Source of the DNA: an uncultured Alphaproteobacteria bacterium | GTDB taxonomy: Bacteria; Pseudomonadota; Alphaproteobacteria; RF32; CAG-239 | DNA: 38,236 nt | Direction of reading: 5' to 3' | NCBI GenBank assembly: GCA_944391395.1 | Contig: CALXTI010000011.1 | Span: forward strand, 1 to 38,236 | In this document: positions 1 to 38,236 of the stretch, one piece after another | Numbering within the stretch: position 1 is the first letter of the stretch | Layout of the letters: every line of letters begins with the position of its first letter | Notes under the pieces: generated by a model | What the model saw: only the letters and a program-made list of their open reading frames with translations | Told to the model about the DNA's origin: nothing | Database searches by the model: none | Program-made: the position numbers and the translations under genes

Positions 1-1
1 T

Positions 2-85
2 TTTGTGGTTAGAAGCGCGTGGATGCGAACCCTGGGAAAAGGGTTTGACTACAAGCGAAAGGCGGATGGTCATATCTGCCGATAG
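2..85 (+). other. Possible 3' tail of a truncated reading frame
   Basis: The frame is open from the window edge to a TAG at 83-85 and encodes 27 residues ending in YKRKADGHICR. This loosely resembles the leader segment of the two prepilin-like genes here (KRRQADVTLCGR), so it could be the end of a neighbouring gene or a decayed leader. It is too short to assign, and the call is tentative. Confidence 0.2.
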
Positions 86-87
86 AG

Positions 88-140
88 ACTTATCCCCACG
101 AGACTCTTTAAAATTGCAAAAAAAAAAAACGGTTTAGAAT
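88..140 (+). promoter_or_regulatory. Prepilin-type promoter, copy 1, with poly(A) spacer
   Basis: A -35-like TTGCAA (114-119) and a -10-like TAGAAT (135-140) are separated by 15 nt. Most of the spacer is an A run; 12 A follow the C at 117. The block from ACTTATCCCC (89 on) through the -10 is nearly identical to the block upstream of the second prepilin gene at 26,300, and part of it recurs at 38,128. Sharing across otherwise unrelated flanks supports a real promoter cassette. Confidence 0.6.
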
Positions 141-184
141 ATCGGGAAAATACATGTTCTTTTGCTTTTTTTTAGGAGAAAATA

Positions 185-907
185 ATGCGGGAAAATGGTA
201 GAAGTGAACGACTGAAGAGCGGTGCAGATGCGCAGCCTTATTTGAGCGACGTGTACAAAAACGGTACACGAGCGAAAAGAAGGCAAGCAGATGTGACGTT
301 ATGCGGGCGCTCCATGGTCGAGATGCTCGGCGTGCTGGCCATTATCGGCGTATTGTCTGTTGGGGCGATGAACGGATATTCCAAAGCCATGCTGAAATAC
401 AAGCTCAACAAGCAGGCGGAAGCCATGACCATTCTTTTGAACAATGCCATGCAGCTGCGACCGGACTTTCCTGAAACCGGAGATGAATATTATGCCCAAC
501 TCTTAAGCAAGCTCAATCTTTTACCGGACGGTATTGAGCTACAACGCGAGGGAAGCGCCTATTTAACCGATATTTTCGGCGCATTGATATGGTTTTACGG
601 GCAATCACCCTATTACGGCATAGGATACAGGTTTGACATCGGCGGCAGCCAAAAAGAAATCTGTGCAAACCTCTTAAACGTATACAAAACAATGCATTCG
701 GAAATATATTATATCGTTACCGATGGATATTCAATCAATGAGGACGGTGAAGAGCAAAAAGAAGATTCCGGGCATTTTTACGGCGATGCTTATTGTACCG
801 CCACAAGAAAATGCATCAGCAACATGACGCTTAACGACATTGACATTCTTTGCAATTATTGCGATGAAAAATCCACAAACTGCCGCTTTTATGTCGTCTG
901 GAAATAA
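185..907 (+). CDS. Type IV prepilin-like protein with long repeated leader
   Basis: The 240-residue product has an unusually long basic leader (about 41 residues). The motif CGRSMVEMLGVLAIIGVLSV follows, then a hydrophobic helix. Reading the Gly as -1 puts Glu at +5 of the mature protein, as in type IV pilins and pseudopilins cut by PilD, so I infer a minor pilin or pseudopilin exported to the inner membrane. The C-terminal part has several cysteines (CTATRKC, CNYC, NC) and ends FYVVWK, matching the end of the second prepilin gene (26369-27223), while the middles differ. The start is fixed by AGGAG at 174-178. The first 115 or so bases and the upstream promoter are shared with the second copy. 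No pilus assembly genes are present in the window, so the structure it joins is unknown. Confidence 0.7.
   Translation: MRENGRSERLKSGADAQPYLSDVYKNGTRAKRRQADVTLCGRSMVEMLGVLAIIGVLSVGAMNGYSKAMLKYKLNKQAEAMTILLNNAMQLRPDFPETGDEYYAQLLSKLNLLPDGIELQREGSAYLTDIFGALIWFYGQSPYYGIGYRFDIGGSQKEICANLLNVYKTMHSEIYYIVTDGYSINEDGEEQKEDSGHFYGDAYCTATRKCISNMTLNDIDILCNYCDEKSTNCRFYVVWK
250..270 (+). repeat. Palindrome in prepilin leader, copy 1
   Basis: CGTGTAC (250-256) and GTACACG (264-270) form a perfect 7-bp inverted repeat around a 7-nt loop inside the leader-coding region. The same repeat occurs twice in the other prepilin gene (26434-26454 and 26553-26574). Confidence 0.65.
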
Positions 908-930
908 TAAAAACGGCAATTTGCAACGAT

Positions 931-1467
931 TTACCAGTTTTCCCAATGAACTTTGGCCGGATTATAGCGGTTTTCCGGTTGTTTGGGGGATTCTGCCGGA
1001 TAACCAATCGGAATGATTGCCAGCGGACGGATGTTTTCCGGCAAATTCAGATATTTGCGCACACCATCAATCACCAACGGCATCGGCGCCGCACCGCAAA
1101 AACAAGCGCCCAAACCTTTGGCATGACAGGCAAGCAAAATGTTTTGCGCCGCCAAAGCACAATCGACGTCGGCAAAGTTCCATTGTTCGTTTTCTTTTTC
1201 ACGATGGAAAGTTTCATCGGTGTTGCCGCAAACAACAATCACACATGAGGCGTTCTTGGCAAAGCTCGTCCACGGCTGCACCGAACGAAAACCCGCCCGT
1301 TTTTCAGGATCTTCAATCACCACAAACTCCCACGGCTGTTTGTTGTGCGCCGACGGCGCGTATGAAGCCGCTTTTAAAATTTCTTCAATATCTTTCTTAC
1401 TGACTTTTTTATCCGCAGCAAATTGACGCACCGAACGTCTGGTCAAAAGTCCTTCTAAAAGTTCCAT
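931..1467 (-). CDS. Nitroreductase family flavoprotein
   Basis: This is a 178-residue FMN-dependent nitroreductase-fold protein that probably transfers electrons from NAD(P)H to an unidentified quinone-like or nitro substrate in the cytoplasm. Family marks are TRRSVRQF at the N-terminus (phosphate and flavin binding), APSAHNKQPWEFVVI, and AAQNILLACHAKGLGACFCG. The C-terminus NRYNPAKVHWENW is typical of the short nitroreductase branch. The frame is open to 1518, but the ATG at 1465-1467 has AAGGAG 8 nt upstream (1476-1481) and clears the upstream gene, so I chose it. It follows the UPF0149-like gene by 22 nt on the same strand and probably shares its transcript. The substrate cannot be predicted. 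Confidence 0.85.
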   Translation of the reverse strand: MELLEGLLTRRSVRQFAADKKVSKKDIEEILKAASYAPSAHNKQPWEFVVIEDPEKRAGFRSVQPWTSFAKNASCVIVVCGNTDETFHREKENEQWNFADVDCALAAQNILLACHAKGLGACFCGAAPMPLVIDGVRKYLNLPENIRPLAIIPIGYPAESPKQPENRYNPAKVHWENW

Positions 1468-1489
1468 AACTTCAACTCCTTGTGAAAAA

Positions 1490-2092
1490 TTAATTGACTT
1501 TTCTTTGCAATTCTTCAATCCGCGGCAGCACGGAATTTTCTATAATAAAACCGATGGCGCGCTCGGCCATTTTATCAGTGTGCGCAGCGGTTTTTAACAA
1601 TTCATCATCGGGTTTGCCGGCGGCTTTTTTGGCCAGAGCCGCATAAACATCGGCAAGTTCGGAAAGAGAATCCAAAATCTCGGCAATGTAGGCCGGAATG
1701 TTCAAATCTTCTTTTCCGCCCCAAAAGCCTTCAAGATACCCCTGCTCCAGTTCTTCATGCCGGTTGCGGCATCGCAAACTCAAATCCGCTTTTTCTCCCT
1801 TGTCAAGCTTCGGCAGTGTGAGTTTGTTGGCACGGACGAGTTTAAACATTTCATCCCAAAGCCCCATAAAAAACTTGAAAAACAGCTCGGCCTCTTTTTT
1901 GGTTTCCAGCCGCGGAGCTTGGTTTTCTTCCCATAATGAGGAAATGACGTCGGTCGGGCGAAGGTTTAAATTCGGACTGCAGACGGCGCCGGCAAAACGC
2001 ATTTTCACCACATTCAAAGGCATCGGACACGCGTAGTGTTCCAAAAACTTTTTAAACTTATCGTCGCCGATATATTCATTTTCGCTTTGCAT
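1490..2092 (-). CDS. UPF0149/YecA-like hypothetical protein
   Basis: This is a soluble, mostly helical protein of 200 residues with no signal peptide or membrane segment. The pattern FAGAVCSPNLNLRPTDVISSLW near residue 33, followed about 80 residues later by EQGYLEGFWGG, resembles the two Gly/Phe-rich boxes of the UPF0149 (YgfB/YecA) family. The resemblance is by eye and moderate, and that family's function is poorly defined. There is no C-terminal SEC-C zinc motif as in YecA. It lies 22 nt upstream of the nitroreductase gene and is divergent from the lipoprotein-argS pair with only 25 nt between the starts, so the promoters must overlap. Confidence 0.6.
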   Translation of the reverse strand: MQSENEYIGDDKFKKFLEHYACPMPLNVVKMRFAGAVCSPNLNLRPTDVISSLWEENQAPRLETKKEAELFFKFFMGLWDEMFKLVRANKLTLPKLDKGEKADLSLRCRNRHEELEQGYLEGFWGGKEDLNIPAYIAEILDSLSELADVYAALAKKAAGKPDDELLKTAAHTDKMAERAIGFIIENSVLPRIEELQRKVN

Positions 2093-2117
2093 TTAAAATC
2101 TTCTTTGTATATTATGT

Positions 2118-2471
2118 TTGAACGTTGTTACTAATTTAATGGAGTTTTTGAAATTGTCCAGCCTAAAAATCACTCTTGCGGTTTTAATTTTGTGCGGTCT
2201 TTCCGCCTGCTCGCTTTTTGAGCCGTTCGTCGACCGACGACGCAACGCCGGCGCGCAGGATATCAGCCGCCTTTATGTCGGAAAATCCAAACCGGCCGCG
2301 CCGGCAATTTGTTATAATGGCTTGTGGACAGACAAACAAACTTTGCAGGATATGGCCGATGCCGAATGTCAAAAACACAAAACCGGCACACACGCCGAAT
2401 GGGTGCAAAAAACTTTATTTTCATGCAAACTGTTTTTACCTTCACACGCATATTACAAATGTGTTAAATAA
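2118..2471 (+). CDS. Small predicted lipoprotein
   Basis: The product is a small envelope lipoprotein. It has a hydrophobic segment LKITLAVLILCGLSAC with lipobox LSAC, followed by about 85 residues with four further cysteines (CYNG, AECQ, FSCK, YKCVK). The start is uncertain. TTG at 2118 gives the longest form; ATG at 2139 is possible; TTG at 2154 has GGAG 9 nt upstream and would give a compact 19-residue signal peptide. The gene ends 21 nt before argS and probably lies in the same transcript. I do not recognise the family. Four cysteines outside the lipobox suggest disulfides in the periplasm. Confidence 0.7.
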   Translation: MNVVTNLMEFLKLSSLKITLAVLILCGLSACSLFEPFVDRRRNAGAQDISRLYVGKSKPAAPAICYNGLWTDKQTLQDMADAECQKHKTGTHAEWVQKTLFSCKLFLPSHAYYKCVK

Positions 2472-2492
2472 TCTTACGACAAGGAACAACTT

Positions 2493-4229
2493 ATGAGCTT
2501 ATCCATAGAACAAAAACTGAACCAAAAACTGGAAAAAATCTTTCAAGAACTTGAATTGGACGCAAAATTTGCTTTCGTGAAACCGTCCGACCGTCCGGAT
2601 TTGAGCGATTTTCAATGCAACGGCGCATTGGCTTTGGCCAAAACCCTGCATAAAAACCCGCGCGAAATTGCCGGAAGCATTGCCGAGCGGCTCAAAGCTG
2701 ACAACGACATCGCCGCGGTTTCCGTTGACGGTCCGGGGTTTATCAACATCAACCTGCATAACGGTTTTATCGGCGCACTTGCCGACTCGATGGCGCAAGA
2801 TGAGCGTTTCGGTTGCGAAAAAAGCGCAAATCCGAGCAAAATCGTGATGGATTTCGGCGGTCCGAATGTCGCCAAAGCCCTGCATGTCGGTCATTTGCGC
2901 TCGGCTGTGGTCGGTGAATCTATCCGTCGGATTGAACAATTTATCGGCAACGAGGTTGTTTCCGACGTGCATTTCGGCGATTGGGGGACGCCAATGGGGT
3001 TGATTATTGCCGAAATCATCCGTCATGACGGCAATCTTGACAAAGTGGAAACCTACGACGTCGCCGCCATATCCGCTTTTTATAAACAAGCCAACATCCG
3101 TTGCAAAGAGGATGAAACGGCTAAAGAAACCGCACGACAGATTACCGCCGATTTGCAAAGCGGAAATCCGGAATATCGCAAGGCTTGGAAATATTTGCGC
3201 GATGTGTCGGTGGCGGACGTCAAGAAAATTTATGCCGAATTAGATGCGCATTTTGACTTGTGGCTCGGCGAAAGCGACGCGCATGAGGCTTGTGGCGAAG
3301 TTATCAAACTGGCGCAAGAAAAAGGGCTGTCGGAAGTTGACGACGGGGCAACGATTATTCGTCTGCCGGAAACAAACAAACCGATGCCGCCGGTTATTCT
3401 GGTCAAATCGGACGGCGGAGTCGGTTATCAGGTAACCGATATCGCCACCATTAAAATGCGGGTGGAAGATTTGCACGCCGATGAAATCATTTATGTGGTG
3501 GACAAACGGCAAACGCTGCATTTTGAACAGGTGTTCCAAGTGGCGCAAATGCTTGGTATTGCCGAAAATATCAAATTGACGCACATCGGGTTCGGCACGG
3601 TCAACGGCGCGGACGGCAAGCCTTTCAAAACCCGCGACGGTGGTGTGATGAATCTGGAAGATTTGATTGAGCTAAGTAAGGAAAAAGTGCGCCAGTCCAT
3701 GCCCCAACCCGGAGAAGTTGAAGGTTACGGCGCCGACGAGATTGAAAAACTGGTTTCGCAAATCGCCTTGGGCGCTATCAAATTTCAAGATTTAAAAAAC
3801 AACATCGGCTCGGGTTATGTTTTTGAGTTGGAAGATTTTGCCAAGTTTGACGGTAAAACCGGGCCTTATATTCAATATGCCATTGCCCGCATCAACTCCA
3901 TTTTGCGCAAAGCCAAAGCGCAAAACCTGACGGAAGGCGACATTGTTATTGAAAACGATGACGAGCGCTCGCTGGCTTTGAAACTTTTGCAGTTCGGCAA
4001 CATTATTTTCCGCGCGCATGAAGAAAAAGAACCCAGCGTTATCACCGATTACGCCTATACATTGGCACAGAATTTCAGCAATTTTTACAACACCTGCCCG
4101 ATTATGACGGCGCAAACCGCCGAGATTGCAGCCTCACGCCTAAAACTGGCACGGCTGGTGCGCGATATGTTGAAACAACTGCTTTATCTTTTGGGTATTG
4201 AAGCGCCGGAAGCCATGCTCAAGGCTTAA
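2493..4229 (+). CDS. argS: Arginyl-tRNA synthetase
   Basis: This class I aminoacyl-tRNA synthetase charges tRNA-Arg with arginine using ATP. The 578 residues carry an N-terminal Add-1-type domain (about 1-110), the HIGH-type signature ALHVGHLRSAVVGE (around residue 130), and a catalytic core containing FGTVNGADGKPFKTRDGG, which replaces KMSK as is usual for ArgRS. The C-terminal helical anticodon-binding DALR domain contains KTGPYIQYAIARI and ends LYLLGIEAPEAML. Length and domain order match full-length bacterial ArgRS. AAGGA lies about 8 nt before the ATG. It sits 21 nt after the lipoprotein gene and is followed by a strong terminator. Confidence 0.97.
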   Translation: MSLSIEQKLNQKLEKIFQELELDAKFAFVKPSDRPDLSDFQCNGALALAKTLHKNPREIAGSIAERLKADNDIAAVSVDGPGFININLHNGFIGALADSMAQDERFGCEKSANPSKIVMDFGGPNVAKALHVGHLRSAVVGESIRRIEQFIGNEVVSDVHFGDWGTPMGLIIAEIIRHDGNLDKVETYDVAAISAFYKQANIRCKEDETAKETARQITADLQSGNPEYRKAWKYLRDVSVADVKKIYAELDAHFDLWLGESDAHEACGEVIKLAQEKGLSEVDDGATIIRLPETNKPMPPVILVKSDGGVGYQVTDIATIKMRVEDLHADEIIYVVDKRQTLHFEQVFQVAQMLGIAENIKLTHIGFGTVNGADGKPFKTRDGGVMNLEDLIELSKEKVRQSMPQPGEVEGYGADEIEKLVSQIALGAIKFQDLKNNIGSGYVFELEDFAKFDGKTGPYIQYAIARINSILRKAKAQNLTEGDIVIENDDERSLALKLLQFGNIIFRAHEEKEPSVITDYAYTLAQNFSNFYNTCPIMTAQTAEIAASRLKLARLVRDMLKQLLYLLGIEAPEAMLKA

Positions 4230-4240
4230 TACAAACGTAA

Positions 4241-4281
4241 AAATTCCCCTTTGAGCTTTTCTCAAAGGGGAATTTCTTTTT
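4241..4281 (+). terminator. Intrinsic terminator, probably bidirectional
   Basis: A perfect 15-bp stem (4241-4255 with 4261-4275) closes a CTTTT loop and is followed by CTTTTTT. On the minus strand the same stem is followed by TTTTTACG. It lies between the convergent argS and dehydrogenase genes and probably ends both transcripts. Confidence 0.9.
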
Positions 4282-4336
4282 TCTCCGCTGTTCAGGGATA
4301 AATCACTTGCTGCAGCTCACTTGCCGCGGCGAATTT

Positions 4337-5332
4337 TCATTTTACAAACTCCATCAGTTTTTGCACATTGGCACGACTTGTTTCAATACAATTACGCAAA
4401 TTTGCAATATCCGACGTTGTCAGTTCCGTCGGAACGGCCTCTACCGCTCCGTTGGCAATTCGACACGGAAGTTGGGCATAAAAATTGGCGAGTTCCGCGC
4501 TTTCTTGCGGAAGAATACGGCGATTCATCGGCAAAAGCAACTCTCCGGAAACAAAGGCTTGCAGCACGTCTGTCACCATAATCGCCGGCGCCCAGTAAGA
4601 ACCGTTGTTGGCCTTCGGGGTGGCGGCTTTGGCATTGGTCTGCGTAATAAACAACCCACGACGGCGAGTGTTTGTCAGAGCCGTTTCGATTTGTTGCGGC
4701 GACACGGGCAACCCTTCCACGCTTTTGGCTGACACAAACATCGTGTCATTGTGATGTCCGATGATATACGCCTTAATCTCCGAGACATTCAGGCGGGGAT
4801 TTTCCTTATGGATAATTTCCCATAATTCGCGCCTGAAACGTGCGGTATCCAACCAACAGCCCAAACCGTAAACCTGATGCGTCGGCAACATCTCGCGGAT
4901 GATATCGCACATCATGTCTACCGGATTGCTTAACACGAAAATAACGGCATGCGGGCATTTGTGCATTGTATCGGCAAAAGCGCGCATAATTTTAATGTTA
5001 AACTTTCCCTGAACGGTGCGGTCGTCAATGCCCTGTTGCTCTGCACGGAGATATTCCTCTTTTGAAGGCAAGCCGCCGGCACTCACGACAACGGCATCAG
5101 CGTCGGCAAAATCATCCGGATTATCCGTTACCTTAAAACGCCAACCGCTTTCAGAAGCCGCCATGACAGCGGCATCATCCAAATCCAACTTGGCGCCGAG
5201 CACCCGTTGATGATTGTGCGGCGCATACATAACGACCTCAACCGCGTCGGAAGAAGCATGCAAAGCCAGTTCGGCCATGACACAGGTGCCGATTTGGCCG
5301 GCGCCGTAAACAACAATTTTTTTCATATTCAT
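4337..5332 (-). CDS. Lactate/malate dehydrogenase family protein
   Basis: This is an NAD-dependent 2-hydroxyacid dehydrogenase of the LDH/MDH fold, 331 residues. An N-terminal Rossmann motif GAGQIG is at residues 11-16. LSNPVDMMCDII follows the NAD-binding sheet. GLGCWLDTARFRREL gives the Asp and Arg of the active site, and IIGHHNDTMFV supplies the catalytic His in place of the usual GEHG/GEHS. The mobile specificity loop reads GGLPSKEEYLRAEQ rather than the common PRKPGMSR, so lactate, malate or another 2-oxoacid cannot be told apart by eye. It is an isolated minus-strand gene, convergent with argS and sharing its terminator, and an inverted repeat lies directly upstream. In an anaerobe it would regenerate NAD. 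Confidence 0.85.
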   Translation of the reverse strand: MNMKKIVVYGAGQIGTCVMAELALHASSDAVEVVMYAPHNHQRVLGAKLDLDDAAVMAASESGWRFKVTDNPDDFADADAVVVSAGGLPSKEEYLRAEQQGIDDRTVQGKFNIKIMRAFADTMHKCPHAVIFVLSNPVDMMCDIIREMLPTHQVYGLGCWLDTARFRRELWEIIHKENPRLNVSEIKAYIIGHHNDTMFVSAKSVEGLPVSPQQIETALTNTRRRGLFITQTNAKAATPKANNGSYWAPAIMVTDVLQAFVSGELLLPMNRRILPQESAELANFYAQLPCRIANGAVEAVPTELTTSDIANLRNCIETSRANVQKLMEFVK

Positions 5333-5336
5333 AATT

Positions 5337-5370
5337 TTACTTTATAATGTTAAAACAATTTATAAAGTAA
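5337..5370 (-). promoter_or_regulatory. Inverted repeat at the dehydrogenase promoter
   Basis: TTACTTTATAA (5337-5347) and TTATAAAGTAA (5360-5370) are perfect 11-bp complements separated by 12 nt. They begin 5 nt upstream of the start codon and overlap AT-rich -10-like sequence. This could be an operator or a leader hairpin of the mdh-like gene. The rest of 5371-5567 shows no further structure. Confidence 0.4.
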
Positions 5371-5567
5371 CAACATTTTGCATTTTTGTCAAATTGATTT
5401 GTGATTGAAAATCTCAGCCGCCACTTACCGTTATGAGCGTGTATCCTATTGTTTTTAAGGAACATTTGTTTTTTATGGATGAATGGTGAAAAGCATTTGA
5501 TAGAAAACAAAGAAAAATCAAACTGTTATTTAACACTTGCTTATTGTATCTATAAAAACGCATATGT

Positions 5568-6137
5568 TTAGGCGTGACCGGTAGCAGAAACAAAACGCGT
5601 CAAATCTATCCCGCTTTCATCCATGGCGCGTTGCCATTTCAATTCATCCGGCGTATTGAACAATAAATCCGTATTGGCGGGAACAATCATCCATTTATTA
5701 TATATCAACTCTGTTTCGAGCTGCATCGGTTCCCATCCGGAATATCCCAATGCAATAAGATTGTTTTTGGGCCCTTGGCCATAAGCTATATCCGTTAAAA
5801 TATCCAACGATGAAGAAATTGCCACGTTGTTATCAATCCGGAATGTTCCCGGTTTATTGTATTCGGCGCTGTGCAAAACGAAGCCGCGAATCTTTTCCAG
5901 CGGGCCTCCCTGATACAAAAACATCGATTCCAGATTGGCCGGCGTATGTATCGGAATATTGACGGCTAAATCCGAAAATGAAAAATCCTTCAGTTTTTTA
6001 TTAATGATAAAACCCATCGTCCCCTCTTTGCCGTGCGAACAAACATACACGACACTTTCGGCAAAGCGTTCGTCATCCATGCCCGGCATCGCCGCCAAAA
6101 AGCTTCCGACCAAAGATTTTTCAGTTATAGTCCCCAT
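5568..6137 (-). CDS. YqgE/AlgH family protein (UPF0301)
   Basis: This is a 189-residue cytoplasmic protein of the AlgH/YqgE family. The start SLVGSFLAAMPGMDDERFAESVVYVCSHGKEGTMGFIIN is the family signature. Later, LYQGGPLEKIRGFVLH, IAYGQGPKNNLIALGYSGW and the C-terminal NTDLLFNTPDELKW also fit. Length is normal. The family's biochemical role is unsettled; AlgH was linked to alginate regulation in Pseudomonas. It is divergent from the DsbD-like gene across 85 bp. Within this strand it stands alone. Confidence 0.93.
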   Translation of the reverse strand: MGTITEKSLVGSFLAAMPGMDDERFAESVVYVCSHGKEGTMGFIINKKLKDFSFSDLAVNIPIHTPANLESMFLYQGGPLEKIRGFVLHSAEYNKPGTFRIDNNVAISSSLDILTDIAYGQGPKNNLIALGYSGWEPMQLETELIYNKWMIVPANTDLLFNTPDELKWQRAMDESGIDLTRFVSATGHA

Positions 6138-6163
6138 TTATTGTATATATCCTAAAATTATAT

Positions 6164-6192
6164 TTGTTTATTCAACATCCTTATTATATCAT
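6164..6192 (+). promoter_or_regulatory. Putative promoter of the DsbD-like gene
   Basis: TTGTTT (6164-6169) and TATCAT (6187-6192) are separated by 17 nt, about 30 nt before the chosen ATG, in the AT-rich divergent region. Confidence 0.4.
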
Positions 6193-6222
6193 AAAGGCAA
6201 TATAAATAAAACATTTTTTTGC

Positions 6223-8898
6223 ATGCCTATGTTTTTAAAGTATATAGTGTTTTTATTTTTTTGTTTCAATATTTCCGCGTTACAAGCCGCCGAAGTAATT
6301 TATGAGTTTGATGAAAATGAAAGCGAACGCCCCGTATCGGATTTATCCGCACGAGTTAATCTGCCGCATGCCGAACGATTGCGCGAAATATTGGAAGAAA
6401 GCGATTCAAGCCCGACAGGCCGCATACTTATTCTCGGGAAATATTTTGATGAAAAATATCCGGACAAGGCGATAGAAACCGATTTTAGCCAAGATGTCGC
6501 CGCCATTTTTCCCGAATTGACGCAGCAAGAAGTTTATGAGCGAACAAACCTTATTCGTCATGCTGTCAATCTTTATCGCGCCGGAACACAAAAATACACG
6601 GAAATAAAAGAAAAATTACTGGCTCCGGAAGAACCTCCCCTGCTTGTTGATGAGGAGGATTACGACAGGCCGGGGCTGCATCCTTATATCGAAGCTCCCG
6701 AAGGACAAGTCGCCGTTGTTTATGATTTTAAAAAAGTCTTAAGCTACGGCAACAATCCGCGCGATATTAAGGCTATGGAGGCATACAGACAACGCCAGGC
6801 TGACAGCAAACTCCACAAAACGACTTTTGACAAGTTTAAATCCATGGTCGGGAAATTGGAGTTTTCCAAGCTCCCGTTCTACGGATATTCCCTGCCGGAC
6901 CCCTTTGTCGGCAACGCCGGTGTGGGAGAATGGCAAAGCAAAGACGGTTTTTCCGTCCGGCTTATTTCCGATACGGCGGAAATCGGCAATAAAACAGATA
7001 TTTTGGCCGCCGCGCATATTCGTATTCCCAATCATCGTTTTGTAACCGCCAATTCGATTTCCGATAAATTCTTCAAACCCGAGATTGAATTGATTGAACA
7101 TGAAAACGTGGAATCCTACAAGGTTTATTATCCCCTGCCCGTTAAAGTTGCCGATGACGGATTAATCGGCGCTTATGCCGACGATCCGGCTTTTCCGATT
7201 GCTGTAACCTTGTCAAATCCGCAACAAGGCGTGCGGCTGAAAGCAAAGGTTACGCTGCAAAGCTGCGATTATGACCTGAATTGCGAAAAAACAGAATTCT
7301 TCCCGGAGCTTGTTATTGATGCCGCAGAAGAAAACGCCAACTCCGCCATGATGAATTTTGTTAAACAAAGCTATTACAATCTGCCCCGGGAAAACAATAA
7401 AAACTTACGCTTAAAAAACATCAAAACGACATTGTCCGAGGACGGAAAAGAACTTGAAAAAATACAATTTGTTTTTGATTTTTCGGGCAGCGTCAACAAT
7501 TTTTCTTTATTTCTTGAAGATAAACTAAAATCACGTTTTCAGATGCCGAAAATCGCCGTACACGGATCGGAAATATATGCAACCGTCGTCCCTGACAATC
7601 ACAAAGAAAATTTATTAAATCAGGAAGCCGAATTGACCGTGCGCTTAAACGCGTATACCAGCCTGCGTCAAAAAATAAAATTGGCCGATTTCAGTCTTGC
7701 GGGCAATGCGGATTTCGTGATGAAAAACACAATATTCTATTTTGTTTTATCCGGGCTGCTGGCCGGGGTTTTGTTTGCTTTCATGCCCATTGCTCTGCCG
7801 TTGTGGGGATTGCGGCTGCCCGTCCTTTGCCGGCTCAGGGAACATCAATCTTGTTTTTGGGCAAATATCGCCGGAATTTTTACAGGGTTTAATCTTTGGG
7901 CATTTACGGTTCTTTGGCTGCAACGGCATGAAATTCCCTTGGTCTGGGGGATGCAATATCAAAATTTTTATTATCTGTCCGCAATCGTGCTGTTTTTAAC
8001 CGCTTTGTTGATTTCCGCAAAATACACTTTGCCGGTTTTTCAGAAATATCCTTTGCAAAAAAATTTTGTAACAGGTTTTGCGCCAACTCTTTTGCTGCCT
8101 TATTCCTTTACACCGCTTTTGGCGGAAAACGTTTATGCGCTGTTGTCGGCAAACAAGCCCGCCGTCTTTTTGTTTTTTAACGCTCTGGCTGCCGGTTTTG
8201 CCGCTTTATATTGGCTTTTCACCCGCATGCGGATAAAAGACGCGACACAAAGAAACAAATTGTATCAGCTTGTTTCCATTGTTTCTTGTCTTATGCTTAT
8301 CGGTATGATTGTCTGGCTGTCGTTTGTTTTGTATTTACAAATTGCTTTTACGGATTTTTGCAAAATCGTGTTTTTATTGTTGGCGACAATTTTGATTTGC
8401 GGTTATGCTTTGAGCTTTTTACAGGCTCTTGCCCGGACGGATTTGCCCGAAAATCAGAAAATCACCACCGAATGGGTCGTGGCAATCATTTTGCTCGCTT
8501 TATTTGTTTTTGCCGTACGCTTTGTCGGACGGACAGAGCCTATCCGCCAAGATGGAACTTCCTTTACGCTCACGGCAGAGGGCTTAAACGAAAAATTGCA
8601 AAGCGGTGAAATCATCATGATTGGCGTAACCGCCGATTGGTGTCCGCTCTGTCGTTTTAACGACGCAACCGTGTTAAATGAGCGTAATTTACAAAGATGG
8701 AAACAAATATATCGTTTCGAATATTTTCCCTTAAATATCCGCGATAAGGATGCCGCGTTTCGATTTTTACGGCATCATAAATATGCGAAAGTGCCGTTCT
8801 ATGTATTATACAGCTATAATTTTACGCAAGGTCTGGTAATTTCGCCGTTTCTGATTGATACCAAACTGGAACAAATTATTGAAGATGCGGGTGTCTGA
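6223..8898 (+). CDS. DsbD/ScsB-like thiol-disulfide protein lacking intramembrane cysteines
   Basis: This is an envelope protein of about 891 residues. A signal peptide (about 1-22, ending ALQAA) precedes a unique acidic region. A DsbD N-terminal-type beta domain covers about 240-370, with a cysteine pair C348-x5-C354 (CDYDLNC). About eight membrane segments span 500-765. The C-terminal thioredoxin domain has VTADWCPLC (Cys807, Cys810). In DsbD/ScsB the first and fourth membrane helices each carry a redox Cys in MPCVLP-type and TPCSAP-type motifs. Here the matching places read MPIALP (521-526) and LPYSFTP (from 625), so neither is Cys. Electron transfer through the membrane by the known route should fail, while both periplasmic domains look intact. 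The frame is open from 5935, but the signal peptide and the divergent promoter region support 6223 or 6229 as start. Confidence 0.8.
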   Translation: MPMFLKYIVFLFFCFNISALQAAEVIYEFDENESERPVSDLSARVNLPHAERLREILEESDSSPTGRILILGKYFDEKYPDKAIETDFSQDVAAIFPELTQQEVYERTNLIRHAVNLYRAGTQKYTEIKEKLLAPEEPPLLVDEEDYDRPGLHPYIEAPEGQVAVVYDFKKVLSYGNNPRDIKAMEAYRQRQADSKLHKTTFDKFKSMVGKLEFSKLPFYGYSLPDPFVGNAGVGEWQSKDGFSVRLISDTAEIGNKTDILAAAHIRIPNHRFVTANSISDKFFKPEIELIEHENVESYKVYYPLPVKVADDGLIGAYADDPAFPIAVTLSNPQQGVRLKAKVTLQSCDYDLNCEKTEFFPELVIDAAEENANSAMMNFVKQSYYNLPRENNKNLRLKNIKTTLSEDGKELEKIQFVFDFSGSVNNFSLFLEDKLKSRFQMPKIAVHGSEIYATVVPDNHKENLLNQEAELTVRLNAYTSLRQKIKLADFSLAGNADFVMKNTIFYFVLSGLLAGVLFAFMPIALPLWGLRLPVLCRLREHQSCFWANIAGIFTGFNLWAFTVLWLQRHEIPLVWGMQYQNFYYLSAIVLFLTALLISAKYTLPVFQKYPLQKNFVTGFAPTLLLPYSFTPLLAENVYALLSANKPAVFLFFNALAAGFAALYWLFTRMRIKDATQRNKLYQLVSIVSCLMLIGMIVWLSFVLYLQIAFTDFCKIVFLLLATILICGYALSFLQALARTDLPENQKITTEWVVAIILLALFVFAVRFVGRTEPIRQDGTSFTLTAEGLNEKLQSGEIIMIGVTADWCPLCRFNDATVLNERNLQRWKQIYRFEYFPLNIRDKDAAFRFLRHHKYAKVPFYVLYSYNFTQGLVISPFLIDTKLEQIIEDAGV

Positions 8899-8931
8899 TT
8901 TTTTTGTTTTGATTTATAAAAGTCAGAATTA

Positions 8932-9867
8932 TCAGCTGTTGAAATTAAGTCCCCACGGGTTGTAACGCGCCGGATCGTTTATCCAGTTTTCACGGACTTT
9001 GACAAACAAAAACAGGTGTATCCGGTCTTCCAACATTTCTTCCAACTCTCGGCGCGCGGCCTGCCCGATTTTTTTTATCATCTGACCGCCTTTTCCCAAA
9101 ACAATGATTTTTTGATTATCGCGTTCAACATAAATCGTCATCTCCGCCCGCACCGAGCCATCGTCGCGACGCTGCCAGAGTTCCGGTTCAACCGTCAAAG
9201 AATACGGCAGCTCCTGACGCAAGTATAAAAACAATTTTTCACGCACGACTTCAGCGGCCAAAAGTTTCAGCGGCATGTCCGACATTTGGTCTTCGGGATA
9301 ATACCACGGGCTTTCCGGCAGGTTGTCGGCCAAATAGCGGTAAAAATCATCAATATTCTCGCCGGTTAAGGCCGAAATCATGAAAGTTTCTTTGAATTTC
9401 CCCGCCTGATTTAAGGCCGCGCTTAACGATAACAAATTTTCCTTGCGGATTAAATCCACCTTATTTAAGACCAAAACCGCCTCAATTTTATCTTGATTAA
9501 GTTTTTCCACTATTGCTTCGGTTTCATCATCAAAACCGCGTTTGGCATCCACCACCAAAACAACAATATCGGCGTCTTTTAGGCCGCCCCAAGCCGAAGC
9601 GACCATAGCTCGGTCCAAGCGGCGCTTGGGTTTGAATATGCCCGGGGTATCCAAAAAGATAATCTGCGTTTTATCGTATATACCTATCCCTTTTACAATC
9701 GTGCGGGTGGTTTGCGCTTTGGGTGAAACGATGGAAACTTTTGAACCGGCAAAATTGTTGGTGATGGTGGATTTTCCAGCATTCGGCGCACCAATCAAGC
9801 TGACAAAGCCGGCGCGTGTGATACTGGCCTCGGATTGTTCTGATGATTTATCTGCCATCTTATCCAT
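8932..9867 (-). CDS. era: GTPase Era
   Basis: Era binds 16S rRNA near the 3' end and assists 30S assembly. The 311 residues show G1 GAPNAGKST, G3 DTPG, G4 NKVD and a C-terminal KH domain with IYVERDNQKIIVLGKGGQMIKKIGQAARRELE. Two starts are possible: ATG at 9867, overlapping the end of rnc by 8 nt, or ATG at 9858 (MADKSSEQ) without overlap. It is the last gene of lepB-rnc-era, an order common in Proteobacteria and one that couples ribosome maturation factors. Confidence 0.97.
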   Translation of the reverse strand: MDKMADKSSEQSEASITRAGFVSLIGAPNAGKSTITNNFAGSKVSIVSPKAQTTRTIVKGIGIYDKTQIIFLDTPGIFKPKRRLDRAMVASAWGGLKDADIVVLVVDAKRGFDDETEAIVEKLNQDKIEAVLVLNKVDLIRKENLLSLSAALNQAGKFKETFMISALTGENIDDFYRYLADNLPESPWYYPEDQMSDMPLKLLAAEVVREKLFLYLRQELPYSLTVEPELWQRRDDGSVRAEMTIYVERDNQKIIVLGKGGQMIKKIGQAARRELEEMLEDRIHLFLFVKVRENWINDPARYNPWGLNFNS

Positions 9868-10516
9868 TGTTGTTTAACTCTTCAATCAGTTTAGCCGCGG
9901 CTGCTTGCTCGGCCGCTTTCTTGTTTTTGCCGCTGCCGACGGCTTTTTTGTCTTTGCCGACTTCAACTTCCATATAAAACAGCGGTTCGTGTTCCGAACC
10001 TTCTTTACGCACCAGTTGATAGACCGGATTGCCGTATTTCAAACGGTGCGCCATTTCCTGCAGGGTTGTTTTGTTATCTATCTGCGGTGCGGCATTCTGA
10101 TTAATCAGATGACGCCAATGGCGGTCAACGAAATCTATGGCCGTTGCAAAACCGGATTCAATGCAAATGGCGCCAATAACCGCCTCGGCCACATCACACA
10201 AAACATTTTCATTGTTGCACAAACTTTTGTTTTCGGCGCGAATGTAATGATTAAGCCCCAACTCGCGGGCAACGGCCGCCACCGTTTCTTTGCGCACCAA
10301 GCGCGTGTGGCGCGGCGACAAATTGCCCTCCGGATCATCGGGAAACAGATTGTACAACAAATGCGCCATAGCCACACCCAAAACACGGTCGCCCAAAAAT
10401 TCAAGCCGTTCATAATTTTTGGAAACATCGGAACTGCAGCTGCTGTGCGTCAGCGCCTGTCTTAAAAGATCTTTGTTTTTAAAATGATAACCTAACGTCT
10501 TTTCCAAATTTTCCAT
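9860..10516 (-). CDS. rnc: Ribonuclease III
   Basis: This double-strand-specific endoribonuclease processes rRNA precursors and some mRNAs. The 218-residue protein has the signature NYERLEFLGDRVLG (residues 34-47) with the acidic catalytic residues, a second acidic site DVAEAVIGAICIESG, and a C-terminal double-stranded RNA-binding domain (TLQEMAHR...GSGKNKKAAEQAAAAKLIEEL). Length is standard. It starts 13 nt after the end of lepB and its 3' end overlaps era. Confidence 0.97.
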   Translation of the reverse strand: MENLEKTLGYHFKNKDLLRQALTHSSCSSDVSKNYERLEFLGDRVLGVAMAHLLYNLFPDDPEGNLSPRHTRLVRKETVAAVARELGLNHYIRAENKSLCNNENVLCDVAEAVIGAICIESGFATAIDFVDRHWRHLINQNAAPQIDNKTTLQEMAHRLKYGNPVYQLVRKEGSEHEPLFYMEVEVGKDKKAVGSGKNKKAAEQAAAAKLIEELNNNG

Positions 10517-10529
10517 GTTTTATCCGATT

Positions 10530-11270
10530 TTAATGCAGTGTGTCAAAAATCTTTGACCAACGAATAATCTTCGGCCAGGTCCATGGTTTATACCATGCGC
10601 CTTTGTCGTTATGCGAAAAGAATAAAAAGCGCGCCTTGCCGATTAAATTTTCAACCGGAACGAAACCGACGCTGACCCGGCTGTCATCCGAGCGGTCGCG
10701 ATTGTCGCCCATCACAAAAACATGGCCTTCCGGCACGGTTACTTCGGTGGTATTATCAACCTGCGGCTCATAGTCGGAAACTTCCAAAATACGGTGTTTC
10801 ACCCCGTTGGGCAATGTTTCTTCATATTCCGTATATAATTCGGGACGAATGACAAATTCACTGATTTTATATTCACCGATTTCTTTGCGCTCCACGGGTT
10901 TGTCATTGAGATAAAGACGACCGCGGCGAACCTGTACCGTATCACCGGGCAGGCCGATTACTCTTTTGATAAAGTCGGTCTTATTATCCCGCGGAAATTT
11001 AAAAACAACGATATCGCCGCGCTCGGGCAGAGATTCCCATATCCGTCCCTTAAACGGGATTATCCCGGCCGGAAAAGAATACCGCGAATAGCCGTAAGTG
11101 TATTTGGAAACAAACAGATAATCCCCGACTTCCAACGTAGGATACATGGAACCGGACGGTATGCGAAACGGCTCAAACAAAAAACTACGTATGACAACCG
11201 CAATTAAAACCGCATAAATGATTGTTTTTACCGTATCTTTGAAACTATCTGTCTTTTTTTCTTCCAACAT
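10530..11270 (-). CDS. lepB: Signal peptidase I
   Basis: This membrane-anchored serine protease removes Sec and Tat signal peptides. The 246 residues have one N-terminal membrane segment (about 14-30), the Ser box SGSMYPTLEVGDYLFVSKY, the Lys box GDIVVFKFPRDNKTDFIKRVIGLPGD, and box E VMGDNRDRSDDSR. It is the first gene of lepB-rnc-era. The 70 nt upstream are very AT-rich and should hold the operon promoter, but I see no clear consensus there. Confidence 0.96.
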   Translation of the reverse strand: MLEEKKTDSFKDTVKTIIYAVLIAVVIRSFLFEPFRIPSGSMYPTLEVGDYLFVSKYTYGYSRYSFPAGIIPFKGRIWESLPERGDIVVFKFPRDNKTDFIKRVIGLPGDTVQVRRGRLYLNDKPVERKEIGEYKISEFVIRPELYTEYEETLPNGVKHRILEVSDYEPQVDNTTEVTVPEGHVFVMGDNRDRSDDSRVSVGFVPVENLIGKARFLFFSHNDKGAWYKPWTWPKIIRWSKIFDTLH

Positions 11271-11340
11271 TTGTTTTTTTCCGTTTGTGATTGTTTGGCT
11301 AAATATTAATCTTTTATTTTATTATATCAAGAACAATTTA

Positions 11341-13602
11341 TCAGATTTTACGGTTATTTATATTTCCTTTGTTGACATTATCCACATCTTCAAAGCACAT
11401 CAGTTTATCGGCAATTTTTTTAACCTCTGATGATTGGTATTTGCGGTAAATAAAATCCATGCGGTAAAAATCCGTTTCAACCGCAGACGCCTCCTTGGCA
11501 AAGCATAACGGATTTTTATCAAAAACCATGACTTGGCAATTTTTAGAAACCACCTCATATTGTCGGCCGTTTTGCTGCAGGCTGTAACGTTTTTCGCCAC
11601 CGGTGCAATGTTTGCAATCATTATCGCGCACGCAGCCGGCACTGATGAACAGAGGTGCATTTTGGTAAACGACAAACGTGGTTGGCAGCGGTGCCTTTGC
11701 GGTTAATTCCTTTATATTTTCCAACGTGTCTTCCAATGCGAAAGATACACGTTTTGCCCCCATTTCCGCAGCGTAAGCCATACCTTGAGTATTAAACATA
11801 TATAATGGCGTGTCAAAACTGATGTCGGATTCATCGGACAAAACACTTAACCCCCACCAATTAGCAACTTCCCATTTGTGATAACCTGCTTTTCTAAAAG
11901 CCATGATTGATTTTTGATAAATTTCCGGCTTGCGGCAGACACTCGGCAACGCCAGTCTGATTTTTTGCAACGGAAGATTTTGCAACTCTTCAGGCGATGA
12001 TTGCGGCGAAATCAGGTAAATCACTTCAGCAAATTTTGCCAAATCGAGCTCTGATAAGGAAGTTAAATCATCGGTTTTGACAATCCATTGCGGTGCATTA
12101 ACTTTCCGCGCCGAAGGCAGCGGCGGCAACATCCCTTGTTTATGCTGCGGCTTGATTTTTTCATACAGTTCGCGGCGCAGTTGATTAACAACCGAAACAG
12201 GTGTAAACAGATTGTCTTTATTGTTTATGACAAGCGAATTTAAACGCAGCGGCGTCCCGCCGGTTTTGGCAAATGAAAGGCGAACAGCCTCCTCGGTCTT
12301 TTTTGCATCATCAGCGGGCTGAAAATTTCCTTCCGCCGTTGCTAAATATTTGCCGCATTCAGCCGTTATCCTGTTTCTCGTAATTTCAACCCTGACATCA
12401 ACATTGCTTAAATTACGAAACGCATCCGGTCTGGGCTTGGCATAATCATAAGCCCCTTTCACCGCACTTGAAGAAGACAGGTAAACATTTAATCCCGTCT
12501 TTAGCTGCGGATATTTTTTCGGAAGTTCTACTTCAACATAACTCCCCTTGTCCGCTGAAATGACGCTTTTCTTGTTGACAGTTATTTTCTGCACCGAAAA
12601 GCCGAACGGTTTTTCAAGCCCCGGAACGTCTATTTGCAGACCGTCATACCGTGAAATTTTATGCGTCGTTTGAAAACCAACGTCATTTCTGCCTATTTTC
12701 TTTATCTGCCCAATCGGCAACCCGCGATGACCGACAAAGCTCGAATCAATGATGTCTTTGTTTTTGCCGTTAAAATGAAACTTGCACCACGGACGTGAAA
12801 AAATCTGTTTAATGTCTTCTTCACGATGGGCATCGGCGCCTTTGCCGTCTAAAATCCGGCGATAATAATCGGTAACGGCGGCCACATACAGAGCCGATTT
12901 TTTGCGTCCTTCAATTTTTAAGGATGTTACCGGCATTTTTAAGACATCTTCTTTAAGCGCCATATCTTTCATGGAAAAGATGTGTTTGTTGCCCAAATCT
13001 CCGGTAAAACAGGCTCGGCACGGATAAAGACATTTGCCGCGGTTGGCGCTGCGACCGGTTTCTAATGAAGAAAACTGACACAAGCCGCTGTATGAATAGC
13101 ACAATGCACCGTGAATAAAAGCCTCGGTCTCCAAATCCGGAATTGCGGCGATGTCTTTAATTTCATCCAAAGTCAGTTCACGAGCCAGCACCACACGCGA
13201 AAAGCCGAGTTTTTTTAAGCATAAAGCCCCTTCCCGATTGTGTACCGCCATTTGCGTACTGGCATGCATCTCCAGCTCAGGATAACTTTCACGCACGACG
13301 CGCGCCACGCCCAAATCCTGAATTATCAAAGCATCAACCTTGCAGCGCGAACATATGTCAAGCGCCTCAATTAATTCCGCAAGCTCGTTTTCTTGCAAGA
13401 CCGTATTTAACGCCACATAGACCTTGCGTTTTAAATGATGGGCATAAGCCGTAAACGCGTCTAACGTCGGCTCGTCAAAATTGGTTGCCGTCGCCCGCGC
13501 GGAAAACTTCTGCAATCCCAAATAGACGGCATCGGCGCCGTAATACAACGCCGCATAACCGGCTTCCGCATCACCGGCCGGTGCCAAAAGCTCATGTTTC
13601 AT
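11341..13602 (-). CDS. Peptidase U32 family protein, RlhA-like
   Basis: This is a 753-residue U32-family protein. Characterised relatives are RNA hydroxylation factors (RlhA on 23S rRNA, TrhP on tRNA) rather than proteases, so an RNA-modifying role is more likely than proteolysis. The N-terminal TIM-barrel part begins LLAPAGDAEAGYAALYYGADAVYLG. The family signature with conserved cysteines follows: FIHGALCYSYSGLCQFSS, then ANRGKCLYPCRACF. After a DUF3656-like middle region the C-terminus has a second Cys-rich patch (CVRDNDCKHC). The length, larger than the TrhP group, fits the RlhA type. The Cys set could bind an Fe-S cluster. The signature wording (SSLETGRSANRGKCLYPCR) is closer to what I know from anaerobic Firmicutes. 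Confidence 0.85.
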   Translation of the reverse strand: MKHELLAPAGDAEAGYAALYYGADAVYLGLQKFSARATATNFDEPTLDAFTAYAHHLKRKVYVALNTVLQENELAELIEALDICSRCKVDALIIQDLGVARVVRESYPELEMHASTQMAVHNREGALCLKKLGFSRVVLARELTLDEIKDIAAIPDLETEAFIHGALCYSYSGLCQFSSLETGRSANRGKCLYPCRACFTGDLGNKHIFSMKDMALKEDVLKMPVTSLKIEGRKKSALYVAAVTDYYRRILDGKGADAHREEDIKQIFSRPWCKFHFNGKNKDIIDSSFVGHRGLPIGQIKKIGRNDVGFQTTHKISRYDGLQIDVPGLEKPFGFSVQKITVNKKSVISADKGSYVEVELPKKYPQLKTGLNVYLSSSSAVKGAYDYAKPRPDAFRNLSNVDVRVEITRNRITAECGKYLATAEGNFQPADDAKKTEEAVRLSFAKTGGTPLRLNSLVINNKDNLFTPVSVVNQLRRELYEKIKPQHKQGMLPPLPSARKVNAPQWIVKTDDLTSLSELDLAKFAEVIYLISPQSSPEELQNLPLQKIRLALPSVCRKPEIYQKSIMAFRKAGYHKWEVANWWGLSVLSDESDISFDTPLYMFNTQGMAYAAEMGAKRVSFALEDTLENIKELTAKAPLPTTFVVYQNAPLFISAGCVRDNDCKHCTGGEKRYSLQQNGRQYEVVSKNCQVMVFDKNPLCFAKEASAVETDFYRMDFIYRKYQSSEVKKIADKLMCFEDVDNVNKGNINNRKI

Positions 13603-13669
13603 TCAATTATCCCGTTTTTTTGAAATATTTTCTCAAAACTATTGTTTTCAGCCTTGATTGTCAAGCATT

Positions 13670-14674
13670 TTAAGCGCTGATGCCGTCGCGGCAGAGCGCG
13701 GCAAAAACAGGTCTATCCAATCCTAAAGCCGAAATGACCGCCGCGGGGCTGAAATCCCCTTGTATATTTTGCCGCTTCGTCTTGCCCCCTTTAACGGTTT
13801 GCAGTACGGCGCTCGGTAAATCGGAACGCCCGATGCAAGACGAAAGAAACACAAAAGCTTCGTCATTATCTTCTAAATGTTTGACTGCCAACCGCCGTGC
13901 CAAAATATTTAAAGACACGTCGGCTTTGCCGGCATCTTTACCCCATGGCGACCCGCCGCCGACCGGACATGCCAGCGAGTAAAAATCGCACGCCAGTTTG
14001 CGGCCGGTAATGCCACAATCGGCAATCGAAGAATGACAGGTGTACAAACCGGTGCCGTTGACAATCAGCCGTTGCGGCTCTTGGTTAAGCACGTCAGCAA
14101 CCCATACGGACAAATCCTCTTTATTTTTCATCGGAACCGCAACAACAGCGGTTTGAACATGGTTGTTATCATCCAACGTGATTTGGGTTTTGATATCCAA
14201 TCCCAAATTGTCGCTTTGCTTTGCCTTGTCATACAAAGCGCGGTTTAATTTTCGCGCCAGATACAATTCGGGCGGAATATTTTCCTTGCCTTTGCAGGCA
14301 TAACCGGCAAAGACGCCCTGATCGCCCCAACCGCCGTTTTTTACACCGCAAAAAATTTCGGCGGATTGACGTCCGATGAGATTGACGACTTCAAGTTTTT
14401 CAACATTGACGGCATTATCACCCCATAATTTTGCATATTGCGGCGTATAGCCGATTTCACACAAAGCATCTTTAACGTATTCTTCTATTTTATCAAAATT
14501 AACCCGGCCACACACCTCTCCGCCCAACACAACGGTATTGTCTTTAATCATCACTTCCACCGCGTAACGGACGGTCTGGTCTTGCTCCATCATGCGGTCC
14601 AAAATGTAGCTTGAAATATAATCAGCGGTTTTGTCAGGGTGCCCCAACGATACGAATTCTGCAGTTTTTTGCAT
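13670..14674 (-). CDS. metK: Divergent, shortened S-adenosylmethionine synthetase
   Basis: This enzyme would make SAM from methionine and ATP. At 334 residues it is about 50 shorter than typical MetK. Recognisable motifs are VSLGHPDKTADYIS (catalytic His and ATP site), GGWGDQGVFAGYA, LDIKTQITLDDN, GITGRKLACDFY and GGGSPWGKDAGKADVSLNILAR. Several are altered: GGGAFSGKD becomes GGGSPWGKD, INPTGRF becomes VNGTGLY, and the DRS after the ATP loop becomes DVS. The C-terminal third is abbreviated. It could be the organism's SAM synthetase or a paralog. The start has AAGGAG 8 nt upstream. It is divergent from the MTA/SAH nucleosidase gene, which recycles SAM by-products. A -10-like TATAAA (minus strand, 14699-14704) implies a very short leader with no room for a riboswitch. 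Confidence 0.8.
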   Translation of the reverse strand: MQKTAEFVSLGHPDKTADYISSYILDRMMEQDQTVRYAVEVMIKDNTVVLGGEVCGRVNFDKIEEYVKDALCEIGYTPQYAKLWGDNAVNVEKLEVVNLIGRQSAEIFCGVKNGGWGDQGVFAGYACKGKENIPPELYLARKLNRALYDKAKQSDNLGLDIKTQITLDDNNHVQTAVVAVPMKNKEDLSVWVADVLNQEPQRLIVNGTGLYTCHSSIADCGITGRKLACDFYSLACPVGGGSPWGKDAGKADVSLNILARRLAVKHLEDNDEAFVFLSSCIGRSDLPSAVLQTVKGGKTKRQNIQGDFSPAAVISALGLDRPVFAALCRDGISA

Positions 14675-14758
14675 TGTAAAATCTCCTTTTTAGTCCGTTT
14701 ATAGTGCCGGACAAGTCGGTTAAATCCACACATTTTTCTTTGTCGGCGTATCATTGTT

Positions 14759-14788
14759 CTTGACATCTGTCAAGCAAATCTTCATAAA
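14759..14788 (+). promoter_or_regulatory. Promoter of the nucleosidase gene with palindromic -35
   Basis: TTGACA (14760-14765) and CATAAA (14783-14788) are spaced 17 nt. The -35 is one arm of a perfect palindrome, CTTGACATCTGTCAAG (14759-14774), which also places TTGACA on the opposite strand facing metK. This looks like an operator for a dimeric regulator of the divergent pair. Confidence 0.6.
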
Positions 14789-14816
14789 TGTGTTAAAGTT
14801 TTAAGGAGAACCGTTC

Positions 14817-15452
14817 ATGAAAATCGCCGTTATTGCCGCTATGGACAAAGAAATCGCGCTGTTGAAACAATTTTCCGACGATGACGTCATCATTGCGGCA
14901 TCGGGTATCGGCAAGGTTGCCGCCGCCTTAAAAACCGCCGAGATAATCCATAACCATCATCCGGATTTGATTATTAACTCCGGTGTCGCCGGCGGTTTGC
15001 AACCTTCGCTCGAAATCGGCGATGTCGTTTGCGGCACAGCCATAGCTTATCATGACGTTTGGTGCGGAAAACCAAACTTATACGGTCAAGTTCAAGGGTT
15101 TCCGCTTTTTTATGCAAGCGATGCAAAATTTGAACCTTTTCTTGAGAAAAATATCAGAAAAGGTCTGATTGTCAGCGGTGATAAATTTATTTCCTCACCC
15201 GAAGGTCAAGCCGATATTCTCAAACACTTTCCCGACGCTTTGGCCGTTGATATGGAATCCGCCGCCGTGGCGCAGACTTGTTATGTTTATCATACACCAT
15301 GTCTGATTTTGCGTCTTATCAGCGACACACCCGGTGTTGAACATCACCAAAAACAATACGACCGCTTCTGGGAAACGGCCGCTGAAAAATCTTTTGCCAA
15401 TTTAAAAGAAATATTGTTTAAGTTGTCGGACGCAGCGACAACGGGCGATTGA
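14817..15452 (+). CDS. mtnN: 5'-methylthioadenosine/S-adenosylhomocysteine nucleosidase
   Basis: This enzyme cleaves adenine from methylthioadenosine and S-adenosylhomocysteine. The 211-residue protein has MKIAVIAAMDKEIALL, SGIGKVAAALKTAEII, INSGVAGGLQPSLEIGDVV (substrate-binding loop), VDMESAAVAQ with the catalytic Glu of the family, and LRLISDTPG with the catalytic Asp. Length is slightly below the usual 230. AAGGAG precedes the ATG. The divergent metK-like neighbour suggests joint control of SAM synthesis and by-product removal. Its last 35 nt overlap the convergent PH-domain gene. Confidence 0.93.
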   Translation: MKIAVIAAMDKEIALLKQFSDDDVIIAASGIGKVAAALKTAEIIHNHHPDLIINSGVAGGLQPSLEIGDVVCGTAIAYHDVWCGKPNLYGQVQGFPLFYASDAKFEPFLEKNIRKGLIVSGDKFISSPEGQADILKHFPDALAVDMESAAVAQTCYVYHTPCLILRLISDTPGVEHHQKQYDRFWETAAEKSFANLKEILFKLSDAATTGD

Positions 15453-15936
15453 TTACCGCATCAATAATCTGTTTCATCAACCGCGGTTGATTGATAAAAT
15501 GAAAAACGACTTTAGACGTTCCGGTGCCGGAAAACAATATGTCGCCGTAGTTAAAAATACGTCCCAATATGCTTTGGCGGATTTCAACCGATTCAATCCT
15601 CTCACGGTGCAATTCTTCGGTCGTTACATTAATAATCCCCGTCCTTTTGACCACACGTTTGTTGGTGCAGACCATCTCAATTAAGTTGCGTTTCAGCCAG
15701 GCAGCAATCGTAAAAATCAGCAGTGCAATTACCGGAAGCCAGACAACGAAATAATACAAGGGTTGGTTATAACGCATTAAAGCCGAAGTATAGCTCAACG
15801 CCGCAAACACGGCAAAAAAGGACAAACATGTCAAGCAGCAGGGAATAATTAAAGCAAAATAGTGCAATCTGCCGACCAATTCTATTTCTTCCCCGGGCGT
15901 CAATGTGCTTGCCGTATATTGATATCTTCCGAGCAT
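15418..15936 (-). CDS. PH-domain (YdbS/bPH2-like) membrane protein
   Basis: The 172-residue inner-membrane protein starts with LTPGEEIELVGRLHYFALIIPC. Two membrane segments (about 27-48 and 60-83) follow, then a bacterial PH-type domain with VCTNKRVVKRTGIINVTTEELHRERIESVEIRQSILGRIFNYGDILFSGTGTS. The phrase from TEEL through GDI is the core signature of bPH2 proteins. Function in this family is mostly unknown; the segments indicate a membrane-bound scaffold. The 3' end overlaps mtnN on the other strand. AAGGAG is placed well before the ATG. Confidence 0.88.
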   Translation of the reverse strand: MLGRYQYTASTLTPGEEIELVGRLHYFALIIPCCLTCLSFFAVFAALSYTSALMRYNQPLYYFVVWLPVIALLIFTIAAWLKRNLIEMVCTNKRVVKRTGIINVTTEELHRERIESVEIRQSILGRIFNYGDILFSGTGTSKVVFHFINQPRLMKQIIDAVINRPLSLRPTT

Positions 15937-15973
15937 GCGTGTTCTCCTTGTATTTCTTATTGTTTATAAAATA

Positions 15974-15997
15974 CTATAAATTTTTTTTATTTGTCAA
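15974..15997 (-). promoter_or_regulatory. Putative promoter of the PH-domain gene
   Basis: On the minus strand a perfect TTGACA (15992-15997) is followed after 18 nt by TATTTT. The surrounding 15937-16042 is almost entirely A/T and contains a direct repeat AAATACTAT and a hairpin TATTAT-GTTT-ATAATA. Confidence 0.35.
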
Positions 15998-16042
15998 ATA
16001 CTATTATGTTTATAATAGACAAATTATTTAAAAAATGTAAAT

Positions 16043-16660
16043 TTATTTACGGCTGACGAATGGATTGTCCTTAATATAAAAACGCCACGGTTTGTCTTTG
16101 TAATCTTGCGCATAATCTATCCCCACCCTCGGCACGGCTTTGAAGTCATACCGTTGTGTGTTCGGTGCAAGCCAAAGCAAATTTCCGCTCAAATCAACAC
16201 CGTCATGAGTTTTGGCCTCAATACCCAAAGCCCGGCACAATTTTCCCGGCCCCGTCGTCAGATTTTTCACATCGTCCGTTTGCCGGCGTTTTTTCATTTC
16301 CTCAATTCCGGCGACCGGTTCCAGCGCCCGGATTAAAACCGCGTCGGCTTGTCCTTCGGGACCAACCACGACATTAAATTGATTGTACATGCCGTAAACG
16401 AAAAAAACATAAGCGCAGCCACCTTGACGAAACATCGTCGCCGTGCGTTTGGTCAGTTTGTTCGGATAAGCGTGGCAGGCTTTATCGCAACTGCCGATAT
16501 AAACTTCCAATTCGGTGATTTTTCCGGCCGTCAACACGCCGCCGATATTTGAACACAAGTATGCTCCCAACAATTCTTCTTTGGCAAATCGGAAAGGATC
16601 GCGGCAATAATGCTCCCGCGGTATCCGCTTATCTGAAAATTCAAGAGCCTGCATCGCCAT
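16043..16660 (-). CDS. mpg: DNA-3-methyladenine glycosylase (AAG/MPG type)
   Basis: This base-excision repair glycosylase removes alkylated purines. The 205 residues match the AAG family, with ELLGAYLCSNIGG near the start, ITELEVYIGSCDKACHAY carrying the catalytic Glu and the intercalating Tyr region, TKRTATMFRQGGCAYVFFVYGMYNQFNVV, ADAVLIRALEP, and the GPGKLCRALGI substrate-binding loop. The length is typical of bacterial members. It starts 18 nt after the end of mnmA and is the last gene of the rmuC-murG-mnmA-mpg run. Confidence 0.95.
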   Translation of the reverse strand: MAMQALEFSDKRIPREHYCRDPFRFAKEELLGAYLCSNIGGVLTAGKITELEVYIGSCDKACHAYPNKLTKRTATMFRQGGCAYVFFVYGMYNQFNVVVGPEGQADAVLIRALEPVAGIEEMKKRRQTDDVKNLTTGPGKLCRALGIEAKTHDGVDLSGNLLWLAPNTQRYDFKAVPRVGIDYAQDYKDKPWRFYIKDNPFVSRK

Positions 16661-16678
16661 ATTTGCCGTCCGCGCTTT

Positions 16679-17758
16679 TTATCGGAAAGTTTCTTTGATA
16701 AAGCCGCCGCCCAAAACCATATCGCCATCGTACAAAACAACCGATTGTCCGGGAGCCACCGCTTTTTGCGGCGTCAAAAAATCCACGCGAACAGTTTTGT
16801 CTGCCCGCGGCGCAACATGCACCTTAAACGGTTCTTGCGCCGAACGAACCTTGGCGGTTAAATCAATTTCTTTTGTGATTTCCGAAACCGAAAGCCAGCA
16901 TAAATTATCGGCGGTTAAACCTTTGCAGCCGCTGTCTTCTTCGTAACCAACGACAACTTCATTTGTCTGCGGTCGGATTTCCAAAACATACAATGGTTTT
17001 TCCGCCGAAAGCCCCATGCCGCGGCGCTGACCGACCGTATAATTCCAAATTCCCTCATGCTGGCCTAAAACCTTGCCGTCAATCGTTACAAAATTTCCCG
17101 GTATCGGTTCTTGGTGTAATATGTCGTTTATCTCGCCGGAATAAAAATCCTGACTGTCTTTTTTATCATAAATATCAAGCCCTGCTTTTTCGGCAAACAA
17201 GCGCACTTCGTTTTTGGTGTATCGTCCGAGCGGCATAACCGCTTTGCTTAACTGTTCTTGTGACAGACGATATAAAAAATACGACTGGTCGCGTTTTTTT
17301 TCCAATCCGCGGAACAGCTGCCAGCGGCCGGCATCTTTGTCATAACCGATGCGGGCATAATGACCGGTGGCAAATTTATCAAAAACAATGCCGTTTGCAG
17401 CCGCCGTTCGCGGCAATGTATCAAACTTAATGCTTGAATTGCAAATCACGCATGGATTTGGCGTCCGTCCTGCCAAATATTCTGCTTTAAAGTTTTCCAA
17501 CACGATTTTTTTATATTCTTCGCCGCAATCCAAAACATAATAAGGAATATCCAGATTCTCAGCCACCTTTTTAGCTGCGGCAATATCCTGTTCCTGATGC
17601 GGGCTGAAACATCCTTTGATTTTTTTGTTGCTGCCGAAATCCGTATTTTTATCCCAGATTGACATGGTGGCACCGATAACTTCAAATCCGTTTTTCTTCA
17701 GCAAATACGCCGTTGCCGCCGAATCAACTCCGCCGCTTAAACCAACCAACACTTTCAT
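16679..17758 (-). CDS. mnmA: tRNA-specific 2-thiouridylase MnmA, variant active site
   Basis: This enzyme thiolates U34 of Lys, Glu and Gln tRNAs. The 359-residue protein has the PP-loop MKVLVGLSGGVDSAATA, ATGHYARIG, and the TVGQRRGMGLSAEKPLYV segment. The first catalytic Cys region reads TPNPCVICNSSIKF (Cys103, Cys106), a CxxC rather than the common DxxC. The usual second catalytic Cys in DSTGICFIG is not found: the matching stretch is DSQDFYSGEI, with Tyr206 near the Cys position. This may be a subtype with different sulfur chemistry. The ATG at 17758, 2 nt after the murG stop, is preferred to the upstream ATG at 17782 inside murG. Confidence 0.9.
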   Translation of the reverse strand: MKVLVGLSGGVDSAATAYLLKKNGFEVIGATMSIWDKNTDFGSNKKIKGCFSPHQEQDIAAAKKVAENLDIPYYVLDCGEEYKKIVLENFKAEYLAGRTPNPCVICNSSIKFDTLPRTAAANGIVFDKFATGHYARIGYDKDAGRWQLFRGLEKKRDQSYFLYRLSQEQLSKAVMPLGRYTKNEVRLFAEKAGLDIYDKKDSQDFYSGEINDILHQEPIPGNFVTIDGKVLGQHEGIWNYTVGQRRGMGLSAEKPLYVLEIRPQTNEVVVGYEEDSGCKGLTADNLCWLSVSEITKEIDLTAKVRSAQEPFKVHVAPRADKTVRVDFLTPQKAVAPGQSVVLYDGDMVLGGGFIKETFR

Positions 17759-17759
17759 C

Positions 17760-18854
17760 TTATTGTTCCCCATTCTTGGCAAAAGTTTGTATTTTTTGCG
17801 CCAACGTTTTGTTGTTTGTTATTTTTAAGCCGCTGTTTTTCATATTTTCAACATATTTCTCGCGATTTTGATAAACTTCCGCCAACGTATCTAAAAACAA
17901 CTTTCCGTTATTTAATTTTTCATCGGCGATGATTTGACAATACCCTTTATCAGCAAACGATTTGGCGTTCAACATCTGTTCGCCGCGGCTGGAACCCGTG
18001 GGCAGAGGCACCAAAACCATCGGTTTATTTAAACTCAACAACTCAAAAATAGAATTTGAACCGGCGCGCGAAACCACGACATCGGCGGCCTGCATAAAAT
18101 CTTTAAGCTCGGCATCAACATATTCAAACTGTTTGTAGCCTTCACAATCACCGTTTTCTTCAACCTGTCCTTTGCCGCAAATATGGATGATTTGATAGCG
18201 CTCTAACAATTCGGGCAGATTGTCGCGTACCGCCTGATTTAAGCTTTTGGCGCCCAAACTGCCGCCGATGACCATGACAATCGGTTTATCGGCTTTAAAA
18301 CCGCAAAATTTGCAAGCACGCGCTTTGTCGCCGTTTAATAATCTATCAGAAAGCACCGGTCCGATATATTCCACTTTTTTCTTATCTTTGACATATTTGA
18401 TCGTATCTTCAAAGGTGGTGAAAAACTTGGTAACAAACGGCAAAGACATTTTGTTGGCAAGCCCCGGCGTAACATCGGATTCATGCATCACCACCGGACA
18501 GCCGTTTAGCTTTCCCGCCACCACCACCGGAAACGAAACAAAACCGCCTTTGGAAAAAACAATATCCGGTTTTTCCTTAAACACAATCCAAACCGCCTGC
18601 AAAACACCGAACGGGATTTTGAGCATATCCCAAAAATTCTGCCACGAAAAATAGCGCCGCAGCTTGCCGGTGAATATCGGGTAATATCTTACTTCCGGAA
18701 ATTTAGCGATTAAATCTTTTTCAATTCCCTGATAAGAGCCGATATAGCACACCTGCCAACCTTGTTCCAAAAACAACGGAATCAAATTTAAATTAAGCGT
18801 TACATGGCCGGCCGAACCGCCGCCGGTAAAAATAATTTTTTTAATTTTCTTCAT
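17760..18854 (-). CDS. murG: MurG-type UDP-GlcNAc transferase, Firmicutes-like
   Basis: This peripheral membrane glycosyltransferase adds GlcNAc to lipid I to make lipid II. The 364 residues show TGGGSAGHVTLNLNLIP at the N-terminus, FSKGGFVSFPVVVAGKL, HESDVTPGLANKMSLPF, VIGGSLGAKSLNQAVRDNLPELL, and SRAGSNSIFELLSLNKPMVLVPLP for UDP-GlcNAc binding. HESDVTPGLANK and YIGSYQGIEKDLI are the wording of Firmicutes MurG; proteobacterial MurG has HEQN. It is also outside a division/cell-wall cluster, lying between rmuC (14-nt overlap) and mnmA. Both points suggest horizontal acquisition. Whether another murG exists elsewhere cannot be seen. Confidence 0.9.
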   Translation of the reverse strand: MKKIKKIIFTGGGSAGHVTLNLNLIPLFLEQGWQVCYIGSYQGIEKDLIAKFPEVRYYPIFTGKLRRYFSWQNFWDMLKIPFGVLQAVWIVFKEKPDIVFSKGGFVSFPVVVAGKLNGCPVVMHESDVTPGLANKMSLPFVTKFFTTFEDTIKYVKDKKKVEYIGPVLSDRLLNGDKARACKFCGFKADKPIVMVIGGSLGAKSLNQAVRDNLPELLERYQIIHICGKGQVEENGDCEGYKQFEYVDAELKDFMQAADVVVSRAGSNSIFELLSLNKPMVLVPLPTGSSRGEQMLNAKSFADKGYCQIIADEKLNNGKLFLDTLAEVYQNREKYVENMKNSGLKITNNKTLAQKIQTFAKNGEQ

Positions 18855-20205
18855 TTACAACCTCATTTATATCCGTTAGTTCTTTAATTTCATTTTCTTC
18901 ATCATAGTCCCATTCTATGGCCTTGCCGGTTTTGGCGCCGCGTTGTTTGAGTTGAGCCGCTAACGACAAGGCGTTTCCTTTGCCGGTGGAAAGCTTTTTT
19001 ATGGCCTGATCATAATTTTTGCGCGCCGCGTCAAGCGATTTATCAATACGCTGCATATCTTCGGTAAAATTAAACAACTTATCATAAAGCGAACCGCCCA
19101 ACTCGGCAATACGCGCCACGTTTTTGTTCTGATTTTCAATCTGCCAGAGGTTTTCTATCGTACGCAAAATCGGCAGCAACGACGACGGCGTGGTGATGGC
19201 AATATTTTTCTTATAAGCGTAATCGTATAACGTGTTATCGGCTTTGACCGCCTCCACATAAGCGCTTTCAATCGGAATAAAAATCACCACGTAATCCAAC
19301 GCATTGTTTTTGATAAGTTTTTGATAATCTTTACCGGAAAGCTCGTCAATATGGCTTCTGATGCACTGGATGTGTTTTTTTAGATACACCTGACGCAACG
19401 CCTCATCTTCGCAATTCACATAATTGACGTAATCATTTAAGGAAACCTTGGAATCTATAATCACGCTGCGTTCGTTGGGAAGCTTGATAATCACGTCCGG
19501 ACGCAGCATTTGATTTTCTTCATTGCGGAAAGTTTCTTGTTTTTCATAGTTAATATGTTCTTCCAAGCCGGAAATTTCCAAAATACGCTCCAGCTGAAAC
19601 TCACCCCAGTTGCCTTGAACCTTTTTGTTTCCCTTTAAGGCGGCGCTCAAATTTTCGGCATCTTTGCTTAAATTTTGGTTTAAGGTCAGCAGCGTTTTGA
19701 ACTGCTCATCAAACGAACTTTTGTTTTTCAAACTGTCCTGATGGACGCTCTCAACTTTGTTTTTGAACTCCGACATTTGTTCTTGGAAAGGCTTGAGCAT
19801 CAAATTAAACGCGTTTTTCTGTTCTTCGCCGAAACGGCTGTTTTGGGCTTTGATGACCTCGTTTGAAATGTCGCGGAATTTTAAGGCTAATTCTTCTTTG
19901 TTTTTCTCAAGATAAGCCAGTTTTTCTTCCATAAACCGTTTTTGATTGTCTATATCCGATTTTATTTTGGTGTTTTCTTCCAAAAGCTTGGCATTTTCGG
20001 CCGCCAGATTTTCACAACGGACGGAAACTTCCGCCAAGACGCGCTCTTTTTCTTGGCTTAAAACATCGGCCTGCGCCTTAAACAATTCCAGATTACGGAG
20101 TTTTTGCGCACGTTTGAAATAAAGTAATGCGAAGCTAACGCATAACATTAATAATACCGCACAACATATTGAAACAATATAAAAAAGTAAATTTTGGTCC
20201 ATCAT
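18841..20205 (-). CDS. rmuC: DNA recombination protein RmuC
   Basis: The 454-residue protein has an N-terminal membrane segment (about 7-28) and a long charged coiled coil (about 35-190, Glu/Lys rich). The RmuC domain, related to nuclease folds, follows: GNWGEFQLERILEISGLEEHINYEKQ, LRPDVIIKLPNERSVIIDSKVSLNDY, VVIFIPIESAYVEAV and ITTPSSLLPILRTIENLW. RmuC limits rearrangements at inverted repeats in E. coli. It heads the operon with murG, which overlaps its 3' end. The last 40 or so residues are acidic. Confidence 0.95.
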   Translation of the reverse strand: MMDQNLLFYIVSICCAVLLMLCVSFALLYFKRAQKLRNLELFKAQADVLSQEKERVLAEVSVRCENLAAENAKLLEENTKIKSDIDNQKRFMEEKLAYLEKNKEELALKFRDISNEVIKAQNSRFGEEQKNAFNLMLKPFQEQMSEFKNKVESVHQDSLKNKSSFDEQFKTLLTLNQNLSKDAENLSAALKGNKKVQGNWGEFQLERILEISGLEEHINYEKQETFRNEENQMLRPDVIIKLPNERSVIIDSKVSLNDYVNYVNCEDEALRQVYLKKHIQCIRSHIDELSGKDYQKLIKNNALDYVVIFIPIESAYVEAVKADNTLYDYAYKKNIAITTPSSLLPILRTIENLWQIENQNKNVARIAELGGSLYDKLFNFTEDMQRIDKSLDAARKNYDQAIKKLSTGKGNALSLAAQLKQRGAKTGKAIEWDYDEENEIKELTDINEVVNEEN

Positions 20206-20305
20206 CAGTTTTTACCGTTTTTGGTTTTTTCATGAAGTGAATTTTAGCCCGTTTGTTTGGCTTTGCAAGCACATTTAATAAGTTATGCCATAAGCTTTAA
20301 TGTGT

Positions 20306-21892
20306 TTAATCTTTTAACGATTTGACCAAAGCCTCGGCTGTTTTTAAACCGTCGGCGGCGGCTGAAGTAATGCCGCCGGCATAACCGGCACCTTCGCCAC
20401 ACGGATATAGCCCTTTCAGATTGCTTTGGCCGGTTTCATCGCGAACAATACGTATCGGCGATGAACTACGGGTTTCAGGCGCCGTCAATACGGCATCGGG
20501 CGTAGCAAAGCCATGCAATTTTTTATCCATTTCCACAATGGCGGCGCGCAATGTTTCCGTAATTTTTTCCGGTAAAACCTCGCTTATAGCGCTCAATGAA
20601 ACATCAGGACGATATGATGGTTTGACCTCGCCAAAGCGTTTGCTTTTTCTGTTTTTTAAGAAATCACCGACCAACTGCGCCGGCGCCCGATAATTTCCAC
20701 CGCCGGCCGCAAACGCGCGTTCCTCGATTTTACGCTGAAAATACATGCCTGCCAAAGGATGTTTGGAAGCAAAATCTTCTGTACCGACGCCGACCAACAA
20801 TGCCGCATTGGCGTTTTCTTCATCACGGGCATAAGCGCTCATGCCGTTGGTGACGACCCTTCCCGTTTCGGAAGCCGCCGCCACCACCCGACCGCCGGGG
20901 CACATGCAAAAAGTATATGCCGAGCGGCCGTTTGGCAGATGAACCGCCAGTTTATAATCCGCCGCGCCCAAACAAGCCACTTTTTCTTTGCCGTATTGGG
21001 CTTTGTTAATCAGGCTTTGCCGGTGTTCTATTCTGGCGCCGACGGCAAAGGGCTTTTGCTCGATTTTAACGCCTTGTTGATACAATATTTCAAAGGTGTC
21101 ACGCGCGCTGTGGCCGATGGCCAGAATCGCTTTTTCACAGGCAATTTCATCTTGCGTGCCATCGGGTTTTTCTATTTTTAGGGCTTTTAAGACATCATCT
21201 TGCACCACAAAACCCGTTACCTTGTGTTCAAACAAATATTTTCCACCCAAATTTTCAATCTTACGGCGGATATTTTTGACCATTTTCACCAGTTTGTCGG
21301 TGCCGATGTGCGGTTTGGCAAGATACAAAATTTCTTCCGGCGCGCCGGCAGCAACAAATTCTTCCAACACTTTGCGGGTGTATTGGTCTTTTTTGATGCC
21401 GGTTGCCAGTTTGCCGTCGGAAAACGTGCCGGCGCCACCCTCACCAAACTGCACGTTAGAAACAATATCCAAATTTCCGCTCTGCCAAAAGGCATCCACA
21501 TCGGCTTTGCGCCGCTCAACATCGCGACCGCGTTCCAAAAGCAACGGTTTCAAGCCGGCTTCAGCTAAAGCCAAACCGGCTAACATTCCCGCCGGACCGG
21601 TACCGATAACGACCGGCGGCAAAACAATCGTCTTACGCGGCAAAGTATAAACTTCTTCATCAGGCGCCGGTTCTATGTCTTTGTCAAAACAAATATTTTT
21701 CTCGTTTTTAAGCTGGCAATCTATCGTGCAGACATAGTGAATATCGTTTTTGCGGCGGGCATCAACGGCTTTTTTTATCAGACGCAATTCTGTAATTTCC
21801 TTTGCGGAAATATTGATTTTGGCTGCCGCAAGTTGTTTTATGGCCGTTAAATCCGCCGTCAATGGCGCTTTGATGTTTTTGATGCGTATCAT
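20306..21892 (-). CDS. FAD-dependent dehydrogenase, COG2509 family
   Basis: This cytoplasmic flavoprotein of 528 residues belongs to the large uncharacterised COG2509 group. An N-terminal 90-residue segment, which may bind nucleic acid or ligand, precedes the FAD-binding motif VVIGTGPAGMLAGLALAEAGLKPLLLERG. SNVQFGEGGAGTFSDGKLATGIK is diagnostic of the family. AILAIGHSARDTFEIL, GGRVVAAASETGRVVTNGMS and the C-terminal LYPCGEGAGYAGGITSAAADGLKTAEAL complete the FAD fold. Length is standard. No physiological substrate is established. It is monocistronic, with about 100 nt to rmuC. Confidence 0.9.
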   Translation of the reverse strand: MIRIKNIKAPLTADLTAIKQLAAAKINISAKEITELRLIKKAVDARRKNDIHYVCTIDCQLKNEKNICFDKDIEPAPDEEVYTLPRKTIVLPPVVIGTGPAGMLAGLALAEAGLKPLLLERGRDVERRKADVDAFWQSGNLDIVSNVQFGEGGAGTFSDGKLATGIKKDQYTRKVLEEFVAAGAPEEILYLAKPHIGTDKLVKMVKNIRRKIENLGGKYLFEHKVTGFVVQDDVLKALKIEKPDGTQDEIACEKAILAIGHSARDTFEILYQQGVKIEQKPFAVGARIEHRQSLINKAQYGKEKVACLGAADYKLAVHLPNGRSAYTFCMCPGGRVVAAASETGRVVTNGMSAYARDEENANAALLVGVGTEDFASKHPLAGMYFQRKIEERAFAAGGGNYRAPAQLVGDFLKNRKSKRFGEVKPSYRPDVSLSAISEVLPEKITETLRAAIVEMDKKLHGFATPDAVLTAPETRSSSPIRIVRDETGQSNLKGLYPCGEGAGYAGGITSAAADGLKTAEALVKSLKD

Positions 21893-21959
21893 ATTCTTTC
21901 CTCTTTGGCGGTTATTTTAATAATGAATTTAAAAAAATTCAATAAAATACATTTGTATA

Positions 21960-21990
21960 TTGACAAAAATTATCGTTTGTGTCATATTAT
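21960..21990 (+). promoter_or_regulatory. Putative promoter of the 22032 gene
   Basis: TTGACA at 21960-21965 is followed by CATATT after 17 nt, or TATTAT after 19 nt. The transcript would begin near 21997, leaving a short A/T-rich leader without a strong ribosome-binding site. Confidence 0.45.
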
Positions 21991-22031
21991 ATAACAAGTA
22001 AGGATTATTGTTAAATTAAAAAATAAAGTGT

Positions 22032-22508
22032 ATGGAAAAAATTTTAGAGTTCATGCAGCCGGGAAATTTTATTTTTGTTAATGATTTCTCAGGTTGGGGA
22101 GCGGAAGCTGAAGTTCCAGGATTTGTCTGGGGCAACGGCGGACTGGAGGAGAATTGCCTGCTCGCACCGGACGGAAGCAGGTTGATGTTGCAGTCAACCT
22201 TTCTGCGGCGCGGCAACCACTTGAGTGTTTCTTTGCGCCGCAACGGTGAAGAAATTGAAAAAGTCAAATTGGGAGATGTATTTCCCGAACAGGACGTGGT
22301 TATTGCCACTTGTGGTGAAAGCCTGCAGTTCTTTGCCCCTGTGTGCAAGACTAAGCGGGAACTTATCCGTTTCTTAGGCAGAGTGGTTGATTTCTGCGAA
22401 AAGCATGAAATGCGCAACTCCCGTTTCCTTGATGAAGCGGAAGACCTGGCCATGTGGCTTTACCGCCACAACCCCAACAAAGTCCAAGAAAAGGACTGGG
22501 GAATCTAA
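22032..22508 (+). CDS. Hypothetical protein, unknown family
   Basis: The product is a 158-residue soluble protein with no signal peptide or membrane segment. The N-terminal half looks like beta strands rich in Gly, Trp and Phe (FVNDFSGWGAEAEVPGFVWGNGG, RLMLQSTFLRRGNHLSVSLRRNGEE). The C-terminal half is helical and charged (KTKRELIRFLGRVVDFCEKHEMRNSRFLDEAEDLAMWLYRHNP). I do not recognise a family. It has its own promoter candidate and a strong terminator directly after the stop, so it is a free-standing expressed gene. The start ATG lacks a clear Shine-Dalgarno site, which is unusual here. Confidence 0.7.
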   Translation: MEKILEFMQPGNFIFVNDFSGWGAEAEVPGFVWGNGGLEENCLLAPDGSRLMLQSTFLRRGNHLSVSLRRNGEEIEKVKLGDVFPEQDVVIATCGESLQFFAPVCKTKRELIRFLGRVVDFCEKHEMRNSRFLDEAEDLAMWLYRHNPNKVQEKDWGI

Positions 22509-22510
22509 GA

Positions 22511-22549
22511 AAAAAAACGGTTGTTGCTTTATGCAACAGCCGTTTTTTT
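22511..22549 (+). terminator. Intrinsic terminator after the 22032 gene
   Basis: A 17-bp stem (22511-22527 with 22533-22549, one G-T pair) closes a TTTAT loop. The GC core CGGTTGTTGC is flanked by an A run before and a T run after, so it can also act on the minus strand. Confidence 0.9.
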
Positions 22550-22569
22550 ATTACATGCTTTACAGAAAA

Positions 22570-22684
22570 CCCCGAGTTTACTCGGGGCTGAATGCCAAGG
22601 TATCGTTAGATACCGTTCCACGCCAACGAGCGTGGTCAAACCGTTAGGTTTGTAACTACTATAGAACCCCCAGTTTACTGGGGG
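22570..22684. repeat. Array of five tandem hairpins, possible IS200/IS605-type non-autonomous element
   Basis: Five perfect short hairpins follow one another: 22570-22587 (CCCCGAG/CTCGGGG, loop TTTA), 22599-22614 (GGTATC/GATACC, loop GTTA), 22618-22635 (CCACGC/GCGTGG, loop CAACGA), 22637-22652 (CAAACC/GGTTTG, loop GTTA) and 22667-22684 (CCCCCAG/CTGGGGG, loop TTTA). The outer two are the same hairpin with one compensated base-pair swap. Matching subterminal palindromes are typical of IS200/IS605 ends, and the interior stems resemble the guide RNA these elements encode. No transposase is present. On the minus strand the last hairpin is followed by TTTT and may end gyrA transcription. Confidence 0.55.
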
Positions 22685-22707
22685 ATATCTATTTTCTAAC
22701 ACTTAGG

Positions 22708-25524
22708 TTATTCATCTTCCGGTGCGGTTTCCGGCTCATCAACCGTATCAATCGCGGCTTCGTCCACGTCGGCAGCGCTTTCGCCCAAGACCTCGGAACC
22801 GGTTTCTTCTTCCAGTTCCTCGTCATCGCCCTCATCGGCATTGAGCCAGGTAACTGAAACCACGCGTTCGTCCTCGGCGGTGCGGAACAAAATCACCCCT
22901 TGGGTTTTGCGGCCGGCAATGCGGATGTCTTCCACCGGCATACGGATGAGTTTGCCGCCGTCGGTAACCATCATAATCTGATTGTCGTTTTCAATCGGGA
23001 ACGAGCTGACAACTTCTTTGTTGCGCGCCGACATTTCCATGTTGGCAATGCCCTGACCGCCGCGGCCGGTTACACGATATTCGTATGACGACGACCGTTT
23101 GCCGTAACCTGAAGAAGTGACGGTTAAAATAAACTCTTCATTTTCCTGCATCGCCTTAAACTGTTCAGCGTTCAAAACCGAAAGGAGGCCGGTTTGTTCG
23201 GGCGAAATCGTCACATCGTCGCCGGTTTCGGTCTGCATATGCTTTAAGGCAGAAGAAACTTTTAAGTATTCATCACGCTGTTCGGAGGTGGCATCTGTAT
23301 GTTTCAACATTGACATGGAAATCACCTCATCGCCGTTTGCAAGCTTGATACCGCGCACACCGGTGGAGTTGCGGCCGACGAACACGCGAACCTCGGTTAC
23401 GGGGAAACGTATGCACTTGCCGCTCTTGGCTGCCAACATCACATCGTTGGCTTCGGTGCAGAGCATCACATTGACCAGTTTGTCGCCCTCGTCAAGTTTC
23501 ATGGCGATTTTGCCGTTGGATTGGACATTAACAAAATCCATCAGCGAGTTGCGGCGGACATTGCCTTGAGCCGTGGCAAACATGATTGACAAATCGCGGC
23601 AATCCGCCTCGTTTTCCGGCAACTTCATAATGGCGGTGATGTTCTCGCCCTCATCAAGCGGCAGCAGGTTGATAAACGGTTTGCCTTTGGAGGTCGGCGA
23701 CCCTAACGGCAATTTATAAACCTTCATCTTATAAACCAAGCCCTTGGAAGAGAAGAACAACACCGGCGTGTGGGTTGAGGCCACAAACAAACGGGTAACA
23801 AAGTCTTCTTCCTTGGTCGCCATGCCGGATTTTCCTTTGCCGCCGCGTTTTTGCGCTTTATAGGCGTTGAGCGGCACGCGTTTGATATAGCCGGCTTCGG
23901 TAACGGTTACCACCATTTCTTCACGCTGGATAAGCGATTCAACATCGGTGTCATATTCAATGTCTTCAATTTTAGTCAAACGCGGGGTGGCGTATTCATC
24001 TTTGACTTCAACCAACTCATCGCGCATGATGCCGTAAAGTTTTTCACGCGAGGCTAAAATGGAAAGATATTCTTTAATATCTTCGCCGAGACCGGTTAAT
24101 TCTTCATGGATTTTTTCACGCTCCAAACCGGTCAAACGCTGCAATTTCAAATCCAAAATCGCTTTAGCCTGATCTTCGGACAAACGATAAACTCCGTTTT
24201 CCACCTTGCGATCCGGTTCGTCAATCAGTTTGACCAAAGCTTCAACATCGCCGGCCGGCCAGGCTCTGGCAAGCAGCGCGTCTTTAGCCTCCTGCGGGCT
24301 GGGCGCGGTGCGGATTAATTCTATCACCGGATCAAGGTTTTCAACCGCAATCGCCAAACCAACCAACACATGGGCGCGGTCGCGGGCTTTGTTCAATTTA
24401 TAAATCGTGCGGCGACGAATCACCTCTTCACGAAACTCCACAAACGCGGCAATGATTTCCTTTAAGGTCATCATCATCGGGCGGCCGTGATTAATCGCCA
24501 ACATATTCATGCCGAAACTTGTTTGCAGCGGCGTGTATTTATAAAGCTGATTTAACACCACATCGGCTTGAAAATCTTTTTTGATTTCAATCACCACGCG
24601 CACGCCCTGACGGTCGGACTCGTCGCGGATGTCGGAGATGCCGTCCACCCGTTTTTCTTTGACCAGTTCGGCAATGCGGGTAACAAGCGCGGCTTTGTTG
24701 ACTTGATACGGAATCTCATGGACGATGATGGCTTCTTTGTCTTTGCGGATTTCTTCAATCGTGCATTTGGCGCGCATCATCACCGAGCCGCGGCCGGTCA
24801 GATAAGCCGATTTGGCGCCGCCTTGACCCAAAATCAAACCGCCGGTCGGAAAATCAGGCCCCGGAACGATATTGACCAGCTCATCGGGCGTGATGTCGGG
24901 ATTGTCAATATAAGCGCAGCAGGCATCAATCACTTCGCCCAAGTTATGCGGCGGCATGTTGGTTGCCATACCGACGGCGATACCGTTGGAACCGTTGACC
25001 AGCAAATTCGGAAAACGTGCCGGCAAAACCGTCGGTTCCTGCACGCTTTCATCATAGTTGGGCATAAAGTCAACCGTGTCGTACTCAATGTCTTCAATCA
25101 GCTTGTGGGCGACCTTGGCAAGTCTGGCTTCGGTATAACGCATGGCCGCGGCGCCGTCGCCGTCCATGGAACCGAAGTTGCCCTGACCGTCTATCAGCGG
25201 CAGACGCATGGAAAACGGCTGTGCCATGCGCACCATTGCCTCATAAACCGAGCTGTCGCCGTGCGGGTGGTATTTACCCAAAACCTCGCCGACGATACGA
25301 GCGGATTTACGATAAGGTTTGGTGCAGTCATAGCCGTTTTCATACATCGCATAAATAATACGGCGATGCACCGGTTTTAAGCCGTCGCGGACATCCGGCA
25401 ACGCACGGGAAACAATCACGCTCATGGCATAATCAAGGTATGAGCGGCGCATTTCCTCGGTAATCATGGTCGGGGTAATGTTCTCGGCCGTGGTCGGCGC
25501 GCCGGCAATTTCGTTTTCTTCCAT
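22708..25524 (-). CDS. gyrA: DNA gyrase subunit A
   Basis: This is the breakage-reunion subunit of gyrase, which introduces negative supercoils. The 938 residues begin with the topoisomerase core [35 protein letters not shown] and carry the catalytic Tyr130 in [11 protein letters not shown]. The quinolone region reads [17 protein letters not shown], with Ser at the E. coli Ser83 position and Glu at the Asp87 position. A C-terminal beta-pinwheel contains the GyrA box (QKRGGKG) and repeated strands such as [13 protein letters not shown], and the protein ends with an acidic tail of about 45 residues. The ATG at 25524 has AAGGA upstream and is preferred to an in-frame start 39 nt earlier. It is a monocistronic gene. 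Confidence 0.97.
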
Positions 25525-25762
25525 AGATTTTTCCTTATATTTTAATTTTTCAACTGCCGGCAATATAGCAAAAATCGCTTTCGGGCAAAAGTTTTTTTTG
25601 AGATTTATACCCAGTATAAAACGCCGCTTTTTTCTCTATGGGCAAAAAAAGCGCCTTAAAACGGTTTTCACTCTTTAAAAGTTAACAATTAAAATTAACA
25701 ATCTCGCTTTTTTTATTTGTTTTCAGGAAAAAATGTGCTAATCCCTATGATAGGAGATTGAT
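25525..25762. other. Intergenic region between gyrA and the small membrane protein
   Basis: This A/T-rich divergent region of 238 nt must hold both promoters. I see TATACT- and TATAAA-like -10 boxes for gyrA near 25600-25625 (minus) and a direct repeat TTAACAAT at 25682-25689 and 25695-25702. No strong hairpin or consensus pair can be named with confidence. Confidence 0.4.
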
Positions 25763-26203
25763 ATGAGCGAAGAAAACAAAACAACTTTGGCAAACAGATT
25801 ATGGCGGTTGTGTCTGCGGTCGCCGGTTAACGTACTGGCGGCTGTTTTGCTTGCTTATTACGGCTTTCTGGCTTTTGTTTTGGAAAAAGACGCATTTGTT
25901 AATAAAACAATTATGTTCGGTATCGTCTTTGCCTGGGGCGTATGGTTTTTTCTTAAAAACATTATCAAACTTATCATTATCATTGCTATCATCGGCTGCG
26001 GCGCGTACGGTTGGTATCGTTACGCCAATATGGACCGGATAAAGTGCGAAGAAAGCGGCCGCGAATGGAATGAAACCACCAAAACCTGCGAAGATAAGCT
26101 CACTTTCTGGCAAGAAATTCAAAACAAATGGGAAAATTTCAAAAAATCCGCCATCGTTGTGGAAAAAATCTCCGATAAAGAAAAAGACGCTTCCGCCGAA
26201 TAA
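25763..26203 (+). CDS. Small membrane protein, unknown
   Basis: The product has 146 residues. Three hydrophobic stretches (about 21-39, 48-63 and 68-87) are followed by a charged soluble tail. The tail contains CEESGREWNETTKTCEDK, a cysteine pair 13 residues apart that could form a loop like the small Cys-bracketed motifs found in secreted domains of these bacteria. TAGGAG lies 7 nt before the ATG. I do not recognise the family. It is followed by the second prepilin promoter, and no terminator hairpin is obvious between them. Confidence 0.7.
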   Translation: MSEENKTTLANRLWRLCLRSPVNVLAAVLLAYYGFLAFVLEKDAFVNKTIMFGIVFAWGVWFFLKNIIKLIIIIAIIGCGAYGWYRYANMDRIKCEESGREWNETTKTCEDKLTFWQEIQNKWENFKKSAIVVEKISDKEKDASAE

Positions 26204-26271
26204 TCCGGACATTCATACCCTTTGGCATATCAAGAACCTCAGGTAAATGAATGATATTATCATATCGGTTG

Positions 26272-26325
26272 CGACTTATCCCCAAAAGACTCTTTAAAAT
26301 TGCAAAAAAAAAAACGGTTTATAAT
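26272..26325 (+). promoter_or_regulatory. Prepilin-type promoter, copy 2, with poly(A) spacer
   Basis: TTGCAA (26300-26305) and a perfect TATAAT (26320-26325) are separated by 14 nt, mostly A (11 A after the C). The upstream box ACTTATCCCCA and the following ATCGGGAAAA match copy 1 at 88-148. Relative to copy 1 it has one A fewer; relative to the copy at 38,136 it has three fewer. Confidence 0.65.
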
Positions 26326-26368
26326 ATCGGGAAAACAGGTATTCTTTTGCTTTTTTTAGGAGAAAATA

Positions 26369-27223
26369 ATGCGGGAAAATGGTAGAAGTGAACGACCGAA
26401 GAATGGTGCAGATGTGCAGCCTTGTTTGAGCGACGTGTACAAAAACGGTACACGAGCGAAAAGAAGGCAAGCAGATGCGCCGTTATGCGCAATTTCCTCC
26501 TTATTTTCATTCTTGCGCAGAGGGCGGCAGATGCGCCGTAATTTTTCGACGACGTGTACAATATCAGGTACACGAGGAGAAAAGTTACAAGCAGATGCGG
26601 CTCTATGCGGAAGAAGCATGGTCGAGATGCTCGGGGTTTTGGCAATCATAGGTGTGCTGTCGGTCGGGGCGATGAACGGTTACTCAAAAGCGATGTTTAA
26701 ATACAAACTCAACAAGCAAGCCGAACAGGTTAATTGGCTGTTTAACATTATTTATCAATATAAAGAACAATGGGTTTTTGATGAACCCGCATCTATGGTT
26801 CCTTTTCTCATCAAGCTTGATTTAATTGATAAAAACATGATACATTCCGGTGAACAGGAAACGATTTTTGATTCTTTTGGCAACAGCATCAAAATACGCA
26901 ACAACAATGGACCGTCTTTTGATGAAATTGTTCTGTCCATGACTTTAAGCGAAAGCGGTTCCAATCGCGCGCTTATCTGCCAAAACATGTTTAATATCGC
27001 CAAAGCTCACAGTCCGTATTTGCTCTACATCCGTACCGACAGCAGGGAAGACATAAGCCAAGATATGAATACCTCTACCATGTATTATGGCGACGTTCGT
27101 TGTCCGGATTACGGGAAAGGCATAAATTGCATACGCTACGCCACACTTGAAGACATTTATAATGTCTGTCAGAATTGTGATAAAATGCCGATTTGCTACG
27201 TAAACATCACCTGGAATATTTGA
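26369..27223 (+). CDS. Type IV prepilin-like protein with expanded repeated leader
   Basis: The 284-residue product is related to the first prepilin (185-907). Its start, Shine-Dalgarno region and first 40 or so codons are nearly identical to copy 1. About 40 extra codons then precede the same motif CGRSMVEMLGVLAIIGVLSV, with Gly at -1 and Glu at +5. The insert contains a second, frame-shifted copy of the leader DNA repeat. After the shared helix (to about residue 120) the body diverges, but the C-terminus again has CQNCDKMPICYVNITW. PilD-type processing is inferred, giving a minor pilin or pseudopilin. An 80-residue leader would be extreme for this family, so translation may initiate further in, for example at the Met of RSMVEM. 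Confidence 0.7.
   Translation: MRENGRSERPKNGADVQPCLSDVYKNGTRAKRRQADAPLCAISSLFSFLRRGRQMRRNFSTTCTISGTRGEKLQADAALCGRSMVEMLGVLAIIGVLSVGAMNGYSKAMFKYKLNKQAEQVNWLFNIIYQYKEQWVFDEPASMVPFLIKLDLIDKNMIHSGEQETIFDSFGNSIKIRNNNGPSFDEIVLSMTLSESGSNRALICQNMFNIAKAHSPYLLYIRTDSREDISQDMNTSTMYYGDVRCPDYGKGINCIRYATLEDIYNVCQNCDKMPICYVNITWNI
26434..26454 (+). repeat. Palindrome in prepilin leader, copy 2a
   Basis: CGTGTAC (26434-26440) and GTACACG (26448-26454) with the same AAAAACG loop as in the first prepilin gene. Confidence 0.65.
26553..26574 (+). repeat. Palindrome in prepilin leader, copy 2b (different frame)
   Basis: CGTGTAC (26553-26559) and GTACACG (26568-26574) enclose an 8-nt loop AATATCAG. The loop is one base longer, so the left arm is read in another frame than in copies 1 and 2a, yet both arms are unchanged. 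Confidence 0.65.
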
Positions 27224-27508
27224 TTTTTTTGCCAAAGCTCCGATATGTCGCCCAAATCAAAGAAAACAACAAAACACCCCAATATGCATAACTTACAACC
27301 TGCATATACATAATCGGCGGCGGCGGAATTTCCAAACCGAGATATTGCGCTTTACTTGCTTGATAGCCGCAAACACGATAAAAACCGCTACGTTTACAAG
27401 ACCCCAAAATGCGCCGAAGTCCAAAAAACGCAAAACGGAAACAATAAGGGAAACAACAAAATATAATCCGCCTAAAATCAAGGCCTGGTGAATAAAAGTT
27501 TTCATCAA
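27207..27508 (-). pseudogene. Frameshifted small membrane protein
   Basis: Two overlapping frames look like halves of one protein of about 100 residues. The first (from 27508) reads MMKTFIHQALILGGLYFVVS and continues with two hydrophobic segments to IVFAAIKQ. The second continues ASKAQYLGLEIPPPPIMYMQ and ends with a third hydrophobic segment and GKKIKYSR, stopping at 27207. After KQ, the first frame turns into Arg-rich, non-membrane sequence (FRRRRLCICRL), typical of reading past a shift. The shift lies near 27340-27365. It could be a real mutation, a sequencing error or a programmed event. The 3' end overlaps the prepilin gene on the other strand by 17 nt. Confidence 0.5.
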
Positions 27509-27595
27509 TACATATCCTTTCTCAGTTGTTTTTCATTTTAATTTTTGCCCTGATACAGACAATCTGTCAAAAATAAATTTACTCCCGACGATAAA

Positions 27596-29023
27596 CTAAA
27601 AAAACAAATCGCGGTTACCGCTTTCCACTTCGGACAACTTCTCCAACAGTTGCCGTTTTATCGGATTTGTTTGCGGAATATTTGCCAATTCTTCCTTAAT
27701 CCGCCTCAACCCCTTTTCTTTGGTCGCGGGCGACGCGTAATCCAACAAATATTCGGTTAAGGTCAATATCGCGTTCGGCGTGCAGAATTTTTTAACAAAC
27801 CCCGGAACGGCAAATTCCATGAAATGTTCCCCTGTCCGTCCCAAACGATAACAACCGGTGCAGAAAGACGGTAAAAATCCGTGTTCGCACAGTTGGCCGA
27901 TAACATCATCGAGGTTGCGGTTGTCGCTTAAAACAAACTGGCTTTTTTTGGCACTTTCCACTTCGTCTTCTTTGGCGTAAGCACCGACGCCGATATCCGA
28001 ACCGGCATCAATCTGGCTGACGCCGTACGATATGGCTTCGTTGCGCAGGGCAACCGGTTCGCGTGCGGTCAGAATCATACCGGTGTACGGCACGGCAAGC
28101 CTGATGACGGCAATCATCTTCATAAAATCTTCATCCGAGGCTTGATGCGGCGGTCGGTCGGCAAATTTGGTGCCGATGGCAGGTTCTATACGCGGAAAAG
28201 AAATCGTGTGTGGGCCAACGCCGAATTTTTCTTCCAAATGAATGGTGTGCTGCAACATGGCCAAAGCTTCAAATTTGTGATTGTAAAGACCAATCAACGC
28301 ACCCATGCCGACATCGTCAATGCCGGCCTCCATGGCGCGGTCAAAGGCAAACAAACGCCACAAATAATTACTCTTTAAGCCGCTCGGGTGCACCGAGGCG
28401 TATGTCTTTTGATGATACGTTTCCTGAAAAACCTGAAACGTGCCGATGCCGGCGGATTTGATTTTTTTGAAGCCTTCAACGTCAAACGGCGCGGCGTTGA
28501 TATTGACACGGCGGATTTCCCCCTTTCCTTCTTTGGTTTCATAAACTTTGCGCGTTGTTTCATAAATAAAATCGGCATCGTAGCGCGGATGTTCGCCATA
28601 GACCAAAATTAAACGTTTGTGGCCGCGGCTTTCCAGCGTGCGGACTTCTTTTTCAAGTTCTTTTAAACTCAACGTGCGGCGGACAAGTTCCAAATTTGAT
28701 GCTCTGAAACCGCAATAGGAACAGTTGTTGATGCAATCGTTGCCAATGTAAAGAGGGGCAAAAAGAACAATGCGGTTGCCGTAGATGCGGCGTTTTAATT
28801 CGTGCGCACCTTCCTTGATTTCGGCAACCAAATCCAAATCTTCGGCGTTCAAAAGCGCTGCCATTTCTTCAAGTTCCAAGCGGTTCTTGGCCAGCGATTT
28901 GGCGATAATTTCCCGGATTTTTACTTTATCGTTTTCTTTTTTTGCAATAAGATTTTCAATTTTTTCTTCATCAATGAATGATTTTAGGCCTTCAACGTCT
29001 ATTTTAGGCAGTCCTCTCGTCAT
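27596..29023 (-). CDS. hydG: [FeFe]-hydrogenase maturase HydG
   Basis: HydG is a radical-SAM tyrosine lyase that makes the CO and cyanide ligands (as an Fe(CO)2CN-cysteine synthon) of the hydrogenase H-cluster. The 475 residues have the radical-SAM CX3CX2C at Cys97, Cys101 and Cys104 (CINNCSYCGF). GALIGLYNHKFEALAMLQH lies in the TIM barrel. The C-terminal auxiliary-cluster motif CX2CX22C is at Cys388, Cys391 and Cys414 (CTGCYRLGRTGEHFM), which separates HydG from ThiH. Its start overlaps the hydF stop (ATGA), so the two are translationally coupled. HydE and the hydrogenase itself are not in the window. Confidence 0.96.
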   Translation of the reverse strand: MTRGLPKIDVEGLKSFIDEEKIENLIAKKENDKVKIREIIAKSLAKNRLELEEMAALLNAEDLDLVAEIKEGAHELKRRIYGNRIVLFAPLYIGNDCINNCSYCGFRASNLELVRRTLSLKELEKEVRTLESRGHKRLILVYGEHPRYDADFIYETTRKVYETKEGKGEIRRVNINAAPFDVEGFKKIKSAGIGTFQVFQETYHQKTYASVHPSGLKSNYLWRLFAFDRAMEAGIDDVGMGALIGLYNHKFEALAMLQHTIHLEEKFGVGPHTISFPRIEPAIGTKFADRPPHQASDEDFMKMIAVIRLAVPYTGMILTAREPVALRNEAISYGVSQIDAGSDIGVGAYAKEDEVESAKKSQFVLSDNRNLDDVIGQLCEHGFLPSFCTGCYRLGRTGEHFMEFAVPGFVKKFCTPNAILTLTEYLLDYASPATKEKGLRRIKEELANIPQTNPIKRQLLEKLSEVESGNRDLFF

Positions 29024-30228
29024 TTTCTTCCTTTCTTTTTATATTCAAGAGAAAAAGGTTCCAACACCCTTTCCAACACACCGTTTAACGCCGACAAACA
29101 GATGCCGTAATTGGTAATCGGCACGCCCGCGGTTTCACATTGATTGATTCTTGATAAAATTTCTTTGCGGTTTTGCATGCAGCCGCCGCATTGAATAACC
29201 AGATTATAATTTGCCAGGCCGCCCGGAAACTCGCACCCGGAAACATGGTCGACAATCAGTCGACGGCCGGTTTTTTCAGCCAAAAGTTTAGGAATTTTTA
29301 CCCGGCCGATATCATCTTCAAGAGCATGGTGCGTACATGATTCGGCAATCAAAACCCTGTCGCCGTCTTGTAAATTCCAGATTGTCTCCGCCCCTTCGAC
29401 CAGCTTCGGCAAATCGCCTTTTAAGCGCGCCATTAATATTGAAAACGTCGTGCACTTGATGTTTTTCGGCGTTTGTTCCACCATCCGGCGGACAACCTGC
29501 GAGTCGCAAACCACCAAATCCGGTGCTTTTTTCAAGTTTTGCAGCACATTTAAATAATCGTTTTCTTTGACAACCGTGATGATTTGATTGTTATCAAGAC
29601 AGTTGCGGATGGCTTGCACCTGCGGCAAAATAATCCGCCCTTTCGGCGCTTCATAATCAATCGGCACAATCATCACGATTGTTCCGTGCTCGGGCGCCAA
29701 GTCGGCCAAAAGCGGCGGCGGATTGAAAATTTCATCCGGACACAGACGAATGAGCGTGGCTTTGAGTTCGCTTAACACCCGATTGCGGGAATTTTTATCA
29801 AGCGAATTGACGATTATCGCCCCTTCCGGATTTTTGATTTTATACAAATCAGCTTTGTTAAAGACCACAACCAACGGAATTTTCTTTTGCTCAACCAAAG
29901 CTATCACATCCCGTTCGATTTTGCCGATTTTATCCCCTTCGCAAACCAAAACGGCGACATCGGCACGGTTTAAGACTTTTTGTGTTTGTTCAAGCCTTGA
30001 GGCCGACAATCTGGTCTTGTCGCCAAAACCGGCGGTATCCAGCCACAACACCGGACCTATCGGCAACAATTCCTGAGCTTTTTCCACGACATCGGTGGTG
30101 GTGCCGGGCACATCAGAGGTTATGGCGACGCTCTGCCCGGTTAGCAAATTCAAAAAACTTGATTTTCCGGCATTGACGCGTCCCAACAACGCAATCTGCA
30201 ACCGCAATCCTTTTGGTGTTTGCAACAT
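29020..30228 (-). CDS. hydF: [FeFe]-hydrogenase maturation GTPase HydF
   Basis: HydF is the scaffold on which the H-cluster two-iron subcluster is assembled before transfer to HydA. The 402 residues show a TrmE-like GTPase domain (GRVNAGKSS at 16-24, switch PGTTTD at 41-46, DTAG at 64-67, NKAD), a dimerisation domain and a cluster domain. Cluster ligands Cys298 and His300 (SCTHH), Cys347 and Cys350 (QCGGCM) are present. The family pattern is CxHx(46-53)HCxxC; here the His before Cys347 is Gln346 and the spacing is 45. It lies between a HydF paralog (25-nt gap) and hydG (4-nt overlap). Confidence 0.95.
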   Translation of the reverse strand: MLQTPKGLRLQIALLGRVNAGKSSFLNLLTGQSVAITSDVPGTTTDVVEKAQELLPIGPVLWLDTAGFGDKTRLSASRLEQTQKVLNRADVAVLVCEGDKIGKIERDVIALVEQKKIPLVVVFNKADLYKIKNPEGAIIVNSLDKNSRNRVLSELKATLIRLCPDEIFNPPPLLADLAPEHGTIVMIVPIDYEAPKGRIILPQVQAIRNCLDNNQIITVVKENDYLNVLQNLKKAPDLVVCDSQVVRRMVEQTPKNIKCTTFSILMARLKGDLPKLVEGAETIWNLQDGDRVLIAESCTHHALEDDIGRVKIPKLLAEKTGRRLIVDHVSGCEFPGGLANYNLVIQCGGCMQNRKEILSRINQCETAGVPITNYGICLSALNGVLERVLEPFSLEYKKKGRK

Positions 30229-30253
30229 TGATTTATCTCTTATCGTCCATTAA

Positions 30254-31495
30254 CTAAAATTTTTTGTTCGGCAAGGTCTGAATAATCTCTTCACGACGTC
30301 TTTGATAACGTTCCAACGTGTTGGGAAAAGGCTCCAGAATTTTGGCCAGCAAACCATGTAATTCCGAGGCGCAGACGCTGTAATTGGTCAGTGGGACGCC
30401 GGCGGCCAGACAGCGGCTCTGTTCTTCCAAAAAGTCTTTACGGCTTTGCTGATGAAGCCCGCGGTGGATAACCAGACTGTAATTTTCCAATCCGAGCGGA
30501 CAACTGGAACCGTACATATGTTCAATCAGCAAGTCTTTTCCGGTTTTTTCCGACAGCCAGCGCGGAATTTTGACCGTACTGATGTCATCTTGCAGATTTT
30601 CGGGCAAAATCGGCTCGGCAATCAAAACTTTGTCGCCGTCTTGCAAGCGCCACACAGCCAAGGCACCGTCAGTCATTTGCTGCAAATCGCCCAGCATGCG
30701 GGCGGTTAAAACCGAAAAACTCGTGCATTTGATGCCGTTTGGGGTTTGCACCACCATTTGCGAAACCAGTGAAGAATCGCAAATCACCAAATCCGGCGGG
30801 GTTTTAAGATTTTGCAACACTTTGGCATATTCGCTTTCTTTGACGGTCATAATCATTTGATTGTGGTCCAAGCAGTCGCGAATCACCTGCGCCTGCGGCA
30901 AAGGAAGACGGCCTTTGGCGTAATCATAATCATTGGGAACCATCATAATAACCGTGCCGCCACGTGGTGCCAAATCGCCGATGAATACTGGCGGAACGAG
31001 CAAATCTTCCGGACAAACACGAATAAGCGCCGCTTTGAGTTCGGTCAAAACTTGAGTTCTTGACGACTTATCCAGAGAATTGGCGACAATCGCTCCTTCC
31101 GGATCGCCGATGGGGTGCGTGTCGGCTTTGTTGAACACCACAATCCGCGGTATTCGTTTTAATTCCAGATGCGTGATGATGTCGCGCTCTATCGTGCCGA
31201 TTTCATCGCCTTCACAGACCAACACCGCCACATCGGCCTTGTGTAAGACCGGCGCGATTGTTTTTAACTGATTGGACGTGTCATCATTTAAAAACCCCGG
31301 AACATCAAACCATAATACCGAACCGAACGGGTGCATTTCCTGTCTGATTTCCTCAACGCCGACAACATCCAAAGACGGCGTTGCCGTCGTTGACACATCA
31401 TGATTCAACAGCAAGTTCAAAAAGCTGCTTTTGCCGGAATTTTTGCGCCCCAGCAGCACGATTTTGATTTTTGGTTCAGCATTTGTCTGTTGCAT
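30254..31495 (-). CDS. HydF paralog without Fe-S cysteines
   Basis: The 413-residue protein aligns over its full length with the adjacent HydF, sharing for example VAVLVCEGD, KADLYK-like NKAD, LQDGDKVLIAE, LLIEHMYGSSCPLGLENYSLVIH and AGVPLTNY. The cluster ligands are gone: SCTHH becomes PILPE (296-298), and QCGGCM becomes HRGLHQ (344-349), which keeps the His that HydF lacks. In the GTPase domain the P-loop GRKNSGKSS and NKAD remain. The K-loop/switch PGTTTD is replaced by PSLDVVG, and DTAG is DVPG, so nucleotide may bind while hydrolysis is doubtful. It starts 1 nt after the tcdA-like stop. A scaffold partner or regulator of HydF is plausible. It is not a decaying gene, since the frame and most motifs are intact. 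Confidence 0.88.
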   Translation of the reverse strand: MQQTNAEPKIKIVLLGRKNSGKSSFLNLLLNHDVSTTATPSLDVVGVEEIRQEMHPFGSVLWFDVPGFLNDDTSNQLKTIAPVLHKADVAVLVCEGDEIGTIERDIITHLELKRIPRIVVFNKADTHPIGDPEGAIVANSLDKSSRTQVLTELKAALIRVCPEDLLVPPVFIGDLAPRGGTVIMMVPNDYDYAKGRLPLPQAQVIRDCLDHNQMIMTVKESEYAKVLQNLKTPPDLVICDSSLVSQMVVQTPNGIKCTSFSVLTARMLGDLQQMTDGALAVWRLQDGDKVLIAEPILPENLQDDISTVKIPRWLSEKTGKDLLIEHMYGSSCPLGLENYSLVIHRGLHQQSRKDFLEEQSRCLAAGVPLTNYSVCASELHGLLAKILEPFPNTLERYQRRREEIIQTLPNKKF

Positions 31496-31496
31496 T

Positions 31497-32222
31497 TTAT
31501 TTTCCTTTTGCCAGTTTTAATATGACTTCATTGGCCATCATCAACCCGAAAACAGCGGTAATAGTCGGCAGCGAGCCGAGTGTGCTTTTCTTCCCGTCTT
31601 GGCCGGCGATAACCGCCTGATGTTTCATTTTACATTGTTCGGCGGAAAAAACACAATCAATATCTTCAATCTTTACACCGCGTTTTTTCAAGTTTTGGCG
31701 GACATGTTTTGCCAAAGAGCAATTTCGCGTTTGCGAAAGTTTGGTCATTCTCACGGCAGAAACATCGGTCTTTAAGGCCGCTCCCATGGAAGATATAAAC
31801 GGTATATTGCGGTTTTGCAAGGCCTCCATCAAATCGCATTTCGGACCTAACGTATCAATGGCATCAATTACATAATCCGGCGTTTCAGCCAAAAGTTCGT
31901 TCAAGCTTTCCTTATTGATGAACATATCTTTTATAATAACCTGGCACGACGGGTTGATTTCGCGCACGCGCGCGGCGGCGACATCCGTTTTTTTCAGGCC
32001 GACAGTGGAATTTAAGGCTAAAATCTGGCGGTTGATGTTGGTGATGTCAAAGCTGTCAAAATCGACCAGCAACAAGCGTCCCACCCCAGCTCGGGCAACG
32101 GCTTCCAAAGCATAACCACCGACGGCGCCGAGGCCTGCAATCATTACCGTTGCTTTGCTCAAATTTTCTATTCCATCATCGCCTAAAAGAAGACGGGTGC
32201 GCATAAATCTGTCATCTGTCAT
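31497..32222 (-). CDS. tcdA: TcdA/ThiF-family E1-like enzyme
   Basis: The 241-residue protein resembles tRNA threonylcarbamoyladenosine dehydratase, which uses ATP to cyclise t6A to ct6A at position 37 of ANN-decoding tRNAs. Motifs are the Rossmann loop VMIAGLGAVGGYALEAVARAGVG, DFDSFDITNINRQILALNSTVGLKK (ATP and Arg finger), VIDAIDTLGPKCDLM and DCVFSAEQ. It is shorter than the E. coli protein (about 268) at both ends. It overlaps tatD by 11 nt and is followed directly by the HydF paralog. The placement with hydrogenase maturation genes may be chance operon sharing, although ThiF-type enzymes also activate sulfur carriers. Confidence 0.88.
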   Translation of the reverse strand: MTDDRFMRTRLLLGDDGIENLSKATVMIAGLGAVGGYALEAVARAGVGRLLLVDFDSFDITNINRQILALNSTVGLKKTDVAAARVREINPSCQVIIKDMFINKESLNELLAETPDYVIDAIDTLGPKCDLMEALQNRNIPFISSMGAALKTDVSAVRMTKLSQTRNCSLAKHVRQNLKKRGVKIEDIDCVFSAEQCKMKHQAVIAGQDGKKSTLGSLPTITAVFGLMMANEVILKLAKGK

Positions 32223-32940
32223 TTTTCATTATCTCCAAGGTGTTGGCATATATTTGTTGAGCCAACACTTCAACTTTTATCCCTTGAATCAACGCGATTT
32301 TTTTGCATAAATCAGGTATAGTTTCAATCATCGTTTGGTACGGCGCGTCGCTTTCCAATAACAAACGTTCGGGCGGCAAAGCGCGCAACATTTCTTCAGC
32401 CTTGTTTTTGTTTAGAATTTTGGCATTAAGCGCCACATAGCCGCCATGTTTAACAATCTTTTTTAACAGTTCCGGATTGCCGCCGAAAGAATGAAAAACA
32501 AATTTTTCGGGCAGACGCTGCCAATACGCTTCCAGCCATGCATCGGCTTTGACCATATGCAGCAGCAGCGCGCGGTGATGTTTTTGAGACATTTGAATAT
32601 GAAAATCAAAAACTTCTTGTTGACGTTCCCGATTATTGTCATGCAAACGGTCAAAACCGCATTCGCCAATCAAAGCTTGCGGATGTTGCGCAATCATTTG
32701 TTCAAGTTTTTCCTGCCAATTATCCGGCAAGTTGTTGACATACCACGGATGAACGGCAAAAGCCGGTGTAACTTTTTCGGGGTGTTTTGTCGCCACGTTT
32801 GCCGTTGCCGACCAATCTTCCGGTTTTGCCGAAACACTGATGAAACGGACAATGCCGATTTTTTCAGCCGTTTGCAAAAAAGTTTGCAGGCTTTGCGTTT
32901 TAATTTCCGGCAGATGAATGTGCGTGTCGCAAAAATACAT
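32212..32940 (-). CDS. TatD-family metal-dependent hydrolase
   Basis: The 242-residue protein is of the TatD amidohydrolase-fold family (3'-5' exonuclease or deacylase activities known). Metal-ligand motifs are DTHIHLPE (residues 5-12), ECGFD, LLLHMVKAD, FVFHSFGG and LLLESDAPY, in the normal order though each is slightly off consensus (HSFGG for HCFSG, ESDAP for ETDxP). The ATG at 32940 has AAGGA upstream, and an upstream in-frame ATG at 32970 overlaps the promoter, so the shorter form is chosen. It is the first gene of the five-gene run ending in hydG. Confidence 0.9.
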   Translation of the reverse strand: MYFCDTHIHLPEIKTQSLQTFLQTAEKIGIVRFISVSAKPEDWSATANVATKHPEKVTPAFAVHPWYVNNLPDNWQEKLEQMIAQHPQALIGECGFDRLHDNNRERQQEVFDFHIQMSQKHHRALLLHMVKADAWLEAYWQRLPEKFVFHSFGGNPELLKKIVKHGGYVALNAKILNKNKAEEMLRALPPERLLLESDAPYQTMIETIPDLCKKIALIQGIKVEVLAQQIYANTLEIMKNDR

Positions 32941-32960
32941 TTTATTATCCTTCTGCCGGA

Positions 32961-32988
32961 ATATTAGCAAATTTTACATATTTGACAA
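32961..32988 (-). promoter_or_regulatory. Promoter of the tatD-tcdA-hydF-hydG operon
   Basis: On the minus strand TTGTCA (32983-32988) and TAATAT (32961-32966) are spaced 16 nt, about 20 nt upstream of the tatD start. It lies just after the stop of the glycosyltransferase gene. Confidence 0.55.
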
Positions 32989-32992
32989 GCTT

Positions 32993-33931
32993 TTATGAGC
33001 CTTTATTGTTCATGATTTTATGATATTTTCGCAAACGAAACCAGTTGTTGTGCCAAATTGAAAGGAGTTTTTCTTTTTTTGCCCAATAGAGTTCTTCAGC
33101 CAGGACGGCATACAAGTCGTCTTTTTTTGTTTCTTTTTCAATTAGTTGCAACTGCGTTTTGAAGATGTTCGGCACTAGACGTTTTTGCAAAAATGACAAT
33201 CCTTGTTTGTTTTGTTTGAAATATTCAAACAAATACTTCAACCCCGTCCAATAATCGTTTGCTTTTTTGACAGTAAACGCGGTTTTGGTAATTGAACCCG
33301 GATTGTAGGTGTAATAATATAATTGTTGATTGGTTATCACGGTTTTTGGATTTTGGCTCATCAAGCTTACTATCCACGGATAGTCTTCAAAACATATCCC
33401 CTCTATAAACAGATGATGTTGAACGAGTTTCTTTTTATACAAGCCGTTCCATACCATAAATTTTATGCGATAGCGCCCATGATTTAAAACGGACGACAAA
33501 GGCTCGGTTATTGTTCTAAAACGTATATCTTCAAAAAATATTTTGTTCGCAGTCGGCTGTCCGTTTTTATTTTTAACAAATCCGCAAAAAGCGACATCCG
33601 CTTCATTTTTCATAAGCAAATGCAGCATAACTTCCAGAAATTGAGGATGAACAAAATCATCCGAATCGATAAAAGCGATGTAATCGCCGCTTGCTTTTTG
33701 CAACCCGGCGTTACGAGCCGCGGAAACGCCTTTGTTTTTCTGCATGATGCTGATTATTCTTTTATCCTTGGCGGCAAAAGTTTTCAATATTTGCGGGCTG
33801 TTATCGGTCGAGCCGTCGTCGATACAGATAATTTCCAAGTTTTGATAAGTTTGTTTTGTAACGCTGTCCAAACAACGGGCAAGATATTTTTCCACATTGT
33901 AAACCGGTATGACAACACTGATTTTGGGCAT
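32993..33931 (-). CDS. Family 2 glycosyltransferase
   Basis: The 312-residue protein is a GT-A fold inverting glycosyltransferase that should transfer a sugar from a nucleotide donor to an envelope polysaccharide or lipid. It has the classic start PKISVVIPVYNVEKYLARCLDSV, IICIDDGSTDNSPQIL, KGVSAARNAGLQKASGDYIAFIDSDDF (DxD metal site) and a C-terminal half typical of the WcaA/EpsJ group, with FEDYPW. No membrane segment is evident. The ATG at 33931 has AAGGAG 6 nt upstream (33938-33943). The frame is open further upstream to 34120, but that part overlaps a terminator and structured RNA. No other polysaccharide genes are near. Confidence 0.92.
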   Translation of the reverse strand: MPKISVVIPVYNVEKYLARCLDSVTKQTYQNLEIICIDDGSTDNSPQILKTFAAKDKRIISIMQKNKGVSAARNAGLQKASGDYIAFIDSDDFVHPQFLEVMLHLLMKNEADVAFCGFVKNKNGQPTANKIFFEDIRFRTITEPLSSVLNHGRYRIKFMVWNGLYKKKLVQHHLFIEGICFEDYPWIVSLMSQNPKTVITNQQLYYYTYNPGSITKTAFTVKKANDYWTGLKYLFEYFKQNKQGLSFLQKRLVPNIFKTQLQLIEKETKKDDLYAVLAEELYWAKKEKLLSIWHNNWFRLRKYHKIMNNKGS

Positions 33932-33956
33932 AAAACTCTCCTTATACATCAATAGC

Positions 33957-33983
33957 AAAACGACCACCTTATGCGGGTGGTCG
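33957..33983 (-). terminator. Intrinsic terminator upstream of the glycosyltransferase
   Basis: An 8-bp GC-rich stem CGACCACC/GGTGGTCG (33961-33968 with 33976-33983) with a 7-nt loop is followed on the minus strand by TTTT. The T run is short, so termination could be partial. Confidence 0.6.
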
Positions 33984-34228
33984 GAGAGTTTACAAATCAT
34001 ACACGGTGAAATGACTCTTATGGTCTTTAGGCACATCGGAAAACCGACAATGCCCTGAACATGCACCATAAGCTCCCCGACCAAAATCGGGGATATATTT
34101 CTTGTGCATATGCGTAACATATCACAAAATCATGATGTTATATCCTAACACCACACCGTGTCTTAAGAGCTTGTAAAAACTCCGCACCCAACACAGGTGC
34201 TTTCAGAGATTGTTTAAAAGCAATCTCT
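33957..34228 (-). ncRNA. Candidate structured RNA (about 270 nt), possible attenuator leader of the glycosyltransferase
   Basis: On the minus strand the region between promoter and terminator folds into a consistent plan. A 5' hairpin (34221-34228 with 34205-34212) starts at the predicted first base, followed by hairpin GCACC/GGTGC (34184-34200). A long closing helix is formed by 34173-34183 with 33983-33993 and by CACCGTGT/ACACGGTG (34154-34161 with 34001-34008). Inside it are hairpins at 34091-34145, CCCCGA/TCGGGG (34075-34092) and CTTATGGT/ACCATAAG (34017-34072, with inner GGCA/TGCC and TCGG/CCGA). The last hairpin (33961-33983) is followed by TTTT. I recognise no known family. It could be an independent small RNA or a transcription-attenuation leader, since the glycosyltransferase ribosome-binding site follows within 20 nt. 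Confidence 0.6.
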
Positions 34229-34234
34229 TGTTTT

Positions 34235-34262
34235 ACTATATAAAGTTTCGGGAAAGTTGCAA
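34235..34262 (-). promoter_or_regulatory. Promoter of the structured RNA
   Basis: On the minus strand TTGCAA (34257-34262) and TATAGT (34235-34240) are spaced 16 nt. The predicted start, about 7 nt beyond, coincides with the first base of the 5' hairpin. The -35 has the same sequence as in the prepilin promoters. The remaining stretch to elbB (34263-34335) holds a further hairpin, GCGGAAA/TTTCCGC around 34289-34311, possibly the elbB terminator. Confidence 0.55.
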
Positions 34263-34335
34263 GTTTTAAACGCCGGCAAATGAAAAATTGCGGAAACTTT
34301 TGATTTCCGCAATTTAATCAACCGATTGTTAAATT

Positions 34336-34989
34336 TTATAAAAGCTTTAACATCGCCTTGACCATTTCTTCCGCGCCGGCGGCAACTTCTTTGACGGAGG
34401 TTGCCAGCATATAAGCCGGCGTGGTAACCAAACGGTGTTTTTCATCCACGCAAACTTCGGTTGAGGCACGGTTTTCGTGTACGGCACCCATTTGTTCAAC
34501 CGCGGCGGCCGTGGCTTTGTCGGTACCGATGGTTAAATGCACGCCCTCACCGCCCAAAATTTTTGCCATGACAACCGGCGCAATGCACATGGCGCCGATG
34601 ACAAGACCTTGTTTGTAACTGTCCCATGCGGCGCGGCGAATTTCCGGCTCAACATGGCAATCAACCCCTTTGGCGGCAAAATCGCACCAGTTGGTAACGG
34701 CGCCAAAACCGCCCGGAAAGATGATTGCATCAAAATCAGCCGGATTGTATTCTTTGATATCCTTGGCATCACCGCGGCAAATGCGGGCGCTTTCTACCAA
34801 CACATTGCGCGTTTCCGGCATTTTTTCGCCGGTTAAGATGTTGATAACGGCGGCTTGCGGTATGTTCGGGGCAAAACATTGATACGTTCCGCCCAACCGG
34901 TCAATGGCCAACAAAGCGCAGGTTGCTTCATGGATTTCCGAACCGTCGGCGCGGCCGCAGCCGGAAAGTATAACCGCAAATTTTTTCAT
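34336..34989 (-). CDS. elbB: ElbB, isoprenoid biosynthesis glyoxalase family
   Basis: The 217-residue protein is of the DJ-1/PfpI superfamily, ElbB branch, known as a glyoxalase-type enzyme linked to isoprenoid synthesis in E. coli. Motifs are VILSGCGRADGSEIHEA at the N-terminus, CFAPNIPQAAVINILTGE, FDAIIFPGGFGAVTNWCDFA and the nucleophile region VIGAMCIAPVVMAKIL with Cys. VCVDEKHRLVTTPAYM is close to the C-terminus. Length is normal. AAGGA precedes the ATG. It is divergent from the M16 protease gene with overlapping promoters. Confidence 0.94.
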   Translation of the reverse strand: MKKFAVILSGCGRADGSEIHEATCALLAIDRLGGTYQCFAPNIPQAAVINILTGEKMPETRNVLVESARICRGDAKDIKEYNPADFDAIIFPGGFGAVTNWCDFAAKGVDCHVEPEIRRAAWDSYKQGLVIGAMCIAPVVMAKILGGEGVHLTIGTDKATAAAVEQMGAVHENRASTEVCVDEKHRLVTTPAYMLATSVKEVAAGAEEMVKAMLKLL

Positions 34990-35017
34990 TTTAATTCATC
35001 CTTTCTGTTGTTTGCTG

Positions 35018-35053
35018 TTGATTTATCTTATACGCACGATATAATGCTGTCAA
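35018..35053. promoter_or_regulatory. Overlapping divergent promoters of elbB and the M16 protease gene
   Basis: Plus strand: TTGATT (35018-35023), 16 nt, TATAAT (35040-35045). Minus strand: TTGACA (35048-35053), then TATAAG (35027-35032, 15 nt) or TAAGAT (35025-35030, 17 nt). The two polymerase sites overlap, so firing should be mutually exclusive. Confidence 0.55.
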
Positions 35054-35078
35054 TTTTGAAATTAAACAGGGTGATAAA

Positions 35079-36341
35079 ATGGAAATCAAACAAACTATTT
35101 TGCCTAACGGTTTACGTGTTGTTACGTCCGAACGGCCGCAAAACGAAACGGTTTCATTGGGAATTTGGGTCAATACCGGCTCGGCTTATGAAACGGAAGA
35201 CATCAACGGTATTTCTCATTTTGTGGAACATATGGTGTTTAAAGGCACCCAAAAACGCACCTCGTTGCAAATTTCGGAAGAAATTGAAAATGTCGGCGGG
35301 CAAAACAATGCTTACACCTCGCATGAATTTACGGCTTTTTATGCCAAAATGCTTAAAAACGATGTGGAACTGGCATTAGACGTTATCGCCGATTTTGTCA
35401 TGGCGCCGCTTTTTCCCGAAGATGAAATGAAGAAAGAAAAAGAAGTGGTGGTGCAAGAAATCAAACAAGGCATCGACACTCCGGATGACGTTATTTTTGA
35501 CTATTTCCAAAACGAAGCTTTTCCCAAGCAACCAATCGGACGCACTATTTTGGGACCGGTTGAAACCGTGCGTTCTTTTACGGCCGAAAAACTGCATCAA
35601 TATATGCAGCATAATTACGCGGCGGAAAATACGGTTGCGGTGGCTGTCGGCAATATCAAACACGATGCATTTGTCAAAATGGTTGAAACCCGCATGAACG
35701 CATATCGCCCGAAAACCTCCTTCAGCATCGCGCCGCAAATTTACCAGGGCGGTTTTTACGCCGAAAAACGTCAAATCGAGCAAGCACATGCGCTTTTAGG
35801 GTTTAGAGGGGTCGAGTACAACAATCCGGCATATTACGCGGTTTCTATTTTTTCGACCTTGTTCGGCGGCGGCATGTCATCGCGTTTGTTTCAAGAAATC
35901 AGGGAAAAACGCGGATTGGTTTATTCGGTCTACAGTTTTATCAATTCGTATACGCAAAGCGGTTTATTCGGTATTTACGCGGGTACTTCGGGGCAGGAAA
36001 TCGACAAGCTTGTGCCGGTTGTGATTGATGAAATCAAAAAAGTCGTTCAAGAAAAAGTCTCGGATAAAGAACTTAATCGCGCCAAGGCACAACTTAAAGC
36101 CAGCATGTTGATGGCTTTGGAAAGCTCTTCGGCCACGGCGGAAGTTGTTGCAAGGCAAATGCTTTTGTACAACCGGGTTATCCCGACCGATGAAATCGTG
36201 GATCGGATTGAAGCGGTAACGGCTGAAGATATCCAGAAAGCCGCACAGATGCTGTTTGTTTCGCAACCGACCTACGCACTCTTAGGTGATTTAAAAACTT
36301 ATCCGGCCTACGATAATTTGCAAAAAATGCTGCAATTTTAA
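35079..36341 (+). CDS. M16 family zinc protease (processing-peptidase-like)
   Basis: The 420-residue protein is related to mitochondrial processing peptidase beta and to PqqL/YmxG-type bacterial M16B peptidases. The inverted zinc motif HxxEH is HFVEH at residues 47-51, and the third ligand is expected in the EKEVVVQEIKQGIDTPDD region. FGGGMSSRLFQEIREKRGLVYSVYSF is the Arg/Tyr substrate-binding segment in the second domain. Length is standard. There is no signal peptide, so the enzyme is probably cytoplasmic. Such genes are conserved in Alphaproteobacteria and were the likely source of the mitochondrial peptidase. Confidence 0.94.
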   Translation: MEIKQTILPNGLRVVTSERPQNETVSLGIWVNTGSAYETEDINGISHFVEHMVFKGTQKRTSLQISEEIENVGGQNNAYTSHEFTAFYAKMLKNDVELALDVIADFVMAPLFPEDEMKKEKEVVVQEIKQGIDTPDDVIFDYFQNEAFPKQPIGRTILGPVETVRSFTAEKLHQYMQHNYAAENTVAVAVGNIKHDAFVKMVETRMNAYRPKTSFSIAPQIYQGGFYAEKRQIEQAHALLGFRGVEYNNPAYYAVSIFSTLFGGGMSSRLFQEIREKRGLVYSVYSFINSYTQSGLFGIYAGTSGQEIDKLVPVVIDEIKKVVQEKVSDKELNRAKAQLKASMLMALESSSATAEVVARQMLLYNRVIPTDEIVDRIEAVTAEDIQKAAQMLFVSQPTYALLGDLKTYPAYDNLQKMLQF

Positions 36342-36406
36342 GATTTTTTTATTAATCATGTTGTATATGTCGGATATACGATTTTATTTCAGCGGAGAAG
36401 TTTGGC

Positions 36407-37471
36407 ATGTCGCGGGCAGAAGACATCTTTCAAAGATTGGTTTATTTCGGAGAAGATGCCATTGATGAATTTATCGTCAACGGGCAAACCGAAGAATTGT
36501 TTTTGGATTTTAAACAGGCGGTTTCAACCGGGAAAAATTTTAACACCCTGCACCGTGATGACAGGAAAAATTTAGCCAAGGCTATTTCGGGTTTTGGCAA
36601 TTCTGAAGGCGGCGTCGTGGTTTGGGGCGTGGAATGCGCCCGCGACACCGAAGTGGGCGATGTGGCACAGGCCAAAGTCAAAGTGCAAAACGTGCATCGT
36701 TTTTTAAGTTGGCTTGAAGGAGCCATTTCCGGTTGCACGATTCCCAGCCACAACGGCGTGCGCAATCATATCATCAGTTGTGACGAAAACGGCGACGGTT
36801 TTATCGCCACATATATTCCGAAATCGGAAATCACTCCGTTGATGACCACCACCAACAGCACGATTTACATTCGTTCCGGGTCAAACAATGTTCCCGCCCC
36901 GTATGCGGTGATTGCCGGGATGTTCGGCAAACGCCCGCAGCCAAACATTGAACTGGATATTGAAGACAAGAGTCTGGAAATTTTGGAAAACGCCGACGAG
37001 GATATTTTGTATCCGAACACGATTGATAATCCGCCGGAAAAATATGTCAAAATCAATTTTTACATTCAGGCACGCAACGAAAGCAACGCCATCGGCCGCG
37101 AACTTTATTTGTCTTGCACGACCGAAGCCACGGGCGGCGAATATAACAAAATCAGATTTTTGAATTATAATCAAATGGACGCTTTGACCGGTATCAGCGG
37201 ACATCTGAACTTGATTACAAAGCCGGAACTCCGACTACCACCGCGCGGAATGCTGCGTTTTACACAAGTGCAAATTATATTATCGCCTTATGTTGAAGAA
37301 GATTTGTGCTTAAACGGCGTTATCGGCGCCGAAGGCGCGGCACCGAAGGATTTTAGAATCTATATTCCGAAAAACCAGTTACGCTCTTTTGTCGCCAAAG
37401 CTTTGCGCGAAGAGGACGAAAACGAAGCGCTTTTGAACGAATTTTTCGGAACTTATTTACAGAGCACTTAA
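36407..37471 (+). CDS. AlbA_2 (Schlafen-type) putative DNA-binding domain protein
   Basis: The 354-residue protein has an N-terminal AlbA_2 domain (about 20-160). [12 protein letters not shown] is the ExK-like strand, [26 protein letters not shown] is the family signature, and [14 protein letters not shown] is the closing segment. In several Schlafen/AlbA_2 proteins this fold binds or cuts nucleic acid. The C-terminal half is an unrecognised beta-rich region. It is 65 nt after the M16 gene and 4 nt before rnhA, so it probably shares a transcript with rnhA. A GGAG site precedes the ATG. The role could be regulatory, defence or RNA processing and cannot be decided from sequence. Confidence 0.83.
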
Positions 37472-37475
37472 AAAC

Positions 37476-37925
37476 ATGGCGGCAAGAGTTGAAATATATA
37501 CGGACGGCGCATGTTCGGGAAACCCGGGAATCGGCGGATGGGGCGTGTTGCTGCGTTATAAAGATGTTGAAAAAGAGTTAAGCGGCGGCGATGAACAAAC
37601 CACCAACAACCGCATGGAATTGACAGCGGTGATTGAGGCTTTGAAAGCTCTCAAAACAAATTGCAACATCACGCTTTATACCGACAGCAAATATGTGATG
37701 AGCGGCATAACCGAATGGATGCCGAACTGGAAACGCAACAACTGGAAAACAGCCAACAAAAAAAACGATGTCAAAAACGTGGATTTGTGGCTTTTGCTTG
37801 ATGAATTGATAAAAAAACATGAAATCCGCTGGGTTTGGGTCAAAGGACACAACGGACACCCCGAAAACGAACGGGTTGATACGCTTGCACGAGCGGAAGT
37901 GCAAAAAATCAAAGATTCTTTATAA
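37476..37925 (+). CDS. rnhA: Ribonuclease HI
   Basis: This enzyme degrades the RNA strand of RNA-DNA hybrids. The 149 residues have the four catalytic acids in the usual places: [12 protein letters not shown] (Asp), [13 protein letters not shown] (Glu), [12 protein letters not shown] (Asp) and NERVDTLAR (Asp), with [11 protein letters not shown] carrying the conserved His. The basic protrusion [16 protein letters not shown], which contacts substrate, is intact. Length is standard. It follows the AlbA_2 gene by 4 nt. Confidence 0.97.
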
Positions 37926-38127
37926 TAATAAATTATACTTTCATTGGCGGATTAAAATGCAATGAAAATCTGGTTTCATTGTTGATTTATGTGTCGTCAA
38001 CATTCAACATCTGCGCTGTTTTTCAAGGTTTTGAAAACGAACAGCTCTTTCATATTCTAAAACAACAACATTTAAGGTGTAAAATTTTAAACCCACCCTC
38101 AAGCAAAGAAAAGATTGGGCGGAGAAT
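37926..38127. other. Intergenic region after rnhA
   Basis: No gene is evident. TTTCATTG (37939-37946), its complement CAATGAAA (37960-37967) and TTTCATTG again (37974-37981) could form two mutually exclusive hairpins, of which neither has a T run. A short open frame at 37979-38185 has no ribosome-binding site and runs into the promoter below. Confidence 0.4.
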
Positions 38128-38187
38128 CTTTAAAGTTGCAAAAAAAAAAAAAACGGTTTATAATGAGTCATATGAGCAACTTTAAAG
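38128..38187 (+). promoter_or_regulatory. Prepilin-type promoter, copy 3, inside a 12-bp inverted repeat
   Basis: TTGCAA (38136-38141) and TATAAT (38159-38164) are spaced 17 nt, with 14 A after the C. The site lies between perfect inverted repeats CTTTAAAGTTGC (38128-38139) and GCAACTTTAAAG (38176-38187). The right arm runs into an AAAGGAG ribosome-binding site. Confidence 0.6.
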
Positions 38188-38236
38188 GAGTTTTTGGGTT
38201 TTGTTGCGCTCTTTTTTACGCTCTTTCTCTCTTCGT
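38172..38236 (+). CDS. Possible start of a secreted protein, cut by the window edge
   Basis: From ATG 38172 the frame reads MSNFKGVFGFCCALFYALSL and continues to the edge, resembling a signal peptide. However, AAAGGAG at 38184-38190 points to a later start (TTG 38201 or 38204). Both are too short to judge. Confidence 0.25.
   Translation, partial: MSNFKGVFGFCCALFYALSLF

Follow-up and report, generated by a model that had tools for sequence, protein, structure and literature searches.

Results

A structured RNA precedes a glycosyltransferase gene

The minus strand of the window, by which we mean the whole 38,236-nt stretch of DNA analysed, encodes a structured RNA from position 34230 to 33957. 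The 3' end of this RNA lies 25 nt ahead of the start codon of a glycosyltransferase gene (ATG at 33931-33929, with the Shine-Dalgarno (SD) sequence GGAGAG), and its upstream neighbour is a gene for a 217-residue protein (34336-34989) that has a hairpin terminator of its own (34315-34285). The elements of the locus are as follows.

34235-34262, minus strand: putative sigma-70 promoter TTGCAA-N16-TATAGT (-35 TTGCAA, 34262-34257; -10 TATAGT, 34240-34235), which fits the consensus but does not exceed chance expectation in this region
34205-34228, minus strand: 5' hairpin P0 (AGAGAUUG..CAAUCUCU), from the fold, outside the covariance model
34184-34200, minus strand: hairpin P1 (GCACC..GGGUGC), helices 1-2 of the 23-sequence alignment, with double changes
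34167-34182, minus strand: hairpin P2, whose loop is a1 (UUUACAA, 34177-34171), the equivalent of the c4-a1b1 hairpin by comparison with phage P1
34154-34161, minus strand: b1 (ACACGGUG), upstream strand of long-range helix P3 (helix 5 of the alignment), compensatory changes in each of the 8 pairs and 100% pairing (n = 23)
34133-34152, minus strand: hairpin P4, helix 6 of the 23-sequence alignment
34104-34125, minus strand: variable hairpin P5, from fold and alignment
34075-34092, minus strand: hairpin P6 (CCCCGA..UCGGGG), helix 7 of the alignment, which sequesters the 5' strand of the core outer stem
33979-34082, minus strand: C4-like core of about 104 nt, exactly the part matched by RF02221 in relatives
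34082-34073 and 33988-33979, minus strand: core outer stem, GGUCGGGGAG with CUCUCCGACC, 94-99% paired, with double changes
34072-34017 and 34016-33995, minus strand: core hairpin 1 (P7) and core hairpin 2 (P8)
34001-34008, minus strand: b' (CACCGUGU), core hairpin 2 loop, partner of b1
33989-33995, minus strand: a' (UUGUAAA), which follows core hairpin 2 and precedes the 3' strand of the outer stem, forming a pseudoknot with a1 (helix 4 of the alignment)
33957-33983, minus strand: GC-rich intrinsic terminator CGACCACC..GGUGGUCGUUUU, with GACC common to terminator and outer stem
33933-33941, minus strand: SD region GGAGAGUUU, able to form 9 bp with AAACUCUCC (a' and core 3' strand)
32993-33931, minus strand: GT2-family glycosyltransferase of 312 residues (Pfam Glycos_transf_2, E = 2e-44)

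An earlier note on this DNA had described a chain of hairpins, a long-range helix and a GC-rich terminator, with the first hairpin at the transcript start and the RNA end about 25 nt before the glycosyltransferase. Coordinates and features are correct: the first hairpin begins at 34228 in an RNA-coding stretch that begins at 34230, the RNA ends at 33957 ahead of the ATG at 33931, and the locus strand folds with -112.1 kcal/mol as compared to -71.7 kcal/mol for shuffled sequences (z = -8.3), none of 200 shuffles being as good. The promoter hexamers named in the note are present but do not exceed chance frequency. The region holds seven sigma-70-like sites where 5.3 are expected, and -10-like hexamers in the upstream regions of the RNA family stand at 60% versus 55% in shuffles, without enrichment; the hexamers were therefore rejected as evidence on their own.

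No Rfam family reaches its gathering threshold anywhere in the window. At E-values up to 10 the locus has no convincing match, and none to RF01695 (C4) or RF02221 (sRNA-Xcc1); a search for tRNA and tmRNA at the locus found neither. Matches to CRISPR-DR65, isrD and the L20 leader at the locus score only 17-22 bits and were dismissed as chance. The Rfam search, a check proposed in the earlier note, is thus in line with its view that the RNA is not 6S, tmRNA, SRP or RNase P RNA, and some relatives of the window RNA do match RF02221 (see below).

Among the ten neighbouring genes scanned, none is a phage or integron gene. Two HydF-like GTPases, each carrying HydF dimer and tetramer domains, are encoded side by side at 30254-31495 and 29020-30228 (minus strand) and adjoin a radical-SAM/BATS protein (27596-29023, minus strand); a tandem pair of an [FeFe]-hydrogenase maturase is unusual. 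A Schlafen AlbA_2-domain protein is found at 36407-37471 (plus strand).

Helices and long-range contacts are maintained by compensatory changes

In an alignment of 23 sequences, 93% of cells are paired and 34 of the 61 pairs show double changes, which none of 500 shuffles equalled; a sliding control, in which partners are shifted by 1-3 columns, lowers pairing to 34-43%. The long-range helix b1-b' has compensatory changes in all eight pairs and zero mismatch. A second long-range contact is a pseudoknot in which a1 in the P2 loop (34177-34171) pairs with a' (33995-33989), the strand directly before the terminator. Both contacts stand out in a permutation test that is independent of alignment columns and compares the longest perfect match within a copy with that in permuted copies. 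For 34 nonredundant copies of the family, the b1-b' run is 8.35 versus 4.39 permuted (z = 21) and the a1-a' run is 6.41 versus 4.14 (z = 13); the corresponding values in other Alphaproteobacteria (n = 29) are z = 18 and z = 12. P6 is 98% paired in other Alphaproteobacteria also, and its 3' strand has a possible alternative partner in the strand just before the terminator. A further contact may join the P4 loop (GGAUAU) to the AUAUCC of 34096-34091, with GGAAUA/UAUUCC as the counterpart in L024; these bases overlap P6.

By DNA search, the genome that contains the window has three further copies, and nearly all genomes of the bacterial family to which it belongs give partial matches. A covariance model built from 23 homologues of the window RNA (R1) finds full-length copies in 137 of the 152 genomes of this family and in 15 of its 16 genera. 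Genomes with copies hold from one to at least 14 of them, the high numbers being lower bounds because about 14 candidates were scored per genome; overall, copy number varies from 0 to 15. R1 copies are present in 37 of 385 sampled Alphaproteobacteria genomes, 5 of the 37 from the window's own family; elsewhere in the Alphaproteobacteria they are usually single and reside in larger genomes. The named records that contain the core sequence come almost entirely from uncultured Alphaproteobacteria; by title, many derive from metagenomes of animal gut and rumen. The breadth of this distribution, together with compensatory changes in nearly every helix, argues that selection maintains the structure. 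The RNA that the earlier note had postulated has thus survived comparison with relatives, in which its helices covary very strongly.

Some copies are arranged in tandem, with two RNAs about 90 nt apart in L006 (G028:C59) and two in L223, and in L164 a second core-like stretch lies directly behind the RNA copy. One full copy occurs in a record named Erysipelotrichaceae (L125, CACXGO010000005.1), a 3.6-kb contig that is probably mis-binned.

The 3' part of the RNA is homologous to sRNA-Xcc1

The RF02221 model matches the relative L175 with 56 bits (cut-off 53), covering only the 3' part of the RNA, and reaches 31-37 bits at the corresponding position of L171, L172, L174, L178, and L200. The outer stem of RF02221 is exactly the window pairing GGUCGGGGAG / CUCUCCGACC, which we had first noted as a possible antiterminator. 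The window copy itself does not belong to RF02221 by this model. In the opposite direction, R1 finds L175 at E = 4e-10 and did not recover the sRNA-Xcc1 loci, whereas R2, a model built from diverse alphaproteobacterial copies with L223 and L212 left out of the building set, matches sRNA-Xcc1 loci over the full length of the model (L223, E = 9e-10; L212, E = 2e-9). By sequence comparison, the window RNA is homologous to sRNA-Xcc1 through these intermediates. The label 'undescribed' that the RNA had been given holds for the locus, which has no Rfam match, but not for the RNA as a whole, a homologue of sRNA-Xcc1 with the layout of C4. L175 contains two divergent RF02221 matches within 500 nt, at 1714-1797 (minus strand) and 2092-2176 (plus strand).

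Of 398 genomes sampled from the phylum, 57 carry RF02221. In sRNA-Xcc1 loci, a hairpin with a1 in its loop, followed by b1, precedes the 87-nt match; downstream, repeats of a1 and b1 (a2, b2) flank the SD directly before the start codon. In L232, for example, the leader CCGAAAA-GGAG-CAACAAGACC-AUG faces the core strand GUCUUGUUGC..UUUUCGG. When 27 sRNA-Xcc1 loci were compared with permuted loci, b' had partners in the 5' domain (z = 8.3) and in the leader around the ribosome-binding site (RBS; z = 9.7), as did a' (z = 11.1 and z = 6.9, respectively). The genes behind these loci include those for Bro-N, KilA-N, P22_AR_N, and Phage_pRha proteins and for SymE; sRNA-Xcc1 occurs in integron cassettes, and symE adjoins it in Xanthomonas integrons (PMC12444791). 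RF02221 thus appears to cover only the 3' third of a larger C4-type RNA with a1, b1, a2, and b2. The 88-nt sRNA-Xcc1 mapped by RACE (PMC2996969) is consistent with a processed core. If the 87-nt sRNA-Xcc1 piece is just the 3' third of a longer molecule, predicting targets from it alone would overlook its own downstream gene.

The downstream genes are biased toward the cell envelope

Pfam analysis of 94 distinct proteins encoded downstream of the window family identified outer-membrane beta-barrels (9) and GT2 glycosyltransferases (7), as well as opacity porins, surface antigens, staphylococcal-nuclease homologues, PLD nucleases, HTH regulators, and pilins. Many further downstream proteins are large, with a signal-peptide-like start, and look adhesin-like by eye; some of the start codons are automatic guesses. 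The set is envelope-biased yet mixed. A role confined to surface polysaccharide synthesis, as had been suggested in the earlier note, does not fit, since copies also precede genes for adhesin-like proteins, porins, lipoproteins, pilins, nucleases, and regulators. The downstream genes, with their mixed Pfam families, share no pathway, which speaks against a metabolite riboswitch with a single pathway.

The Shine-Dalgarno sequence is the probable remaining target in the window family

In sRNA-Xcc1 loci both a' and b' have targets at the RBS. In the window family a b2 target gives z of about 0 at the RBS and was not found in the other regions searched, and the a' signal alone at the RBS is not significant after collapsing redundancy (z = 1.4). 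The C4 arrangement of a2 and b2 around the RBS is accordingly largely lost in the window family, where the a2-like signal is weak. A pooled cis RBS pairing with z = -10 had pointed to conserved a2/b2 in this family; this signal was gone after collapsing redundancy, and the candidate was rejected.

A different complementarity persists. At least 6 nt complementary to AACUCUCC are present in 12 of 47 window-family leaders versus 5 of 156 control leaders (p = 1.7e-5), the controls being taken from other SD-bearing genes of the same contigs. Roughly three in four window-family leaders lack a long SD match. The window leader can form 9 bp between GGAGAGUUU and AAACUCUCC. Of 119 other RNAs, a single one fits this leader equally well, and of 119 other leaders, two fit the window RNA to that degree. 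The predicted pairing of the SD with the core 3' strand is the only target pairing that remains in the window family.

A terminator fused to the core suggests a switch

A U-run follows the GACCACC hairpin in 99 of 105 window-family copies, which identifies the hairpin as an intrinsic terminator fused to the core 3' end; in family copies, the modelled RNA end lies a median of 23.5 nt from the ATG. The core strands have competing partners: the 5' strand can be taken up by either P6 or the core stem, and for the 3' strand the choice lies between the core stem, the terminator and the SD. In a thermodynamic model without pseudoknots, the terminator state is more stable than the core state by ~17 kcal/mol.

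These alternatives suggest the following course of events. The RNA would be driven by its own promoter, and most rounds of transcription would stop at the terminator, yielding a free RNA of ~270 nt. In this precursor, a1 and b1 would hold a' and b' while P6 holds the core 5' strand, pairings that are backed by covariation. Pairing of the core 5' strand with CUCUCCGACC would instead create the outer stem, form the C4-like core and take GACC from the terminator; loss of GACC from the terminator stem would favour read-through into the glycosyltransferase gene. RNase P may also release the core by cleavage at GG 34082, in the manner of C4. Once freed, the core would expose a' and the 3' strand, which could pair with the downstream SD, to which they are complementary, and this pairing would block translation in cis or in trans.

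We consider it probable that the window RNA is a C4-type antisense leader RNA, a homologue of sRNA-Xcc1 in a variant that has a terminator fused to the core and switches as proposed. Our best estimate, drawn from sequence, is that the target of a C4-type leader has been narrowed to the SD and that transcription termination has been added; we infer that the window RNA is regulatory.

The RNA could also be an orphan riboswitch-like attenuator that acts in cis only, its pseudoknotted part sensing a small molecule or a protein and thereby setting terminator versus antiterminator. The terminator in 99 of 105 copies, the median of 23.5 nt between RNA end and ATG, and the 10-bp pairing of the outer stem, an antiterminator that shares GACC with the terminator, would all be expected of such an element, and so would the conserved unpaired letters GUAUGUUCAG and UAAAG and the loss of the b2 target. 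However, sRNA-Xcc1 loci of the same architecture mostly lack such a terminator (by eye) and pair with the RBS, helices a and b are hypervariable, for which ligand sensing has no need, and no common pathway unites the downstream genes, so that we regard an attenuator as possible but doubtful.

Somewhat less likely still is a free trans-acting sRNA, for which the position ahead of the glycosyltransferase would be incidental and which would act, as terminated RNA or as core, on distant mRNAs via a'/b'. The strong terminator would suit it, the title of Chen 2011, as cited in PMC12444791, calls sRNA-Xcc1 trans-acting, and many C4-like sRNAs whose a' has diverged are described in A. baumannii (PMC5320573); yet copies consistently lie just ahead of a start codon on the same strand, and the SD complementarity of their leaders exceeds that of control genes. 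That the RNA is a mere passenger of mobile DNA (an integron cassette or prophage remnant) with no regulatory role in the window family is highly improbable, as its presence in 137 of 152 genomes and 15 of 16 genera, the compensatory changes in nearly every helix and the lack of phage or integron genes among the ten scanned neighbours outweigh the variable copy number (0 to 15 per genome) and the occurrence of sRNA-Xcc1 in integron cassettes (PMC12444791) and before phage-type genes.

Discussion

The C4-type antisense leader that we favour leads to a more tentative thought. In this alphaproteobacterial family, a phage-type C4 immunity RNA might have become a self-contained switch through fusion of a terminator to the antisense core, and whether a surface gene is transcribed would depend on how P6, the core stem and the terminator exchange strands; many independently diverged copies would then provide one switch per surface gene, possibly serving antigenic or phage-receptor variation. 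The RNA points to a large chromosomal expansion of the C4 design before surface genes of little-studied gut Alphaproteobacteria.

One of the closest known relatives is sRNA-Xcc1, an RNA of Xanthomonas and other Proteobacteria. The cores are homologous, as seen with covariance models in both directions via intermediates, and the 5' domains with a1 and b1 are the same. In contrast, the Rfam entry comprises the 87-nt core only and the window copy is too divergent for RF02221; sRNA-Xcc1 loci have retained a2 and b2 at the RBS, and a terminator is missing from the majority of those inspected by eye, unlike in the window family.

The layout is that of C4 from phages P1 and P7 (RF01695; a1b1 region, RF03163 c4-a1b1). 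In the annotated P1 record, promoter P1c4 is followed by a1, b1, the 77-nt c4, a2, b2, and icd-ant, and the c4 core carries b' (CACUAAC) in the loop of its second hairpin and a' (CUGUCAA) between this hairpin and the outer stem. According to published work (PMC5320573), RNase P cleavage at a GG motif frees C4, which contacts the RBS of its target through the loops a' and b'. The window RNA resembles C4 in the succession of promoter, a1 in a hairpin loop, b1 and core, in a core whose outer stem encloses two hairpins, b' sitting in the loop of the second and a' before the 3' strand, and in the 3' end CCACC; in the wider family, at sRNA-Xcc1 loci, the RBS of the downstream gene is the target, as for C4. 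Across the window family, the outer stem, the two hairpins and the positions of b' and a' follow this layout, and upstream a1/b1 are complementary to a'/b' (z = 13 and 21). GG at 34082-34081 and ACC after the stem would be compatible with RNase P cleavage at the core 5' end. Unlike C4, the window RNA matches no Rfam model, RF01695 included, which does find P1 c4; it has the extra hairpins P4-P6 and a core of ~104 rather than 77 nt, its terminator is fused to the core, b2 is lost, and no phage antirepressor gene lies downstream.

Two observations concern P1 c4 itself. The isrK model RF01394 matches its a1b1 region (L233, 3231-3312) with 35 bits (cut-off 50), which suggests that isrK shares the C4-type design. 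A GCGGUAUUUUUGUGUCC-like element between b1 and core is common to P1 c4 (L233, 3301-3320) and the leaders of the sRNA-Xcc1 loci L220, L222, and L232, and possibly is terminator-like or a shared ancestral part.

The C4-like group 1 sRNAs of Acinetobacter baumannii (PMC5320573) are likewise multi-copy chromosomal C4-type RNAs with a variable a'; by description, they differ from the window RNA in matching the Rfam C4 motif and in being free sRNAs. Taken together, the comparisons join C4 and sRNA-Xcc1, for which the Rfam copy used lists no linking clan, in one antisense design. The C4 layout and the sRNA-Xcc1 core were already known; the form of this design with a terminator fused to the core is new.
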